A DNA stretch of 64,000 bases from Anaerolineaceae bacterium (GTDB lineage: Bacteria; Chloroflexota; Anaerolineae; Anaerolineales; Anaerolineaceae). A program made the translations under genes and the position numbers. Positions 1 to 64,000 of the stretch are shown here, one piece after another. Under the pieces are notes generated by a model. That model was not told where the DNA came from and searched no databases. It was given only the letters and a program-made list of their open reading frames with translations. The stretch spans positions 124,001 to 188,000 of the forward strand of contig PABH01000028.1 in NCBI GenBank assembly GCA_002702705.1. The letters run 5' to 3'. Numbering within the stretch: position 1 is the first letter of the stretch; each line of letters opens with the position of its first letter.

Positions 1-2
1 AA

Positions 3-548
3 CCAGCGGATTGGAAACGAGCAGAATGGCTGGTGTGGTATGGCGGTTTGGAAATGGTGATGCCCGGGAATAAACGCCGTCCGTTGCCAGAAACCGTGGA
101 ACTGGTGGTGTTTGATTTTGATGGCGTGATGACCAACAACTGGGTCACGGTGGATCAAAATGGCATCGAAGCGGTAACGGCCAACCGTGGTGATGGAATG
201 GGGATTGGATTGTTACATAAAAGAGGTATTAAGACCTTGGTTCTTTCCACCGAAATTAACCCTGTGGTCAGTGCACGTTGTCAAAAATTAAAAATACCGG
301 TTATTCAAGGTGTTAAGGATAAACCGGTTGTTTTAAAAGAGTATTTGTCAAATAATCAAATTAACCCCGAACATGTTGTTTATGTTGGTAATGATATAAA
401 TGATGTGCCGTGTTTTCCCGTGGTTGGCTGCGCCGTTGCAGTTGCAGATGCGCATTTTTCCGCATTAAGCCAGGCAGACCTGATCTTAAGCCGGAAAGGT
501 GGAAAAGGGGCGGTGCGGGAACTTTGTGATCTTTTACTTCAGGATTAA
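3..548 (+). CDS. Cytidylyltransferase C-terminus fused to KdsC-like HAD phosphatase (5' partial)
   Basis: The frame is open to the window edge, so the gene starts upstream; a GTG at 33 would only start inside it. The first residues (DWKRAEW) look like the DW..AE end of NeuA-type CMP-sugar synthetases. A KdsC-type (C0, capless) HAD domain follows: motif I DFDGVMTNN with Asp38/Asp40 counted from base 3, motif II Ser in VLSTE, motif III Lys in KDKP, motif IV GNDINDVP. Such phosphatases remove the phosphate from Kdo-8-P or KDN-9-P type sugars. Fusion of activation and dephosphorylation domains, followed 30 bases on by a NeuB-type synthase, points to nonulosonic acid synthesis. The fusion is inferred because most of the first domain lies outside the window; the HAD call is firm. 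Confidence 0.8.
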   Translation, partial: PADWKRAEWLVWYGGLEMVMPGNKRRPLPETVELVVFDFDGVMTNNWVTVDQNGIEAVTANRGDGMGIGLLHKRGIKTLVLSTEINPVVSARCQKLKIPVIQGVKDKPVVLKEYLSNNQINPEHVVYVGNDINDVPCFPVVGCAVAVADAHFSALSQADLILSRKGGKGAVRELCDLLLQD

Positions 549-578
549 AATATGGATTTGAAAAAACAGGAGAATCCG

Positions 579-1457
579 ATGAAACGTGAGATAAAAATTG
601 GAAATACCTGGGTAGGAGATGGTTTTCCTACCTATATTATTGGTGAAATTGGTATTAATCATAATGGGGATGTGAAAATTGCCAAAGATTTGATTCGAGC
701 AGCACACCATGCCGGTATGAATGCGGTTAAATTTCAGAAACGGACCCCGGAAATCTGCGTACCGCCTGAACAGCAAGGTCAGATGCGGGAAACACCGTGG
801 GGTTATATCAGTTATCTTGAATATCGCCATAAAGTTGAATTTGGAGCAGAGGAATATCGCCAGATTGCTGACCTTTGTAAGGAATTAGGAATTGATTGGT
901 TTGCCTCTGTTTGGGATGAGGACGCGGTTGATTTTATGGAACCTTTTGAACCGGTTTGTTATAAGGTGGCATCCGCTTCCTTAACGGACCTGCCCTTATT
1001 AAAGAAACTAAGAAACACGGGCCGCCCTTTAATCATCTCAACCGGTATGTCCACAATGGATCAAATTCGCCGGGCAGTAGAAGAAATTGGTGAAGAGAAT
1101 CTTGCGATTACCCATGCTACCAGTGCTTATCCGTGTGATCCTGAAGAATTAAATATCCGCATGGTGGAAACTTTACGTAAACAATTTTCTTGCCCGATTG
1201 GTTACTCTGGTCATGAAGTTGGACTGGTTCCTTCATCTATCGCTGTAGCCCTGGGTGCCTGTATCGTAGAGCGCCATATCACCCTTGATCGTGCCATGTG
1301 GGGTTCAGACCAAGCTGCATCCGTGGAACCCTGGGGCATGGAAAAATTGGTTAAATATATCCGCGTGACGGAAAAATCCCTTGGGGATGGTGTGAAAAAA
1401 GTGTATGACAGCGAAAAATCATCCTTAAGTAAACTGCGCCGGGTACAATCTTTCTAA
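579..1457 (+). CDS. neuB: NeuB-family nonulosonic acid synthase, without SAF domain
   Basis: Condenses phosphoenolpyruvate with a hexose(amine) or its phosphate to give a nine-carbon sialic-acid-like sugar. The NeuB barrel is complete: EIGINHNG near the N-terminus, VKFQKR, KVASASL, ISTGMS, HATSAYP, GYSGHE and ERHITLDRAMWGSDQAAS. I chose ATG 579 because AGGAGA lies 5 bases upstream and family members start here; ATG 552 is an in-frame alternative. At 292 residues the protein ends at KLRR, so the C-terminal SAF (antifreeze-like) domain of classic NeuB (about 345 residues) is absent. The stop overlaps the next start by one base (TAATG). The actual sugar made (Neu5Ac, KDN, legionaminate or other) cannot be told from the sequence. 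Confidence 0.88.
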   Translation: MKREIKIGNTWVGDGFPTYIIGEIGINHNGDVKIAKDLIRAAHHAGMNAVKFQKRTPEICVPPEQQGQMRETPWGYISYLEYRHKVEFGAEEYRQIADLCKELGIDWFASVWDEDAVDFMEPFEPVCYKVASASLTDLPLLKKLRNTGRPLIISTGMSTMDQIRRAVEEIGEENLAITHATSAYPCDPEELNIRMVETLRKQFSCPIGYSGHEVGLVPSSIAVALGACIVERHITLDRAMWGSDQAASVEPWGMEKLVKYIRVTEKSLGDGVKKVYDSEKSSLSKLRRVQSF

Positions 1458-3058
1458 TGAAAATTACGCGGATTCCAAAAGCAATTAATCAGCGCTGGGT
1501 GCATCACAAGAGCAACCAGCGCATTCAAAATCTTAGTTTACAGGTAACCAAACACCAACCCGATCCGGTTGGTGCTCCGGTTATCTTTTTTAATGCTTCC
1601 ACCCGATTGCAAGGGATGAGTTTAAATGCGGCTTATTCGTTATTAACGGCCTGGTCTTTACGATTACAAGGGGTCCCTGTAATCCATTTTGTTTGTAATC
1701 AGGGTTTGCCATACTGTATGTTGGGTAGTGTGTTAAATGATCCGCTGGATCCGCCACCCTGTGAAAAATGTATAACCCAATCAAACCAGCTTTTTCGTAA
1801 TGCGGATGTGGTGTGGTTAAATAAAAACAGCAATCTGACACTTTCACAACAAATTGAAAATTTATCGATTGATCAATTATCAATCTTTGTTTATGAAGGA
1901 GTGCCGTTGGGTGAACTGGTATTACCCGCTATCCGTTGGGTTTTACGCTGCCATCATTTGCCGGAAACAGAAAGAAACCGCACTTTATTCAAACGTTATA
2001 TTATGGGTGCATTTAATACAGCCCAACAGTTTGAAACGTTGATTACTGAAAAAAAACCGCAAAAAGTGGTTGTGTTTAACGGTATGTCATTTCCGGAGGC
2101 AACAGCCCGTTGGGTGGCATTAAAACACAATGTTCCGGTTATAACCCATGAAGTTGGATTAATGCCTTATACCGCTTACTTCACCGAAGGACATGCGACA
2201 GCATACCCAATTCATATCCCTGATGATTTTCAGTTAAATGAAAATCAAAATGCTCGTCTGGATGCGTACCTTGAAAAGCGATTTAAAGGAAATTTCAGCA
2301 TGGCGGGTGTGCGCTTTTGGCCGACCATAAAATCATTAAGTGAAGAGTTTTTACAATATACCGAAAAATACAAACAAATTGTACCGGTTTTTACGAATGT
2401 TATATTCGATACCAGCCAGGCGCATGCTAACGTGGTATTTAAGCACATGTTTGATTGGTTGGATACTGTTTTGGATCTAATCCGACAAAATCCGGATACA
2501 TTGTTTGTAATTCGTGCCCACCCGGATGAAGCCCGCCCTGGCAAAGCCAGCCGGGAAAGTGTGGCAGATTGGGCAAAGTTGAGACAGATTGAAGATTATG
2601 ACAATGTGGTCTTTGTGGCAGCCACAGAATATTTTAGTTCCTATGAATTGATCCTAAAATCAAAATTTGTAATGATTTATAACTCAACCATTGGAATGGA
2701 AGCAACCTTGTTGGGGGTTCCGGTTATTTGTGGCGGGAAATCTCGCTTTACCCAAAACCCGACAGTTTATTTTCCGAAGAGCAAAATTGAGTTTATCAAA
2801 ACCACACAGCAATTTTTAGACAGTGACTCTGTAGAAATGCCTGAAGAATTCAAGACCAATGTACGCCGCTTTTTATATACCCAATTGTTTAAGGTCTCTC
2901 TGCCATTTGACGATTTTTTGGAAGAAGATCGGGTTTGGCAGGGTTATGTTCAATTAAAAGAATTTGATTGGGAAGCCTTACTGCCAGAAAATTCGGATAC
3001 ACTGCGTGTATTATCGGATGGTATTTTAGCTGGAAAACCAATGGTGTTGGATCGATGA
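1457..3058 (+). CDS. Capsule-type glycosyltransferase (GT-B like)
   Basis: A 533-residue soluble protein. The C-terminal half resembles capsule polysaccharide biosynthesis proteins: an IRAHPDE motif, then a YNSTIGMEATLLGVPVI stretch typical of the donor-sugar pocket in GT-B capsule and Kdo-transferase-like enzymes. The N-terminal half holds a Cys-rich patch (CNQGLPYC and PPPCEKC) that might bind a metal. It is translationally coupled to neuB upstream (1-base overlap) and to the GT2 gene downstream (4-base ATGA overlap), so it probably acts in the same glycan. It may transfer the CMP-activated sugar, but this is inferred from position only. Confidence 0.65.
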   Translation: MKITRIPKAINQRWVHHKSNQRIQNLSLQVTKHQPDPVGAPVIFFNASTRLQGMSLNAAYSLLTAWSLRLQGVPVIHFVCNQGLPYCMLGSVLNDPLDPPPCEKCITQSNQLFRNADVVWLNKNSNLTLSQQIENLSIDQLSIFVYEGVPLGELVLPAIRWVLRCHHLPETERNRTLFKRYIMGAFNTAQQFETLITEKKPQKVVVFNGMSFPEATARWVALKHNVPVITHEVGLMPYTAYFTEGHATAYPIHIPDDFQLNENQNARLDAYLEKRFKGNFSMAGVRFWPTIKSLSEEFLQYTEKYKQIVPVFTNVIFDTSQAHANVVFKHMFDWLDTVLDLIRQNPDTLFVIRAHPDEARPGKASRESVADWAKLRQIEDYDNVVFVAATEYFSSYELILKSKFVMIYNSTIGMEATLLGVPVICGGKSRFTQNPTVYFPKSKIEFIKTTQQFLDSDSVEMPEEFKTNVRRFLYTQLFKVSLPFDDFLEEDRVWQGYVQLKEFDWEALLPENSDTLRVLSDGILAGKPMVLDR

Positions 3059-4014
3059 AACCGAGCTGTTCTGTTGTAATTCGAGCCTATAATGAGGAAA
3101 AACATATTGGCCGTCTGTTAGAGGGTATTTTGTTACAGACAGTACGTGATGTGCAAATTATTCTGGTAGATTCCGGTTCAACAGACCGTACCGTTGAAAT
3201 TGCCCGGGAATACCCGGTAGATGTGGTTAAAATTAAACCGCAGGAATTTACTTTTGGGCGTTCATTGAATCTCGGGATCGAAGCAGCCAGAGCGGATTTT
3301 GTGGTTAACGCCAGCGCTCATGTGTATCCGGTTTATCCGGATTGGTTGGAAAAATTACTGGAACCGTTTCAAGATGAACGGGTGGCAGTCAGTTATGGCA
3401 AACAAACCGGAATGGAAACTACACAGTTTTCGGAACGAATGATTTTTGCCCATTGGTTTCCGGATGTTTCTAATTTTAACCAGGGGCATCCTTTTAGTAA
3501 TAATGCCAATGCAGCCATTCGGCGAGAATTATGGCAGCAGCAGCCATACAATGAAACTTTACCTGGCTTAGAAGATTTGGCCTGGGCCCAGTGGGCACAT
3601 GATCAGGGTTTTCGGATTGCCTATGTGGCGGAAGCTGAGATTGTTCATGTGCATAACGAATCCTGGCGGGGGATAGCCAATCGTTATCGCAGGGAAGGTA
3701 TGGCGTTTAAAATTATTTATCCGCAGGAACAGTTTGGTCTGGGTGAAATGTTTAAAACCATCTTGACCAATATATTCCAGGATTTTAAAGCGGCAAAAAA
3801 TCAGAAAGTGTTAAGTCATTATTGGAAATCTATTTTAGGATTTCGCTGGAATCAGTTTTATGGAACGTATCAGGGATATAAACAATCCGGACCACTGACG
3901 TGGCAATTAAAACAAGCGTTTTATTACCCTCGCCTCAGTCCTACGGATTTAAAAACAAAACGGCAGGTTAAGCCGATTGAATATAAAGACCATGTAGAGA
4001 AAGGATCATCTTAA
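3055..4014 (+). CDS. GT2 family glycosyltransferase
   Basis: A 319-residue GT-A enzyme. It opens with SVVIRAYNEEKHI, then DSGSTDRT at the nucleotide-sugar site, and NASAHVYP in place of the usual DxD region. GLEDLAWAQWA near residue 180 fits the catalytic-base ED motif. Start ATG 3055 overlaps the preceding stop by four bases; an earlier in-frame start at 2968 would overlap the upstream gene by 90 bases and is not needed. The next gene starts directly after its stop. Family members transfer one sugar to a growing polysaccharide on the cytoplasmic side; donor and acceptor are unknown. Confidence 0.85.
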   Translation: MKPSCSVVIRAYNEEKHIGRLLEGILLQTVRDVQIILVDSGSTDRTVEIAREYPVDVVKIKPQEFTFGRSLNLGIEAARADFVVNASAHVYPVYPDWLEKLLEPFQDERVAVSYGKQTGMETTQFSERMIFAHWFPDVSNFNQGHPFSNNANAAIRRELWQQQPYNETLPGLEDLAWAQWAHDQGFRIAYVAEAEIVHVHNESWRGIANRYRREGMAFKIIYPQEQFGLGEMFKTILTNIFQDFKAAKNQKVLSHYWKSILGFRWNQFYGTYQGYKQSGPLTWQLKQAFYYPRLSPTDLKTKRQVKPIEYKDHVEKGSS

Positions 4015-4704
4015 ATGATCAATGGAAAACGGATTGCCGCCTTGGTGCCCATGCGCCACCATTCGGTGCGGGTCATTGGTAAAAATTATCGTAACCTGGC
4101 AGGGAAACCCTTGTTTCATTACATCTTAAACACATTATTGGCTTGTGACGAAATCGATGAAATTGTCGTCGATACGGACAGCCCAGATGTGATTTCAGGG
4201 ATACATCAAAATTTTCCCAAAATAAAAGTGATAAAACGTCCGGCTGCGTTGTGTGCTGATACCATCCCGATGAATGAGATTTTAATGTTTGATACGGATC
4301 AGGTAAAAGCGGATTTGTATCTCCAGACCCACAGCACAAACCCCCTGTTAAAATCCAAAACCATCTCCGAAGCCATTCATTCCCTGGTGAACCAGATGCC
4401 TTCTTATGATTCCCTGTTTGCTGTGACACGCCTACAAACAAGGTTGTGGGATGCCCTGGCCAGACCGGTAAACCATAACCCGGCTATTTTATTAAGAACC
4501 CAAGACTTACCGCCCATTTATGAAGAGAATTCTTGCATTTATTTGTTTTCCCGCGAAACCCTGGAAAACAAACGCAACCGGATTGGCGAAAGACCACTCT
4601 TGTTTGAAATTAACCGTGAAGAAGCGTTTGATATTGATGAAGAATTGGATTTTTTGATGGCTGATTTAATGATGCAGCACCAACAAAAAAACGATTTGAT
4701 ATAA
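4015..4704 (+). CDS. Acylneuraminate cytidylyltransferase-family protein
   Basis: A 229-residue CMP-sugar synthetase-like protein. The N-terminus has ALVPMRHHSVRVIGKN, matching the CTP-binding A.IPAR..S.R.P.KN signature of NeuA/KdsB-type enzymes, although the usual GS is replaced. HSTNPLLKSKTI corresponds to the TSPL substrate loop. IDEELDFLMAD near the C-terminus is the usual closing ID...D. It would couple CMP to the nonulosonic acid. This is the second cytidylyltransferase in the locus; the first is the partial fusion at the window start. The two may act on different sugars, or one may be degenerate. Confidence 0.75.
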   Translation: MINGKRIAALVPMRHHSVRVIGKNYRNLAGKPLFHYILNTLLACDEIDEIVVDTDSPDVISGIHQNFPKIKVIKRPAALCADTIPMNEILMFDTDQVKADLYLQTHSTNPLLKSKTISEAIHSLVNQMPSYDSLFAVTRLQTRLWDALARPVNHNPAILLRTQDLPPIYEENSCIYLFSRETLENKRNRIGERPLLFEINREEAFDIDEELDFLMADLMMQHQQKNDLI

Positions 4705-4815
4705 TCGCAGAAAGCTCGTGGTGTTCTCCGGGTGAATAAATAATCCACCAAAAACACTAAGGGTACAGGAAGAGAAATATTAAAATCCTTAGTTTAATAA
4801 TAAAAGGTTGTGTAA

Positions 4816-5775
4816 ATGAAAAAAGTGTTATTATCCGCGCCATATATGATTCCTTTTCAAGATCGATTTGTGCCTATTTTGGAATCGTTTGGTTTACAAG
4901 TCATTGTTCCCGAAGTGCATGAACGGTTATCAGAAGCTGAAATTCTGGCTTATGCCGGGCAGTTTGATGGCGTTATTTGCGGTGATGATCGTTTTACAAA
5001 AGAGGTTATTAAAGCCTGTTTACCGCGATTAAAGGTTATTTCCAAATGGGGCACGGGGATTGATTCGATTGATAAAGAATACGCTAATGCCGTAGGTGTG
5101 ATGGTAGGCAATACCCCGAATGCGTTTACCCTGCCAGTTTCCGACAGTGTGATGGGTTATATCCTATCCTTTGCGCGCTCTTTGCCCTGGATGGATACAG
5201 CCATGAAAGCAGGCCAATGGGAGAAAATACCGGGGCGTTCCTTAAGTGAAACAACCCTGGGTGTGATTGGTGTCGGAAATGTTGGTAAAGCAGTCATTCG
5301 GCGGGCTCGTGGTTTTGGAATGAAACTTCTGGGAAATGATATTCGTACTATTGAACCCGACTTTATTTTGGAACAAGGTTTAACAATGGTATCCCTGGAT
5401 GAATTGTTAAGCCAGGCTGATTTTGTAAGTATTAACTGCGATTTAAATCCGACCAGTTATCATCTCATCAATGCCGACACCCTGTCCAAAATGCAACCTC
5501 ATGCTGTGTTAATTAATACGGCGCGCGGTCCAATTGTGGATGAGGCTGCATTAATTTCCGCCTTAGAAAACAATCAAATTAGCGGCGCCGGGTTGGATGT
5601 ATTTGAGGTAGAGCCGTTACCCGTTGATTCTCCCCTTAAAAAAATGAACCAGGTTTTGCTTGCCCCGCACAACTCCAATTCCAGTCCGCAAGCCTGGGAA
5701 CGGGTGCATTGGAACACCATTCGTAATTTGTTAATTGGGCTCGATATTCCTTTTGATAAATTGGATCAGGCTTAA
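4816..5775 (+). CDS. D-2-hydroxyacid dehydrogenase family protein
   Basis: A 319-residue NAD(P)-dependent dehydrogenase of the SerA/D-isomer family. It has KWGTGIDSID in the substrate domain, the Rossmann motif GVIGVGNVGKA near residue 152, and NTARGPIVDEAAL followed by GAGLDVFEVEPLP. The His near LLAPHNS fits the catalytic acid site. A 111-base gap separates it from the previous gene and a 23-base gap from the following SDR. Within a glycan locus it may make a hydroxyacid or keto-sugar precursor, but the substrate is unknown. 3-phosphoglycerate dehydrogenase is possible, although the ACT domain is missing. Confidence 0.85.
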   Translation: MKKVLLSAPYMIPFQDRFVPILESFGLQVIVPEVHERLSEAEILAYAGQFDGVICGDDRFTKEVIKACLPRLKVISKWGTGIDSIDKEYANAVGVMVGNTPNAFTLPVSDSVMGYILSFARSLPWMDTAMKAGQWEKIPGRSLSETTLGVIGVGNVGKAVIRRARGFGMKLLGNDIRTIEPDFILEQGLTMVSLDELLSQADFVSINCDLNPTSYHLINADTLSKMQPHAVLINTARGPIVDEAALISALENNQISGAGLDVFEVEPLPVDSPLKKMNQVLLAPHNSNSSPQAWERVHWNTIRNLLIGLDIPFDKLDQA

Positions 5776-5798
5776 AACGGAAAGGATAAAAACAAAAG

Positions 5799-6536
5799 AT
5801 GGAAAATGAAGGACGTGTCATGTTGATCACCGGAGCAGCCGGAGGAATCGGCCGTGCAACGGTTAAGCTGTTTACCGAAAAAGGTTGGCGGGTGATTGGT
5901 GTAGACCGCTCTGCTTTTGGTGATGGGTATCCCCAAAATGGCTTATATATCCAGGCCGATATTTCCGAACCGTCCCAATTGGAAGCAATATATTCCGAAG
6001 TTAAGCAGTTTACGGATACATTGGACGCGGTGGTAAATAACGCCGCTTTGCAGATCGTTAAACCTTTGTTGGAAACTTCCGTTGAAGAATGGGATGCTGT
6101 CATGGCTTCCAATTTACGGTCCGTCTTTTTGGGTGCCAAACTGGCATATCCACTGTTAAAAAACCGGGGTGGTGGTGCGATTGTGAATGTTTCCTCGGTA
6201 CATGCGGTTGCAACGTCATCAAATGTGGGTAGTTATGCCGCCAGTAAAGGTGGATTATTAGCCCTGACTCGTTCCATGGCGATTGAATTTGCTGAGGACA
6301 ATGTGCGGGTTAATGCCATATTACCAGGCGCTGTTAACACACCCATGTTATATGAACACCTGGATAAAACCCGCCTGGAAAACCTGGCACGCCGAACCGT
6401 TAACGGCCGGATTGGAGAACCCCAAGAACTGGCACATGCCATTTATTTTTTGGCGGATGGTGAACAATCATCCTTTATGACTGGCCAATCCATGTTGGTA
6501 GATGGCGGCGCAACAGCCAAGTTAAGTACGGAGTGA
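5799..6536 (+). CDS. SDR family oxidoreductase
   Basis: A 245-residue classical short-chain dehydrogenase. It shows the cofactor motif TGAAGGIG near residue 7, NNAA near 83, Ser in NVSSVHA and the catalytic YAASK at about 146-150. The C-terminus MLVDGGA is typical of the FabG-like branch. The stop overlaps a possible GTG start of the next gene. Its place beside a 2-hydroxyacid dehydrogenase in a nonulosonate cluster suggests sugar or polyol oxidation, but this is inference. Confidence 0.88.
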   Translation: MENEGRVMLITGAAGGIGRATVKLFTEKGWRVIGVDRSAFGDGYPQNGLYIQADISEPSQLEAIYSEVKQFTDTLDAVVNNAALQIVKPLLETSVEEWDAVMASNLRSVFLGAKLAYPLLKNRGGGAIVNVSSVHAVATSSNVGSYAASKGGLLALTRSMAIEFAEDNVRVNAILPGAVNTPMLYEHLDKTRLENLARRTVNGRIGEPQELAHAIYFLADGEQSSFMTGQSMLVDGGATAKLSTE

Positions 6537-6538
6537 AC

Positions 6539-7345
6539 ATGAAAGAAACCATCAAAAAAGCCTTACCACCACCTGTTTTAGCGGCAGCCCGAAACAGCCT
6601 GGATAGTTTGCGGCGTTTGAAACAGGTGCCGGATGCCTATTTTCATCCCTGGCGGCAGCAAACCCGGCGAGATCTGTTGGCGTACCACAACAAACATCGG
6701 GGCGAACGCTGCTTCATTTTGGGCAATGGACCCAGCCTGAAAAATACCGATCTCAGTCTGTTAAAAAATGAAGTCACCTTTGGAATGAACCGGATTTACC
6801 TGGCTTTTGAAGATATGGGTTTCCCAACCACGTATTTTGTTTCGGTGAATGATCTCGTTATCGAACAATGCGCTGAAGATATTCAACATCTCCCTGTCCC
6901 GCGATTTATTTCCTGGCGGGGCGGCAAACAATGGCTGCAGCCGGATAAAGATTTATTTTTTTTGTACTCTACTTATTCCGGTCCGAAGTTTGCCAAGGAT
7001 ATCCGAAACCGCCTATGGGAAAGCGCTACAGTGACGTATGTATCCCTGCAGTTGGCCTACTATATGGGTTTTGAGGAAGTCATCCTGATTGGTGTCGATC
7101 ACAGTTTTGCGACCAAAGGTAAACCCAATACTACGATTGTATCCGAAGGGGATGACCCCAATCATTTTGATCCAAAATACTTTGGTAAAGGTTTTCGCTG
7201 GCAACTGCCCGATTTGGATACCTCGGAAATTGGGTACGCGATGGCACGGCAGGCTTTTGAAGCGGATGGCCGCAAAGTAATTGATGCGACCATTGGCGGC
7301 AAATTGACTATCTTTGAAAAAAGAGACTATCTCGAGCTGTTTTAA
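6539..7345 (+). CDS. DUF115 (MptE-like) protein
   Basis: A 268-residue protein with the DUF115 hallmark FILGNGPSLKNTDL followed by FGMNRIYLAF. This fold is shared by 6-hydroxymethylpterin diphosphokinase MptE and by Maf-type proteins linked to nonulosonate glycosylation of flagellin. VILIGVDHSF near residue 183 fits the second conserved part. I prefer ATG 6539, which has GGAG six bases upstream; GTG 6533 is an alternative overlapping the SDR stop. In this locus a glycosyltransferase or transfer role is more plausible than pterin metabolism. That is an inference from neighbours. Confidence 0.7.
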   Translation: MKETIKKALPPPVLAAARNSLDSLRRLKQVPDAYFHPWRQQTRRDLLAYHNKHRGERCFILGNGPSLKNTDLSLLKNEVTFGMNRIYLAFEDMGFPTTYFVSVNDLVIEQCAEDIQHLPVPRFISWRGGKQWLQPDKDLFFLYSTYSGPKFAKDIRNRLWESATVTYVSLQLAYYMGFEEVILIGVDHSFATKGKPNTTIVSEGDDPNHFDPKYFGKGFRWQLPDLDTSEIGYAMARQAFEADGRKVIDATIGGKLTIFEKRDYLELF

Positions 7346-7419
7346 CAGCCAAAAAACGAACCACGATACCCTAACGGGCACAGTAGAGTACCCTTGTGGG
7401 TCTACGGTATAAAAATGAG

Positions 7420-7580
7420 ATCATTTAACCACGAAGTACACGAAGCACGCAAAGAAGAAACACACAGATTCACAGAGAGAAACGTAGAAATGTAGGTTGG
7501 GCAAGCACTGGTTAATCATCTATACCGATTACCAGTCCAGCTTTGTGAAGAATCACCGCTGGTTGCCCGATGCCCAACAA
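7420..7580 (-). repeat. Inverted dispersed copy of the 28.8-29.2 kb repeat
   Basis: The stretch AACCACGAAG...CGAAGCAC..AAAG at 7428-7453 and the pair GTAGGTTGGGCAAG (7492-7505) / TGCCCAACAA (7571-7580) match, in reverse orientation, the parts of the 168-bp tandem repeat at 28771-29194. The core here is 89 bp against 88 bp there. Ends are conserved and the middle has diverged. This fills most of the 7346-7601 gap. GTAGGTTGGG-type palindromic repeats are common intergenic elements in many bacteria. Confidence 0.65.
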
Positions 7581-7589
7581 AACCTGTTT

Positions 7590-7595
7590 TATAAT
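7590..7595 (+). promoter_or_regulatory. -10 element TATAAT for a probably leaderless transcript
   Basis: TATAAT ends six bases before the ATG at 7602, so transcription would begin at or next to the start codon. No Shine-Dalgarno sequence precedes this gene. No good -35 is visible. Confidence 0.45.
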
Positions 7596-7601
7596 CATTT
7601 T

Positions 7602-8585
7602 ATGATGTCAAATTCCGCCCAACCCTTGATCAGTATCATCACACCTTCCTACAATCAGGCCAGGTATTTAGAGCGTACCATGCTGTCTGTTTTCAATCAG
7701 GATTACCCCGCCATTGAATATATGGTAGTGGACGGTGGTTCTACGGACGGCAGCGTGGACCTGATCCGAAAGTATGCAGCACGATTAAGCTGGTGGGTTT
7801 CTGAAAAAGACGAAGGGCAAGCGGACGCGGTAAATAAGGGTTTTCAGCGTGCGCAGGGCAAATATATTGGGTGGTTAAATTCTGATGACCTTTATTTAAA
7901 AGGCACAATTTCCAAAGCGATTCAGTTGTTGGAACAAAACGCTGATGTGGGGTTTGTGTTTGGGGATGTGCAGTCAATTGATGCGGATGATACATTCTTT
8001 AACCTGATGTGTTATGGTGATTGGAACTTAATGGATTTGATGAAATTTAAGATCATTGGTCAGCCCGGTGTATTTATGCGCGCCGATATCTTAAAACAAG
8101 CTGGCGGCCTGGATTGTTCTTATCATTATTTATTAGACCACCATTTATGGTTAAGAATGGGTTTGTTGGCGGGAATGAAATACAGTGGTCAGGTATGGTC
8201 GGCGGCACGATATCATGCGGACGCGAAAAACGTGGCAAATGCTGCTTCGTTTGGACAAGAGGCTTATCGTTTGGTACAGTGGATGGAGAAAGAACCGGCT
8301 TTTTCGACCATATTGCCTCCCATTCACAAACAAGTTTCTGCCGGTGCGGACCGCATCAACGCCCGCTATTTATTGGACGGAGAACAGCCGCGAGCAGCGT
8401 TTGTATCCTATTGGCGAGGTTTACTTAAACATCCCGGTTCGATTATGCCCGAATGGCATCGTATGGTTTTTGCCTTGTTAAGTATGATTGGATTAAACGG
8501 TATAAAAAAAGTGTTTTATCTATTAAAATACCGCTTCACATCTCGCCAAAATCACCAACCGGAGGAACCAGTTTCACATGAATAA
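7602..8585 (+). CDS. GT2 family glycosyltransferase
   Basis: A 327-residue GT-A enzyme starting PLISIITPSYNQARYLERT. It has VVDGGSTDGS, GQADAVNKGF and LNSDDLY, the last containing the metal-binding DD. Start ATG 7602 fits the family; an open frame back to 7497 runs through a repeat element and is unlikely to be coding. It shares most of its first 130 residues with the GT2 protein at 10101-10871, so the two are paralogues. Its stop overlaps the next gene by 8 bases. Probable role: adding a sugar to a surface glycan. Confidence 0.85.
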   Translation: MMSNSAQPLISIITPSYNQARYLERTMLSVFNQDYPAIEYMVVDGGSTDGSVDLIRKYAARLSWWVSEKDEGQADAVNKGFQRAQGKYIGWLNSDDLYLKGTISKAIQLLEQNADVGFVFGDVQSIDADDTFFNLMCYGDWNLMDLMKFKIIGQPGVFMRADILKQAGGLDCSYHYLLDHHLWLRMGLLAGMKYSGQVWSAARYHADAKNVANAASFGQEAYRLVQWMEKEPAFSTILPPIHKQVSAGADRINARYLLDGEQPRAAFVSYWRGLLKHPGSIMPEWHRMVFALLSMIGLNGIKKVFYLLKYRFTSRQNHQPEEPVSHE

Positions 8586-10089
8586 AGAAAAATTCCTTTT
8601 TGTTCGATTTCGTTGGTTATATATTGCAGCAGTCGTGATTATATTTTTGGTTGGTGCTGGTATTCGATTGTATGATTTGAAGGATATTCCCCTTGATTTT
8701 CACCCCACGCGGCAGTTACACTCCGCCTTGATTGCACGGGGCATGTATTATGAAAATTTGGAAAGTGTACCGGATTGGCAGCGTGAAACAGCTGTAAGGC
8801 AGTGGAAAGCGGAAGGTTTGATTGAACCCCCCATCATGGAACGTTTGGCTGCTTTTGGATACCAGCTTGCAGGGGATGATTTATTGTGGATTCCGCGGTT
8901 GTATGCGATTGTGTTTTGGCTGTTGGGTGGTTTCGCTTTACTTTTATTAACCAAAGAATTAACTGATGAAAACGGTGCAGTTGCAGCATTATTATTTTAT
9001 TTGGTCAATCCATACGCTGCGATTGCCAGCCGGGCATTTCAACCCGACCCCTTAATGGTAACGTTGATTCTGTATGCCTTGTGGGCGATTATCCGTTGGC
9101 AGCGAGCAGGTGGATGGAAGTGGGCCGTATTGGCTGGTGTGTTTGGCGGATTGGCGATTTTTGTTAAATCAGTGGCGGTTTTTCCCATTTTATTCGCTTT
9201 TGCTGCCGTTGTGATCAGTACGGTGGGTTTCAAAAGTCTATTACGGTCACCCCAGATATGGTTGATCGCGGTATTGGCGGTACTACCCTATGCTATTTAC
9301 CATATTTATGGTGTTTATATCAACGGGGAAATGCAGTCACAGTTCAGTTTACGGTTTTTTCCGCAGCTTTGGAAAGATCCCGGTTTTTGGCTACGGTGGC
9401 ACGGTATGATTAACCAGGTGGTTGGACTCGAATTTTTCCTGGCGGCTATTTTGGGTATCTTTTTATTAAAACGAAAATCAGACCGCACCTTATTAATAGC
9501 TTTATTTGCCGGTTATTTTGTGTATGGGATGGCCTTGTCTTACCATATTTCCACCCATGATTATTATCAGCTTCCATTATTTCCGGTGGTTGCGATAGGC
9601 CTGGCAGCCGTGGTTTCTGTGATTTTTGAGTCTTTGCAGGGAAAACCCTGGCTGGTATCGGCAGGCGCGCTTTTGGTTTTGTCTTATTTTATGGTGATTA
9701 ATGCCTGGGATGTGCGTGTCACGTTAAAACGCAGTGATTACCGGAATGAAGAGCAGTTTTGGATCAAGATTGGTGAATTATTTACGCCAGAAGATTCGAT
9801 TATTGGCATCACTCAGGATTATGGCTATCGGATGGCTTACTGGGGATGGCGTACACCGACCCATTGGATGACCTCAGCAGATTTCGCAGTGCGGGAACTG
9901 GCTGGTCAGGAATTTGATATGGAAGCGGTTTTTTATGAACAAATTGAAGGCAAAACTCGTTTTTTGGTGACTCAACTTTCCGAGTTGGATCGCCAACCAA
10001 AGGTTAAAGCCTTATTAAATGATCATTTTTTGTTGATATCCGAATCACCGGATTATTTGATCTATGATTTAACCCAACCACAAAATTAA
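8578..10089 (+). CDS. PMT/ArnT-like membrane glycosyltransferase
   Basis: A 503-residue polytopic membrane protein with about ten hydrophobic segments. After the first segment comes DIPLDFHPTRQLHSA, matching the first outer loop of GT39/GT83-type enzymes (Asp/Glu-containing loop that binds the lipid-linked sugar). The C-terminal 120 residues are soluble. Such enzymes use polyprenyl-phosphate sugars on the outer face of the membrane. It overlaps the upstream GT2 gene by 8 bases and lies 11 bases before the next one, so the three form one unit. Substrate unknown. Confidence 0.75.
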   Translation: MNKEKFLFVRFRWLYIAAVVIIFLVGAGIRLYDLKDIPLDFHPTRQLHSALIARGMYYENLESVPDWQRETAVRQWKAEGLIEPPIMERLAAFGYQLAGDDLLWIPRLYAIVFWLLGGFALLLLTKELTDENGAVAALLFYLVNPYAAIASRAFQPDPLMVTLILYALWAIIRWQRAGGWKWAVLAGVFGGLAIFVKSVAVFPILFAFAAVVISTVGFKSLLRSPQIWLIAVLAVLPYAIYHIYGVYINGEMQSQFSLRFFPQLWKDPGFWLRWHGMINQVVGLEFFLAAILGIFLLKRKSDRTLLIALFAGYFVYGMALSYHISTHDYYQLPLFPVVAIGLAAVVSVIFESLQGKPWLVSAGALLVLSYFMVINAWDVRVTLKRSDYRNEEQFWIKIGELFTPEDSIIGITQDYGYRMAYWGWRTPTHWMTSADFAVRELAGQEFDMEAVFYEQIEGKTRFLVTQLSELDRQPKVKALLNDHFLLISESPDYLIYDLTQPQN

Positions 10090-10100
10090 AAAGGCGGACC

Positions 10101-10871
10101 ATGAAACCTTTCGTAAGTATCGTTACCCCATCCTATAATCAGGCGAAGTATCTTGAACGAACGATATTATCCGTATTAAATCAAGATTATGAAAATATCG
10201 AATACATCGTAATGGATGGCGGTTCGAATGATGGCAGCCTGGAAATTCTTAAGAAATATGATAATCGTTTAACGTATTGGGAGTCCAAAACCGATAAGGG
10301 TCAAACCGATGCAATTAACAAAGGGTTTGCGAAAGCCAATGGGCAGATTCTGGCCTGGTTAAATTCGGATGATACCTACCAACCGGGCGCCATATCCGAG
10401 ATGGTTAAATTTATGATTGATCATCCTGAAGTTGGTTTGGTGTATGGGGACTGCAATTTTATTAACGCGGAAGATGAAGTAATTGGTAAATTTAACGCGG
10501 CTCAAACGGACTACACACGATTAACACGTGGTTATGTCCATATTCCCCAACAGGCGGCTTTTTGGCGGGCGGATTTGTGGAAGCAGGTTGGCCCCCTGGA
10601 CGATAGTATTTATTTTGCGATGGATTATGATTTGTGGCTGCGCTTAGCCGAAATATCCAAGATCGTTTATCTTCCTCGTTTGTGGGCCAACTTCCGCCTG
10701 CACGGTGACGCGAAAACCATCGCTGAAGATGACCGCTGTTGGCCGGACATGGTACGTATTCATTATCGTAATGGGGGAAAATGGTGGCATCCGCTGGTCT
10801 GGAAGTATTATGTGCGGAAAATAGCGGGACCGTATCTCCGTGCCAAACGCAGGAAAATGATTAAAAGTTAA
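10101..10871 (+). CDS. GT2 family glycosyltransferase
   Basis: A 256-residue GT-A enzyme: VSIVTPSYNQAKYLERT, VMDGGSNDGS, GQTDAINKGF and LNSDDTY. AMDYDLWLRLAE is the usual acceptor-side motif. AAGG precedes the ATG. It is a paralogue of the protein at 7602-8585 but lacks about 70 C-terminal residues of that copy. Last gene of the glycan locus; about 215 bases of non-coding DNA follow. Confidence 0.85.
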   Translation: MKPFVSIVTPSYNQAKYLERTILSVLNQDYENIEYIVMDGGSNDGSLEILKKYDNRLTYWESKTDKGQTDAINKGFAKANGQILAWLNSDDTYQPGAISEMVKFMIDHPEVGLVYGDCNFINAEDEVIGKFNAAQTDYTRLTRGYVHIPQQAAFWRADLWKQVGPLDDSIYFAMDYDLWLRLAEISKIVYLPRLWANFRLHGDAKTIAEDDRCWPDMVRIHYRNGGKWWHPLVWKYYVRKIAGPYLRAKRRKMIKS

Positions 10872-11088
10872 TTAGGAAAAACAAATTCACTTGATTATGA
10901 ATATACTGGAAAGGCAGATTGTGAGACACAACCCTCACAGTTGCTGAAGTTTGACGCTGCTTTTTTTGCCAGTTGAAACACGAAAGACGGATGAAAATAA
11001 AACCTCCGATACGTTGAATACACTTCCGACATTCAACAACTGTTTATTTTTCAATCCGGGCGTGATTATAATTAAAGCTGGAGGCCCT
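10872..11088. other. Intergenic leader with two small palindromes
   Basis: Contains TGTGAG (10920-10925) / CTCACA (10934-10939) with an 8-base spacer, and GTTGAAT (11013-11019) / ATTCAAC (11031-11037). A TATAAT at 11067-11072 may drive the next gene. A T-run at 10960-10967 could end upstream transcription, but no strong stem precedes it. Confidence 0.35.
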
Positions 11089-11427
11089 ATGGATAATCGA
11101 AATCTTGATCCCAAAAAGAAGGGATTTTTTGGTGAACTGGTATTACAGGTACGGTTGGTCATTCGTTTGATGAAAGACGACCGCATTAATCCGCTTTTAA
11201 AGCTGTTACCGTTTGCCGGTTTTTTATACTTTATCGTGCCTGATCTGGTGATTGGTCCGTTTGATGATACAGCCATCATCTTTTTGGGTTCCTATTTGTT
11301 TTTAGAATTTTGCCCCCCTGCCATCGTTCAGGAGCATATGCGGATTCTACGAGGTGAATTTCCACCCCCACAAGAACGACCGGATGTGATTGATGCAGAA
11401 TTTAAAGATATGGATGACGATAGGTGA
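11089..11427 (+). CDS. YkvA/DUF1232-like small membrane protein
   Basis: A 112-residue protein. ATG 11089 has GGAGG upstream; an in-frame start at 10951 would run through palindromes and is rejected. Residues 20-60 read LMKDDRINPLLKLLPFAGFLYFIVPDLV followed by GPFDDTA. This resembles the DUF1232 pattern: a hydrophobic segment, then a Pro-Asp pair and an acidic DD. One or two membrane segments and an acidic tail (DMDDDR). Function unknown. The next gene starts 3 bases after the stop. Confidence 0.6.
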   Translation: MDNRNLDPKKKGFFGELVLQVRLVIRLMKDDRINPLLKLLPFAGFLYFIVPDLVIGPFDDTAIIFLGSYLFLEFCPPAIVQEHMRILRGEFPPPQERPDVIDAEFKDMDDDR

Positions 11428-11430
11428 ACG

Positions 11431-12726
11431 ATGAATAAAACGCTGAAAATTTTTGTTTTTATATTTTTAACATTGATATTAACCGCTTGTCAGAACGCGG
11501 AACCTACCCAAATTCCGCCAACCGTTCCGGCAGTGACACTTCAACCGACAGATTCGCCAATGCCGATAAGCCCTGTTGAAGAAATTGGTTCCACGGAAAC
11601 ACCCGTTATGGAAGTGGAGCCCACAGTCACGGAGGAAAACATTTCTTCCAATGTAACACAGATTCCGGATGGTTCTTTGTTTGAGTGGGTAGAAATAGCT
11701 TCTGGTTTTAACAAACCTTTAGATTTGGAAGATGCCGGGAACGGTTTATTTTATATCGTTGAACAAGGTGGTTTAATTCATGTGTTGTTAAACGGTGAAA
11801 AGACGCAGGAACCGTTTTTGGATATTCAAGACCGGGTGGGTACCCAGGCAAATGAACAGGGTTTATTGGGCCTGACATTTGATAAAAACTACACTCAAAA
11901 TCGCATCTTTTACCTGGATTACACCGATAAAAGGGGTGATACGGTCATTGCCAGGTATCAGGCTGCCGAAGATGGGCTGACAGCTGACCCCAATTCAGAA
12001 CAGATCTTATTACAAATTGATCAACCCTATGGTAACCATAATGGTGGAAATGTCGTTTTTGGACCGGATGGGTTTTTGTATATCGGCATGGGCGATGGTG
12101 GATCGGGTGGTGACCCGGAAGACCGTGCACAGAACACGGATACTTTGTTAGGTAAGTTACTCAGGATTGCTGTATCTGATCAGGAAACGTATGCAGTTCC
12201 GGCGGATAACCCCTATGTCAACGGCGGTGGGCGTTCTGAAATTTTTGCGATCGGTTTAAGAAATCCGTGGCGTTTTTCATTTGATCAAAACAATGGCGAT
12301 TTATATATAGCGGATGTGGGGCAGGGTGAATGGGAAGAAATCAGCTACATGGCAGGCATAGTCCCTGGTGTGAACTATGGTTGGGATTACCGTGAAGGTT
12401 TTCAAACCTATGAAGATCAACCGCCTGCAGATTTGGTTTTGACCGATCCGGTTTTGGAATATGGGCATGATATGGGCTGCTCTGTGACCGGTGGGTATGT
12501 TTACCGCGGCTCGGAATTACCCGATTTGAACGGTGTTTATATGTTTGGCGATTACTGTACCGGTAAGGTATGGGGCACGTTGAAGTTGGACCAGCCTGAA
12601 TGGGATTTTGTCGAATTGTTCTCGACCAATGAAAATATCAGCGCCTTTGGACAGGATCAGTCCGGTGAAATGTATTTAATTGCACATGGCGGCCGGATTT
12701 ATAAACTGCAGGCTGCGGACAAGTAA
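11431..12726 (+). CDS. Lipoprotein sugar dehydrogenase (GSDH/PQQ-type beta-propeller)
   Basis: A 431-residue exported lipoprotein: signal peptide with lipobox LTAC (Cys20), a Thr/Pro-rich linker to about residue 75, then a six-bladed propeller of the glucose/sorbosone dehydrogenase family. Diagnostic stretches are GLLGLTFDKNY, NHNGGNVVFGPDGFLYIGMG, GSGGDPEDRAQN, GLRNPWRFSFD and DVGQGEWEEI. The family oxidises aldose sugars with PQQ outside the cell. Whether this bacterium makes PQQ is not shown here, so the enzyme could be an apo-form or use an external cofactor. Confidence 0.8.
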   Translation: MNKTLKIFVFIFLTLILTACQNAEPTQIPPTVPAVTLQPTDSPMPISPVEEIGSTETPVMEVEPTVTEENISSNVTQIPDGSLFEWVEIASGFNKPLDLEDAGNGLFYIVEQGGLIHVLLNGEKTQEPFLDIQDRVGTQANEQGLLGLTFDKNYTQNRIFYLDYTDKRGDTVIARYQAAEDGLTADPNSEQILLQIDQPYGNHNGGNVVFGPDGFLYIGMGDGGSGGDPEDRAQNTDTLLGKLLRIAVSDQETYAVPADNPYVNGGGRSEIFAIGLRNPWRFSFDQNNGDLYIADVGQGEWEEISYMAGIVPGVNYGWDYREGFQTYEDQPPADLVLTDPVLEYGHDMGCSVTGGYVYRGSELPDLNGVYMFGDYCTGKVWGTLKLDQPEWDFVELFSTNENISAFGQDQSGEMYLIAHGGRIYKLQAADK

Positions 12727-12814
12727 GTGCCCAGGCTTGCACGACTTAAGCAAAAATCAGAAAAACTTGATACAATAAATTAATTAATGGTTTAAATTAT
12801 GGAAGGAGAAAATC

Positions 12815-13045
12815 ATGGCAGAAAAACGATGGCAAACAATTCAGGTTAAACATTGTGATCATGTAGGCTGCGATGTAAAACTACAAGCCCTGGTTATACT
12901 TCCCCCTGAGCGATTACCAGACCAACCGCCGCGGGTCGAAGCACACCGCTGTTCAAAAGGTTTACAGTGCAGTTCATTAACCAAACCCACCTGTGTGTGG
13001 GCTGGTACGAACCCAAATTACGATCCGTTTGCCGATGCAGATTAA
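12815..13045 (+). CDS. Small cysteine-containing protein of unknown function
   Basis: 76 residues, preceded by a strong GGAAGGAG. Cysteines sit at 14, 19, 46, 52 and 60, with His13, His16 and His45 nearby, so a Zn or Fe-S site is possible. I do not recognise the family. It stands alone between a lipoprotein gene and a strong bidirectional terminator. Codon use and the ribosome site support a real gene. Confidence 0.7.
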   Translation: MAEKRWQTIQVKHCDHVGCDVKLQALVILPPERLPDQPPRVEAHRCSKGLQCSSLTKPTCVWAGTNPNYDPFADAD

Positions 13046-13049
13046 AAGT

Positions 13050-13075
13050 AAAACGCCGCATTTTCGCGGCGTTTT
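13050..13075. terminator. Bidirectional intrinsic terminator
   Basis: AAAACGCCGC (13050-13059), loop ATTTTC, GCGGCGTTTT (13066-13075), with T-rich flanks on both strands. It serves the small Cys gene on + and kbl on -, whose stop lies 20 bases away. Confidence 0.85.
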
Positions 13076-13094
13076 CTCTTGTATAAAATAAAAT

Positions 13095-14279
13095 TTACGA
13101 TATTACCCCTAGTTTTTTGCCGACCTTTTCAAATGCGGCCAGGCTGAGGTCGAGATCTTCTTTTGAATGGGCAGCAGAGATCATTACCCGGATGCGGGCT
13201 TTCCCCAGGGGGACCGTTGGAAAACCCAAAGCCATTGCAAATACACCGTTCTCAAACAGTTCGCGGCTGAATTCTCGCGCTAATTTCGCATCACCTAACA
13301 TGACGGGGGTGATTGGTGTTTGTGATTCCCCGGTATCAAAACCCAGTTTTTGCATTTCGGATTTGAAATAATTTCCGTTATCCCACAGGCGGTCTACCAG
13401 TTCGGTGGAGGATTCCAGCAAATCCACGGCAGCCAGACAGGCGGCTACATCCGCTGGTGGAACTGCCGAGGAGAATAAGAAAGGTCGTCCACGTTGGCGT
13501 AACCACTGAATGATCTTTGCCGATCCAGCCACCATGCCGCCCACTACACCAAAGGCTTTTGACATGGTGCCAACTTCCACATCCACTTTGCCGTGTAAAT
13601 TAAAATGATCCACGATGCCGCGGCCGCCTTTGCCAACCACACCTTCACCGTGGGCATCATCCACCATTAACATCAGGTCGTATTTGCTGGTGATTTCGTA
13701 GATTTTATCCAATGGGGCTAGGTCGCCATCCATGCTAAAAACGCCATCGGTGATGGTTAAGAAACGGCGGTATTTATCCTTGTTTTCAAGGTAGACCCGT
13801 TCCAAATCGGCGGCGTCCGCATGCTTAAAGACCAGGATTTTTGCACCGGATAAACGGCAGCCATCAATAATCGAAGCATGATTTAATTCATCGGACAGAA
13901 TGGCATCGTTTTTATCCACCAGACAGGGAATGGTGGCAATATTGGCTGAAAAACCGGATTGGAAGGTGATGCAGTCTTCCACACCTTTAAATTTTGCTAA
14001 TCGTTTTTCCAGTTCCAGGTGGATGTCCATTGTGCCGGCGATGGTGCGCACAGCACCGGGTCCAACGCCGTATTTTTGCAGTGCGTTTTGGGCGGCTTCC
14101 ACCATTTTGGGGTGGTTCGCGAGTCCAAGATAGTTGTTTGAACAAAAATTTAATACACGTTTTCCATCGACAACCAGCCAGGCACCCTGCGGTGAACTGA
14201 GGGTACGAATCTGATTATAAAAACCTTTTTCTTTTAACTGGGCAATCTCTTCATCGATCCAGTCTAAACGTTTTGACAT
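13095..14279 (-). CDS. kbl: Glycine C-acetyltransferase (2-amino-3-ketobutyrate CoA ligase)
   Basis: A 394-residue PLP enzyme of the alpha-oxoamine synthase family. It joins glycine and acetyl-CoA to 2-amino-3-ketobutyrate, or cleaves that product in threonine breakdown. Visible landmarks: [43 protein letters not shown] (PLP Asp208) and TMSKAFG with the Schiff-base Lys241. Length equals the usual 395-398. AGAGGT precedes the ATG. No threonine dehydrogenase (tdh) is adjacent, unlike E. coli. A biotin-type KAPA synthase is a less likely alternative. Confidence 0.88.
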
Positions 14280-14816
14280 GAGTACCTCTTGTTTGGGTTA
14301 TGGATTGGGTAATTTTTTTTACCTTTTAATTATATCGATTTGTACGCTTGCTGTCCCCCGCTAAATGGCATATATTTTGATGACGGATATAAGTGAACGT
14401 GCGGTTTGTTTGTGAAGGAGATTGTTTTTTAAGCCAGGATACAGCCTGGGTTCTGATCTTTTAAGAGCAGACCTCGAGCTAAATTCTTGTTTTATATTCA
14501 GCCTGTAAATCTAATGATCTTTGGTCAAGCGGCGACCTTGTATCCAAAAATCTCGAGGTCGGGGGATCATGCTGGCGAGGAGTTTACCCGAAGCCGGGAT
14601 GACAAAGCCCAGCTTTTAAAGCCTCGTGAGGGATTAGAAAATTGGCCAGCCGTGTCCCTCACAGAAAATAGAGACCATCTGTGTAAAGCTGGGCTTTTAA
14701 GTGTTAAAAGCAGAAGCGCGGTTTTAGTTAAAAAAATTCATCAGGCTTGATTGGCTTGCTGTGATGTACTCCCTCTGTCCTTTAAAAGCCGTGTTCAGTT
14801 CCGGCATACCGATCTT
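14280..14816. other. Repeat-rich non-coding gap, possible structured RNA
   Basis: No credible gene. Three nested or adjacent pairings can be seen: GACCTCGAG (14470-14478) with CTCGAGGTC (14552-14560); AAAGCCCAGCTTT (14604-14616) with AAAGCTGGGCTTT (14685-14697); and inside it GTGAGGG (14626-14632) with CCCTCAC (14656-14662). Bases 14542-14563 recur in inverse orientation at 28726-28747, and AAAGCTGGGCTTTT recurs at 23555-23568. This suggests dispersed repeats able to fold as RNA or DNA. An 87-codon frame at 14487-14750 has no ribosome site and cuts through these pairings. Confidence 0.5.
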
Positions 14817-16448
14817 TTAGTCTAAACTAAAGTCGGTTAAACTGCCGATATCCAACAAGGCTTTTCGGATCGTTTCTTCCTGCCCTGGTTTGATCAGGGC
14901 GACTGTTGGAGAAAGGATTTCTTTAATCGCCTTGTTGGCACGATTGGCCTGTAATTTTTTTAGAATCTCGGGATCAGATACTTTTAATAAACTTTCCCGG
15001 CTGATCTGGTTAGCCTGGTGGCTTTGTTCCCATTGGAGGAGGGCAGATTGTAAGGGGGGAGGAAAAGGATCTTTCAGTTGATTTTGCAAGAGGGTAAACA
15101 AATGGTTTACCTTTAATCCCTGTTCTGCTGCTTTGTGAAGAGATCGGGGAGAGAGTTGATACAGGTAGCCCCCCTTTTGGGATTCCCCCCATTCACAAAA
15201 TCGGGCAATCTGATACCGCAGGGCAAGGGGTGTTTGTTGGGGTACTTTCAGTTGGCCATAGCGGTCTAGTTGGATTTTTGGCTGGTCCACCTCGGTAAAA
15301 TCCGGGGATTGACCATTCCATAAAGTTCTGCTCCAGGCCGATAATTTAAAGGCGGTTGGTTCTGTTTTACCTTCCGGGTGCGCGAGATCGACAAACCCCA
15401 GCCAGTGTAAGGGTTGGGTGATAAAAAAGCGGATAAATTCACCCTCTACTTGATCCCAACTTTGAAATCCGCTTAAATATTGTTTGGTAACCGCATCCCG
15501 GATGAACCATGAATCGTAATCTCCGCCGGGACGTTGAAAATCCGGGAAGTTGGTGTATATAAATTGAATAAAAATATCCAGATTCCACCACTGATCTTCC
15601 GGCACGAGTGAAATTTGTTCCAGTAAAAACTTTCGGATTGGGAGCGGGTGATGATCCGGCTCGATTTCAAAGCTTAACCCTGGGGTTAATAAAAATTCGT
15701 TCACAGTGGTACTGTTCATCCAGGCTGTAGCTAAATAGGATAAGGCTTTCGGACGGGGTTGGGCTAAAAATGTTTTGGTATGGTCCGTAATGGTGGTGTT
15801 TAAGGAATCAATCAATTCACCAGTGAACAAAAGCTGCTTTAAGAACTGCGGATTGATCTCCCAGGTTAAGGTGCTCAGTTTTTCAAATGGCAGTCCCATG
15901 CGGAATCCAGCCAGCAAGGTGGTGACCTCATTCAGAATGGCATCCGTAACGGGTTGGTGATGTTTGCTTTCTCCGGGAGAAGCCGGACGGCCTGGGAGTG
16001 GAATGGTCTCCTGGTCAGGGGCCGGCATGGATTTTAGCATTTCATCAGGAATATAGGCGTATTCCTGGGGTTCGTTGTTGAGGTTTAAGAAAGCTCTGCC
16101 GATCAGAGCGCGGTACCATAAGATTTCAGCCGGGGAAGCCGGGTTCAGGTCGGGACGTTCCCGGTCACGTTTGGCGGCACCCATCACGCGCACATCACCG
16201 TAATCACGGCTGAACTGTGCCCAGGGCAAATATCCTTTGTGCATTTGCAGTTGGGTTAACGCTTCCCGCGCCTCCGGCGTCAGTGATTCGAGCATTTCGA
16301 GAATCAGATTCTCGTCTGCCAGGGCAGTTAACAACTGAGGACGCGCCTTATGCAGATCCGGGGCTTCCAGGTCAATCCCCCAGGCATTGGCAACCATGCG
16401 CAGATAGGATAAATCGTGTCCTTGTAAGGTGTTTAATAAAGTCGGCAT
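14817..16448 (-). CDS. Helicase-associated-domain-like protein
   Basis: A 543-residue cytoplasmic protein. The N-terminal 110 residues contain LSYLRMVANAWGIDLEAP, SLTPEAREALTQL and KRDRERPDLNPASPAEILWYRALIGRAF. This pattern resembles N-terminal regions of Chloroflexota and Deinococcus proteins with an XPB/Ssl2-like helicase-associated C-terminal domain. The middle has no motif I can assign. The C-terminus NKAIKEILSPTVALIKPG also fits that group. No Walker A or DEAD box is present, so it is not itself a helicase. A TATAAT on the - strand (16482-16487) lies 33 bases before the start. Confidence 0.5.
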   Translation of the reverse strand: MPTLLNTLQGHDLSYLRMVANAWGIDLEAPDLHKARPQLLTALADENLILEMLESLTPEAREALTQLQMHKGYLPWAQFSRDYGDVRVMGAAKRDRERPDLNPASPAEILWYRALIGRAFLNLNNEPQEYAYIPDEMLKSMPAPDQETIPLPGRPASPGESKHHQPVTDAILNEVTTLLAGFRMGLPFEKLSTLTWEINPQFLKQLLFTGELIDSLNTTITDHTKTFLAQPRPKALSYLATAWMNSTTVNEFLLTPGLSFEIEPDHHPLPIRKFLLEQISLVPEDQWWNLDIFIQFIYTNFPDFQRPGGDYDSWFIRDAVTKQYLSGFQSWDQVEGEFIRFFITQPLHWLGFVDLAHPEGKTEPTAFKLSAWSRTLWNGQSPDFTEVDQPKIQLDRYGQLKVPQQTPLALRYQIARFCEWGESQKGGYLYQLSPRSLHKAAEQGLKVNHLFTLLQNQLKDPFPPPLQSALLQWEQSHQANQISRESLLKVSDPEILKKLQANRANKAIKEILSPTVALIKPGQEETIRKALLDIGSLTDFSLD

Positions 16449-16507
16449 GTTTTTACGCGTCTCATCAAGATTGTGTTTGCCATTATACTAGATTCTTATT
16501 TAATTTT

Positions 16508-16709
16508 GGTGCGACGCACTTGGTTTACTCCCGCCGCCCTGCCGGAAAAATATTCTATTACCCACGTTACCCCTCATCAAGAAAGTGGGTTGCACCTGAA
16601 ATGATTACCCTTTTCCGACAGGTGCAACGCACTTTTCCGTTATAGGAGGAAATGGTTAACAGGTGGGGCTGAATAGATAGATCCCTGGTTAACCGAAGTG
16701 CATCGCACC
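16508..16709. mobile_element. 202-bp MITE-like element, copy 1
   Basis: Bounded by terminal inverted repeats GGTGCGACGCACTT (16508-16521) and AAGTGCATCGCACC (16696-16709; one mismatch). An internal inverted repeat GTTGCACCTG (16589-16598) / CAGGTGCAAC (16619-16628) extends to 17 bp with one mismatch. It encodes nothing plausible. A second copy of identical length begins 11 bases later. Could be a MITE, or a structured regulatory RNA. Confidence 0.6.
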
Positions 16710-16719
16710 TTTCGAACAT

Positions 16720-16921
16720 GGTGCGACGCACTTGGTTTGGCCAAATTATCTCATTGGAAATATTCTCATTTGCATACGGAAAAATGCAAAACGAGTGTGC
16801 GTTGCACCTGAAATGATTACCCTTTTCTCGACAGGTGCAACGCACTTTTCCGTTATTGAGCGGATTGGTTATCAGTGGGGTAGCATAGATAGATCTCTGG
16901 TTAACCGAAGTGCGTCGCACC
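16720..16921. mobile_element. 202-bp MITE-like element, copy 2
   Basis: Direct tandem partner of the element at 16508-16709, separated by 10 bases. Terminal inverted repeats GGTGCGACGCACTT (16720-16733) and AAGTGCGTCGCACC (16908-16921) match perfectly. Internal pair GTTGCACCTG (16801-16810) / CAGGTGCAAC (16832-16841). The two copies share the right half almost fully and differ in the segment after the left end. The rest of the 16449-17080 gap holds two promoters. Confidence 0.6.
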
Positions 16922-17016
16922 TTTTTGTAAAAATCTTCTTGAATATGGTTTCTCTATTTTTGGGAGTGATGATAAAATGAGTACTACAGCCTTACAGACC
17001 TGTAATCGGGTTTTAA

Positions 17017-17045
17017 TTGACGGGTGTATGGCTTTTTTGTATAAT
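17017..17045 (+). promoter_or_regulatory. Sigma-70 type promoter for the DUF4388/GTPase operon
   Basis: TTGACG (17017-17022), exactly 17 bases, TATAAT (17040-17045). Transcription would start near 17052, giving a 29-base leader with GAAGGA before the ATG at 17081. Confidence 0.8.
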
Positions 17046-17080
17046 TCCAATAGTCCATCTCACCCACCGAAGGACATTTC

Positions 17081-17896
17081 ATGGCATTAAAAGGTAATTT
17101 ACGTGATTTTACAATAACGCAGCTGCTGAATCTGGTTAATTTGGCATGTAAAACCGGCACGTTGGTGATCGAAGGCCCCGGTGATGTGGCACAAATATCT
17201 TTCCGGGAAGGTAAGTTAGCTTACGCTCAACTCGGACAGCGGGATAACAGCCTGGCAGGTATTTTACGCAAAAATAAAAAGATCAGTGCCCGCCAATACG
17301 CGATTTTAGCGGAAAGAGCTACAAAAATGAGCGACAAGGAATTGGGTATCCTGTTAGTAAATGCAGGTTACCTTTCCCAGGCGGACATTATTGAAAGTCT
17401 GCAGCAAAATTTTGTATATATCATCCGCCAATTATTTACCTGGGTGGAAGGTTTTTTCCGTTTTGATGCGGATATGCTGCCGCCAAGTGACAAAATTCCG
17501 GTTCGTTTGGATTTGGAGAATCTGATTATTGAGGGTTCCCGCCAATTACGAGAATGGGAGTTGTTACAGCAGGAAATTCCCAGTTTGGATATGGCATTAA
17601 AATTCACGGACCGTCCCGGCACCAATATTAAGGATGTCAATTTAAGTGTGGAAGAATGGCGGGTTGTTTCGTATGTCAGTCCGAAAAACACGATGCGCCA
17701 GGTGGCCCAAGTTACCAAACTAAACGATTTGGAAATTCGGCGGGTGGTGTATGCACTGCTTCAAGCCGGTCTGGTTGAAATTGTCCGTCCCGGCGGTGCG
17801 CCAGCCAGTGTGTCGGCTCGCGCTTTCCGCACGGAAGATAAAGAACAACAAAAATCATTTGTTAATCGGATTATTGATCGTATCCTTTCGATTTAA
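17081..17896 (+). CDS. DUF4388 domain protein
   Basis: A 271-residue cytoplasmic protein. Residues 1-100 carry the DUF4388 pattern: MALKGNLRDFTITQLLNLVNLACKTGTL in pieces, then ISFREGKLAYAQ and GILRKNKKIS. A winged-helix-like C-terminal part (RQVAQVTKLNDLEIRRVVYALLQAGLVE, about 205-235) follows. DUF4388 (PATAN-type) proteins are adaptors in signalling and polarity systems. The small GTPase gene starts 23 bases downstream, and this pairing suggests the two proteins work together. A consensus promoter lies upstream. Confidence 0.8.
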   Translation: MALKGNLRDFTITQLLNLVNLACKTGTLVIEGPGDVAQISFREGKLAYAQLGQRDNSLAGILRKNKKISARQYAILAERATKMSDKELGILLVNAGYLSQADIIESLQQNFVYIIRQLFTWVEGFFRFDADMLPPSDKIPVRLDLENLIIEGSRQLREWELLQQEIPSLDMALKFTDRPGTNIKDVNLSVEEWRVVSYVSPKNTMRQVAQVTKLNDLEIRRVVYALLQAGLVEIVRPGGAPASVSARAFRTEDKEQQKSFVNRIIDRILSI

Positions 17897-17919
17897 TACC
17901 CCTCATTAAAGGAACACTT

Positions 17920-18456
17920 ATGCAAACAGTAAAAATCGTAGTCACAGGCCCATTCAGTGCAGGAAAAACGGAGTTCATCCGTTCCGTCAGTGAAATTGAT
18001 GTTGTGTCTACCGAAAGAAAGATTACTGCCGAAGCGGAAAAAATTAAAAATTCAACAACTGTGGCGATGGATTTTGGACGTATTTCGATTGATGATGAAC
18101 TGGTGCTTTACCTGTTTGGTACGCCAGGTCAGCGTCGGTTTGACTTTATGTGGGAGATTTTATCGGAGGGTATGCTCGGGTTCATTGTTATGGTGGACAG
18201 CGCCCGTCCGGAAACCTTCCGGGAAGCACGCAGCATTTTGGAAACCTTCCGCGCCTATGCGCCAACCCCGTACGTGGTGGCAGCCAATAAACAGGATATG
18301 GACGATGCCTGGGATTTAGAAGATATGCGCGTAGCCTTAAGACTTGACCCCAATGTAAAGTTTTTACCCTGTGTTGCACAGGATAAAGAATCGGTTAAAA
18401 AGGTTCTGCTGGAACTGTTGTATACCATCCTTGCCGAGATGGAGGCGGGTGACTAG
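17920..18456 (+). CDS. MglA/Ras-like small GTPase
   Basis: A 178-residue single-domain GTPase. P-loop GPFSAGKT at 10-17, switch II FGTPGQ at 66-71, NKQD at 123-126, and a CVAQD stretch near 146-150 as G5. The TPGQ form resembles bacterial MglA and conservon CvnD proteins rather than Era/Obg GTPases. It follows a DUF4388 partner in the same operon. In related systems the GTPase is a polarity or signalling switch, and partner proteins act as GAP. The target in this organism is unknown. Confidence 0.85.
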   Translation: MQTVKIVVTGPFSAGKTEFIRSVSEIDVVSTERKITAEAEKIKNSTTVAMDFGRISIDDELVLYLFGTPGQRRFDFMWEILSEGMLGFIVMVDSARPETFREARSILETFRAYAPTPYVVAANKQDMDDAWDLEDMRVALRLDPNVKFLPCVAQDKESVKKVLLELLYTILAEMEAGD

Positions 18457-18471
18457 ACCCGGGATTAATCA

Positions 18472-19275
18472 TTGTCATCCATTACCACCGACCAGGGGAT
18501 CTTACATTACGAAGTATTTGGAAGAGGAAAACCGGTTATCCTTCTACACGGTTGGTTAGGCTCTTGGGGTCTATGGCAAGAGACCATGACCTACTTGGGC
18601 CAGTATTACCGCTGTTATGCCCTTGATTTTTGGGGTTTTGGTGAGTCCGGCCGTAAATTAGATACCTATCAAGTACCGGATTTTGTGGCGCTGGTAAACC
18701 AATTTATGGATCAAATGGGGATTATCAACGCTCCCCTAGTGGGGCACAGTATGGGCGGGACGGTCAGTTTACTGACTGCCATCTCTCACCCGGACCGCAT
18801 CAGCAAAGTGACCATTATTGGATCTCCCATTGTAGGCACTTCCCTGGCTTTACCTTTAAAATTTGCGGGAAATCGTTTCATCGCTTCGGTTTTGTTTCGG
18901 TTTTTTGACCAGTTTCGGGCTGTTATGCGAGCGGCTTCCCCTTTAATTTCTCGGGACCCGCGTTTTCCGGATATGATGGATCGGGATTTATCAAAAACCA
19001 CCCTTGAATCGTTTTTAACAAGTATTGCTTCTTTACATAAAACCGATTTGCGCCCCCAATTAAGCACTTTAAAGATACCCGTGATGGGTATGTTTGGACA
19101 CCGGGATAATATCGTTTCTCCAAACCAATGGAAACCGTTGTTGGCTGGACTGCCCAATGCCAGAATTGAACGTTTTCCAAAAGCAGGGCATTTTATTATG
19201 CTAGATGAACCGCCTGCTTTTATGCAGATTGTGAAAGACTTTTTGGATACAGAAAACACACCGACTGGAAATTAA
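18472..19275 (+). CDS. Alpha/beta hydrolase
   Basis: A 267-residue alpha/beta hydrolase. Oxyanion region LLHGWLGS at 24-31, nucleophile elbow GHSMGG with Ser93, Asp in GMFGHRD, and His in KAGHF near the C-terminus. The start is TTG 18472; no ATG lies before the first conserved strand. It has a paralogue at 36960-37745 with the same HYEV.GRG and ALDFWGFG blocks. Substrate unknown. It lies in a head-to-tail series with the GTPase upstream and the next gene one base downstream. Confidence 0.82.
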   Translation: MSSITTDQGILHYEVFGRGKPVILLHGWLGSWGLWQETMTYLGQYYRCYALDFWGFGESGRKLDTYQVPDFVALVNQFMDQMGIINAPLVGHSMGGTVSLLTAISHPDRISKVTIIGSPIVGTSLALPLKFAGNRFIASVLFRFFDQFRAVMRAASPLISRDPRFPDMMDRDLSKTTLESFLTSIASLHKTDLRPQLSTLKIPVMGMFGHRDNIVSPNQWKPLLAGLPNARIERFPKAGHFIMLDEPPAFMQIVKDFLDTENTPTGN

Positions 19276-19276
19276 C

Positions 19277-20560
19277 ATGAATTTGTTTAAGATTATTTTA
19301 CAATCCAAACGACATGTTTACCCATTTAATGAACCCGCCCGGGATTTACGAATATTAAATAAACCACTCTGGTTAAATCAACGGGATGTATTGGCTCCCT
19401 ATACCCGGCATGAAATTGAACTGCCGGAAGGAGCGGCCTTACCATCAACCAAAGAAGCTTGTATCGTTTATCGTGATAATTTGTTGTTTGATGCGGGTTA
19501 CATCGAAGCGTTTTTATCCGAAGCACAAAAAACAGGGAAACCCTGTCAGGCTGCTTTTACATTGGATGATCCTGCTTTTCGTGAACACTGCTTGCCGCTA
19601 TCCGATTCGTATACCCGTTCCGGGGATGTTTTCTTAATCGACCTGTGGTATTACCCGAATGGTCCGGTTGATGCAGCGCAGCCTTTGGTGGTGAGTTTGT
19701 TATCCAAAGAAATAGGTTATTATCATGTTCCGACCTATATGGCTTATGACCAGGGTGATTTGGTGTATCAAGTACCGCTAAGAACCTTAATCGCCATTGA
19801 TTCCTGGGTGCATATTTTTATCGCTGACACCGTTTTTGGTTTGTTTGGACGAGGCCTACGTTTTGAAACTCGGCTGAAAAAAGACCCGCTATTTATGTTA
19901 AAAGTGCTGATTTCTGCCATGTATGAGGGGAAACAAGTGTTGGAAAGCTCTTCTCTGGTGCGAATTGGCCGGAATTGCTCGATTGATCCTTCAGCTATTA
20001 TCCATGGTCCGACGACAATTGGGGATAATGTTACGATTGGGGCGGGTGTGGTCATTGAAAACTGCATCATTGGTGATAACGTAAATGTCTCTCAAGGATG
20101 TAATTTAATGTTATCCGTGATTGGGGACGGCACCTTTTTGCCATTCCGGGCATCATTGTTTATGACGACCACGATGGAAAATGCCATGATTGCTCAAAAT
20201 ACATGTTTACAAATGTGTGTCATTGGACGAAATAGTTTTATCGGTGCTGGTTCCACCTTTACCGATTTTAATTTGATTCCGATCGAACTGCGAGCAAGAG
20301 ATGCTAACGGCACGTTAAAGTCAGCCAATCGGCCTGTATTAGGGGGCTGTGTGGGCCATAACTGCCGGATTGGGGCTGGAATGGTGGTCTATCCGGCACG
20401 CACTATTGAATCGGATGTAGTCTTGTTTAGTTCAAAAGACCGCCGTGTGCTCGATAAGGACGTACGTTTTGAGGACAGTGATCACCACAAACTGAAGGGT
20501 GCAGATCTGCACCAGCGTTTGTATCCGCGTATGGGTGAAGATACAATAGATCAATGGTAG
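19277..20560 (+). CDS. Left-handed beta-helix (LbetaH) protein
   Basis: A 427-residue protein. The N-terminal 210 residues have no motif I recognise. Residues 225-385 form hexapeptide repeats of the left-handed beta-helix: IGRNCSIDPSAIIHG, IGDNVTIGAGVVIENCIIGDNV, IGRNSFIGAGSTF, VGHNCRIGAGMVVYP. Such helices occur in acyl- and acetyltransferases and in nucleotidyltransferase tails. The gene begins one base after the hydrolase stop. It may transfer an acyl group, but the catalytic His cannot be placed with confidence. Confidence 0.7.
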   Translation: MNLFKIILQSKRHVYPFNEPARDLRILNKPLWLNQRDVLAPYTRHEIELPEGAALPSTKEACIVYRDNLLFDAGYIEAFLSEAQKTGKPCQAAFTLDDPAFREHCLPLSDSYTRSGDVFLIDLWYYPNGPVDAAQPLVVSLLSKEIGYYHVPTYMAYDQGDLVYQVPLRTLIAIDSWVHIFIADTVFGLFGRGLRFETRLKKDPLFMLKVLISAMYEGKQVLESSSLVRIGRNCSIDPSAIIHGPTTIGDNVTIGAGVVIENCIIGDNVNVSQGCNLMLSVIGDGTFLPFRASLFMTTTMENAMIAQNTCLQMCVIGRNSFIGAGSTFTDFNLIPIELRARDANGTLKSANRPVLGGCVGHNCRIGAGMVVYPARTIESDVVLFSSKDRRVLDKDVRFEDSDHHKLKGADLHQRLYPRMGEDTIDQW

Positions 20561-20774
20561 AGCACTGTGGTGGTTTTGGGTTATCTACCTCCCAAAAAAC
20601 AACCCATTAAAAACCTAAAAATTACTGAAGACCAGTTGATCCATAAAACAGGGAATAAAGGGAATTGGCCTTTGCTCCAGAAATGTGTATTTCTATGAGT
20701 ATAATAAAGAGGTAGACTCACCATGCTTATCCTCGGTATCCTCTTTTTCACTTAAAACCAAAGGAGAGTTCGTA

Positions 20775-21236
20775 ATGATTATCCGTGATTGTATGAAAAC
20801 AAATGTTTTTTCAATTCGAGAAGATGAATTGGTCACAAAAGCGGCCAAATTGTTTCTTGAACAACACATTGGTACCCTTCCGGTTGTAAATAAAGAAAAT
20901 AAATTGGTAGGAATTTTAACTTTACAATGTATGTTAAAAATTACCATGCCTGATTTTGTGAATGTGGTGGAAAATTTTGACTTTATTCCAAATTTTGGTG
21001 CCGTTCGAACCAAACAACCTGAGCGCAGTGAGTTATTCCGTCCTGTACAAGATATTATGAAAAAGCCGGTTTTTGTGGAAGAAGATTGGTCATTGATCCA
21101 TGCTGCGGCGATTTTGGATAAGGAAGAAAGCGCAGATATTCCCGTCGTCAGTGAAGATGGAACATTGGTTGGATTGGCTTCACATGTGGATATTGGCACC
21201 GGTTTAATTGAACAGTGGGATTTAGATTTTTTTTAG
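20775..21236 (+). CDS. Protein with paired CBS domains
   Basis: A 153-residue protein made of two CBS domains: MKTNVFSIREDELVTKAAKLF...TLPVVNKENKLVGIL, and MKKPVFVEEDWSLIHAAAIL...DIPVVSEDGTLVGLAS. ATG 20775 has AAGGAG eight bases upstream; an earlier in-frame start at 20685 lacks support. CBS pairs bind adenosyl nucleotides and regulate transporters or enzymes. Only 21 bases separate it from the permease gene, so it probably senses energy status for that transporter. Confidence 0.85.
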   Translation: MIIRDCMKTNVFSIREDELVTKAAKLFLEQHIGTLPVVNKENKLVGILTLQCMLKITMPDFVNVVENFDFIPNFGAVRTKQPERSELFRPVQDIMKKPVFVEEDWSLIHAAAILDKEESADIPVVSEDGTLVGLASHVDIGTGLIEQWDLDFF

Positions 21237-21257
21237 AAATGGAAATGAAAACCAAAA

Positions 21258-22556
21258 ATGATTGAACAAATTGTCTCCACCGGTATTTTTATTATCGCGT
21301 TAACTTTAATTTTTTCTGAAAAAGTTAATCGCACCATTGTTGCTTTTACCAGTGCCACGTTGATGATTTTAGTGGGTTTTTATATGGGGTTTTATAATCA
21401 GGAGCTGGCGATTGAGGCGATTGATTTTAATACGCTGGGATTGTTATTAGGCATGATGATTCTGGTCGCTTTAATGGAACCGACCGGCTTTTTTCAATAC
21501 TTGGCTGTTTGGGTGGGGAAAATTTCAAAAGGACGCCCCATTCGTTTATTAGTCTTGTTAGGTACGGTAACGACCCTGGTTTCGATGGTCTTGGATAATG
21601 TTACGACGGTTGTTTTAATTGCTCCGGTCACCATTTTAATATGTGAAATCTTGGGGATTAATGCCCAGCCTTATTTGTTGTCGGAAGCATTGTTGTCAAA
21701 CACGGGTGGTGTTGGCACCATGGTGGGTGATCCGCCCAATATTTTAATTGCCTCCGCAGCGGGATTTTCTTTTAATGATTTTTTGATCTACTCCTTACCA
21801 ATTGTTTTTGTCACCTGGTTTGTGGCTTTGGGAACACTCCGGTTTTTATTTCGGAAAGATTTAAATAAAGCGGTGGATATTGCGAATGTCGAGGCATTAC
21901 AAGAGTTAAGGCCACGTGATGCCATTAAGGATATGGATACAATTATCAAAGTATTGGTCATGATTGTGATTGCCTTTATCGGCTTTTTATCAGAGGAAAT
22001 TATTCATCTTGAACCTTCCACAATCGCGTTAACTTGTTCGGCTGTGGCTTTGTTTTGGGTGCGCCCGGAACAATTAAGAACAACGCTCAATCATGTGGAA
22101 TGGGATATTCTCATCTTTTTTGGGGCATTGTTTGTAATGGTAGGTGGTTTGGAAAAAGCTGGTGTATTAGAATTATTGGCCGATGTGATTGTGCAAGGTA
22201 TGGTACTTCCGACTGTTGTCTTAGGTGTCATTATGATCTGGGTAGTGGCGATCATGTCTGCTATTGTAGACAATGTGCCGATCACCATTGCATTGATTCC
22301 GGTTATTTCCAGTCTGGGCGGCATGGGTGTCGAAATTGCGCCCTTATGGTGGGCTTTAGCTTTTGGTGCAGGGTTTGGCGGCAATGGCACGATCATCGGC
22401 TCTACTGCGAATGTGGTGGTTACTTCGTTATCAGAACGGACTCGGAATCCCATTACCCCCTCCTTATGGAATAAACGCGGGCTGCCTGTCATGTTAACCA
22501 CCTGTACAATTGCTTCCGGTTTGTATGTTGGCTTTTATTATTTGTTTGGTTTTTAG
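21258..22556 (+). CDS. ArsB/NhaD-type ion transporter (SLC13/P-protein like)
   Basis: A 432-residue polytopic membrane protein with about eleven hydrophobic segments. Two inverted-repeat signatures are visible: SMVLDNVTTVVLIAPVT with GTMVGDPPNIL in the first half, and SAIVDNVPITIALIPV with GGNGTIIGSTANVVV in the second. These are the ion-binding DN.. and SNP/STAN loops of the ion transporter superfamily (arsenite ArsB, NhaD Na+/H+, P protein). The exact ion is uncertain. The CBS protein upstream is the likely regulator. Confidence 0.8.
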   Translation: MIEQIVSTGIFIIALTLIFSEKVNRTIVAFTSATLMILVGFYMGFYNQELAIEAIDFNTLGLLLGMMILVALMEPTGFFQYLAVWVGKISKGRPIRLLVLLGTVTTLVSMVLDNVTTVVLIAPVTILICEILGINAQPYLLSEALLSNTGGVGTMVGDPPNILIASAAGFSFNDFLIYSLPIVFVTWFVALGTLRFLFRKDLNKAVDIANVEALQELRPRDAIKDMDTIIKVLVMIVIAFIGFLSEEIIHLEPSTIALTCSAVALFWVRPEQLRTTLNHVEWDILIFFGALFVMVGGLEKAGVLELLADVIVQGMVLPTVVLGVIMIWVVAIMSAIVDNVPITIALIPVISSLGGMGVEIAPLWWALAFGAGFGGNGTIIGSTANVVVTSLSERTRNPITPSLWNKRGLPVMLTTCTIASGLYVGFYYLFGF

Positions 22557-22600
22557 TTAAAGTTTAATTAATAACTGGATAAACATTTTTTTGTAATCTG

Positions 22601-23386
22601 ATGAATAATAAACCGCAATTAGCAACCGGTTATTCAGATGCTTTAGAGGAATTACTAAAAACAAACGCTGCTCCGATTCAGGCGATTGAGTTTGGTCCTT
22701 ATAACGCAATTGAAACTGTAAAAGAACGAATTCATTCCCTAACGAATTACAAATTGTATTATCACCCGGGTAGTTGGATTCGGTTTTTGAATTGGCAACC
22801 TGAAATTAAGAAGAAAAATCAAATATATTTGGAAATTTTGAAACCACCTTGGGCTTCATTCCACATCGTTTTAAAACCGGCGTGGGGAGTATGGTTAGCC
22901 CAACATAATTTCCGTTTTGCTTATAAACGCAAGAAAAACCAAGAGCAAAAGTTCATTAAAAAAATCAACCAACTTAAAAACGACTTTTCCTGTCCAATCA
23001 TGTTGGAACATATGCCGGGTTCTGCACCAAATGATAGGCTTGAATGCGCTTCTGAGGTGATCCAATCCATTGTATCGCAAACTGAATCATTGTTTTTACT
23101 CGATATTCCGCATGCAATCATTACAGCGCAAATATTGGGTATGCCAGTGGACAAGTATTTAAAATCTCTGCCGCTTCAAAAAACGCGTGAAATTCATATC
23201 AGCGGTCCCAGGTACCGTGGGGCTTACCTGTCAGACGTTCACGATACGATTGGTGAAAATGAATTGTACTGGCTGCAGTGGGTGTTGGATCAGACCCAGG
23301 CAGATGTGGTTACCCTTGAGTATTATCGCAATGCACATGATTTGGCGGTTCAACTGGAAAAATTAGCGAAGATTTTAGGCTATTGA
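22601..23386 (+). CDS. TIM-barrel protein, DUF692 (MNIO)-like
   Basis: A 261-residue protein with features of the DUF692 barrel: YKLYYHPGS, IMLEHMP, LLDIPHAIITAQILGMPVD, REIHISGP, DVHDTIGENELYWL and VVTLEYYRN. The ordered His/Asp/Glu residues would fit the two or three iron ligands of multinuclear iron oxidases that modify ribosomal peptides. No precursor-peptide gene is evident next to it. A xylose-isomerase-like sugar epimerase is the alternative. No clear ribosome-binding site precedes the ATG. Confidence 0.5.
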   Translation: MNNKPQLATGYSDALEELLKTNAAPIQAIEFGPYNAIETVKERIHSLTNYKLYYHPGSWIRFLNWQPEIKKKNQIYLEILKPPWASFHIVLKPAWGVWLAQHNFRFAYKRKKNQEQKFIKKINQLKNDFSCPIMLEHMPGSAPNDRLECASEVIQSIVSQTESLFLLDIPHAIITAQILGMPVDKYLKSLPLQKTREIHISGPRYRGAYLSDVHDTIGENELYWLQWVLDQTQADVVTLEYYRNAHDLAVQLEKLAKILGY

Positions 23387-23554
23387 TTTAAACAACTACT
23401 GTCCACATGGAAGTTTGTTAATCGAATTTATAAAAAGCAAACGTCGGGCTACTCTACGGGCACATGTGGTTCCTTGCTAAGCAAGTTTCCCCTAATTACA
23501 CTTTGATAGCATGTTACTTCTGCTGATCAAAAACCCGATATTGGATGTTTTCCC

Positions 23555-23568
23555 AAAGCTGGGCTTTT
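23555..23568. repeat. Dispersed 14-bp repeat AAAGCTGGGCTTTT
   Basis: The same 14 bases occur at 14685-14698 and, reverse complemented over its first 13 bases, at 14604-14617. It lies in the convergent gap between the DUF692-like and DUF3109 genes, close to the stop of the latter. Confidence 0.5.
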
Positions 23569-23586
23569 GATTTCAAGATAAGGATT

Positions 23587-24156
23587 TTAACGAAGCAGCC
23601 GTTCGTAGGCATCATTTCCGAGGAAATAACGCAGCTCTTCTTCAAAGGTGACAAGTAGTGATTTATCGGTAGGGGCTGGGCGTAGACAGGAACCGGGTTC
23701 TTCTGCCAATAAATTTGTTTCGTCCAGGGTGATCCTGCCTTCATCGTCTAAATCTAGCGGGTGTAAAATGCAGTAAAACGGTTTTAAGAACCAGGGATGG
23801 TGTCCCATGTTTTCAGCGGCACACTGCAGGGCGCATTTGTGATCCTGATTTAAAAATACGCAGGCGGTACCGCCATAATGAGCGCTATCTTTTACAACCA
23901 ATGAGTGGACCACTTTCCCGCTGGATACAAAAGGATCTTTTTCAAGTTCATTTTGGAAACATAGAGAAGGGTTTTCTCGGTATCCATCAGGCATAAAAAC
24001 ACTAATTTCATCCCAATAGCGCAGGATTTGTTCTTGTTCATATTTGCCTAACCACACCCCGTATAAACAGCAGGCCCCTTTACAATTGCCCAAACTACAG
24101 CGCTGTAGTTTTTCTTTTTTTAATAAACGCGGAGAAATTTCATATTCCTGAAACAT
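23587..24156 (-). CDS. DUF3109 (YkgJ-like) cysteine-cluster protein
   Basis: A 189-residue protein with eight or more cysteines. CSLGNCKGACCLYGVWLG at residues 20-37 is the family hallmark, followed by CVFLNQDHKCALQCAAE and FKPFYC-like cysteines near 110-135. Such proteins are thought to bind Zn or an Fe-S cluster. Function is not established. It converges on the DUF692-like gene, with 200 bases between. A -10-like TAAAAT on this strand ends six bases before the ATG, so the mRNA may be leaderless. Confidence 0.75.
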   Translation of the reverse strand: MFQEYEISPRLLKKEKLQRCSLGNCKGACCLYGVWLGKYEQEQILRYWDEISVFMPDGYRENPSLCFQNELEKDPFVSSGKVVHSLVVKDSAHYGGTACVFLNQDHKCALQCAAENMGHHPWFLKPFYCILHPLDLDDEGRITLDETNLLAEEPGSCLRPAPTDKSLLVTFEEELRYFLGNDAYERLLR

Positions 24157-24162
24157 TCGGTT

Positions 24163-24168
24163 ATTTTA
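24163..24168 (-). promoter_or_regulatory. -10 element (TAAAAT, extended TG) close to start codon
   Basis: Read on the - strand, TGATAAAAT ends six bases before the ATG at 24156. No Shine-Dalgarno sequence is present. Spacing predicts a leaderless mRNA. Confidence 0.4.
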
Positions 24169-24316
24169 TCATAACCCACCTTACAAAAAACTAACGGATA
24201 TTTTTCTTTGCCTTACAAATGCCATAATGATTTTTTGTTTTATTTCATGTTAAGGTACAATTAATTACATAGGGTGAGATCATGGTGGAAATTCAGCGCA
24301 CAAGAAGGACAATTCA

Positions 24317-25819
24317 ATGGAAGAAAAACTGAATAAACTGAAACACACGCTGGGAAAAATAAGTGATTTAAATCATGCCAGTGCGGTATTGGGTTGGGAT
24401 CAACAAGTGTCCATGCCGGAATTAGGTGCACTCGAACGCGGCGAGCAACTGGGCACATTGGGTGAATTAGCCCATAACTTGTTTGTGAACGATGAGGTTG
24501 GACAGCTGCTGGAAGACCTGGCTGCTGAAACCAAAAACCTCGATCCTGATTCAGACGAGGCCCGTTTGATCAAAGTCACAAAACGCCAATATGATCGAGA
24601 TACCCGCATCCCCTCTGAAATGATTGCCGAGTTTGCACGGGTTACTACCGTTGCACACGGCGAATGGGCAAAAGCCCGCAGCCAAAATCAGTTCAGCATT
24701 TTTCAACCCCATTTGGAAAAAATAGTCGAGATGGTGCGGGAAATGGCCGATCTCTTTAAACCTTATGATCATCCCTACGATCCCTTGTTAGACATGTTTG
24801 AACCCGGGATGAAAACATCGGATGTGAAACAAATCTTTGATACCCTTCGTCCCCAACAGGTAGAATTGGTCAAAGCTATATCAGAATCGAAACAAGTGGA
24901 CGATTCTTTCCTTCATCTTAATTTTCCCAAACAAGCCCAATGGGATTTTGGCGTGGCGATTGCCGAAAAATTTGGTATGAATTGGGAGCGTAGCCGGCAG
25001 GATTACGCCGCTCATCCTTTCACGACATCCTTTGGGTTAGATGATGTGCGTATTACCACCCGCATTCATGAAGACTTGCCTGCATCCGCTTTGTTCAGCA
25101 CCATGCACGAAACGGGGCACGCTTTATACGAATTAGGTTTTAACCGCGACTACCGGCGGACCCCCTTAGCCGATTCCGCTTCCCTGGCGATTCATGAATC
25201 GCAGTCCCGCATGTGGGAAAATCTAGTAGGACGTTCGCGTAATTTTTGGACTCATTTTTACCCGCAGCTGCAAACCGCGTTTCCACAGCAGTTATCCAAT
25301 GTTGATTTGGAAACATTTTACCGCGGTATCAACAAAGTGGAGCCTTCATTGATTCGCGTGGAAGCAGATGAAGCGACCTACAACCTGCATGTCATGTTAC
25401 GAATGGGAATTGAAATCGAATTGATGGAAGGCAAACTCGAGGTGAAAGATTTACCCGAGGTCTGGAAAAGCCGTATGTTAGATTACTTAGGTGTAGCATC
25501 TGCAACGGATGCGGATGGTGTTTTGCAGGATGTGCATTGGTCTGGCGGCATGATTGGTTACTTCCCCACCTATGCCCTTGGAAACCTGGTATCCGTTCAA
25601 TTATGGGAAAAAATGCACCAGGATATGCCTGATTTGGACGAGAATATCTCCAAAGGTCAATTTGGGGAAATGCTGCAGTGGTTACGAACCAATGTTCACC
25701 AGTATGGAGCAAAATATGAACCTCAAGAATTAGTTCAACGCATCACTGGCTCAAAAATTGATCCAAAACCATACATGCGATATCTGAACCATAAGTATCA
25801 GGATATTTACGGGTTCTAA
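24317..25819 (+). CDS. Carboxypeptidase Taq (M32 metallopeptidase)
   Basis: A 500-residue cytoplasmic carboxypeptidase, the normal length for M32. Zinc site HETGH with His264, Glu265 and His268, third ligand Glu294 in HESQSRMWEN. Other family blocks are SAVLGWDQQVSMP near the N-terminus, FTTSFGLDDVRITTR, and YNLHVMLRMGIE. It trims C-terminal residues from peptides, using a divalent metal. AAGGA precedes the start. The gene stands alone between the DUF3109 gene and a receiver gene. Confidence 0.93.
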   Translation: MEEKLNKLKHTLGKISDLNHASAVLGWDQQVSMPELGALERGEQLGTLGELAHNLFVNDEVGQLLEDLAAETKNLDPDSDEARLIKVTKRQYDRDTRIPSEMIAEFARVTTVAHGEWAKARSQNQFSIFQPHLEKIVEMVREMADLFKPYDHPYDPLLDMFEPGMKTSDVKQIFDTLRPQQVELVKAISESKQVDDSFLHLNFPKQAQWDFGVAIAEKFGMNWERSRQDYAAHPFTTSFGLDDVRITTRIHEDLPASALFSTMHETGHALYELGFNRDYRRTPLADSASLAIHESQSRMWENLVGRSRNFWTHFYPQLQTAFPQQLSNVDLETFYRGINKVEPSLIRVEADEATYNLHVMLRMGIEIELMEGKLEVKDLPEVWKSRMLDYLGVASATDADGVLQDVHWSGGMIGYFPTYALGNLVSVQLWEKMHQDMPDLDENISKGQFGEMLQWLRTNVHQYGAKYEPQELVQRITGSKIDPKPYMRYLNHKYQDIYGF

Positions 25820-25857
25820 AAAATCAGGTAAGATGATGATATTAAAAATGGTACGAT

Positions 25858-25863
25858 TAGAAT
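25858..25863 (+). promoter_or_regulatory. -10 like element (TAGAAT) close to start codon
   Basis: TAGAAT ends seven bases before ATG 25871, without a ribosome site between. It would give a leaderless mRNA; no -35 is evident. Confidence 0.35.
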
Positions 25864-25870
25864 AAATCTC

Positions 25871-26245
25871 ATGGCAAAAATACTTTTTATTGATGATGAT
25901 ACAAATACACTGGAATTGATGGGAAAAATTTCGCAAATCTTAGGCCATCAAGCGATTACCTGTCCACAGGCAGACCTGGCGGTACAATATGCGCTGCAAG
26001 ACCATCCGGATTTGATCATGGTTGATATTAATATGCAGGAATTTAATGGTTTTGATGTTGTGCGGCAGCTTCGTCAATACATAACCCAATCGGAAACGCC
26101 GATCCTGATTCTTTCTGCCAGTGACCCGAACGAAGATACAAATCAAGCGTTGGCCGCTGGAGCAAGTGGTTATCTTCCCAAACCGCTTACAATTGACGGC
26201 TTAAACCAGGTGTTGGAAAAATACAACCATATCCACAGCCACTAA
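25871..26245 (+). CDS. Stand-alone response regulator receiver
   Basis: A 124-residue CheY-like receiver without output domain. Acidic pocket DDD at residues 8-10, phosphoacceptor Asp in LIMVDINMQEF (Asp51), Ser in ILSAS, and the KP pair in GYLPKPL (Lys103). It probably passes signals by protein contact. No kinase is adjacent. The LLM oxidoreductase starts three bases downstream. Confidence 0.88.
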   Translation: MAKILFIDDDTNTLELMGKISQILGHQAITCPQADLAVQYALQDHPDLIMVDINMQEFNGFDVVRQLRQYITQSETPILILSASDPNEDTNQALAAGASGYLPKPLTIDGLNQVLEKYNHIHSH

Positions 26246-26248
26246 ACC

Positions 26249-27118
26249 ATGATTAAATTTGGTATTACCCTTCCAAATTATGGTCCGGACGCCGGGCGTT
26301 TATCGATCATCGATACGGCTGTTGCGGCTGAACGGCTTGGTTTTGATTCGATTTGGGTAACCGATCACCTGGCTTTACCTGTAGAAGATGGAGATCGATT
26401 TGGGCATATATATGAAGCCATGACCACCCTGGCGTTTTTGGGGGCCAGTACACGCCAGATCAAATTGGGATTTTCGACCCTGGTTTTGCCCCAACGTAAC
26501 CCGATTGAAGTTGCCAAACAAATCGCAACATTGGATGTCCTTTCAGGGGGACGGATCATTTTTACAGCTGGGATTGGTTGGTCTGCTGGTGAATATAAAA
26601 ACCTGGGATATGAGTTTAAGAATCGTGGTAAACGCATGGATGAGGCGCTGCGTGTGCTGCGCACCTGTTGGCGTGGACAAACTAAGGTCAGTTTTAATGG
26701 GATATATTATCAATTTCAGGATATGGTTTTTTCACCAACACCTTTGCAGCCGGGCGGGCCTCCGTTGTGGGTGGCTGGAGATTCATCAATTGCATTACGA
26801 AGAGCGATCTTGTTGGGTGATGGCTGGCACCCCAATGCCAGCTCAGCTGCAAGACTCAAAACGCAGTTAGAAAATAATCGAACTTTAATTAACAACCGTC
26901 CTTTTACTGTGGCTGTTCGTTTTCGTCTTGATTTTGAGGAAAAAGATTCAACGGTGGGGGGATTAACCGGCTCAGCGCAAGATATCATTAACACCTTAAA
27001 GGATTACCAGGATGCTGGGATGCAGGTGGCATTAATCAATTTTTCAGCCAAGAATCAGAATGACCGCGAACGAGCCATGCGGCGTTTTATGCAAGATATT
27101 AAACCTGCTTTGGTGTAA
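26249..27118 (+). CDS. LLM-class F420/flavin-dependent oxidoreductase
   Basis: A 289-residue luciferase-like barrel. ITLPNYGPDAG at the N-terminus, ERLGFDSIWVTDHL, LGFSTLVLPQRNPIEVAKQIATLD and GRIIFTAGIGW are the typical LLM stretches. The group name F420-dependent is based on family resemblance; FMN use is possible. Start is directly after the receiver gene (3-base gap), so they are co-transcribed. Substrate unknown. Confidence 0.82.
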   Translation: MIKFGITLPNYGPDAGRLSIIDTAVAAERLGFDSIWVTDHLALPVEDGDRFGHIYEAMTTLAFLGASTRQIKLGFSTLVLPQRNPIEVAKQIATLDVLSGGRIIFTAGIGWSAGEYKNLGYEFKNRGKRMDEALRVLRTCWRGQTKVSFNGIYYQFQDMVFSPTPLQPGGPPLWVAGDSSIALRRAILLGDGWHPNASSAARLKTQLENNRTLINNRPFTVAVRFRLDFEEKDSTVGGLTGSAQDIINTLKDYQDAGMQVALINFSAKNQNDRERAMRRFMQDIKPALV

Positions 27119-27127
27119 AATTAACCA

Positions 27128-28228
27128 ATGTTGAACTCTGTTCGTCCATTTTTATTAAAAAGTAAATTCCTAATCCTGGTATGGATTGTATCCTTAAGTG
27201 TAGTTAGCCTGACTGCTTGTTCAGATCAAGGGTTTGATCCGCGCAGTTATTTCAGAACGGATACCCCGACCCCGACAGAAACCTTAATTCCAACGAATAC
27301 AGCCACCCTTCAACCAACTGAAACGGCTACACTTCTTCCGACTGAAACGATTGTTATCACGGAAACACCAACTCCCACGGAAACCGTTACCAATACCGTT
27401 ATTCCAACCAGCACCCCAACCCTGGATGGTTCGATCACCCCCACTTTGTCACCGACGCGAACACCCACAGCCACCTTAACGCGTTTTCCTACTCGTACAC
27501 CTCGTCCCACCAATACCCGCAGGCCAACCAATACACCCACCATTACCCTAACCCCCACACCGCCTCTGGCCTATTACAGAATTAATAATATTGCACCTTA
27601 TTCAATGGTAACTTCACCCCTGCGGCCGGAAGCGATTGTCAGCCCCGGTGAAGATGGCCTGGTTTACGTCACGTTGATTGGTGAAAATGGACGAACCATT
27701 GTCCGGGAGGGATTAAATTTCCAAAATTACCTCGGAAGACAGCTTGGGATTGCACCGGAAATTGAATTTTCACCTATTGGGGCGGCTGAAACTGCTCGTT
27801 TGGTTTTATCCAGCGTGGATCGTTATGGGCGCACCATTTCACTAACCTCCGTGGACCTGGTTTTATTGCAGTTGGGCAGTAATCAAATTTCCCGTCCCGC
27901 CGATCTCAGTGAACCGTATTTGATCCGCCAGCCGGAAGAGGGAGATACTATCCGCGGTGGATTACTGCAGGTGAGCGGTTTGGCCAGAATTTTATCTACC
28001 AATCCCCTTATTGTGGAATGTATCAGCCAGGATGGCGTTATTATCAGCCGGGAAGAAGTTCAGGTGCGTGCCCCCAGTGACGAATTTAGTCATGTACCTT
28101 TTGAAGTGTTTGTCCCCTACGAAGTAAGTGAATCGACCAATGTGCGTTTAACGATTCGTCAGGAGAGCGACGGGCGCATTCCGGGTACCATTTCCTTAAC
28201 CAGTTTTGAGATTATTTTAGCCCCTTAA
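27128..28228 (+). CDS. Lipoprotein with Thr/Pro stalk and beta-rich domain
   Basis: A 366-residue protein. A signal segment ends in lipobox LTAC (Cys31). Residues 42-150 are a Thr/Pro stalk of TPT, TET and TRTPRPTN units that should lift the rest off the membrane. Residues 155-366 look like two beta-sandwich modules with no catalytic motif. Family unknown; adhesion or binding is a guess. Its last 17 bases overlap the end of the AtzF-C-like gene on the other strand. Confidence 0.7.
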   Translation: MLNSVRPFLLKSKFLILVWIVSLSVVSLTACSDQGFDPRSYFRTDTPTPTETLIPTNTATLQPTETATLLPTETIVITETPTPTETVTNTVIPTSTPTLDGSITPTLSPTRTPTATLTRFPTRTPRPTNTRRPTNTPTITLTPTPPLAYYRINNIAPYSMVTSPLRPEAIVSPGEDGLVYVTLIGENGRTIVREGLNFQNYLGRQLGIAPEIEFSPIGAAETARLVLSSVDRYGRTISLTSVDLVLLQLGSNQISRPADLSEPYLIRQPEEGDTIRGGLLQVSGLARILSTNPLIVECISQDGVIISREEVQVRAPSDEFSHVPFEVFVPYEVSESTNVRLTIRQESDGRIPGTISLTSFEIILAP

Positions 28229-28598
28229 TCCGATAATTTCGCCAGCCGCCAAAATGTGTGATTTCCTGCTGGTTTTCACAGACCCAGGCTTCGCCGAGAA
28301 TCCCCAAGACCGTTGATTGATCTTCCAGGAAAATTTTGCCAACGAGCAGACCTGGGGGTTCCTGGTTAAGGATGGTCACAAGACCTTGCGGCGTAAGAGA
28401 CCAAATTTCAACGATAATAGCTTTGCCATGTACGACATCTCGCTGCATGGCTGGGTAGAGGTTGTTGATGGACCATAAGCGATATTCGGGGGCTGTGCGG
28501 GTTTCTCTGATAAAGATAGCGCCGATTGAGGTTAAGTTGATATTTAACTTAAAACCCCGCATCAAGGTGCCGTTTACGGCCAGGTTTATTTGATTCAT
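28212..28598 (-). CDS. AtzF C-terminal-like protein (gamma-glutamylcyclotransferase fold)
   Basis: A 128-residue protein matching the C-terminal domain of allophanate hydrolase: LAVNGTLMRGFKLN, LTSIGAIF, TRTAPEYRLWSI, HGKAIIVEIWSL and a closing VLGILGEAWVC. In allophanate hydrolase this domain follows the amidase; here it stands alone, with no amidase next to it. The GGCT-like fold suggests small-molecule turnover, but the reaction is unknown. AGGAG-type site precedes the ATG. Tail overlaps the lipoprotein gene by 17 bases. Confidence 0.75.
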   Translation of the reverse strand: MNQINLAVNGTLMRGFKLNINLTSIGAIFIRETRTAPEYRLWSINNLYPAMQRDVVHGKAIIVEIWSLTPQGLVTILNQEPPGLLVGKIFLEDQSTVLGILGEAWVCENQQEITHFGGWRNYRIKGLK

Positions 28599-28659
28599 GT
28601 GTTCTCCTTTTCTGCAAGGATTATCGTACGGGCTTTGGGTTATATGTCTATTATTTTAA

Positions 28660-28750
28660 AAACCTCCGGGGGGGTCGATTTTTAACCAGGTTGGTCGGAA
28701 CGTTCACCCCCCGGAGGGGGTATGTCCCGACCTCGAGATTTTTGGATGAC
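28660..28750. repeat. Palindromic dispersed repeat (REP-like)
   Basis: CCTCCGGGGGGGT (28663-28675) pairs with ACCCCCCGGAGG (28706-28717). Next to it, 28726-28747 is a 22-base match, in inverse orientation, to 14542-14563. It sits between a gene start and the 168-bp repeats. Confidence 0.55.
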
Positions 28751-28770
28751 AACGTGAATATTTTTTATAA

Positions 28771-29194
28771 TTGTTGGGCACTTGGCTATCATATCGCTGT
28801 GAAATTCTATCTCATCTGGAAAATAACCGATCTGGTCGATTGGACTTGCCCAACCTACTTTTCCTTTGTGTGCTTCGAGTTCTTCGTGGTTATTTTTCTT
28901 ATACCTTTGTCCCAAAGGTGAATTTGTTTTTCTCTTCTTTGTTGGGCACTTGGCTATCACATCGCCGTGAAGATATACCTCATCTTGCAAAAGATCGATC
29001 TGGTCGATTGACCTTGCCCAACCTACTTTTCCTTTGTGTGCTTCGAGTTCTTCGTGGTTATTTTTAATATACCTTTGCTACAAGGGTGAATTTATTTTCC
29101 TCTTCTTTGTTGGGCACGTGGCTATCAAATCGCTGTGAAATTCTATCTCATCTGGAAAATAACCGATCTGGTCGATTGGACTTGCCCAACCTAC
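28771..29194. repeat. Tandem repeat, 168-bp period, 2.5 copies
   Basis: TTGTTGGGCA recurs at 28771, 28939 and 29107, exactly 168 bases apart. Each copy has an 88-bp palindrome-ended core (TTGTTGGGCA ... CTTGCCCAACCTAC) followed in copies 1 and 2 by TTGTGTGCTTCGAG and TTCTTCGTGGTTATTTTT. Copies 1 and 3 are more alike in the core than either is to copy 2. The third core ends at 29194 and supplies the stop codon (29191-29193) of the DUF402 gene. No gene is credible in these 592 bases. Confidence 0.85.
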
Positions 29195-29649
29195 GATGAA
29201 AATCGTGGGTTAAAATGTTCCTTTAATTCTTCTAATCCTTGCAGGGCTTTTAACTTTACTACTTGATCAAGGTTTAGGGCTTCAAATTCATCCTCATCTA
29301 ATACCAATTGTGTGCCGTCCGGGAAAACCAGCAAATCCAAAGCCAGATCAACATAGGAGATTTGATCATCTTGGATCTTGGCTGGTTTGGTGATATTACA
29401 ATACCAAGCCTTGCGCTGTCCATCATCACGGTCGTATATTTCGTAGATGTTATACCAGCGTCCGGGGAAATAGGTTTCCACAAAACGGTCATCTCTTTTT
29501 AACATCAAACCCTGAAATAAAAAATCATCCTTGTTAAAACGGGCTTCAATGGTCACCTTGTCTTCTGAAACTTCTATCACATGCCCTGTGTATCGCCAGA
29601 CTTCTTTTTCATCCACATTCAGCTTAATGATTGTGATGGTTTCTTTCAT
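29191..29649 (-). CDS. DUF402 family protein
   Basis: A 152-residue protein with the DUF402 pattern: GRWYNIYEIYDRDDGQRKAWYCNITKPA, YVDLALDLLVFPDG and LDEDEFEAL. Known relatives include nucleoside tri-/diphosphate phosphatases that use Mg. ATG 29649 has GAGGG six bases before it; TTG 29667 is an upstream alternative. Starts 2 bases after the thiQ-like stop, so it is the last gene of the thiamine operon. A role in thiamine or nucleotide phosphate chemistry is possible but unproven. The stop codon lies inside the adjacent repeat. Confidence 0.78.
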   Translation of the reverse strand: MKETITIIKLNVDEKEVWRYTGHVIEVSEDKVTIEARFNKDDFLFQGLMLKRDDRFVETYFPGRWYNIYEIYDRDDGQRKAWYCNITKPAKIQDDQISYVDLALDLLVFPDGTQLVLDEDEFEALNLDQVVKLKALQGLEELKEHFNPRFSS

Positions 29650-29651
29650 GG

Positions 29652-30701
29652 TTAACCCTCCAAACAAGTCAGATATTCTTTTTTAAAATAGATTAAAATC
29701 GTTTCACCTATCTCAACTGGTTGTGAGACCAATAAATCAAGCTGCATCTGATTTTGTGCTTCAACCTGGATGCGGTAGGCTGCTCCTAGATACACACAAT
29801 CTTTCACAAACACGGTGATTAAATTTTGTTCTGCGTCTATCGTTTTTCGGATTTCAGCAGCTTGGGGACGGATGAGCAAAGTGACGGGTGACCCCGGAGC
29901 CAGGGCGAAATCCAGCGGTGGTTTCACAACAAAACTGCCCAATGCCGTCTCCACCACGGGAGATTTTTCTTCCACTACGGTCCCTTTGACCAGATTCGTC
30001 AAGCCCAAAAATGCAGCCACCCAGGAATTTTTAGGAAAATCATACACCTGCTGTGGGCTGCCCTCCTGGACGATCTTTCCCTGATTAAGCAGAATTAATC
30101 GGTCTCCAATTGTAAAAGCTTCTTCCTGGTCGTGGGTGACGTAAATAGTAGGGATTTGGGTCTGGTGTAATACTTCACGAAGTTCCTGCATTAATTGTTC
30201 TCGCAAGGTGCGGTCCAGCGCGCCTAAAGGTTCATCCAACATCAAGAGTCGTGGTTGGGGAGCCAATGATCGGGCTAACGCGACACGCTGCTGTTCTCCA
30301 CCGGAAAGTTCCGTAACCCAACGCTGGGCGAAGGGGCCCATGTTAACCTGCTCCAAAGCGGAATGGGCCCTGGCTGTTCTTTCCTCTTTACCCATCCCCT
30401 GCATTTTTAATCCAAAGCTGACGTTTTCGAGCACACTTAAATGAGGAAACAGGGCGTAGTCCTGAAACATAAAACCAAACTGGCGTTGGTGAACCGGCAC
30501 ACCCTGTAAATCTTTTCCATTCCACAAGACTCGCCCTGATTTTGAAGACTCGATCCCAGCAATAATTCTTAACAAGGTGCTTTTTCCGGAACCGGAACGG
30601 CCTAACAAACAGACGGTTTCACCGCCCTTAACCTCAAAACTGACCCCTTTTAGTAAAGGTTGGTTTTCATAATCCTTGTAGATATTTTCCACCGTTAACA
30701 T
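29652..30701 (-). CDS. thiQ: Thiamine ABC transporter ATP-binding protein
   Basis: A 349-residue ABC ATPase. Walker A GRSGSGKST at about 35-43, Q-loop MFQDYALF, signature LSGGEQQR, Walker B LLMLDEP, and His in YVTHDQEE. The last 110 residues resemble a TOBE-type domain as in Pot/Fbp-type ATPases, longer than E. coli ThiQ. It energises uptake through the double permease upstream. The thiamine assignment rests on operon context: ThiB-like receptor, pyrophosphokinase and a TPP riboswitch. Confidence 0.82.
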   Translation of the reverse strand: MLTVENIYKDYENQPLLKGVSFEVKGGETVCLLGRSGSGKSTLLRIIAGIESSKSGRVLWNGKDLQGVPVHQRQFGFMFQDYALFPHLSVLENVSFGLKMQGMGKEERTARAHSALEQVNMGPFAQRWVTELSGGEQQRVALARSLAPQPRLLMLDEPLGALDRTLREQLMQELREVLHQTQIPTIYVTHDQEEAFTIGDRLILLNQGKIVQEGSPQQVYDFPKNSWVAAFLGLTNLVKGTVVEEKSPVVETALGSFVVKPPLDFALAPGSPVTLLIRPQAAEIRKTIDAEQNLITVFVKDCVYLGAAYRIQVEAQNQMQLDLLVSQPVEIGETILIYFKKEYLTCLEG

Positions 30702-30718
30702 GTTTTATCTTAGCCTAT

Positions 30719-32428
30719 TTAAAAATCATTTACATCCGGTAATCGAAGCTTTTCAACAATATAAATTGATAAACCACAAATCACCATGAGAATCGTGGAC
30801 ATAGCAAGAGCCTGTCCGTAATTTAACGCACCGGGTTGGGATAAATAACGATAAATTGCAATCGGGATGGTGGGTAAATCCGGCCTGCTTAAGAATGTTG
30901 TTGCGCCAAATTCACCCAATGATACCGTAAATGCGAAGATGCCGCTTGCCAGAATCGCCCGGAATAGAATGGGATAATCAATTAACCACCAAACCCGCCA
31001 GGGGGAGGCACCTAAAACGGCCGCTGATTGGCGGTAGGTTTCCGGAATGGAAACAATTGCGGGCTGGAGTGTACGTACCACAAAGGGCAGCGCTACCAGG
31101 GCATGTGCGATTGGGATTAACAGTGGAAACGAACGAACGTCAATCGGCGGGCGGTTAAAGACCAAAATAAATCCTAAACCGAGGGTGACTGCGGAAGTAC
31201 CCAATGGCAGCATTAATATCGGGTCCATCAGGCGATTCCAATTGGTTTTACGGCTTAATGCGATAGCTGCTAACAGGCCTAAAACCAACGCAATCACAAC
31301 CGTAATTAATGCAAATACGAGGGAATTTTTGAGGGCATCAATCGGGGGCACATAAAATAAGGATTGACGCCGGTTAATAAATAATTCCTGGTAATACGCC
31401 AGCGTAACCCCACTTTGCACCATACCACGTTCACCCCGCACCGCATCCAACCGCAGAAAGGAACGAAAAACCAGGGAAATTAAAGGCAAAACAAACAAAA
31501 CCAGCATGGAAAAGACCAGACCCACCACCATCATTTTTTGGCCTGCGGTTTGAATTGGTTTTTCGACTTCATCCGGATCACGCGGGGTTAACCGCACCAC
31601 CCGGCGCCGGTTGATGAGACTGTATCCGGCCGTTAACAGCAAGGTGAAAACCAACTGTACTGCGGAAAGCAGACCTGCTGTAGGCAGGTTTAGCAGGTGC
31701 AGGGCTTGAATATAAATTTCCACTTCCAGTGTGGCAAACTGTGGACCGCCCATTAACAAAATAACGGCAAAACTGGTGAAATCAAATAAAAATACCAGCA
31801 AGATGGCTGCTAATATCGAAGGACGCAGGAGGGGAAAGTTGATTCGTTGAAACACTTTCCAGGGCGAAGCACCTAACGAACGTGCAGCCTGCTCCATTTT
31901 TGGATCAAGTTTAGCCCAGGCCCCACCGACCACGCGGATGACAACGGAAGTGTTGTAAAAGACATGGGCCAGTAAAATGGCGGCTAATGTGTTAAGAATC
32001 TGGATGGGGGGCTGGCCTAAGTCAAACACAGAAATGAGCAGGCTGTTTACCCAACCTTTTGGGCCCAAAAACGCATTAAATCCGGCAGCGACCACAACCG
32101 TGGGCATGATGAAAGGAATGGTAACTAAAACTTTTAAAAATGCTTTACCCGCAAATCGGAAGCGAGCAAAAACATACGCCATGGGAAGCCCCACCAGGAA
32201 GGTAATGATGGTGGATAACACAGCCTGCCAAATTGTAAAAGAGAGCGGTGCCCAGATCTTATTAAAAACACTCGTTGTTAACCCTTGGTTACTTCCAACC
32301 TGCCAGGCCATTTTAAAGGTGGCAAGCAGCGGCTGGAAGTAAAAAAAGGTCAAAAATAAGATGGGTGCCAGCCATAACAGCAGGCTTTTCCAGGATCCTT
32401 TTGCTTTCCAGGACGGAGATTTAATCAT
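30719..32428 (-). CDS. thiP: Thiamine ABC transporter permease (two fused halves)
   Basis: A 569-residue membrane protein with about twelve helices formed by two BPD_transp_1 halves. EAA loops: EQAARSLGASPWKVFQRINFPLLRPSIL in the first half, and YRQSAAVLGASPWRVWWLIDYPILF in the second. This two-in-one form is typical of ThiP and FbpB. Start ATG overlaps the stop of the receptor gene by one base. Ferric-iron uptake is the main alternative, disfavoured by the TPP riboswitch. Confidence 0.85.
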   Translation of the reverse strand: MIKSPSWKAKGSWKSLLLWLAPILFLTFFYFQPLLATFKMAWQVGSNQGLTTSVFNKIWAPLSFTIWQAVLSTIITFLVGLPMAYVFARFRFAGKAFLKVLVTIPFIMPTVVVAAGFNAFLGPKGWVNSLLISVFDLGQPPIQILNTLAAILLAHVFYNTSVVIRVVGGAWAKLDPKMEQAARSLGASPWKVFQRINFPLLRPSILAAILLVFLFDFTSFAVILLMGGPQFATLEVEIYIQALHLLNLPTAGLLSAVQLVFTLLLTAGYSLINRRRVVRLTPRDPDEVEKPIQTAGQKMMVVGLVFSMLVLFVLPLISLVFRSFLRLDAVRGERGMVQSGVTLAYYQELFINRRQSLFYVPPIDALKNSLVFALITVVIALVLGLLAAIALSRKTNWNRLMDPILMLPLGTSAVTLGLGFILVFNRPPIDVRSFPLLIPIAHALVALPFVVRTLQPAIVSIPETYRQSAAVLGASPWRVWWLIDYPILFRAILASGIFAFTVSLGEFGATTFLSRPDLPTIPIAIYRYLSQPGALNYGQALAMSTILMVICGLSIYIVEKLRLPDVNDF

Positions 32429-33489
32429 TAACGTAAGACCGTTTCGGTCCAGGCTTCAACCCAGTTTTCACGCTCCGCGCTGATCAGGTTGGAATCGAGT
32501 GAGGCGGGTTTATCCGCGATTTGGGCATAGGTAGCAAAAGCTTCCGGTAATGAAGCATTTTGATTCACCGGGAACACAAACATCTGCATTGGCATATCTT
32601 CCTGGAAGGACTGACTGAGCATAAAATCAACAAATTTTTCAGCGGTAGCACGGTTCTGAGTCCCTTTTAAGATACCGACAAATTCAATTTGACGGAAGCA
32701 CATATTTTCCCCTACCAAAGAGGCGGTTGGGGCCTCATCCAATTTGGTTTCAGCAAAAATGACTTCCGCGGGCGGGCTGGAACTGTAAGAGACCACCATC
32801 GGCTGCTGTCCCTGTCCTGAAGATCCGCTGAAATTGGTGTAGTAAGCTGTTTCCCAATCATTTACAACGACTACGCCATTCTCTTTTAATCCTTGCCAAA
32901 AATCCAGGTATCCTTCCGTGCCAAATTCAGCGATGGTTGCCATTAAAAAGGCCAAACCGGGGGAGGAGGTGGCCGGGTTTTCCACCACCAGTAAACCCTG
33001 ATAGGCACGATCCAAAAGATCATTAAAAGATTGGGGAATGGGCAGGTTATTTTCCTGGAAATAGGATTTATCGTAATTAATACAGACATCACTAAAATCA
33101 ACAGGTAAAACCCGGTTTTGCGGATCCGCTTTAAATTTTTCAGGAATCTGGTCTAAACGGGGTGAGGCGTATGCTTCAAAAATATCTTCTTCAAGTGCTC
33201 TGGAAAGAAAGGTATTGTCTACGCCATAAAAAACATCTGCTTGTGGAGCGGCTTTGGTTAGAATAGCCCGGTTTAAGGCTGCACCGGTATCACCGCTTTG
33301 TAAAAAGTTAACGGTTATCTGATTTTCTTCTTCAAATTGGCGAACCACATCTTCGCTAACGGCAAAGGAATCATGGGTCATTACGTTTAATACGGCGTTT
33401 TGCGGCTCTTCTTTTTGTTGGGAAGTGCAGGCAGTGGTTAATATAACGATGATGCTCAGTACCAAGATTAATTTCATTGTGAATCTCAT
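32428..33489 (-). CDS. thiB: Thiamine-binding lipoprotein (ThiB family)
   Basis: A 353-residue exported receptor with a signal peptide and lipobox-like TTAC (Cys21). The body fits ThiB: NVMTHDSFAVSEDV, QSGDTGAALNRAIL, ADVFYGVDNTFLSRAL, PVDFSDVCINYDK and VVENPATSSPGLAFL. It captures thiamine or its phosphates outside the membrane and delivers it to the permease. AAGGAG precedes the ATG by eight bases. It follows the pyrophosphokinase gene by 18 bases. Confidence 0.88.
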   Translation of the reverse strand: MRFTMKLILVLSIIVILTTACTSQQKEEPQNAVLNVMTHDSFAVSEDVVRQFEEENQITVNFLQSGDTGAALNRAILTKAAPQADVFYGVDNTFLSRALEEDIFEAYASPRLDQIPEKFKADPQNRVLPVDFSDVCINYDKSYFQENNLPIPQSFNDLLDRAYQGLLVVENPATSSPGLAFLMATIAEFGTEGYLDFWQGLKENGVVVVNDWETAYYTNFSGSSGQGQQPMVVSYSSSPPAEVIFAETKLDEAPTASLVGENMCFRQIEFVGILKGTQNRATAEKFVDFMLSQSFQEDMPMQMFVFPVNQNASLPEAFATYAQIADKPASLDSNLISAERENWVEAWTETVLR

Positions 33490-33507
33490 ATAAGTTACTC
33501 CTTTAAT

Positions 33508-34158
33508 TTATTCATTCAGGCTGTGAAAACAAAGTACCAGCCCCTCCTGAATTTGGATTGTTGCGATTTCGGAATTCATTGCATTACTTACTCCACGGGT
33601 TTTGTGACGGTAGAGGGTTTCATTGATGAGAGGATACTGTAATGCTGTGGTGGTTACACCTTGTACGGTTTCTGAAAGGGGCAGCAGGGAAACACGATCA
33701 CCTGGTTTTCCTGTGACTTGGGCTTTCTTCCGGATGATGAAAACCTCTTCCTTATCATCCACGAGACGTATATCCAGCCCGGCTAATTTTGGATCACTCA
33801 ACAAAAGTAAATTTGCCAACATCTGATCGCTGCGGCCACCCAATGCACCGATCAAGATGATTTTCTGGTATCCTAATTGAATGACATGGAACAGGGCTAA
33901 TTCGAGATCGGTTTCATTCTTTTCCGGCGGAAATTGAATAATTTCTCTTCCGGCTTCCTTGAAACGTGAAACTTCGGTTGGTGAAACGGAGTCTAGGTCA
34001 CCGACCAACAAATGCGGCAGGATATTTAAGGCGAGGGCATGCCGCAGACCGCCATCGGCAGCGACCAGTAAATCGGCAGATTCTACCCAGGGACGAATTT
34101 TTTCAGCGTTATTTAGTTCTCCATTGACAAAAATCACTGCTGTTTTATTTGTTTTCAT
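33508..34158 (-). CDS. thiN: Thiamine pyrophosphokinase
   Basis: A 216-residue enzyme turning thiamine plus ATP into TPP. Motifs: LLVAADGGLRHAL, HLLVGDLDSV, FPPEKNETDLELAL and GALGGRSDQMLANL. ATG 34158 with AAAGGAAA upstream is the right start; the longer frame to 34242 runs into the riboswitch. First gene of the operon, directly after the TPP riboswitch terminator. It makes the ligand that shuts the riboswitch, giving feedback control. Confidence 0.93.
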   Translation of the reverse strand: MKTNKTAVIFVNGELNNAEKIRPWVESADLLVAADGGLRHALALNILPHLLVGDLDSVSPTEVSRFKEAGREIIQFPPEKNETDLELALFHVIQLGYQKIILIGALGGRSDQMLANLLLLSDPKLAGLDIRLVDDKEEVFIIRKKAQVTGKPGDRVSLLPLSETVQGVTTTALQYPLINETLYRHKTRGVSNAMNSEIATIQIQEGLVLCFHSLNE

Positions 34159-34172
34159 CGGTTTCCTTTCGG

Positions 34173-34202
34173 TTAAACAAAACACCCGCCATCCGGCGGG
34201 TG
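34173..34202 (-). terminator. Riboswitch-controlled intrinsic terminator
   Basis: On the - strand CACCCGCC (34202-34195), loop GGAT, GGCGGGTG (34190-34183), then TTTTGTTT. It lies between the TPP aptamer and thiN, 15 bases before the thiN start, where the expression platform should be. Confidence 0.85.
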
Positions 34203-34219
34203 GGGTTGGATCACCATCG

Positions 34220-34318
34220 TACGCATATCCCTCCGCCGGCATTATCCGGATCAGGTTTGCGGGTCGAAGACCTGAACGTCTTCCTCTCAGCCCAGCGTTT
34301 TGGGCTCCCCGTTGCCTT
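34220..34318 (-). promoter_or_regulatory. TPP riboswitch (THI element)
   Basis: Read on the - strand: GGGGAGCCC, GGGCTGAGAGG, GACCCGCAAACCTGATC, GGATAATGCCGGCG and GAGGGATATGCG, all in the canonical order of the THI box. TPP binding would favour the terminator at 34173-34202 and stop expression of thiN-thiB-thiP-thiQ-DUF402. Confidence 0.96.
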
Positions 34319-34332
34319 GTTTATTCGTTGTT

Positions 34333-34361
34333 AGTATAGAAGATGAATGCATTCATGTCAA
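34333..34361 (-). promoter_or_regulatory. Sigma-70 promoter of the thiamine operon
   Basis: On the - strand TTGACA (34361-34356), 17 bases, TATACT (34338-34333). The aptamer begins about 15 bases downstream. The spacer holds a perfect 14-bp palindrome ATGAATGCATTCAT (34343-34356), touching the -35. Confidence 0.85.
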
Positions 34362-34443
34362 GAAGAAAATAGAGCCTTGCAATTTAAACTCTTAATTGAA
34401 TACGGGATTATAATTCCTGCCATTGTATAAAAACTAACTACCA

Positions 34444-34474
34444 CCTACGCCTTTCTTGGGGGCGTTTATTTTTT
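34444..34474 (+). promoter_or_regulatory. Leader hairpin before the SulP gene
   Basis: ACGCC (34447-34451) / GGCGT (34461-34465) followed by TTATTTTTTT gives a weak terminator-like hairpin 22 bases before the SulP ribosome site. CCTAC (34444-34448) could pair instead with GTAGG at the ribosome site. A possible attenuator, weakly supported. Confidence 0.3.
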
Positions 34475-34496
34475 TAACTGTAGGAGAACAAAATCA

Positions 34497-36206
34497 ATGG
34501 CTTTTACAAATATCAAAAAATTATATTTGGATGAGTTTACAGGTTATGCCATTCGCGATTTTAAACAAGATTTATTGGCTGGGTTAACCGTAGCTGCGGT
34601 TGCTTTACCTTTAGCGCTGGCATTCGGGGTGGCATCAGGGGCAAACGCTGCCGCAGGGTTGGTAACTGCCATCGTCGCCGGGTTGGTTATTGGTATTTTT
34701 TCCGGAGCACCGTACCAAATCAGTGGGCCAACCGGAGCGATGAGCGCCGTGTTGATTGTTCTGGTCCAAAAATACGGATTACAGGGAATTTGGATTGCAG
34801 GATTATTATCCGGGATTTTTTTATTAATCATTGGTGTATTAAAATTAGGCCGATTTATTGCTTTTATCCCTTCTCCCGTGATTACAGGTTTTACATCAGG
34901 AATTGCTTTAATTATCTTTATTGGTCAAATTGATAATTTTTTGGGAATAAAAACACTTGGATCGGAATCTGCCCTTTTTAAATTAGTGGGTTATTTTTCA
35001 ACAAGATTTCAATTCGATTGGCATACGGTTATTTTGGGCATGGGTGTTATTTTAACCATGTTATTTTGGCCAAAAAAATGGAACGCTCGTTTCCCAGCTT
35101 CTTTATTGGGTATTATTTTTGTTACATTTATTAATTCCTTATTAAAATGGGATGTTGCGACGATTGGTGCTATTCCAAAAACATTGTTTTTAAGTGATCG
35201 CTTCAATCCGTTTGTGTTTGATTGGAGTCAACTGCAAGTTTTTATTACGCCAGCACTGACGATTACGGCTTTGGGTGCAATCGAAAGCCTATTGTGCGGG
35301 GCAGTTGCTTCTAATATGACAGGCATTCGTTTGTTAGCGAATCAGGAATTAATTGGACAGGGATTGGGTAATATCGTTATTCCATTTTTTGGTGGAGTTC
35401 CTGCTACAGCTGCCATTGCCCGAACCAGTGTTGGAATTAAGTCCGGCGGCAAAACCAGGCTCGTGAGTATTATTCATTCTGTGGGTTTGTTAATTTCCAT
35501 GTTTTTATTAGCACCTGTGATGGCAAAAATTCCATTGGCTGCCTTAGCAGGTGTTTTGATGGTTACTGCCTGGCAAATGAATGAGTGGACAACCATTCGT
35601 TTTATTTTTCAGAAGCGTTTTAAAACTGCAATGCTGGCATTTTTGGTAACGATGTTGGCAACCATTGCTCTAGACCTGACTCAAGCGATATTAATCGGTT
35701 CCATCATTGCAGCTGGTTTATTCTTGAGTCAAATTGCAAAGATCAATGTGGATGTTCAATCTATTGATCATGAAAAACTCCAAAAAAAGGGCATCGTGAT
35801 TAATGGAAAGTGCAGTCATATCAAAGTTGCATTCATTACCGGTCCATTGTTTTTCGCAGCTTCAGGTGCATTTAATGAGGCATTTGCTGATATAAAAGAT
35901 ACTCATGCGTTAATCCTGTCCATGCGTGGTGTTCCATTGATTGACACTGCTGGTATCGAAACGATTCACCGGTTATATCAAAAAATGCAGCAGCAAGGCG
36001 GCAGATTAATGTTTGCGGGTACACAAGAAAATGTCTTAACAATGTTAAAACGGGCTGGATTGGTAGATGAGATTGGAAATCAAAACTTCTTTTGGAGCAG
36101 TGATCAAGCGATTCTTGAAGCGGAAAACCTTGAATGTGTTTTTTGTGGTGAGTTTGAATCAAACAAGGATGTAGACCGGCTTCAATCATCAATTTTTTCA
36201 GTATAA
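34497..36206 (+). CDS. SulP-family inorganic anion transporter
   Basis: A 569-residue transporter. N-terminal 400 residues hold 12-14 membrane segments with the SulP stretches LAGLTVAAVALPLALAFGVASG, GPTGAMSAVL and SLLCGAVASNMTG. The cytoplasmic C-terminus (about 430-540) is a STAS domain: HALILSMRGVPLIDTAGIETIH. Known members move sulfate, bicarbonate or other anions with Na+ or H+. The substrate is not decided by sequence. Convergent with the DCC gene, overlapping by 25 bases. Confidence 0.9.
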   Translation: MAFTNIKKLYLDEFTGYAIRDFKQDLLAGLTVAAVALPLALAFGVASGANAAAGLVTAIVAGLVIGIFSGAPYQISGPTGAMSAVLIVLVQKYGLQGIWIAGLLSGIFLLIIGVLKLGRFIAFIPSPVITGFTSGIALIIFIGQIDNFLGIKTLGSESALFKLVGYFSTRFQFDWHTVILGMGVILTMLFWPKKWNARFPASLLGIIFVTFINSLLKWDVATIGAIPKTLFLSDRFNPFVFDWSQLQVFITPALTITALGAIESLLCGAVASNMTGIRLLANQELIGQGLGNIVIPFFGGVPATAAIARTSVGIKSGGKTRLVSIIHSVGLLISMFLLAPVMAKIPLAALAGVLMVTAWQMNEWTTIRFIFQKRFKTAMLAFLVTMLATIALDLTQAILIGSIIAAGLFLSQIAKINVDVQSIDHEKLQKKGIVINGKCSHIKVAFITGPLFFAASGAFNEAFADIKDTHALILSMRGVPLIDTAGIETIHRLYQKMQQQGGRLMFAGTQENVLTMLKRAGLVDEIGNQNFFWSSDQAILEAENLECVFCGEFESNKDVDRLQSSIFSV

Positions 36207-36580
36207 ATGGTTTCTTTACCCGGCAAGGGACAGTAACCCGGCACCGGAAACAAGAGCCTATTTTTTGCTATCCAGTCGTATAATTTCTGCCCTAGACCAA
36301 TCCACTGGCTGAATGCCATAAAGGGAACTAAAATCCACAACAAGGGCAAAAACAAACTGATATAGGTAATACCAGCCAAACCTTCACGGATGGTCCCGAA
36401 TTTGGTGCGTACCTGTATGCGCTGCAAGGCTTTTTGCGGGTCAATGGCGTAGCGTTCCAGGATACCTGGTGTATACATATTAATGACGTCAAGTTGGTTA
36501 AACCAATCCAAACGTTTTAATACACGGGCACTATTTACACAAAAGGGACAGGTACCATCGTAAAAAACCAATATTTTCAT
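36182..36580 (-). CDS. DCC-family thiol-disulfide oxidoreductase-like (DUF393)
   Basis: A 132-residue protein starting ILVFYDGTCPFCVNSARVLKRLDW, with CPFC as the CxxC redox pair (Cys13, Cys16), the DCC-family hallmark. A central membrane segment (YISLFLPLLWILVPFMAF) is followed by KNRLLFP. Family members have a thioredoxin-like fold; substrates are unknown. Its last 25 bases overlap the end of the SulP gene. Confidence 0.85.
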   Translation of the reverse strand: MKILVFYDGTCPFCVNSARVLKRLDWFNQLDVINMYTPGILERYAIDPQKALQRIQVRTKFGTIREGLAGITYISLFLPLLWILVPFMAFSQWIGLGQKLYDWIAKNRLLFPVPGYCPLPGKETIYTEKIDD

Positions 36581-36825
36581 GGTTTCAGTTTAACAAAAAT
36601 AAACAGGGGTGGAAATGGTATTTATAGGATTCAAAGTTTTTCAAATTGGGGAAGATTGTAATTCCTAAAAACAATAATCAGCTGCCAGGAGGTTTTAAGA
36701 AGAGGGGTGACTACTAAAAAAGGAGTGTAATCTTGTCTAGTTGATATGCTGTGAGGGCATGATATCAAGCGATTTGTTATTGGTAAAATGCTTTGTAAAC
36801 TGCTGGTACTTTTTGTCTTTATGTC

Positions 36826-36939
36826 CTAAACAAATGGATCAATAATCTTTAAATTTTCAATTTTTTGACCATTTTGAAAATCTTCAGAATAAAGGATAGA
36901 ACACCCACTTGCAAAAGCACCAGCAAGAATAAGTGAATC
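36826..36939 (-). pseudogene. C-terminal remnant of a PIN-domain (VapC-like) toxin
   Basis: On the - strand 37 codons ending in TAG encode DSLILAGAFASGCSIL, YSEDFQNGQKIENLKI and IDPFV. This is the conserved end of PIN toxins: the D.LI.A.A...G metal-site helix and SEDFQ.G..I. The codon just before it is TAA and no N-terminal half exists upstream, where the next gene's coding end lies 21 bases away. The remainder of the 36581-36959 gap holds TTGATAT (36741-36747) / ATATCAA (36762-36768) and no gene. Confidence 0.75.
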
Positions 36940-36959
36940 TTAAAATGGGCAGGCTTCCC

Positions 36960-37745
36960 TTACCGCACCCGGCGTTTCCATTCATCTTTTAACTGAAGTT
37001 GGCGGGGACTTTCGCCTGATCCAAGGGTTAGGAAATCGGCCAATAAGCGGTTAAAACGGCTGCTTTCATCCAACATGGGAAAATGACCACTGTTTTCCAA
37101 GGTCACGGCATGCATGTGTTCGGGCAGTTCACCAAATTCAGCCAGGGAAGGCGGGGTGATGGCCGGGTCATTTTGGCCGTGAACCAATAAACAATTTGTT
37201 TTGAGCTGCTGCCAGGCTTCGTTTAAATTAATCCGTTCCAGATCATCCAGGCTAAGCTGAACAGCCATTGGGTCATTTTTCGGCGCATCCGCCCGTACGA
37301 CCTCGGTACCGGAACCGCTGCCTAACAACCAATCGACTAATTCCACCGATTCAGCAGATTTCAAACGGCTTTTTACCCCCTGGCTGCTGAGGGGATTCGC
37401 AATCGCCATTACCCTATCGACCATGTTAGGGAATTTTAAGGCAAACTGAATGGCGACAACCGCGCCCAGGCCATGCCCAACCAGAGCCAGTTTCATCATC
37501 CCCAGTTCCATCATAAACTCATCGATTAACTTTACCTGGTCAGAAATGCTGTATTTTGCATTTTTTGATGAATCACCAAATCCCCAAAAATCCAGTGCGT
37601 AGGTGCGAAAATTAATCGATACGGCTTGCATCGTTGGAATCCAATACCGCCATGATCCCGCCCAGCCATGTAAAAACAAAATTGGCCGCCCGCGCCCCAA
37701 TACCTCATAATGTAAGATGTCACTGTCCAGGATTACTGCGCTCAT
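36960..37745 (-). CDS. Alpha/beta-hydrolase fold protein lacking the nucleophile
   Basis: A 261-residue protein of the same subfamily as 18472-19275 (HYEVLGRGRPILFLHGWAGSW in pieces, TYALDFWGFGDS). Its nucleophile elbow reads GHGLGA, with Gly92 where the paralogue has Ser93, so it should not hydrolyse by the usual route. The oxyanion HGW and the terminal NSGHF His remain. It starts 9 bases after the receiver gene end in a signalling operon, so a sensing or binding role is possible. Confidence 0.82.
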   Translation of the reverse strand: MSAVILDSDILHYEVLGRGRPILFLHGWAGSWRYWIPTMQAVSINFRTYALDFWGFGDSSKNAKYSISDQVKLIDEFMMELGMMKLALVGHGLGAVVAIQFALKFPNMVDRVMAIANPLSSQGVKSRLKSAESVELVDWLLGSGSGTEVVRADAPKNDPMAVQLSLDDLERINLNEAWQQLKTNCLLVHGQNDPAITPPSLAEFGELPEHMHAVTLENSGHFPMLDESSRFNRLLADFLTLGSGESPRQLQLKDEWKRRVR

Positions 37746-37754
37746 TCAAGCCCT

Positions 37755-38120
37755 TTATTTTTCTAAAAGTTGTTTTACCTTGCGGGTTAATTCATCCGGT
37801 GCAAAGGGTTTTAACATATATTCAATCGCTCCGGCATCCAAACCGGCACGAATTTCCGATTCCTGTCCTTTTGCGGATAAAAACACCACCGGGATATGTT
37901 GTGTTGCTGGATCTGCTTTAATTTTTTCACAGGCTTCGTAGCCGGTCATAATAGGCATCCGGACATCCATTAAGATTAAATCCGGCTGTTCTTTGGCGGC
38001 ATTTTCCCATGCTTCTGCACCATTGGGAAAGGTAACAACATCAAACCCTGCAAACCGCAAGGTAAAAGCAATTAAATCTCGAATATCTCGTTCATCTTCT
38101 GCGACTAAAATTTTTGCCAT
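37755..38120 (-). CDS. Stand-alone response regulator receiver
   Basis: A 121-residue receiver: acidic pair in VAEDERD, phosphoacceptor in LILMDVRMPIMTGYE (Asp52), Ser in FLSAKG and Lys in YMLKPF. Only 2 bases separate it from the giant histidine kinase upstream, so it is the likely phosphate acceptor of that kinase. No output domain. Confidence 0.92.
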   Translation of the reverse strand: MAKILVAEDERDIRDLIAFTLRFAGFDVVTFPNGAEAWENAAKEQPDLILMDVRMPIMTGYEACEKIKADPATQHIPVVFLSAKGQESEIRAGLDAGAIEYMLKPFAPDELTRKVKQLLEK

Positions 38121-38122
38121 TC

Positions 38123-41100
38123 TTATTCCTCAGATATATAAACAGGTAAAGTAATTGAAAATACACTGCCTTCACCAGGTATGCCACTGCTTTCAAACCA
38201 GATTTGGCCGTTGTGCATTTCCACTAATGTTTTTGCTACTGCCAATCCCAAACCCGTACCTGCACTGGCAAGTACCAATGGGTCTTCTCCACGATAAAAT
38301 CGTTCATAAACACGGTCCCGAATATCTTCAGCGATGCCAATCCCATTATCAATCACATCCACCTGAATAAATTGATCCTTTTGTTCCATAAAAACTTGGA
38401 TTGCGCCGTTTTCTGGAGTATAGGTGTAGGCATTATTGACAAGATTATTGATTATTTGTAAGATGCGATCCGGATCACCTTTGATTTTTGGTAAACTTTC
38501 AGGGGCATGCAGCGTAAATGTCATTGGTTTTTCTTCCCCAACGGAACGTTCTTTTGTTTTGCGGATCACTTCTTCTGCTGTGTAAACCAAATCCACCGCT
38601 TTTAAATTCAATTCCATTCGTCCGGTTTCAATTTGGGAAACATCCAAAATATCATTCACCAACACACCCAAACGAATTGTATTGGTACGGATAATATCTA
38701 AAAAGTGTTTTTGCTGATCGTTAACCGTACCCGAAGCGCCCATCAACATGATGTCGGCATATCCTTTAATTGCGGTTAGGGGGGTACGTAATTCGTGGCT
38801 GACATTGGTAATGAACTCGGATTTCATGCGATCTACCTGTACTTCGGTGGTGATATCACGGAATACCGAAACCGTACCCAAAAAATCGGTGCGCCAAATA
38901 ACTGGCGCCAGGTGAACAGAAATAATGCGGTCATTATCCAGGGTGACTTGTTCGGCATACGTATCTCCAAAGATGTAAGCCGTAGGATCTTGTGTCCATA
39001 AGCGGATGGTACTCATCCACTCATTTGCCGCAGAACCAAATACACCGCTGAAATCTTCCAGGTTTTTACCATATACAGATTTTGGTTTAAGACCCAAAAT
39101 CTCTGATGCGGATTGGTTAAGGAGGTTGATTTTATTGTTGGCATCCGTAACCAAAACGCCATCCGCCACGGCTTCCAGAATGGCTCTGGAACGGCTGGAT
39201 TCAATCTGCTGATCTCTTAACATATTCCCCAGGTTTTCAGCCTGGTCACGAATCAAATTAAATAATTCGGCGTTATTTAATGCGACGCTGATTTGTTTGG
39301 CAACCGCTTCCACCAGGTTAACCTGATCAATCATAAAGTAATTTTTATCTTGGTGCGTTAATAATAAAGTACCTAATAATTCTTCTCCCAGTTTTAAGGG
39401 CACACCTAGTGCACTTTTAAATATTAATGAATCCACATTTTCGAATGTCCAACGTTTATCTTCTGCGGCATAATCCACAATGGTTGCAGCTCGTTCACGC
39501 ATTACCCAACGAGCAATTATTTTTTCGGGGGCTGTGGATGGCAGTATGCCTTCGGAATCCAATTGGAAGGTTTTTTCTCCGGCATGGTACATTTGGTCAC
39601 TTTGCGCCAAAATAATGAGACTGCTTTGAGCCTGCATGGATTCGTTTAAAACGCCCAATGTACGCTGTAAAACTTGGGTGATATCGAGACTGGCAGATAA
39701 TTCTGTGGTTATTCTTAACAAAGTTTGCGAATTATGGTGTTCTCGCATCATCTCGGCGGTTCTTTCTTGAACACGCCTTTCCAAATCTTCTGTTAAGCTT
39801 CGTGTCTCCGCTAATAAACGGGCATTTTGCACGGCTACAGCAGCCTGGTTGGTAATGGTGCGGGCTAATTCAATTTCATCCGGGGAAAAGCGCCGGATTT
39901 GTTTACTCTCCAATAACAACCAACCCAAAACCGTGGTGGCACTCAATAATGGGATGATTAATAAAGATTGAGTTTCTCGGGGCTTTAGGAAAAGTTCGGT
40001 CAAACCGCCTAATGATTTTTCCGTGGATACATCCGGAACGATCATAATACCTTGAGTTTCTTGAAGATGTTCAAAAACCGGTAAACTCTTTACTTCAGCC
40101 AGTTGTAACGATTCAAAATGAGGTTTGCTGAATACAAAACGAACAGTTTGTCCATCTATTAATAAAGCCGCCCCCTGTTCCAAGTCGACCGCTTGTAGAA
40201 TTTGTTCAATGCTTAATTCCAAGATATGTGATTCATCCAGGGTAGCAGTGACTTCTCCAGAGAAGCGGTTCAGCAAAGCCAAACGTTGGGAGCGTTGATC
40301 TAATTCCATTGTTCTTCGGACGGATTCCTCAAACAGCCGGGCATTCTCTAACGCTACTGCAGCTTGGGATGCAAATGTAGTTGCAATTTGAACCCCATCC
40401 GCCTGATAATAACTGGCTTCTTGTTTTTCCAACGCGATCATACCCACCAGTGTCGATTTTGATAATAAGGGAATGCCTAACCAGGATAAACGTTCCGGCT
40501 CTAATAACGATGGAAAACGATCATCTTTTCGGATATCCGGCACAAAAATCGGTAATAAATCAGCATTCATTTGTTGGAACAAAGCAGAATCTTCGATCGA
40601 TACACTGATTCCGGCTCGATCTTCGTCATCTGCAAACCCTTTGGCAGCAACAACCGTTAATTTATCGTTTTCCCGCAGCCATAAGGTAGCTGTATCATAT
40701 GAAACAACCGAACCTAAACGATCTAATAAAGAGTTAATTAATGCTTCACTTTGTAGACTGGAGGTAATAGTGCTTCCAACCTCCGTTAATGCCTGTAATT
40801 GTTGGGAACGTTGTTGGGACGCCCTAAACAAACGGGCATTTTCTAAGGCTAAGGCGGTTTGTTGGGCTAATGAGGATGCCAAATTTTCGTCTTCCTGATC
40901 AAAAGCGACGGGTTCCTCAAAATTCTCAAGAACCATTACACCCAAACTTTGCTCAGCAATAACCACCGGAACGACCAAATTGGAAATGGGTAATCTGGCT
41001 CCATGAGACTGGCGGTAATGCATTAAATCTCCAGAGGAAAGAGGATAACTTTCAGCAAAATCCACTTCATCTACACGGATAGACTGTTTATCGGTGAAGA

Positions 41101-44100
41101 CCTTAAATGGCAAAGTTTTTGTTTCTGGTGTGATGCGAATCTTTAATAATTCTTCCGGTTTGTTATACCCTGCAGCTGCTATGGGGACTAACACTTGATT
41201 TTGATTGTCCCAAAACGCTGCCCATCCTGCTTCAGCGTTAGGCACCAGGTCAAAACTTGTATCGAGCAGAGTGGTCATAATGGCAATTGAATCCAAACTG
41301 CCAAGTTTCCGGCTAAATTTGAGCAGTAGATCGACTTCGCCCAAATGCTGCCGCGTTTCGGTCAGTAAGGTCTGGTTTTGTAAAACGATGCCAATTTGAT
41401 TCATCAAGCGGGTAAAAATTTCAATTTCCTGGTCATCCTGAAAAATGAGCGGTTCTTGTGTAATTGCCAATATACCCACAACCAAGTGTTCTGAGATTGG
41501 AAAAGCCATCGCTAAAAATCCTACGGCTTGTGCGGCCTTTAATAAAGCCGATTTTTGCCAGGTAGAATCACTCTCCAGATTTTTTACCCAGATGTTACTG
41601 CGGTTTTCTAAGACTTCCCTAAGGGGGTTTCGTTGTCCAAGCAGGGCTTCAAATTGGGTATCTTCCGTTGTGTCACCAAAAACGGCTGTTAAAACAGGGG
41701 TGGAAGTGCCATGTTGTTCAGCGGCAATTACGTTTGAAAAGCCAAATTGGGTAATCAAATCGTTCGCTAAAGCGGAAAGAACCATTGCCCGATCTGCCTG
41801 CCGGCTGGCTTTTGCGGAAAGATCTAACCCGGCACTGAAACGATTTAACTGTCCCTGAACAGCTGATAAAATGCGACGCTGTTGGGTGGCCATGGAAACA
41901 CCAGCCTGCGTATTTTCTTCTTGTAACAACTCAACTTGTTTTTCCAGACTGGCATGGTAGCGCTGATTTTCTAATAATAAACTGGTCTGAACAGCAAACA
42001 ATTCGAGTGCATCAAAGGACAAACGATCCGGCCTCAATCCATCTTCGGGGGCATCGACACTGATTAAACCTAAGGGGTTGCCATCCAAATCGGATAATGG
42101 AATCAGACATAAATCATCGGGATGCCAGCGTAATTCATCCGTTACCTCTTGCGATTCCATAATTGAGATGAGATGGACGTTGGCTGGTTTAACTGGCATT
42201 TTATCATTTGGAATGAAATAAACCACATCATGCCGAAATTCTTCTTTGAGAAGATCCTGAACAGCTGACCAGGATTGGGTTTGTTCTTTTAGCTTATACC
42301 AAGTTTCCTGAGGTAATCCCCGGCCGCTGACTCGTTTCAACACCTTTTCTTCCGGATCGTAAACACTGATCAACACTGCGGAGAAGGGGGTTACATCGAT
42401 AATGGCCTGGCCGATGGCATCCAATGCAACGTTAAACGGTTGTTCGGGGCGCAAAACATCGGAAATTTGGAAAAATTTTTCTTGCGTATCCAACTCACGT
42501 TTAAGTATTTCACTGCGTTGAATCTGGTCTTGATACTGCCAGGCGTTTCCAAATGCAACTGCCGCTTGGGCTGCCAGCGATTGCATAATTTCGAGATCAG
42601 CTTGACTGAAGTGATTTTGGTTACGGTGGTATAAGGTGATGAATGCAGCTGGTTTTTGTTTGTAATTAACAGGAACCAAGATGGCGGAATGGATTCGATT
42701 TGGAAAAGACACACGTTTTTCTTCGGAAGTATCATTGATTAATACAGGTTGTCCTTCTTTAATCAGTTCCAATTCAAATGCCGAAAAAGCAGCTGGAACG
42801 GTATCTCCTAAAACGGAGTGAATGGCGGGTTCCTGATCATCAGGTTCCTGCCCCATCTCGAAGAGAATCAAGCCGCCGCTATCCGCATGAGTCATTTCAA
42901 TTGCTTCTTCATAAACTCGTTTTAATAAATAAGAAAGATCAAGCGATGTACTTAATTCTCGGCTGATTCTTGCCAGTGCGGTTAGTTGTTCTACTCGTTT
43001 CCGTAAGGATTCATCGGTTTGGCCGAACAGATTGGACTGTTCAACAACAGCAGCGATTTGGCTCGCTGCCGGAATAATCACCTGCACATCACCTTGATCG
43101 TAAAAATTTGGTGCTGTATTTCCAAGCCACAATTCACCAATTCCTTCGTTTCTAACAATAAGCGGCACCACAACGGCAGATTGGATATGCCAGGTTTCCA
43201 TCACTTGTTGATAAAACGGTACGAGTGGTTTTGTATCGTCAAATTCTCCAATCACAAGGGTGCGTTGGGAGCCGGTCATGGTGAATGGAAACTGCGCATC
43301 GTCACTTAACAAACGTTCCTGTTTTAAGGATTGTTCGATATTGCCATAAACAGAACCCGTATGTAGGGTTAACATACTGCGTTCCCGGTTCATTAAAAAT
43401 ATCACGCCAACCTGGGCTCGAAGCAATTGGGCTAATTCCCGTAGGGAAAAGGTTAATACTTCATCCACCGGAACCGAAGAACTGGCCAGGCTTGCAATTC
43501 GGCGAAGGACCTCCGCCCGTTGGGTACGCTGGCGGGATTGTAAAACCAGGGTTGTGTTTTCAATGACTGGAGCGGCCTGGTTGGCAATAATCATCAATAA
43601 GTGCATTTCCGCTTGGGAGAAACTTTCACCGTTTTGGTGATTTGCAGCCTGCAAAAAACCAAGCACCACACCGCCCGAAGTTAAAGGAACCAACACTGAA
43701 TCCCGGATGGATGCTGCACGTGCTAAATGATCCAAACCCAAATTTTGCCAATGTTCATCGACCGCTGCATTTTCGGTCATTAATATATCTTGGGCTACCA
43801 GTAGCTTTTCCGCATAACTACCCGGGGTAATCTCCGTTTTGTAAATATCCACAAACGGGTCTGGTAAACCCTGAAAAGGCACCTGAGCTTCCAGCATGTG
43901 GGTGTTTTCGTTATATAACAGAAATCCTAGCATTTCTACCGGAATTAATTTTTTGATACTTTCTAAAATCTGTTCAAATAATTTTTGGGGATCTCTGGTA
44001 GCGCTGAAAGATTGGGCAAGTTTGGCTAACCCGGATAATTCGGCAGAACGTTTTTGTTCGTTTAGGAATAAAACCGAATTATGTACTGCAATGGCAGCCG

Positions 44101-45010
44101 GACCGCAAACCATTAATAAGATTTGGCGGTCATCACTGGTAAATGCATTTTTTGTGTAGCTGCCTAACTCAAGGGTCCCAATGACTTCTTTTCCTACGAT
44201 CAAGGGAAATCCCATATAAGCGAGAATTGGAAAACGGTTTAAATCGATAACGGGTTGCACTTCATGGAAATTTCGGATATCCGGAATGAAGAGCGGTTGG
44301 CGGTTAACGAGTATATGTCCAGCAAACCCTTGTCCTCGTTGGTAACTTTCTTTGGCTTTAACCAATTCACCGGCCAGATTACCTTCTTTAACCTGCCGGT
44401 ACGGTGTTAGTTCCAGGTGTTGATCATCCCAAATCGATAATTCCACAACATCGGCGGGAACAATTTTAAAAATATTTTCCAATATGGCTTGAATGGTTTC
44501 TTCCAGGTCAAGGCTGGCAGCCATGAGGTGAGTCATCTCGTTAATCGTTACCAGGGTTTTTGTTGTGACTGAATGAGGTTGGGTGGCTACTGCACCAAAA
44601 CTGCGGCCCTGAAAAACGATTAACATGCCCTCGGTCACCGGATAACTAAGTGCTTCCACAACCTGCCCCTCAATGGTCACGGTAGTTTCACTCGGTTCAC
44701 TGCAGATCGAATAAAATACATCCGTTGGTCTTACGCGTCGGGCAAGGGCTTCCAGATTGGGTTGGCCTTGCATCTCGATGTTAAATAATTGTTTGGCCGC
44801 TTGATTTATTGCACGGACCTGACCGCCTTTGGTTACTAAAATAACAGGGCGATTATGTGTATCCAATTCTGTTGAAAGATCAATGGGCGGTGTAATTTGT
44901 GTTGGATTACTATCCTGAAATGTACGCAGCATAAATCGCGCAGCCAGCCATAACACACCCCCAAAACCTGCGATGATTAATCCTAATAAAAATTCAGGCC
45001 CAAAATTCAT
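38123..45010 (-). CDS. Giant multi-GAF sensor histidine kinase
   Basis: 2295 residues. A membrane segment (about 8-27) is followed by a PAS-like domain (50-150), ten successive GAF-like domains to about residue 1940, a PAS domain (1960-2060), and a HisKA/HATPase core. Phospho-His2072 lies in NVSHELRTPLTAIKG. The ATP site shows NLVNNAYTYTP, DNGIGI, and GTGLGLAVAK. GAF units end in repeated forms such as QAAVALENARLF, joined by short coiled coils. No receiver is fused. Gaps of 2-3 bases link it to receivers on both sides. GAF ligands are unknown; with only one membrane segment, it probably senses internal cues. Confidence 0.93.
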   Translation of the reverse strand: MNFGPEFLLGLIIAGFGGVLWLAARFMLRTFQDSNPTQITPPIDLSTELDTHNRPVILVTKGGQVRAINQAAKQLFNIEMQGQPNLEALARRVRPTDVFYSICSEPSETTVTIEGQVVEALSYPVTEGMLIVFQGRSFGAVATQPHSVTTKTLVTINEMTHLMAASLDLEETIQAILENIFKIVPADVVELSIWDDQHLELTPYRQVKEGNLAGELVKAKESYQRGQGFAGHILVNRQPLFIPDIRNFHEVQPVIDLNRFPILAYMGFPLIVGKEVIGTLELGSYTKNAFTSDDRQILLMVCGPAAIAVHNSVLFLNEQKRSAELSGLAKLAQSFSATRDPQKLFEQILESIKKLIPVEMLGFLLYNENTHMLEAQVPFQGLPDPFVDIYKTEITPGSYAEKLLVAQDILMTENAAVDEHWQNLGLDHLARAASIRDSVLVPLTSGGVVLGFLQAANHQNGESFSQAEMHLLMIIANQAAPVIENTTLVLQSRQRTQRAEVLRRIASLASSSVPVDEVLTFSLRELAQLLRAQVGVIFLMNRERSMLTLHTGSVYGNIEQSLKQERLLSDDAQFPFTMTGSQRTLVIGEFDDTKPLVPFYQQVMETWHIQSAVVVPLIVRNEGIGELWLGNTAPNFYDQGDVQVIIPAASQIAAVVEQSNLFGQTDESLRKRVEQLTALARISRELSTSLDLSYLLKRVYEEAIEMTHADSGGLILFEMGQEPDDQEPAIHSVLGDTVPAAFSAFELELIKEGQPVLINDTSEEKRVSFPNRIHSAILVPVNYKQKPAAFITLYHRNQNHFSQADLEIMQSLAAQAAVAFGNAWQYQDQIQRSEILKRELDTQEKFFQISDVLRPEQPFNVALDAIGQAIIDVTPFSAVLISVYDPEEKVLKRVSGRGLPQETWYKLKEQTQSWSAVQDLLKEEFRHDVVYFIPNDKMPVKPANVHLISIMESQEVTDELRWHPDDLCLIPLSDLDGNPLGLISVDAPEDGLRPDRLSFDALELFAVQTSLLLENQRYHASLEKQVELLQEENTQAGVSMATQQRRILSAVQGQLNRFSAGLDLSAKASRQADRAMVLSALANDLITQFGFSNVIAAEQHGTSTPVLTAVFGDTTEDTQFEALLGQRNPLREVLENRSNIWVKNLESDSTWQKSALLKAAQAVGFLAMAFPISEHLVVGILAITQEPLIFQDDQEIEIFTRLMNQIGIVLQNQTLLTETRQHLGEVDLLLKFSRKLGSLDSIAIMTTLLDTSFDLVPNAEAGWAAFWDNQNQVLVPIAAAGYNKPEELLKIRITPETKTLPFKVFTDKQSIRVDEVDFAESYPLSSGDLMHYRQSHGARLPISNLVVPVVIAEQSLGVMVLENFEEPVAFDQEDENLASSLAQQTALALENARLFRASQQRSQQLQALTEVGSTITSSLQSEALINSLLDRLGSVVSYDTATLWLRENDKLTVVAAKGFADDEDRAGISVSIEDSALFQQMNADLLPIFVPDIRKDDRFPSLLEPERLSWLGIPLLSKSTLVGMIALEKQEASYYQADGVQIATTFASQAAVALENARLFEESVRRTMELDQRSQRLALLNRFSGEVTATLDESHILELSIEQILQAVDLEQGAALLIDGQTVRFVFSKPHFESLQLAEVKSLPVFEHLQETQGIMIVPDVSTEKSLGGLTELFLKPRETQSLLIIPLLSATTVLGWLLLESKQIRRFSPDEIELARTITNQAAVAVQNARLLAETRSLTEDLERRVQERTAEMMREHHNSQTLLRITTELSASLDITQVLQRTLGVLNESMQAQSSLIILAQSDQMYHAGEKTFQLDSEGILPSTAPEKIIARWVMRERAATIVDYAAEDKRWTFENVDSLIFKSALGVPLKLGEELLGTLLLTHQDKNYFMIDQVNLVEAVAKQISVALNNAELFNLIRDQAENLGNMLRDQQIESSRSRAILEAVADGVLVTDANNKINLLNQSASEILGLKPKSVYGKNLEDFSGVFGSAANEWMSTIRLWTQDPTAYIFGDTYAEQVTLDNDRIISVHLAPVIWRTDFLGTVSVFRDITTEVQVDRMKSEFITNVSHELRTPLTAIKGYADIMLMGASGTVNDQQKHFLDIIRTNTIRLGVLVNDILDVSQIETGRMELNLKAVDLVYTAEEVIRKTKERSVGEEKPMTFTLHAPESLPKIKGDPDRILQIINNLVNNAYTYTPENGAIQVFMEQKDQFIQVDVIDNGIGIAEDIRDRVYERFYRGEDPLVLASAGTGLGLAVAKTLVEMHNGQIWFESSGIPGEGSVFSITLPVYISEE

Positions 45011-45013
45011 GAA

Positions 45014-45907
45014 TCAGGTTAATGAATCTTGGCGGCGGGCTTCTGCGGCCAATTCTGTTATTTCACGAATATCCGAAAAAATATGTGTTTTTGGTGAGAC
45101 AACACCGACTGATAACTTCATCAAACCATGTTTTTCCGGCTTTCCATCTTCATCAGGGGCCATAATAAACCCTTGCTGGCGGTCAATAAAGTTGTAATGT
45201 TTTTGGACTTCTTCCGCAAATCGGTCTTTTAATCGTTTCCGAACAATGGATGCTTTTTCCTCATCAGTGACAATAATAAAGTTATCCCCACCAGCATGTC
45301 CAACAAAATCTTTTTCGGAACCAAGCTCGTCTAATACTTCTCCCAATAACATTCCTGCAAACCGTAAAACGTCATTCGCGGCAATAAATCCGTACACATC
45401 CTTAAAAGGTTCAAATTCATTAATGCGAAGATCCATAAAGGCCCAATCCTGCTCACGAATCATCCGGCGCAGCTGGTCTTCAATTAATCGTCCGGAAGGA
45501 AGACCGGATTGCGGATCTGTCAGACTTTCTCGTTCGGCGCGAGCAATAGCATTTTGTACCCGTAAACGTAATTCCTCAATATCAAAGGGTTTGGTTATAT
45601 AATCATCCGCACCCAATTCTAACCCCTGCAGCTTATCACTACGTTCATCTTTCTGGGTTAAGAAAATAACTGGAATATGACTGGTACGGGTAGTTGTCCT
45701 TAAGCGGCGGCAGACCTCATACCCATCAATATCGGGCAGCATAATATCCAACACGATCAAATGTGGCATTACCTGACGCGTTTTTTCCAGCGCTACTTCT
45801 CCTCGTGGGGCGGTGTCCACATCATAACCCTGACTGGAGAAATAAATTTTTAGCATATTGGAGATATCAAAATCATCTTCGACGACCAAAAGGCGGGCTT
45901 TACCCAT
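45014..45907 (-). CDS. Response regulator with degenerate GGDEF domain
   Basis: A 297-residue protein. Receiver at 1-120: VVEDDFD, LIVLDIMLPDIDGYE with the phosphoacceptor Asp, FLTQKD, and DDYITKPF. A GGDEF-like domain at 130-290 starts DPQSGLPSGRLIEDQL but its signature is GGDNF, with Asn for the Glu that binds metal in active diguanylate cyclases. It may therefore be inactive and bind GTP or a partner. ATG 45907 has GGGAGG upstream; an ATG at 45940 is in frame but less likely. First gene of the signalling operon. Confidence 0.88.
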   Translation of the reverse strand: MGKARLLVVEDDFDISNMLKIYFSSQGYDVDTAPRGEVALEKTRQVMPHLIVLDIMLPDIDGYEVCRRLRTTTRTSHIPVIFLTQKDERSDKLQGLELGADDYITKPFDIEELRLRVQNAIARAERESLTDPQSGLPSGRLIEDQLRRMIREQDWAFMDLRINEFEPFKDVYGFIAANDVLRFAGMLLGEVLDELGSEKDFVGHAGGDNFIIVTDEEKASIVRKRLKDRFAEEVQKHYNFIDRQQGFIMAPDEDGKPEKHGLMKLSVGVVSPKTHIFSDIREITELAAEARRQDSLT

Positions 45908-46096
45908 ACATGCCTCCCTCACAGGAACGAAATACAGCACAAAAGAGAAGCCAATTGGCTCCCCGGCTGGAGAATGGAATAAACAGCGGTTAGCTTCTTA
46001 ATCTTAACGGAAATCGAGAGTTCAAACAAGCACCTTACCAGATCGTTAAGGTCATGCTGCCATTAAATAGGCAACACCTTAATTATACACGCTTAA

Positions 46097-47005
46097 TTAA
46101 TGAAGGAAGTTTATTTCCCGTAAAAAGTTTTGTACCTTTTGAGTGTATTCCTCCTGATTTAACCAGTAGGCTTGAGCATGTCCTGCGTTGGGAGCCAGGT
46201 AAAGCTGCTTAACCCCTTCTATTTTCGCAAGAAACATGGCTTCGCTATCTTCCGGTTGAATATAATCATCATTCATTCCGTGAATGAACAAAATAGGTGT
46301 TTTAATCGATTTTACTTCTTCGATAGGAGAAACATTTTTATAATTTAAACCAGCCAATTGTTTGGAGAACCAGTTTGAAAGGGGTATGAGGGGGAAGGGA
46401 GGTAAATGATATTCCTGCTTAAGACGGTAGGTGAGTATTTTGGTAAGATCGGAGAAAGGGCAGTCCGCTATGACAAAATCAATGCGTGGATCAATTGCTG
46501 CATGTTCCAGGCTAATGGCTGCTCCCATCGATTCACCCATTGTACCAACTGCTCCTGATTCTCCATTTCGTTTGAAAACCCAATCGACGCAAGCTTTTAA
46601 GTCATATTTTTCATACAGTCCATAGGTTGTGTTTTTTCCTTCACTTCGTCCGTGATTCCGTAAATCATAAATGAGTACGTTTAAACCAAGGTTTCTAAAA
46701 ATTTTGATATATTTGACGCTGCCAAAGAGGGTAAAGGTGATGCCGTGCGAGATGATAACGGTTTGGGTTGATTTTGGGAAAGGTAAATAAATGCCAAAAA
46801 GGTCGTACCCATTTGGTGACCGAATAATAATTTCTTCTTTTTCCCAGGACTGGTATGTTTGGGGGTCAATCTTGCCGTTTTCAACCTCTATTTCATAAGT
46901 TTTTTTCCAGGGAAAGGTTTTTGGATAAATGACCTGACGCGAAAAATAATAACCAGCGCCGATTAAAATCAAAAACAAAGCGAGGATGATATACAAAAAA
47001 ATCAT
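46097..47005 (-). CDS. Membrane-anchored alpha/beta hydrolase
   Basis: A 302-residue protein with an N-terminal membrane anchor (FLYIILALFLILIGAGYYF). Hydrolase core: VIISHGITFTLFG, DLRNHGRSEGKNTTYG, nucleophile GESMGA, Asp in FIHGMNDDYI, and His in PNAGHAQAYW. This resembles bacterial YqkD/YfhR-type hydrolases. Substrate unknown. A TATAAT on this strand lies 24 bases upstream of an AAGGAA ribosome site. Confidence 0.83.
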   Translation of the reverse strand: MIFLYIILALFLILIGAGYYFSRQVIYPKTFPWKKTYEIEVENGKIDPQTYQSWEKEEIIIRSPNGYDLFGIYLPFPKSTQTVIISHGITFTLFGSVKYIKIFRNLGLNVLIYDLRNHGRSEGKNTTYGLYEKYDLKACVDWVFKRNGESGAVGTMGESMGAAISLEHAAIDPRIDFVIADCPFSDLTKILTYRLKQEYHLPPFPLIPLSNWFSKQLAGLNYKNVSPIEEVKSIKTPILFIHGMNDDYIQPEDSEAMFLAKIEGVKQLYLAPNAGHAQAYWLNQEEYTQKVQNFLREINFLH

Positions 47006-47200
47006 AGCGGTTCCTTAATTGAGATAGGTTAATTATAAGGGGTTAACGGTTTGGTAAGTGAAAAATTAGAAACGAAAAGTGAAAAATTAACAATTATGAG
47101 CTTACCCATATAAAAATGGACACAGAGTTAAGAGATTGATAGTAGGCCTCCTCAAACTCAACAGGGGGTGAGGAATTGGGGGTAAGTCGAGATGGATTAT

Positions 47201-49042
47201 TTAAACCGGCACAGGGAGGGAAAGCTCTATGGGTGTATTGGATGATAAGGCAGGATTAATGGTGACAGGGATTCGGTAATCGTAGGATTTTTGGAAACAT
47301 AACTCCATATTGCCGTGCTGGCAATACTGCAGATCGAGTTGTAGAACAATTTTTGAGGTTGAGTCCAAATGAATCGGTACCAGTATTTCTTGTCCGGCGG
47401 AAAAATCATATTCTTGATTGTTATACTTTATTCGTGTAATGGAGGCCGGATTGATCTCGAAATTATCAGGTAGCTCAAGTGCAAGCAATAATGAAAAGGA
47501 GGATGAGGACACTTCTAATGCTGGCACTTCGATTTGAGATTCGGGAAACCAATTGAGGATTAATGTGTGCGTTTTTTGAGTATTAAGATCCAAAACCCGG
47601 ATAAGGTGATTATTGGTATCTGCCACAATCAGTAAGTTTTCCAGCGTTGTGATACCTTCCGGTTCATAAAATTTGGATACCACAAACTCACCATCTTTTT
47701 TTCCGCTGTTTCCGGTTCCTGCCAGGGTGGTAACGGTTCCAGTATAAGGATCTAAGGTTTTAATTTTATGATTGTAGGTATCCGCGATAAACAGTTGATT
47801 ATTTTTATATTCTAACCCTGTGGGGTGTTGAAGTAAGGCTTTTTCTTGACTTCCGTCCACATCGCCAAAATCGAACAGTCCCTGTCCCACCAGCGTGATG
47901 GTATTTGCCTCTTCGGTGAGGGTTATGGCGCGGATGGCGCTGGCTTCGGGGTCTGCAACAAACAGGTGGTTGAGTCCGAAACATAGACCAGATGGTTGAT
48001 TAAAACTGCTGTCCTTAATTGGACCATCTACCAGTGCTTCGTAACCATTTCCGGCAAAAATGCCAAGCTGCTGGTCGTTCAGGTCAAAAACCCAAATTTG
48101 GTGACTGCCTGCCATGGCGATAAAAAGATAATTTTCTACTAAGGTTAAGTCCCAAGGAGACCGTAGGGCAGTTTGGGTAGCTTTGCCCAACGGAAATCGA
48201 CCGTGTGCTTTTTGACCCGTGCCAGCAATGGTGGTTGTTTCACCATTGTGTAAAGAAATTTGCCGGATGGCATGGTTTTCAGTATCCGCTACATACAGAA
48301 ACCCCTCTTGAGGATCACCTTGTAAAACCAAACCATGCGGGTGGTTAAATTGAACGATAGAAGTATCACCATCGATAAAACCAGCAGCGCCATTACCAAA
48401 GCTTCTTGTTACCTGTGCAATTTCTCGATTTTTATCCAATATACATTCCAAAACTCGGTGATTGCCAGTATCTGTTATCCAGAGTTTTCCGGAAGGGTGT
48501 GCCAGCACTTTGGATGGAAAAAATAATTGGAATTGATCCCTGACGGGGGGCGGGGTCGTCAGGTCTAATTTTCCGCTTTTTGTTTCAGTGGTATGTTCAT
48601 CCAGAACTGCCTGAATATGTTCTGCAATATTTTCAGCCTGAATTTCTCCCGCAACATCCGATACGATATGTCCCCGAGGGTCAATTAAAACCAGGGTAGG
48701 CCAGGCGCGCACGGCGTAACTGTTCCAAATTTTAAACCCGGCATCATTTACGACAGGGTGATGGATACCCAACCGTTGAACCGCTTTTTGGATATTGGCA
48801 GTTTCTTTTTCGGTAGGGAATTTAGCGGAATGTACGCCAATGATGACGAGAGCATCTCCAAATTGTTGTTTTAACTGGCGCAACTGCGCCACATTGTGAT
48901 GACAGTTAATTCAACAATAAGTCCAAAATTCCAGCAAAATAACTTTACCATTTAGGTCGGCCAGGCGAATTTTTTGTGTAGTATTTAACCAGGTTAATTC
49001 CTGGGGAAATTCAGGGGCATGTAAATAACCTCGAAAACGCAT
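47201..49042 (-). CDS. Thioredoxin-NHL repeat protein (NHLRC2-like), candidate selenoprotein
   Basis: Read through an in-frame TGA (48913-48911) the gene gives 613 residues. ATG 49042 has GAGGT upstream and opens MRFRGYLHAPEF, then LEFWTYC-TGA-INCHHNV. The family has a CCINC redox motif here, so TGA replaces the first Cys of CxxC (residue 44), giving a U-x-x-C form. Residues 1-150 are thioredoxin-like, about 165-470 are NHL propeller blades (HPSGKLWITDTGNHRVLE, DTENHAIRQI), and the rest is a beta domain. TGGCGC AGTT GCGCCA at 48891-48876 begins 19 bases after TGA, in the bacterial SECIS window. Without recoding only a GTG-started 563-residue product from 48892 remains, missing the active site. 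Alternatives: point nonsense mutation or sequencing error. Confidence 0.7.
48876..48891 (-). promoter_or_regulatory. Candidate bacterial SECIS hairpin
   Basis: On the - strand TGGCGC, loop AGTT, GCGCCA: six perfect pairs. The loop begins 25 bases after the in-frame TGA and has G as second base, which fits published general bSECIS models. It lacks the bulged U of the E. coli fdhF element. Confidence 0.5.
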
Positions 49043-49246
49043 GTTTACCTCAATCTTTATTGTTTATTTTAAAGAAAGGTCTGTTGGAAAAGAAGCAGGT
49101 GTATGAAGTGGTGCTTGTGAATGGCATAATAGCCAATTCGGGGTAAAAGGCTGGGCCGAAGCCGATCTGGTGGGAAAAATTGGAGATTATGCGATTTATA
49201 AAAACGACTGTTTTGTACTATACTAGGATTTATTTGGAGGGATTCC

Positions 49247-49726
49247 ATGCCATCTCAACTGCATAAAAACGCACAACGGGTACAAGAATCATTAAATCAG
49301 TTTGGTCTCTCATTATCGGTGGTGGAGCTGCCGGGTTCGACTCGAACCGCACAGGAAGCCGCTTTGGCGATTGGTTGTTCGGTAAGCCAAATCGCCAAAT
49401 CACTTGTTTTTTGGGGAAAAAATTCTAACCAGCCATTATTGATTATTACCAGCGGCACCAATCGGGTAAACGAAAAAGCGGTTGGCAGTTTGGTAGGCGA
49501 GCCTCTGGAAAAAGCGGATGCGAACAAAGTACAGGAATATACCGGTTTTCCAATTGGCGGTGTTTCTCCTGTGGGACACAAAAACCCAATTCGGATCTTT
49601 ATTGACGAGGATTTAATGACCTTCGATACCATTTGGGCAGCCGCAGGAACACCTCACGCGGTGTTTGAACTCACCCCACAGCATTTATTAACAATGACCG
49701 GAGGAAAAGTTATTCCGGTTAAATAA
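49247..49726 (+). CDS. YbaK/EbsC-type aminoacyl-tRNA deacylase
   Basis: A 159-residue protein of the YbaK/ProX superfamily, which removes wrongly attached amino acids from tRNA. Landmarks are QIAKSLVF (catalytic-site Lys), GTNRVNEKAV, and GFPIGGVSPVGH, followed by AAGTPHAVFELTP. GGAGG lies upstream of ATG. TATACT at 49219-49224 may be its -10. Exact tRNA specificity is unknown. Confidence 0.88.
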   Translation: MPSQLHKNAQRVQESLNQFGLSLSVVELPGSTRTAQEAALAIGCSVSQIAKSLVFWGKNSNQPLLIITSGTNRVNEKAVGSLVGEPLEKADANKVQEYTGFPIGGVSPVGHKNPIRIFIDEDLMTFDTIWAAAGTPHAVFELTPQHLLTMTGGKVIPVK

Positions 49727-49787
49727 ATTTGCCCTGAGTAGGGTATGGTTTCAGAATCATGAAAATATTCAGGATGAAAAATTTAAT

Positions 49788-51881
49788 TTATTTAATCTGC
49801 CAGGCGGGTTGAAGTTCCTGAACATTGTCGGTTTGGGTCAGGTTGGTTTGTTGACCTCCGTCCCGGTTCATGATGTAGATTTCCTGATTGCCGTCTCGGT
49901 TAGAGTCAAATAATAACCATTGTGAATCGGAAGACCAGGCGGGATAGGAATCAAAGGTGGTATCCGTCAGACGGGAAATTTCCATCCCAAATGAGGAAAT
50001 CTTGGTTAAGTAAATATCGCGGGTGCGTCCTTCTTCACGCGTAAACGCCAACCATTGGGCATCCGGAGACCAGGCCGGGTCGGCAAAATATCCTAATCGT
50101 CCGTACATCAGGTTCGTTTCAGTATCAGCGAAGTTATCTTGTGGGTCACGGATCCATAAATAACGCGCATTATTGACCGTGACGATATAAACCAGTTTAT
50201 CCATACGCGGTGACCACTCCGGTGAAAATTCTTGTTTGTCAAAACTGATGCGGTGCAGTTCACTGCCATCCGGTTTGACAATGTGAAGCTGCAAGATACC
50301 GTCGGAGCGGCTGTCGCTGGTGAATACGATCCAATTGCCATCCGGTGACCAGGCTGGTTCGGTGTCATCACCGGGTTGAGCGACAAGCACAGTTTGGTTT
50401 TCGCCGTTTGCATCCATGACGTAAAGGTCAAATTGATTTTCTTCATCACCACTATCGGCAGCATACACAATTCGTCCGCCATCCGGTGACCAGGCTGGAT
50501 AAAATTTATCGCCTGCGGTATTGGTGAGCTGCTGTTTTTCTGCGGCAATTAAATTTTGCGATTCATCCAAAAAGACACGCATGCTCCAAATCTGGAAGGT
50601 ACTGCCATCGCCTTCGTTGCTGGTAAAAGCAACGACCCCGCCGCGCCCAATGGGTTCCAATACCACAGCAGGTGTTGCGGTTGGTTCCGGGGTTGGTTCC
50701 AAGGTGGGTTCCGGTGTGTTGGTGGGTAAATCCGTTGGGATTTCGGTTGGTATTTCCGTAGGCTGTTCTGCAAAGGTGGGGAGTGTAGTTTCTGTTGGCA
50801 AAGCCGCTGGAATTTCAGTGAGTGGTATATCAGCAACTGAGGCTGGGGTTGGTGTTGGTGGTGTTAACAACCGATTCATTACAAACCAACCACCCCCAAT
50901 TAAAATTACCAGAAGAGGAATTAAGATAACAGGAATTAACCACCACATCGGCCGTTTTTTTTGCGGAATTGGTGGAGGAGAAGTATACGGTACACCGACA
51001 CGGGTACTGGTATCGCTGGGTGGTGGGGGAGGTGCGGCAACCCGGGTAACGTCTCGGTCAGGTTGTTGGGTTATTTCAGGCAGCGGCTGGGTTAAGGTTT
51101 GAATAAATTCTTGCACACTGGAAAAACGTTCTTCCGGACGGACGGACATGGCTTTTTCGATTGCCGACTGTACCTGAGGAGGAATGTTTGGAAGTAATAA
51201 ATTAAGCGGGGTTAATACAGCCTGACCCAACATCCGTTCAACTGCATCAACTGGTTTTTGTCCCGTCAGCAGGTTGTAAATGGTAGATGCCAATGAAAAC
51301 TGATCCGAATATGGCCCGGTACGGGCGGTGCCGTATTGTTCCGGTGGTGAATATCCGGGTGTCATACCGCGTGCGCCGGTGGAAGTTTCCTGAGAGGATT
51401 CAACCGCTTTTGCGATACCAAAATCAACTAACATCACATTTCCACTTGGTGTAAGTTTGATGTTCGCTGGTTTAATATCCCGGTGAATAACCGGCGGATT
51501 TTGTTGGTGAAGATATGTGAGGGCGTTCCCTAATTGGCCTGCCCAATTTAAAACCGTTTGCAGCGGTTGACTGCCTTCTTGTTTAATCAGACTGCCCAAG
51601 TCTTCTCCGGGCACATAATCCATTACAAGGTATTGGGAATCTTCAATTAAAAAATAATCAATAACGCGGGGCAGATTGGGATGGCGCAGCGCAGCCAATA
51701 AACGCGCTTCACTTAAGAATTGATCCCGTCCTTCGGGATGTGGGTTTTGGTTAATTTTTAAGGCAACCTGAGTATCAAGGACAGTATCATGGGCAGCATA
51801 AACGGCACCCATACCGCCCTTGCCAAGCTGGTGTTGGATAAGGTAACGGTCTCGCAGCAGAGTATTAGGTTCCAGTTCCAT
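49788..51881 (-). CDS. Ser/Thr protein kinase with TolB-like propeller
   Basis: A 697-residue membrane kinase. Kinase domain 1-265: LGKGGMGAVY (18-28), ATP Lys42, HRDIKPAN with Asp135, DFG Asp153, and GYSPPEQYG. A cytoplasmic Pro-rich linker precedes a membrane helix (about 315-340). Outside are a Thr/Pro stalk and six WD40-like PD40 repeats of the TolB type (AWSPDG.W..F.S) that probably bind a ligand or cell-wall part. Thus the propeller may sense outside the cell and control the kinase inside. Confidence 0.92.
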   Translation of the reverse strand: MELEPNTLLRDRYLIQHQLGKGGMGAVYAAHDTVLDTQVALKINQNPHPEGRDQFLSEARLLAALRHPNLPRVIDYFLIEDSQYLVMDYVPGEDLGSLIKQEGSQPLQTVLNWAGQLGNALTYLHQQNPPVIHRDIKPANIKLTPSGNVMLVDFGIAKAVESSQETSTGARGMTPGYSPPEQYGTARTGPYSDQFSLASTIYNLLTGQKPVDAVERMLGQAVLTPLNLLLPNIPPQVQSAIEKAMSVRPEERFSSVQEFIQTLTQPLPEITQQPDRDVTRVAAPPPPPSDTSTRVGVPYTSPPPIPQKKRPMWWLIPVILIPLLVILIGGGWFVMNRLLTPPTPTPASVADIPLTEIPAALPTETTLPTFAEQPTEIPTEIPTDLPTNTPEPTLEPTPEPTATPAVVLEPIGRGGVVAFTSNEGDGSTFQIWSMRVFLDESQNLIAAEKQQLTNTAGDKFYPAWSPDGGRIVYAADSGDEENQFDLYVMDANGENQTVLVAQPGDDTEPAWSPDGNWIVFTSDSRSDGILQLHIVKPDGSELHRISFDKQEFSPEWSPRMDKLVYIVTVNNARYLWIRDPQDNFADTETNLMYGRLGYFADPAWSPDAQWLAFTREEGRTRDIYLTKISSFGMEISRLTDTTFDSYPAWSSDSQWLLFDSNRDGNQEIYIMNRDGGQQTNLTQTDNVQELQPAWQIK

Positions 51882-52074
51882 TAAGGTTGGTTCTCCTGGG
51901 GATGGAATGAGATAAGGTTAAGTTTACGGAAAAGCGCTTCAATTTGCAAATAAAAATCGGATGAATACCGTCAATTGTCGAGGCGGATGCGGGATTTTAA
52001 AACCTGATTTATGATATGATATTATTTGGTCTTTTAATAATTTGTTGATCAACAATACACACAAAGGATTTTTC

Positions 52075-54453
52075 ATGGCACACATTTCGCATAAACTCAA
52101 AAATTCACTGCAAGGCGCGCTTGCCGGTGGTGGTGATCCCGCAACCTCACCCCTGTACGTATTTGGCCCCTTTATTAAATTGGTGATGGTGGCTGGTTTT
52201 GCGAATATTGCGTTTGGTGGAGCAATCTGGCTGGCTGTGTTAACGATTGCAGTGGTTTCTGCTATGTACCGCCTGGTGATGCAGTGGATTACCGATGGGA
52301 GCGGCGGCAGCGGATTAAGTGAAGAAGAGTTTGGCGGATGGGCGGTGAAAATCAACGCAGCTGTAACTTTTGTGGAATATACCCTGACCTTTTTGGTCAG
52401 TATGGCTGCCATGGTCACATTTATTTCCGATCGTATTCCTGCCCTGTCTGAAAATTTTTTGGGCATTCCCTTTACTACCATTTTAGCCGTTGTGTTGAGT
52501 GTGGCAATCGGTTGGTTGGTGAACCGTGGCCCTAAAATGGCAACCCGGGCTTTTGGTCCCGCCACAGCTGGTGTTTTGATTTTGTTATGGATCATGATTT
52601 TTGCTACCTTGTTCAAGACGGGTCTGCACTTACCAGAGTTTTCTTTAAAAGCTTTCGTACCGCCCACATTAAAATTTACGATCGGCGGTTATGTGCGCAT
52701 TTTGGCTGTGATGACCGGGATTGAGGTGTTTGCAAACCTGGTGGCAGCCTATGATGGTACACCTGCTCAAAAAAGCAAAAAGGCTTTTGGTAGTTTGTTA
52801 ATCATCATGGGTACCACAGCTTTAACCATGTTGATTGTTGGCCCGGCAATTTTTTCTTTGTCCGACCCATCGAATCTGGAAGTTTCCGTATTTACTCAGG
52901 CGATGGATCAATTGTTACCTGCACCGCTGCCTTATGTCGGTACGTTGATTGGGATTTTTGTTTTAATGTCTGCTTCGGCAGCCAGTGCACAAGGATTACA
53001 AAACCTGGCAGTGGGTTTAAAAGAACGTCATTATATCCCTGCGGGTTTTGGCGATCGGAATAAGTTTGATGTGGCTGATAAACCGGTATGGTTGGAAGTT
53101 GGGATTGTTAGTTTTTGTTTCGTGGTTTTTGGGACTCATGAGGAAACCTATCTTTCGCTTTATGCAGTAGGAGTGTTTGTATTACTCAGCCTAACAGGTT
53201 GGGCAGTAACCAAACGCTTAATTCGTGAGGCACGCCAAAAAGTATCTTTCGGAAAAATTGGTTTTATTGTTGGTACCACGATTGCGGCTGTGTTAACCAC
53301 AGGTGCTACTGCGATCATAATTGAAGAGCGATTTTTTGAAGGCGCATGGACTTATCTTGTTTTCTTGCCGGTGATCTATCTTTTGTTCACTTATTTTCGT
53401 AATCAAATTGGGGCACCTTCTCCAGAAATGGATTACCTTGGTCAAATCGATTCCACCTTGTTGGCCGGATTTGGGTTTGGACAATCTCCGGTTAAGGGCG
53501 GTACGGTAAATGGTGAAAATGGCAACGTAAAACTGACGTGGATGCCGCAGATTGCCACCGATCTTTCCCATCGACACAGAGATGCCAAAATTGGGCATGT
53601 GCTTACCTTACTGGATGGTTCAGATTATGCTGCTCAGGCTGTTCCGATGGCGCGTTTTATTTGCGAGTCAACCGGAGCCAAATTAACCTTACTTTCCGTA
53701 CTAAAAGAAAGCGGTGGTAATGAGGTAGAAGAAAACGAACTCAGTGATTATTTATGTAAAATGGCGGAAACAATCCACGCGACAGGGATTCAAGTAAACT
53801 GCATGGTGCGGTATGGGTCAACAGCAGAAGCCACCAAAGAATTTGTGGAAGAAAAACAAGTGGACATGGTGATTGTTACCACTCACGGAAAATCCGGCCG
53901 GAAAAACTGGATGGGTGAGGGGCTTTCCAGTAAACTGGTGCATTTATTGGATATTCCGGTGTTATTGGTGCAAGTATTTGAGAGTGGCCCGGCGGCTTCT
54001 CCCCATTTCAGCCGGATTTTGGTGGCGCTGGATGGTTCGACTTTTTCGGAACAAACCCTGCCGTATGCGCGTAGTTTTGCGAAACAGTTTGATTGTGAGT
54101 TGATGTTACTCAGTGTGCCGGCTGTGCCCGAAAGTGAAAAATATCGCGCCCCGGCCAGCGTGATTGCAGCCATTCGCAGTAAAAAAGTTACCAATATGCG
54201 TAAATTCTTGGAATCGGTGGCGGAGTCACTGCGAAAAGATGGTATTGCAGTGAAAACCATCGTTACGGGTTCCTACCCGGCGCGGACCATTACCGAAATC
54301 GGTAAACGTGAAGGCGTAGATTTGATTATGATCACCTCACAAGGACGGGGCGGATTGAATTTATTATTTACAGGCAGTGTTGCCCAGCAAGTGGTACAGT
54401 TATCGGATAACCCTGTATTTATCGTTCCCATCCAGCATGAGTTGGAGGGGTAG
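52075..54453 (+). CDS. APC-type permease fused to two universal stress domains
   Basis: A 792-residue protein. Residues 1-470 form a transporter of about 12 helices: GALAGGGDPATSPLYVFGPF, FANIAFGGAIW, TGIEVFANLVAAYDG and GTLIGIFVLMSASAASAQGL, as in amino acid/K+ type APC permeases. Two cytoplasmic UspA-like domains follow: HVLTLLDGSDYAAQA...VTTHGKSGRKNWMGE (about 515-640) and RILVALDGSTFSEQT...ITSQGRGG (about 650-785). The G..G.....G.S phosphate loop is partial in both. ATG 52075 is preceded by AAAGGA; the TTG at 52042 is unlikely. The USP pair probably senses ATP or c-di-AMP to gate transport. Confidence 0.85.
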   Translation: MAHISHKLKNSLQGALAGGGDPATSPLYVFGPFIKLVMVAGFANIAFGGAIWLAVLTIAVVSAMYRLVMQWITDGSGGSGLSEEEFGGWAVKINAAVTFVEYTLTFLVSMAAMVTFISDRIPALSENFLGIPFTTILAVVLSVAIGWLVNRGPKMATRAFGPATAGVLILLWIMIFATLFKTGLHLPEFSLKAFVPPTLKFTIGGYVRILAVMTGIEVFANLVAAYDGTPAQKSKKAFGSLLIIMGTTALTMLIVGPAIFSLSDPSNLEVSVFTQAMDQLLPAPLPYVGTLIGIFVLMSASAASAQGLQNLAVGLKERHYIPAGFGDRNKFDVADKPVWLEVGIVSFCFVVFGTHEETYLSLYAVGVFVLLSLTGWAVTKRLIREARQKVSFGKIGFIVGTTIAAVLTTGATAIIIEERFFEGAWTYLVFLPVIYLLFTYFRNQIGAPSPEMDYLGQIDSTLLAGFGFGQSPVKGGTVNGENGNVKLTWMPQIATDLSHRHRDAKIGHVLTLLDGSDYAAQAVPMARFICESTGAKLTLLSVLKESGGNEVEENELSDYLCKMAETIHATGIQVNCMVRYGSTAEATKEFVEEKQVDMVIVTTHGKSGRKNWMGEGLSSKLVHLLDIPVLLVQVFESGPAASPHFSRILVALDGSTFSEQTLPYARSFAKQFDCELMLLSVPAVPESEKYRAPASVIAAIRSKKVTNMRKFLESVAESLRKDGIAVKTIVTGSYPARTITEIGKREGVDLIMITSQGRGGLNLLFTGSVAQQVVQLSDNPVFIVPIQHELEG

Positions 54454-54561
54454 GCCAAAGGTAATTTGTCTTAATATTCACTGGTACTCAGACCGCAGAT
54501 GGGGATTAGTTTTTATATTGTTTTGTATTAAAGCTTTGAAAAAATTTTATTTTTCAGGGTT

Positions 54562-54605
54562 AATAACAAAAGGATGTGAGCATTTCTTCACATCCTTTTG
54601 TTATT
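54562..54605. terminator. Bidirectional intrinsic terminator
   Basis: Perfect 18-bp inverted repeat (54562-54579 / 54588-54605) with loop GCATTTCT, core AAAAGGATGTGA, and T-rich ends on both strands. It separates the convergent permease-USP and lipoprotein genes. Confidence 0.92.
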
Positions 54606-54611
54606 ATTTTT

Positions 54612-55346
54612 TTATTCTAAAGGGATCTTTGCCTGACACAATGGTTTAGAATCAAACATATTATCTTTTGGTTCAAATAGAAAAGTTAATTCTTTTAGAT
54701 CAGGATTTACATCGAAAACAACGATTCGAGAACTGGATAAGCCTCCACCAATTTCATCACTGAGATTGTTTACGGAATAACGTGAAGCCCAATACATTTC
54801 CCAACTAGCATCACTGTGAACTTCATACAAAAAATCTTTACCATCAAGGACGCCTTCAATAAAGAAATAATCATCCCAAATTTGATAAGTTGATGTGGAA
54901 TTATTTGTTATACTAAATTTTATAATATAAAATAGGCCATTCGATCTTTCACCATAAACATATTCAGCTGGGATAGGTTTTTCAGTTACTCTAATAGTAA
55001 AATAATTTCCGCATTTAATGTCCGATCCAATCCCTGGTAATGGTGTCTTTGTGGCTGTGGCTGTTGGGGGTATTGTGTTTGTAGGTGTGAATTCTGGTGT
55101 GAATGTGTTTGTGGGAGTGACAATTTTTATCCAAGGTGTTTGAGTTGGAGCTGGTGTGAGTGTGGGGAATGGAGTAAATGAAGGTAATGGTGTGTAAGTG
55201 GGTTGGCTTGTAAATGTTGGAATTGGTGTAAAAGAATTAATAGTAGATTGAACAATTTCTTCTAATTTTTCTTGAGAAATTTGAGATTGACAACTAGTAA
55301 TAAACACTATCAAAAAAGCAAATACTAAAGAAATTAATTTTTTCAT
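54612..55346 (-). CDS. Lipoprotein with Thr/Pro stalk, DUF4352-like domain
   Basis: A 244-residue lipoprotein: signal with lipobox ITSC (Cys19), then PTFTSQPTYTPLPSFTPFPT and further TPT units to about residue 100. Residues 110-240 look like an Ig-like DUF4352 domain: a long strand ending in IIKFSITNNSTSTYQI, then IVVFDVNPDLKELTF. No enzyme motif. Possible binding or stability role at the cell surface. Base composition (AT-rich) differs from its upstream neighbour. Confidence 0.65.
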   Translation of the reverse strand: MKKLISLVFAFLIVFITSCQSQISQEKLEEIVQSTINSFTPIPTFTSQPTYTPLPSFTPFPTLTPAPTQTPWIKIVTPTNTFTPEFTPTNTIPPTATATKTPLPGIGSDIKCGNYFTIRVTEKPIPAEYVYGERSNGLFYIIKFSITNNSTSTYQIWDDYFFIEGVLDGKDFLYEVHSDASWEMYWASRYSVNNLSDEIGGGLSSSRIVVFDVNPDLKELTFLFEPKDNMFDSKPLCQAKIPLE

Positions 55347-55666
55347 ACTTTCCTCATGTTATAATATTTTCCCCGCTTGCTATGATTTTATTTGCGTGGA
55401 CGTTTATTATAGTATATTTTTAATATTTTATATATGATTTAGAGTAAGTCGGAATGAGTTTACGTTAATTAATAAATGAAAAATGAAAATATCTATCATT
55501 TTTTAGTTGAGTCGACCTTTGAGGTTGATTTAATTCAATTGAATGAAAAGAGCAAAATACTAAGCTCAAGGTTCGTAGAATAAATGTTGAGTAACTAAAG
55601 AATAGAAATTGGAACTATCACATCTTTATAAAAGCAAATAAAAAAACAAAAATTTTAACTTTAAAA
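55347..55666. other. AT-rich intergenic region, divergent promoters expected
   Basis: 320 bases between divergent genes. The only structure seen is a perfect 12-bp palindrome ATTCAATTGAAT at 55533-55544. No gene or RNA recognised. Confidence 0.5.
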
Positions 55667-56035
55667 ATGAAATGCCCTACTTGTAAATCAAAAAACATTA
55701 AAATAACTCAAACGATTGAACTGCCGCCAGATGGCATTAATGATGAAATTACTTTACAAACTGTAGAATGTGAGCATTGTGATTTTTATGCGTTGGCGGT
55801 GTATAGGGAATCTCGCCGCGGTGCACTGGATTCTGAATCTTGGGTTCACGAAGGTTTGCGGGTCAGTGAGGGAGATTTCCAAACTATCCGTGAGTTGATA
55901 CAGTCCTGCCCAAGTCCGAGTGATAAACGCTGCCAATGTGAATCACACCAAGTGTTAGGTCACCAAACCGATTACCGGTGGGATGGTTTGGATCATTCGG
56001 GTGTAGAAATCAAGGATATGTTTATTCTCAGATGA
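55667..56035 (+). CDS. Small zinc-ribbon protein
   Basis: A 122-residue protein with CPTCKSK at 3-9 and CEHCDFY at about 35-41, a four-Cys zinc ribbon. Further cysteines near the C-terminus (CPSPSDKRCQC) may form a second site. Middle SRRGALDSESWVHEGLRV is polar. Family not recognised. No ribosome site upstream; followed 23 bases later by a hydrolase gene. Confidence 0.65.
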   Translation: MKCPTCKSKNIKITQTIELPPDGINDEITLQTVECEHCDFYALAVYRESRRGALDSESWVHEGLRVSEGDFQTIRELIQSCPSPSDKRCQCESHQVLGHQTDYRWDGLDHSGVEIKDMFILR

Positions 56036-56058
56036 TCATCTAAATTTCGGGAAACAAA

Positions 56059-56850
56059 GTGATTATTGTAAATTCAGATAAAACAGAAACATTTATTAAA
56101 GAGGCTGGAAATTCAAATAACGATGCCGTTATCCTTTTACATGGGATTGGGGCAGATCACCAAATGTGGACGCCACAAATTGAAGCATTCGCACAGGATG
56201 GATATTATATTCTTGCACCCGATTTATTAGGGCATGGAAAATCATCAAAAGTGAATAGGTTGGCATTGTGTGATTGGGAAAATCAAATCAATGAAATATT
56301 GGTTCAGCTCGATATAAAAAAATGTTCTGTCATTGGCGTTAGTATGGGTGGTGTCATAGCGCAGTCATTTGCTATACATTACCCGGATAAAATAAACAAA
56401 CTCATTCTTACTGATACCTTTGGAGAACTTAAAACATTTCAAGAAAAAGCACTTGGTTTTTCTCAAATTATTGGTTTTCGGATTTATAAAATATTAGGAG
56501 CGAAATTGTTAGCAAAAGGAATGACCTCCGCCTATAAAGCACCTTTTGCGAAACAGGCGCAAGATTATTTTCGCCGGGTCAGTTTGGATGTCGATTTTGA
56601 CCAATTGATTCTGGCGAGAAAAGCGATTAACCAGATTGATGCGATTGGCAAGATTGATGGAGATCAACTTCCGACGCTGGTTATGGTGGGAGATCAATTT
56701 GGTTCATCTTTTGTTGAATTAAATCGGAAAATTGCGAATGGGATTCAAAATTCAAAATTTGTTGTTCTGAAAAACGCGATGGATCCATCGAATTTGGTTA
56801 ATCCGACAGAATTTAATCGAGAAACACTTCATTTTTTACAAGATCAGTAA
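56059..56850 (+). CDS. Alpha/beta hydrolase
   Basis: A 263-residue hydrolase from GTG 56059. HGIGADHQMW near residue 27, DLLGHGKSSK, nucleophile elbow GVSMGG and Asp in VMVGDQFG. The usual C-terminal His is not obvious: the final stretch reads LKNAMDPSNLVNPTEFN where related enzymes have GH. It may thus be inactive or use another His. Overall resembles 3-oxoadipate enol-lactonase type hydrolases. Confidence 0.75.
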   Translation: MIIVNSDKTETFIKEAGNSNNDAVILLHGIGADHQMWTPQIEAFAQDGYYILAPDLLGHGKSSKVNRLALCDWENQINEILVQLDIKKCSVIGVSMGGVIAQSFAIHYPDKINKLILTDTFGELKTFQEKALGFSQIIGFRIYKILGAKLLAKGMTSAYKAPFAKQAQDYFRRVSLDVDFDQLILARKAINQIDAIGKIDGDQLPTLVMVGDQFGSSFVELNRKIANGIQNSKFVVLKNAMDPSNLVNPTEFNRETLHFLQDQ

Positions 56851-56908
56851 CTCACTAAATTGAATTAATCTTAAAAGAAATAATAAGGTTCTAATCAAGT
56901 CGTTTTTG

Positions 56909-56937
56909 TTGACAATGGAACAGGTCTATAGTAAACT
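56909..56937 (+). promoter_or_regulatory. Promoter of tRNA-Lys
   Basis: TTGACA (56909-56914), 17 bases, TAAACT (56932-56937). The tRNA begins 13 bases downstream. Confidence 0.65.
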
Positions 56938-56950
56938 ATTTGACGTTCGA

Positions 56951-57022
56951 GGGCGCGTAGCTCAATGGTAGAGCAGTGGCCTTTTAAGCCATTGGTTCAG
57001 GGTTCGAGCCCCTGCGCGCTCA
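56951..57022 (+). tRNA. trnK: tRNA-Lys (anticodon TTT)
   Basis: Full cloverleaf by hand: acceptor GGGCGCG / CGCGCTC with one G-T, D-stem GCTC/GAGC, anticodon stem GTGGC/GCCAT with loop CTTTTAA (TTT), T-arm CAGGG-TTCGAGC-CCCTG, discriminator A. CCA is not encoded. Confidence 0.96.
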
Positions 57023-57028
57023 CTGGAC

Positions 57029-57061
57029 AAATCTCCTGATTTTTTTCGGGAGATTTTTTTT
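57029..57061 (+). terminator. Intrinsic terminator after tRNA-Lys
   Basis: AAATCTCC (57029-57036) / GGAGATTT (57049-57056) followed by a T-run to 57061. Confidence 0.9.
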
Positions 57062-57152
57062 ATGCATAAGATGGCAGAAATGGGTTTGGTTCCCGATTTA
57101 CAGGTTAGTCGTTTCTTAGCTTTTTGTAAGGTTAAGTAAGATGATGATTGTC

Positions 57153-57158
57153 TATAAT
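57153..57158 (+). promoter_or_regulatory. -10 element TATAAT for a probably leaderless transcript
   Basis: TATAAT ends seven bases before ATG 57166, and there is no ribosome-binding site. GTTAAG at 57131-57136 is a poor -35 with 16-base spacing. Confidence 0.45.
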
Positions 57159-57165
57159 CGGATTC

Positions 57166-59397
57166 ATGAAATGTTTCCGTTTAACCCTCTTTGTGGTGCT
57201 GTTGTTTTCCAACACAGGCTTTTTTTCAGCAAGCCCATCCTTATTTGTTGATCAGCCAATCTACGCTGATGTCTTAGGCTCCGGCTGGAGTAACTGGTCT
57301 TGGGCAGCTGTGAATTTATCCAATACCAGTCCGATTTACAGCGGTACAAAAAGTATATCGGTAACATTTGGCGGCTGGGAAGGTTTATATCTTCATAACC
57401 CGGGGGTGAACACACTCGGGTTTACCGATCTGCGTTTTTTTCTGCACGGCGGCACGAGCGGCGGGCAGGTGATGAATGTCTATTTAACCCTGGAAGTGGA
57501 TGGTTCAACGGTGAATGGCCCATCGGTAGCAGTGATACCGCCGGCGGCCAATACCTGGCAGGAACGAAAAATACCACTTTCCAGTTTAAACCCAACTAAT
57601 CAGCAAATCACGGGTGTAGTTTGGCAAGCTGCCAGCGGCAGTGCCCAACCCACCGTTTATTTTGATGAGATTGGCTTTTACCGTTACGAAGATCCGGATG
57701 CACCGCAAATTTCGGATGTCAGTCTATCGGTGCGTTCCTTGCCTGCGGATGGATTTACCCAAACCGTAATAAAGGCAGCGGTAAACGATCCGCAAGGTTT
57801 GGGTAATCTCAGTCAGGTGCGTTTAGACACGGGGGAATTAAACCGGGGAAAAGTGGTCTTGTTGGATGACGGAAACCATAATGATGATCTGGTTAATGAT
57901 GGCGTGTTTGGGACAGCCATAAGTGTACCGGTGGGTACGGCAACGGGTGAGGTTCAACTTTTATTGGAAGCAGTGGATGCCGATGGACATGAGCATGTGG
58001 AGCCAGTAGGCACCTTAACAATCTTGTCATTACCAGGGGGTTCTATACCATCTGTTTTACCGCAGCGAATTGGGTGGGGATCGAATCAATGGAGTGAAGC
58101 GGCAGGCCAGGATTGGCAGGTCAACAGTGGTGTATCTTGGGATTATATTTACCAATACATCACTTACGGTTGGGAAGGCTGGGGTGAGCATTTTGTATCT
58201 CGTTTTGTGAATCAAGCCTGGGAGAAAGGATATGTTCCGGCTGTAACCGTTTATTTAATGCTGGATACCCCACCAAACTGCGGTGAAACCAGTAACTGTT
58301 ATGCAGAGAAATTAAAAAATTCAAGTACGGTTAATGCATATCTGGAATCTTTGCAGCGAGCCGCTTTGGAAGCAAAGGGAGATCAACCCGTCGTATTTAT
58401 TTTAGAGCCTGATTTTTACGGTTATATGCAGCAGTTGAGTAACGACCCTTATAACAGACCATCCGGTGTGCTTCCCAATGATCCCAATTCTTATCCGGTA
58501 GCTTTAAATCGCAGTGGGTACGCTAACACGCTGGCAGGGTTTGGAAAATACATGGTGGACCTGATTCATCAGACTGCGCCGAACGCTTTGGTTGCCCCGA
58601 TGGCCAGTATGTGGGCAACCAATGGTGATCCTCAAAGTGTTACAACACAACAAGCGGTAGAAATGGCACAGATGACCGCTGCCTTTATCAATCAGATGGG
58701 GGGTGCACAGGCTGATTTATTGGTGGTGGAATTTAGTGACCGCGACGCAGGATATTACGAAGTTGTGCACGGACGAAATACATGGTGGGATGATACGGAT
58801 TTAACCCTGCCGCGGGTAACACGTGCTTTTTTGTGGGAAAATGCACTTTCGGTTGCTTCTGGAAAACGATTATTGTTGTGGCAGGTGCCTGTCGGAAATA
58901 TGGACTTGGATAATACCTGCGATCATTATAAGGATAACCGGGCAGCGTATTTATTTAACCACCCACGGGACATTTTCGACAGTGGGGTTATTGGGGTTAT
59001 GTTTGGTGGAGGAGCAGCCTGTACGACCAATGTGAATACGGATGGCGGTTATGTGGCTTCTCAGGGGGCGATTGCCTACCTCGAACCTTCTTCCCCGGAA
59101 CATTTTTCCGTATTGTTTAAAAACGGTGCTGTGGTAACGGCGCGATGGGATGAAGTTTCTGATCCGGATTTATGGGGTTACCGTTTGTATTATCGTTTTG
59201 AAAATTCTGACAGCTTTACAGTTCGGACACTCAGCCGAGCAAATCAAGGCAGCCTGTTTTTACCTTATCAAGGTGAATGGCAAATTGGTGTGCGCAGTAT
59301 GGATGCAATGGGTAATGAAAGCCCCCTGTCGAATTTGGTAACCGTTGTGATTGATGTAGAAAGCGAGCATGTGTTTTTGCCTTTGATCATTCGGTGA
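57166..59397 (+). CDS. Secreted modular carbohydrate-acting protein (putative)
   Basis: A 743-residue exported protein: signal peptide (FRLTLFVVLLFSNTGFFSAS), a carbohydrate-binding-like beta-sandwich (about 30-175, GWEGLYLHNPG...VYFDEIGFYRYE), an Ig-like domain (185-290, DDGNHNDDLVNDGVFG), a barrel-like catalytic candidate (295-620) with VFILEPDFYGY and LLVVEFSDRD as possible acid residues, and an FN3-like domain (640-730). It ends FLPLIIR, a short tail seen on secreted Chloroflexota proteins. The glycosidase role is inferred from layout and from the beta-glucosidase gene downstream. ATG 57166 chosen over TTG 57148. Confidence 0.6.
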   Translation: MKCFRLTLFVVLLFSNTGFFSASPSLFVDQPIYADVLGSGWSNWSWAAVNLSNTSPIYSGTKSISVTFGGWEGLYLHNPGVNTLGFTDLRFFLHGGTSGGQVMNVYLTLEVDGSTVNGPSVAVIPPAANTWQERKIPLSSLNPTNQQITGVVWQAASGSAQPTVYFDEIGFYRYEDPDAPQISDVSLSVRSLPADGFTQTVIKAAVNDPQGLGNLSQVRLDTGELNRGKVVLLDDGNHNDDLVNDGVFGTAISVPVGTATGEVQLLLEAVDADGHEHVEPVGTLTILSLPGGSIPSVLPQRIGWGSNQWSEAAGQDWQVNSGVSWDYIYQYITYGWEGWGEHFVSRFVNQAWEKGYVPAVTVYLMLDTPPNCGETSNCYAEKLKNSSTVNAYLESLQRAALEAKGDQPVVFILEPDFYGYMQQLSNDPYNRPSGVLPNDPNSYPVALNRSGYANTLAGFGKYMVDLIHQTAPNALVAPMASMWATNGDPQSVTTQQAVEMAQMTAAFINQMGGAQADLLVVEFSDRDAGYYEVVHGRNTWWDDTDLTLPRVTRAFLWENALSVASGKRLLLWQVPVGNMDLDNTCDHYKDNRAAYLFNHPRDIFDSGVIGVMFGGGAACTTNVNTDGGYVASQGAIAYLEPSSPEHFSVLFKNGAVVTARWDEVSDPDLWGYRLYYRFENSDSFTVRTLSRANQGSLFLPYQGEWQIGVRSMDAMGNESPLSNLVTVVIDVESEHVFLPLIIR

Positions 59398-59677
59398 GGG
59401 TGATTTTAAGACAAAAAAAACCACTAATTTCCCTATACCCCGATGGGGTACAGGGAAACACGAAGATTAGATAGGAGATTAATAATTTTCCTCTGTGTCT
59501 CCGCTGTTCTGTGTGATATTAATGGATGGGGAATTGCACACAGATGGACAGATGCACAGAGAAAAAAAGCAGGTTGGGTTGGTTGTTTTGCATTATAGCC
59601 AAACGTTGTATACCAGGATTCCTGATTTGCGATAAAATTAGCGGCGACAATAAATCAACAGAGAGGTTAATAATTAA
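59398..59677. other. Intergenic region with decayed repeat fragments
   Basis: Contains CACGAAG, CACACAGATGGACAGATGCACAGAG and GCAGGTTGGG words like those of the 7.4 and 28.8 kb repeats, without the full element. CCCCGATGGGG at 59437-59447 is a small palindrome. Confidence 0.4.
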
Positions 59678-61063
59678 ATGAGCACCTTATTAAAATTCCC
59701 GGACCATTTTTTGTGGGGCGCAGCGACCGCTTCTTATCAAATTGAAGGCGGTTGGCAAGCTGATGGAAAAGGAGAATCGATCTGGGATCGGTTTTCCCAC
59801 ACACCAGGCAAGATATTAAATGGTGAAACCGGGGATGTAGCCTGTGACCACTACAACCGTTTTAAAGAGGATGTACGGTTGATGAAAGAAATGGGTTTGC
59901 AAACCTATCGATTCTCGATTGCCTGGTCGCGAATTTTTCCCGAAGGGCGCGGAAAGGTCAATCAGGCCGGTCTCAATTTTTACAGCGAACTGATAGATGA
60001 ATTATTGAAGGCAGAGATTATCCCCTTTGTAACCCTGTTCCACTGGGATTTGCCGCAGCCTTTGCAGGATGAAGGCGGTTGGACAAATCGTAGTACGGTA
60101 GATGCTTTTTTGGAATACACCGATATTGTTACCAAAACCTTTGGTGGGCGGGTTAAAAATTGGATCACCCATAATGAACCTTCGGTGGTAACTTATTTAG
60201 GGTATGTATATGGGGATCATGCACCGGGTATTAAAGATGATATGCCTGCTGCATTGGCAGCTGCTCACCATCTTATGTTATCCCACGCTCTTGCCTTGCC
60301 GATCATTCGCAAAAACAGTCCAGGTTGTGAGGCAGGGATTGTCTTAAATGCGAATTATCTTCAACCTGCGTCCCGAAGTCGGGCAGATTTGCAATTGCTG
60401 CGGGAACGGGATGGTTTGTGGGTGCGATGGTTTTTGGATGCATTACATGGTCGAGGTTATGCTTCTGATGTTTTGTCCAGTTTGGTTGCAGAAGGAAAAA
60501 TTCCCTCCACCCAGTTAGAATTTGTTCAGCCCGGGGATTTGGAAACGATCTCGGAACCAATGGATTTTGTTGGATTAAATTTTTATAACCGTGATGTGGT
60601 TCGAAGTGATGCCATCCCGGAAGAAGAAAATTTACCTCAAACTGTGTTTTCTCAGCCTAAAGATGAGGTTAATTGGACCGAAATGGGTTGGGAAGTTTAC
60701 CCTGAAGGTTTGTTACACGTTTTGGCTCGTTTTTATTTTGAATACCAGATACCTAAAATATATATTACTGAGAATGGTGCTAGTTATTCGGATGGACCCG
60801 GACCGGATGGGCGTGTACATGATGAGCGGCGCATCGCTTATTTACGAGAGCATTTTAAAGTAGCCCACCAGGCAATTGAGATGGGCGTTCCTTTGGCTGG
60901 ATATTTTGTGTGGTCTTTAATGGATAATTTTGAATGGGCTTGGGGATATCGTCAGCGGTTTGGCCTGGTGTGGGTGAATTACGAAACCCAGGAACGAATT
61001 TTAAAAGACAGCGCATTGTGGTACCATCAGGTTATCCGGCAAAATGGGGTAGCCTTAAAATAA
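59678..61063 (+). CDS. bglA: GH1 beta-glucosidase
   Basis: A 461-residue cytoplasmic glycosidase of usual length. N-terminal FLWGAATASYQIEGG, acid/base Glu167 in THNEP, nucleophile Glu365 in YITENG, and the aglycone/glycone stretches DNFEWAWGYRQRFGLVWV. It cleaves beta-linked glucosides or galactosides brought in as short oligomers. No signal peptide. GAGAGG lies upstream of the ATG. A strong terminator follows, then the LacI regulator and a sugar importer. Confidence 0.95.
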   Translation: MSTLLKFPDHFLWGAATASYQIEGGWQADGKGESIWDRFSHTPGKILNGETGDVACDHYNRFKEDVRLMKEMGLQTYRFSIAWSRIFPEGRGKVNQAGLNFYSELIDELLKAEIIPFVTLFHWDLPQPLQDEGGWTNRSTVDAFLEYTDIVTKTFGGRVKNWITHNEPSVVTYLGYVYGDHAPGIKDDMPAALAAAHHLMLSHALALPIIRKNSPGCEAGIVLNANYLQPASRSRADLQLLRERDGLWVRWFLDALHGRGYASDVLSSLVAEGKIPSTQLEFVQPGDLETISEPMDFVGLNFYNRDVVRSDAIPEEENLPQTVFSQPKDEVNWTEMGWEVYPEGLLHVLARFYFEYQIPKIYITENGASYSDGPGPDGRVHDERRIAYLREHFKVAHQAIEMGVPLAGYFVWSLMDNFEWAWGYRQRFGLVWVNYETQERILKDSALWYHQVIRQNGVALK

Positions 61064-61122
61064 TTCCAAGAAATGGGTAGGAACAATCTGCCATTGGAAA
61101 ATCAAATAATCAACAGCTTGTT

Positions 61123-61160
61123 AAAAAAACTTCGGGTAGATTACCGCCCGAAGTTTTTTA
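61123..61160 (+). terminator. Intrinsic terminator after bglA
   Basis: AAAAAACTTCGGG (61124-61136) / CCCGAAGTTTTTT (61147-61159) with a 10-base loop. Confidence 0.92.
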
Positions 61161-61214
61161 TTATGACGATTTACAAAACCTCTTCTCCAGTTACCCAATC
61201 CAAAAAATTGCTAC

Positions 61215-61243
61215 TTGACGCGCATTTATTAATTTGTTATATT
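61215..61243 (+). promoter_or_regulatory. Sigma-70 promoter of the LacI-family gene
   Basis: TTGACG (61215-61220), 17 bases, TATATT (61238-61243). The last base of the -10 is the first of the operator palindrome. Confidence 0.88.
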
Positions 61244-61280
61244 GTTATCGTTCCCGTTATCGATAACGGGAACGATAACA
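61243..61280 (+). promoter_or_regulatory. 38-bp perfect palindromic operator
   Basis: The two 19-base arms are exact reverse complements, centred on ATCGAT at 61259-61264. The left arm begins TGTTATCGTTCCCG and the centre is GTTATCGATAAC, both close to LacI-family sites. It covers the transcription start, so the regulator at 61295 should repress itself. Confidence 0.85.
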
Positions 61281-61294
61281 CATAAGGTGATCCC

Positions 61295-62368
61295 ATGTTC
61301 ACTCCATCCAAACGACCGACAATCAAAGAAGTAGCTGCTGCTGCTGGTGTATCAACACAAACCGTATCCCGGGTTGTGAATGCTCGACCTGATGTTTCTG
61401 ATGAAACCCGCCAGCGTGTGCAGCATATCATCGAAGAACTAGGTTACCAACCCAGTGCATTAGCACGCAGCTTGATTCAACAGCGCAGTTATACTTTGGG
61501 GGTTGTGATCGCTGGGTTAAAGTTTGTGGGTCCTTCACGAACCTTGAATGGTATCACCAGTGCCGCAGAGGATGCCGGGTATTCCTTATTATTAAAAGAA
61601 CTTCCGCATTTTCATGCCAATGATATTGTTCCGATTATTGATGCCTTAAAAGCTAGGCATGTTGATGGCATTATATGGGCAGTCCCTGAAATCGGAGATA
61701 ACCGTTCCTGGGTGATGGATTGGTCGATTGAGTTTTCCATCCCGGTTATTTATTTAACGATGGAACCGAAAGAGGGCATTTCCGTCGTTTCATTAAATAA
61801 TTATTTAGGTGGACGTTTGGCGATGAACCACCTCATCCAGCAGGGTTATAAAAATATCGGGCATATTGCAGGGCCGTTGGATTGGTGGGAATCCCGTCAA
61901 CGTTTTTCTGCCTGGAAAGACTGCTTAAAGGAAGCCGGGTATGAAAGAAGTGATAAAAACTACGTTGAGGGAAATTGGTCATCTTCCAGTGGATTAACCG
62001 CAATTAACAAGTTATTCCAGCAGTATCCGAACATGGATGCCGTATTTGCCGGTAATGATCAGATGGCACTCAGTGTTTTACATTATGCTAATCAGAAGGG
62101 AATTCGTATTCCTGAAGATTTAGGCGTTGTCGGGTTTGATAATATCCCCGAGGGAGAATTTTTCTGGCCGCCGTTGACCAGCATACAACAAGAATTTCAT
62201 CATATTGGAACGGTGGCTGTTCAAGAAATGCTCAAAGCAATCGAAGCGAATCGAAAAAATGATCTTGTTGAAGCGCGAACGATTATGCTTTCTCCATCAT
62301 TGGTGGTTCGCGAAAGTTCGTTAAGGCTCAAGGAGGTGCAACCGCGTTCTAGTGTCAAAAAACCCTAA
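61295..62368 (+). CDS. LacI-family transcription regulator
   Basis: A 357-residue repressor. HTH and hinge helix at 7-57: TIKEVAAAAGVSTQTVSRVV, then LGYQPSALARSL. The rest is a periplasmic-binding-like sensor with NNYLGGRLAMNHLIQQGYKNIGHI, FAGNDQMALSVL and GVVGFDNIPE. AAGGTGA precedes the ATG by four bases. It lies between bglA and the sugar importer; sugar binding would free the operator. No second copy of the operator was found before bglA or chvE. Confidence 0.93.
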   Translation: MFTPSKRPTIKEVAAAAGVSTQTVSRVVNARPDVSDETRQRVQHIIEELGYQPSALARSLIQQRSYTLGVVIAGLKFVGPSRTLNGITSAAEDAGYSLLLKELPHFHANDIVPIIDALKARHVDGIIWAVPEIGDNRSWVMDWSIEFSIPVIYLTMEPKEGISVVSLNNYLGGRLAMNHLIQQGYKNIGHIAGPLDWWESRQRFSAWKDCLKEAGYERSDKNYVEGNWSSSSGLTAINKLFQQYPNMDAVFAGNDQMALSVLHYANQKGIRIPEDLGVVGFDNIPEGEFFWPPLTSIQQEFHHIGTVAVQEMLKAIEANRKNDLVEARTIMLSPSLVVRESSLRLKEVQPRSSVKKP

Positions 62369-62521
62369 TCCCTTAAATAGAAAGTGCCCGCCAGAATCAA
62401 AATGGAAATTAGCAAGCACTTTCGTCGGAGCGATCAATCCTTGAATCAGAAGGATAAATCGCAAACCCAAACAAATTTTATCTCATTTCCATAAAACAAT
62501 AAACTCGAAGGAGAGTTGAAA
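62369..62521 (+). promoter_or_regulatory. Leader region of the sugar ABC operon
   Basis: GAAAGTGC (62380-62387) and GCACTTTC (62416-62423) form an 8-bp inverted repeat with a 28-base spacer. It could be a binding site or weak hairpin. No terminator-grade hairpin ends the LacI gene. Confidence 0.3.
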
Positions 62522-63628
62522 ATGTCTCGAATTAAGACGATCGCTTTTTTGGTTTTAATTGCCGTAATGTTGTTAGCAGCTTGTTCCCCCGCAGCAGCCC
62601 CAGCCACCAATGAAGAACCCGCAGCGGAAGAAACCTCCAATGGTAAATTAGTTGCGATTTCGATGCCGACCAAATCCTCTTCCCGCTGGATTTCCGATGG
62701 GAACAGCATGGTAACCACATTTGAAGAAATGGGTTATGAAACCGATTTGCAATACGCAGAAGATGATATTCCCAATCAATTAGCACAAATCGAAAACATG
62801 GTTACCAAAGGTGCAGATGTTCTCGTGATTGCAGCCATTGATGGAAGCACATTATCTGACATTCTTCAAAAAGCACATGATGCCGGCATTCTCGTGATTG
62901 CTTATGACCGTCTGATTACCAAAACCCCCAATGTTGATTATTATGTAACATTTGACAATTTCCAGGTTGGTGTTTTACAAGCCAGCCAGATTGAAACCGC
63001 TTTGAAATTAAAAGACGGTAATGGCCCATACAATATCGAATTATTCGGTGGCTCACCGGACGATACCAATGCCTTCTATTTTTATGATGGTGCTATGTCC
63101 ATTTTACAACCCTATATCGACAATGGTCAGTTAGTTGTTCAAAGTGGCCAGATGGGAATGGACAAAGTTTCCACCCTGCGTTGGGATGGTGCAACAGCCC
63201 AGGCTCGTATGGATAATATCTTAAGTGCTTATTACACTGACAAACAGGTTGATGCCGTGCTTTCTCCTTATGATGGTCTGAGCATTGGTATTCTCTCCTC
63301 TTTGAAAGGTGTAGGTTATGGCACTGGTGATTTACCGATGCCCGTTGTCACCGGCCAGGATGCCGAAATTGCCTCCATTAAATCCATGATTGCTGGTGAA
63401 CAGAGTTACACAGTCTTTAAAGATACCCGTGACTTAGCCAAACAGGCCGCCTTGATGGTTGATGCTCACTTAAAAGGTCAGGAAGTTCCGATCAACGATA
63501 CCGAAACCTATAACAATGAAGTAAAAGTTGTTCCTTCTTACCTGTTAGTGCCATATAGTGTTGATATTACCAACTACGAAGCTTTGTTAGTTGATACTGG
63601 CTACTATACCGCAGATCAACTCAAGTAA
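62522..63628 (+). CDS. chvE: ChvE-type multiple monosaccharide-binding lipoprotein
   Basis: A 368-residue receptor: signal with lipobox LAAC (Cys21), short Ala/Glu linker, then a type I sugar-binding protein. [69 protein letters not shown], and [18 protein letters not shown] fit the ChvE/MmsB group, which binds xylose, glucose, arabinose and others. ATG 62522 has AAGGAG eight bases upstream. A hairpin terminator follows before the ATPase gene, which should give more receptor than transporter. Confidence 0.93.
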
Positions 63629-63643
63629 TTTTTACCTGTGTCC

Positions 63644-63683
63644 ATTGAGTGGGGGCTCCGGCTCCCACTCAATTCCTTTTTTC
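63644..63683 (+). terminator. Intrinsic terminator/attenuator between chvE and mmsA
   Basis: ATTGAGTGGG (63644-63653) / CCCACTCAAT (63664-63673), then TCCTTTTTT. Probably partial, letting some transcription into the ATPase gene. Confidence 0.85.
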
Positions 63684-63717
63684 TCACATTTAAAAGTAAT
63701 CTAAGGATGAAATGAAT

Positions 63718-64000
63718 ATGTCTGATAATATTTTAGAAATGCGTAATATTACAAAGACATTTCCCGGCGTGAAAGCGTTAGATAATGTAAATTTTACAGT
63801 TAAACGGGGGGAGATCCATGCTCTGGTAGGGGAAAATGGTGCAGGTAAATCGACACTTATGAAAGTATTAAGTGGCGTACATCCTCATGGAACCTATGAA
63901 GGTGACATATTTTTCAACGGACAAAAATGTCAATTTAAAGATATTAGCCAGAGTGAAAAAATCGGATTGGTGATTATTCACCAGGAGCTGGCTTTGGTGC
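63718..64000 (+). CDS. mmsA: Sugar ABC transporter ATP-binding protein (3' partial)
   Basis: The first 94 residues of a monosaccharide ABC ATPase: [20 protein letters not shown], Walker [10 protein letters not shown] (about 38-46), LMKVLSGV, and [10 protein letters not shown] as Q-loop, where the window ends. The [12 protein letters not shown] insert is typical of MmsA/GguA rather than RbsA. ATG 63712 lies two codons upstream in frame; AAGGA fits either start. It completes the ChvE importer, with the permease expected beyond the window. Confidence 0.93.

Follow-up and report, generated by a model that had tools for sequence, protein, structure and literature searches.

A gene on the minus strand of the window, the whole stretch of 64,000 nucleotides analysed here, appears to encode a selenoprotein that joins a thioredoxin-like domain to an NHL beta-propeller and that almost certainly, judging from its sequence, carries selenocysteine (Sec) at its active site. 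It is very probable that the UGA at codon 44 is recoded by SelB and a hairpin that follows it, and that the Sec44 so inserted is paired with Cys47 ahead of the propeller. The computed basis of this reading is formed by the selenium machinery genes, a conserved codon, a conserved hairpin, the alternation of the codon with Cys and the fold of the protein. A selenoprotein of this kind had been proposed in a preliminary description made from the window alone, and the machinery, the TGA/Cys alternation, the covariation of the hairpin and the lack of other frame breaks in relatives support that interpretation.

Direct reading of the minus strand confirms the frame as it had been described. The start ATG (49042-49040) has TTGAGGTAAAC, the claimed ribosome site, immediately upstream and is followed by 43 sense codons, the TGA, 569 sense codons and a TAA at 47203-47201 (Table 1). 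This is the only TGA inside the frame, and both its context, T-Y-C-[TGA]-I-N-C, and the alignment to SOQ1 place it between C and INC, at the second Cys position of the CCINC motif. Translation from a GTG in the same frame, 18 bases past the TGA, would still yield the complete propeller. The expectation that gene finding would hide the gene by starting at GTG 48892 held for the mechanical ORF list, the one kind of list examined, and is limited to it; that list cuts the NHL-thioredoxin gene at its active site.

Table 1. Positions of the proposed selenoprotein gene and its parts in the window
Feature	Position	Strand	Basis
NHLRC2/SOQ1-type thioredoxin-NHL selenoprotein gene (candidate), 613 aa, one Sec	47201..49042	-	Translation with TGA=U; Pfam; PDB relatives SOQ1 (7djj, 7djk) and NHLRC2 (6gc1)
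In-frame TGA, codon 44, proposed selenocysteine (UxxC with Cys47)	48911..48913	-	Aligned to second Cys of SOQ1 CCINC; 61 TGA and 20 Cys in 81 readable genes
SECIS-like hairpin, stem 6 bp, loop AGTT	48876..48891	-	Direct reading; fold; covariation over 54 distinct relatives
Thioredoxin-like domain, about residues 7-147	48602..49024	-	Pfam 9-127 and 32-126; AlphaFold2
NHL beta-propeller, about residues 172-498	47549..48529	-	Pfam; AlphaFold2; structure superposition
Shorter frame from GTG, 3' of the TGA	47201..48892	-	Mechanical ORF list

The 613-residue translation scores over the Pfam cut-offs for NHL, Thioredoxin_8, AhpC-TSA and Redoxin, and among solved structures the lumenal part of SOQ1 (E 1e-106) and human NHLRC2 (E 6e-94) are closest to it in sequence. 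The Pfam scan, the PDB sequence search, AlphaFold2 and superposition all give the architecture of these two proteins, a thioredoxin-like domain followed by an NHL beta-propeller. The AlphaFold2 model (43 alignment rows, mean pLDDT 86.6, modelled poorly beyond about residue 500) was aligned with VIA-align to SOQ1 7djk (Z 52.5, 486 residues, rmsd 1.6) and to NHLRC2 6gc1_B (Z 49.9, 477 residues, rmsd 1.4), and Foldseek on the same model also gave SOQ1 and NHLRC2 as PDB relatives. Residue 44 directly precedes a helix formed by residues 45-64. Where a literal CC(I/V)NC motif has Cys, the window protein has CUINC instead of CCINC, and it is best called a Sec-containing homologue of NHLRC2/SOQ1 by sequence and fold rather than a member by the letter. 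Inspection of the N-terminus by eye revealed no hydrophobic stretch, and the protein is probably cytoplasmic.

The occurrence of this TGA in other genomes was followed in the source genome with 100 relatives, and in a separate sample of 400 genomes of the phylum in which the protein was counted at E 1e-60 or better. Among the matches listed for the source genome and the 100 relatives, full-length NHL-thioredoxins are present in four genomes (the source genome, G045, G069 and G094), and all four have one TGA, at the equivalent of codon 44. The protein is held by 81 of the 400 phylum genomes, and the site, readable in 78 of them, is TGA in 58 and Cys in 20 (L208, L211 and L212 do not show it). 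With the genes of G045, G069 and G094 added, there are 61 TGA and 20 Cys forms among 81 readable genes; given that 61 of these 81, including that of the window, have TGA at the site, its presence there is not due to chance. The TGA genes belong to 20 family-level groups and the Cys genes to nine, with both forms in two groups. The alternation of TGA and Cys that the preliminary description proposed to look for in related Chloroflexota is present, exactly at the proposed Sec residue, and an in-frame UGA is aligned with a conserved redox Cys of the homologues. All 20 phylum Cys forms use TGT or TGC at the site, and every one of the 81 readable genes has Cys at residue 47. Immediately before the site, 55 of the TGA forms have Cys, three have Gly and three have Ala; of the Cys forms, 15 have Cys there and five have Gly. 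CCINC can thus do without its first Cys. Other frame breaks, which would have spoken against a selenoprotein, were not seen in the 61 TGA genes: 58 remain open for at least 440 residues past the motif, two for 427, and one for 354, where it is ended by the end of its contig.

Beyond the phylum, a search with two peptide patterns gave 481 confirmed loci, of which 80 were retained: four have TGA (L052-L055), 75 have Cys, and in one (L119) the site was not read. This search favours Cys forms because one of the patterns demands a Cys codon at the site. The records of L052-L055 are Chloroflexi or Anaerolineales, and two of these loci, L053 and L054, duplicate the genes of G045 and G094.

In the trees, rows with TGA and rows with Cys are intermixed, with at least six changes in a quick tree of 84 rows that carries a long-branch warning and at least four in a mixture-model tree of 68 rows, the latter being the 84 rows minus 16, including the long Cys row L200. 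In these rows, the site was given as X and the next three residues were absent; one group of 12 genes (f34) is represented by three rows in the larger tree and by one in the smaller, and the 76 loci from outside the phylum by 12 in each, with L052 and L055 in neither. A tree with every TGA row in one clade is rejected (p-AU 9e-11), and therefore TGA and Cys have been exchanged repeatedly at one residue. In the quick tree, the group of the window (f1, f10) is placed, with moderate support, next to Cys forms and away from the remaining TGA rows. Either several gains of Sec or frequent losses took place, and the counts of changes fit both.

The preliminary description also placed a hairpin, TGGCGC-AGTT-GCGCCA, 19 bases after the TGA, with the loop 25 bases after it, and these distances are correct. 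The hairpin is the minimum-free-energy fold of TGA+45 (-10.8 kcal/mol). Against dinucleotide shuffles of the window sequence, it is unremarkable (z -0.96; 33 of 200 shuffles at least as stable), and it becomes convincing only across relatives. In 54 distinct TGA sequences, from 65 loci, seven pairs enclose a loop, AGTT in 50 sequences and CGTT in 4, that starts 25 bases past the TGA. All seven positions are paired in 38 of these sequences, six in nine, five in three and three in four. The last four (L182, L185, L188 and L189) include one, L182, that folds with a three-base loop instead. TGA forms average 6.43 pairs of 7, the 20 phylum Cys forms 3.15, and 64 distinct Cys forms from elsewhere 2.16.

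Across the 54 TGA sequences, 91.8% of cells are paired (81.1 in shuffles, 37 to 69 in slides), 33 cells are changed on both sides (10.8 in shuffles), and the covariation is 0.341 (0.152 in shuffles, 0.072 to 0.175 in slides); none of 500 shuffles reached any of these three values. The observed count of pair types was reached by three of 500 shuffles. The number of pairs with two-sided change is no better than in shuffles (4 versus 3.3, with 228 of 500 reaching the observed value), and a slide by +1 equals it with four such pairs and gives 12 pair types versus the 11 observed. When codons were replaced at random by synonymous ones, the median z was -3.46 for the 54 TGA forms, -0.72 for the 20 phylum Cys forms and +0.58 for the 64 Cys forms elsewhere, with p of 0.05 or less in 98%, 10% and 5% of them, respectively. 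The Leu codon at the loop is TTG in all 54 TGA forms and in seven of the 20 phylum Cys forms. It is clear from these comparisons that the SECIS-like hairpin proposed after the UGA covaries across TGA forms and is mostly missing in Cys forms. Bacterial SECIS elements are hairpins just after the UGA with a G in the apical loop, and the hairpin of the window and its relatives has both this position and a G in its loop. No Rfam SECIS match was obtained in the window, where a permissive threshold gave three snoRNA-type matches, all under their gathering scores.

Four Cys forms (L140, L143, L146 and L155), all of group f41, pair at six of the seven positions, three of them with the loop AGTT; this pairing looks like a remnant from a recent ancestor with Sec.

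The source genome (5.9 Mb, 74 contigs, 97% complete) contains the complete set of genes that the preliminary description suggested searching for, each over its cut-off: selA (537 bits), selB (377 bits, with an elongation-factor domain, the SelB beta-barrel and winged-helix domains of two kinds), selD (362 bits) and a tRNA-Sec match (72 bits), which ARAGORN also calls tRNA-SeC with anticodon tca. The general tRNA model, which scored 150 of 358 first-look candidates, gave 47 tRNA genes, all typed and all without the anticodon TCA. Of the 48 typed tRNA genes, tRNA-Sec is the one with anticodon UCA, while tRNA-Trp has CCA and tRNA-Cys has GCA. Given that five of the 39 long ORFs of the window (at least 200 codons, little overlap) end in TGA, the code is the standard one, as had been stated, plus Sec.

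Some further observations were made alongside. The selD gene of the source genome (L018 1501-2436, minus strand) has an in-frame TGA of its own, in SCAG-U-A, and is a candidate selenoprotein itself. TGA and Cys also alternate among relatives in a second thioredoxin family, whose members are shorter (about 200 aa) and in most cases have a lipoprotein-like N-terminus, with FGUINC in L027, L028, L029 and L030 and CINC or CVNC in L026, L031, L032 and L033; the fold after the site is at -11.0 to -15.5 kcal/mol in the four TGA forms versus -0.3 to -7.6 in the four Cys forms. Two further TGA-bearing matches appeared in the search of the source genome and 100 relatives, and the window holds a TPP riboswitch at 34211-34320 (minus strand, 64 bits).

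Within the phylum, selA was found in 322 of 400 genomes at E 1e-40, 321 of them over the cut-off, in what is apparently the same sample as that searched for NHL-thioredoxins. It is present in 57 of the 58 genomes with the TGA form and in 265 of the 342 others (Fisher p 4e-5, relatedness ignored), and the sole TGA-form genome of this sample without it is 77% complete and has a tRNA-Sec match. For 60 TGA genomes considered together, selA was found in 58, a tRNA-Sec match in 51, both in 49 and neither in none; selA was not found in two (G045 and G417) and a tRNA-Sec match not in nine, for which our guess is incomplete assemblies and strict filters. Model matches in these and 20 Cys-form genomes, 80 in total, number 76 for selA and 70 for tRNA-Sec. 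Because selA is present in 18 of the 20 Cys-form genomes, the Cys state is not simply a loss of selenium use, and since it is so common in the phylum as a whole, co-occurrence alone is weak.

Explanations other than Sec insertion have to be weighed against these results. A pseudogene or a sequencing error, in which a Cys codon was mutated to or misread as TGA, would need a change of one base from TGT or TGC, the codons of all 20 phylum Cys forms. Nonetheless, 61 genes from 20 family groups share the TGA, their frames are otherwise open, and the hairpin retained downstream covaries; on these grounds this explanation was rejected and is given almost no credence. It is also very improbable that a different tRNA or a changed code gives the UGA the meaning of some other amino acid, such as Cys or Trp, given that TCA occurs among the typed tRNA genes in tRNA-Sec only, that TGA still ends ORFs of the window and that a hairpin after the codon fits SelB-type recoding. 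These same points led to the rejection of a changed genetic code, even though the site is Cys in relatives and an unusual SepRS/SepCysS route to Cys-tRNA has been reported for some Chloroflexi (PMC5424206, whose text mentions neither UGA nor UCA).

The UGA could also act as a selenium-dependent switch between the full protein and a 43-residue stub, perhaps together with a 563-residue protein started at the GTG. This is compatible with the selenoprotein explanation and in keeping with the position of that GTG and the whole propeller encoded after it, but the product, starting at residue 51, would be without residues 44 and 47 and the strands before them, and such a switch is considered unlikely.

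In the preferred explanation, that of a selenoprotein, SelB carrying Sec-tRNA-Sec would be recruited by the hairpin after the codon, leading to selenocysteine at UGA 44. Sec44 would lie where CCINC has its second Cys (Cys90 in human NHLRC2), at the start of helix 1 in the thioredoxin fold. Together with Cys47 it would make up a U-x-x-C redox pair that faces the cleft towards the NHL propeller, and the probable role of the propeller is to bind a partner or substrate that this pair would reduce or oxidise. In NHLRC2, the motif comprises residues 89-93 at the N-terminus of helix 1, beside the cleft to the propeller, where conserved residues cluster (PMC6107167), and SOQ1 has been reported to supply reducing power to its targets (PMC10173003).

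The preliminary description did not recall such a protein as an established family, and this agrees with what was found. A 2026 review (PMC13188914) counts 119 prokaryotic selenoprotein families or subfamilies; in its accessible parts, the inventory names no NHL-thioredoxin family and the main text does not contain the word NHL. The word is likewise absent from the main texts of PMC12013277, PMC9312934, PMC2398784, PMC5029168, PMC1794560, PMC5322559 and PMC4807772. The literature matches listed include no report of an NHL-thioredoxin selenoprotein, an earlier mention elsewhere being possible. From NCBIfam, 16 families match at E up to 1 and none over its cut-off, the best being ResA (65 versus 170 bits). 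The protein therefore looks like a new selenoprotein family of the UxxC, thioredoxin-fold kind, unreported within the literature searched, and would add to the selenoprotein families one whose domain combination is absent by name from the 119 listed.

Known UxxC selenoproteins, among them thioredoxin and the Prx-like thiol:disulfide oxidoreductase, have the thioredoxin fold, the U-x-x-C pair and the hairpin after the UGA in common with the window protein. In the accessible Table 1 of PMC13188914 they are assigned to PF00085, PF00578, PF13098, cd02966 and PF08534, and none is named as having an NHL propeller. The row 'Redoxin family protein' (PF08534, UxxC), compared by name only, could hide a relative, because the window protein passes the PF08534 cut-off (29.7 versus 26.6 bits). 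The C-terminal domains of DipZ (PDB 2hyx, 5cyy) match at E 2e-21 over residues 9-164. This match covers the thioredoxin part only, and DipZ has Cys, not Sec, in its motif SCINC (PMC6107167).

Human NHLRC2 is essential and linked to FINCA disease, and its thioredoxin domain was inactive in an insulin assay and was suggested to have no part in thiol-disulfide exchange (PMC6107167). The TGA/Cys pattern, as a record in sequences, supports a redox role for the CCINC motif that this assay had put in doubt, since repeated exchange at the position of Cys90 argues for redox chemistry by that residue. Whether the whole NHLRC2/SOQ1 family consists of redox enzymes, with the second Cys of CCINC as a catalytic nucleophile that was exchanged with Sec several times in one phylum, and with bacterial Sec forms that are readily assayed, is in our view evenly balanced. 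If so, these Sec forms would be assayable versions of an enzyme for which no activity or substrate has been found in animals and plants, and bacterial Sec and Cys forms together offer proteins for testing the redox role of the Cys90 position. Arabidopsis SOQ1 additionally has a HAD domain and a membrane helix (PMC6107167), whereas the Pfam scan of the window protein gave no HAD. NHLRC2 (6gc1) and the lumenal part of SOQ1 (7djj, 7djk) share their two-domain build with nearly the whole folded part of the window protein, and differ from it in having the second Cys where Sec is proposed.
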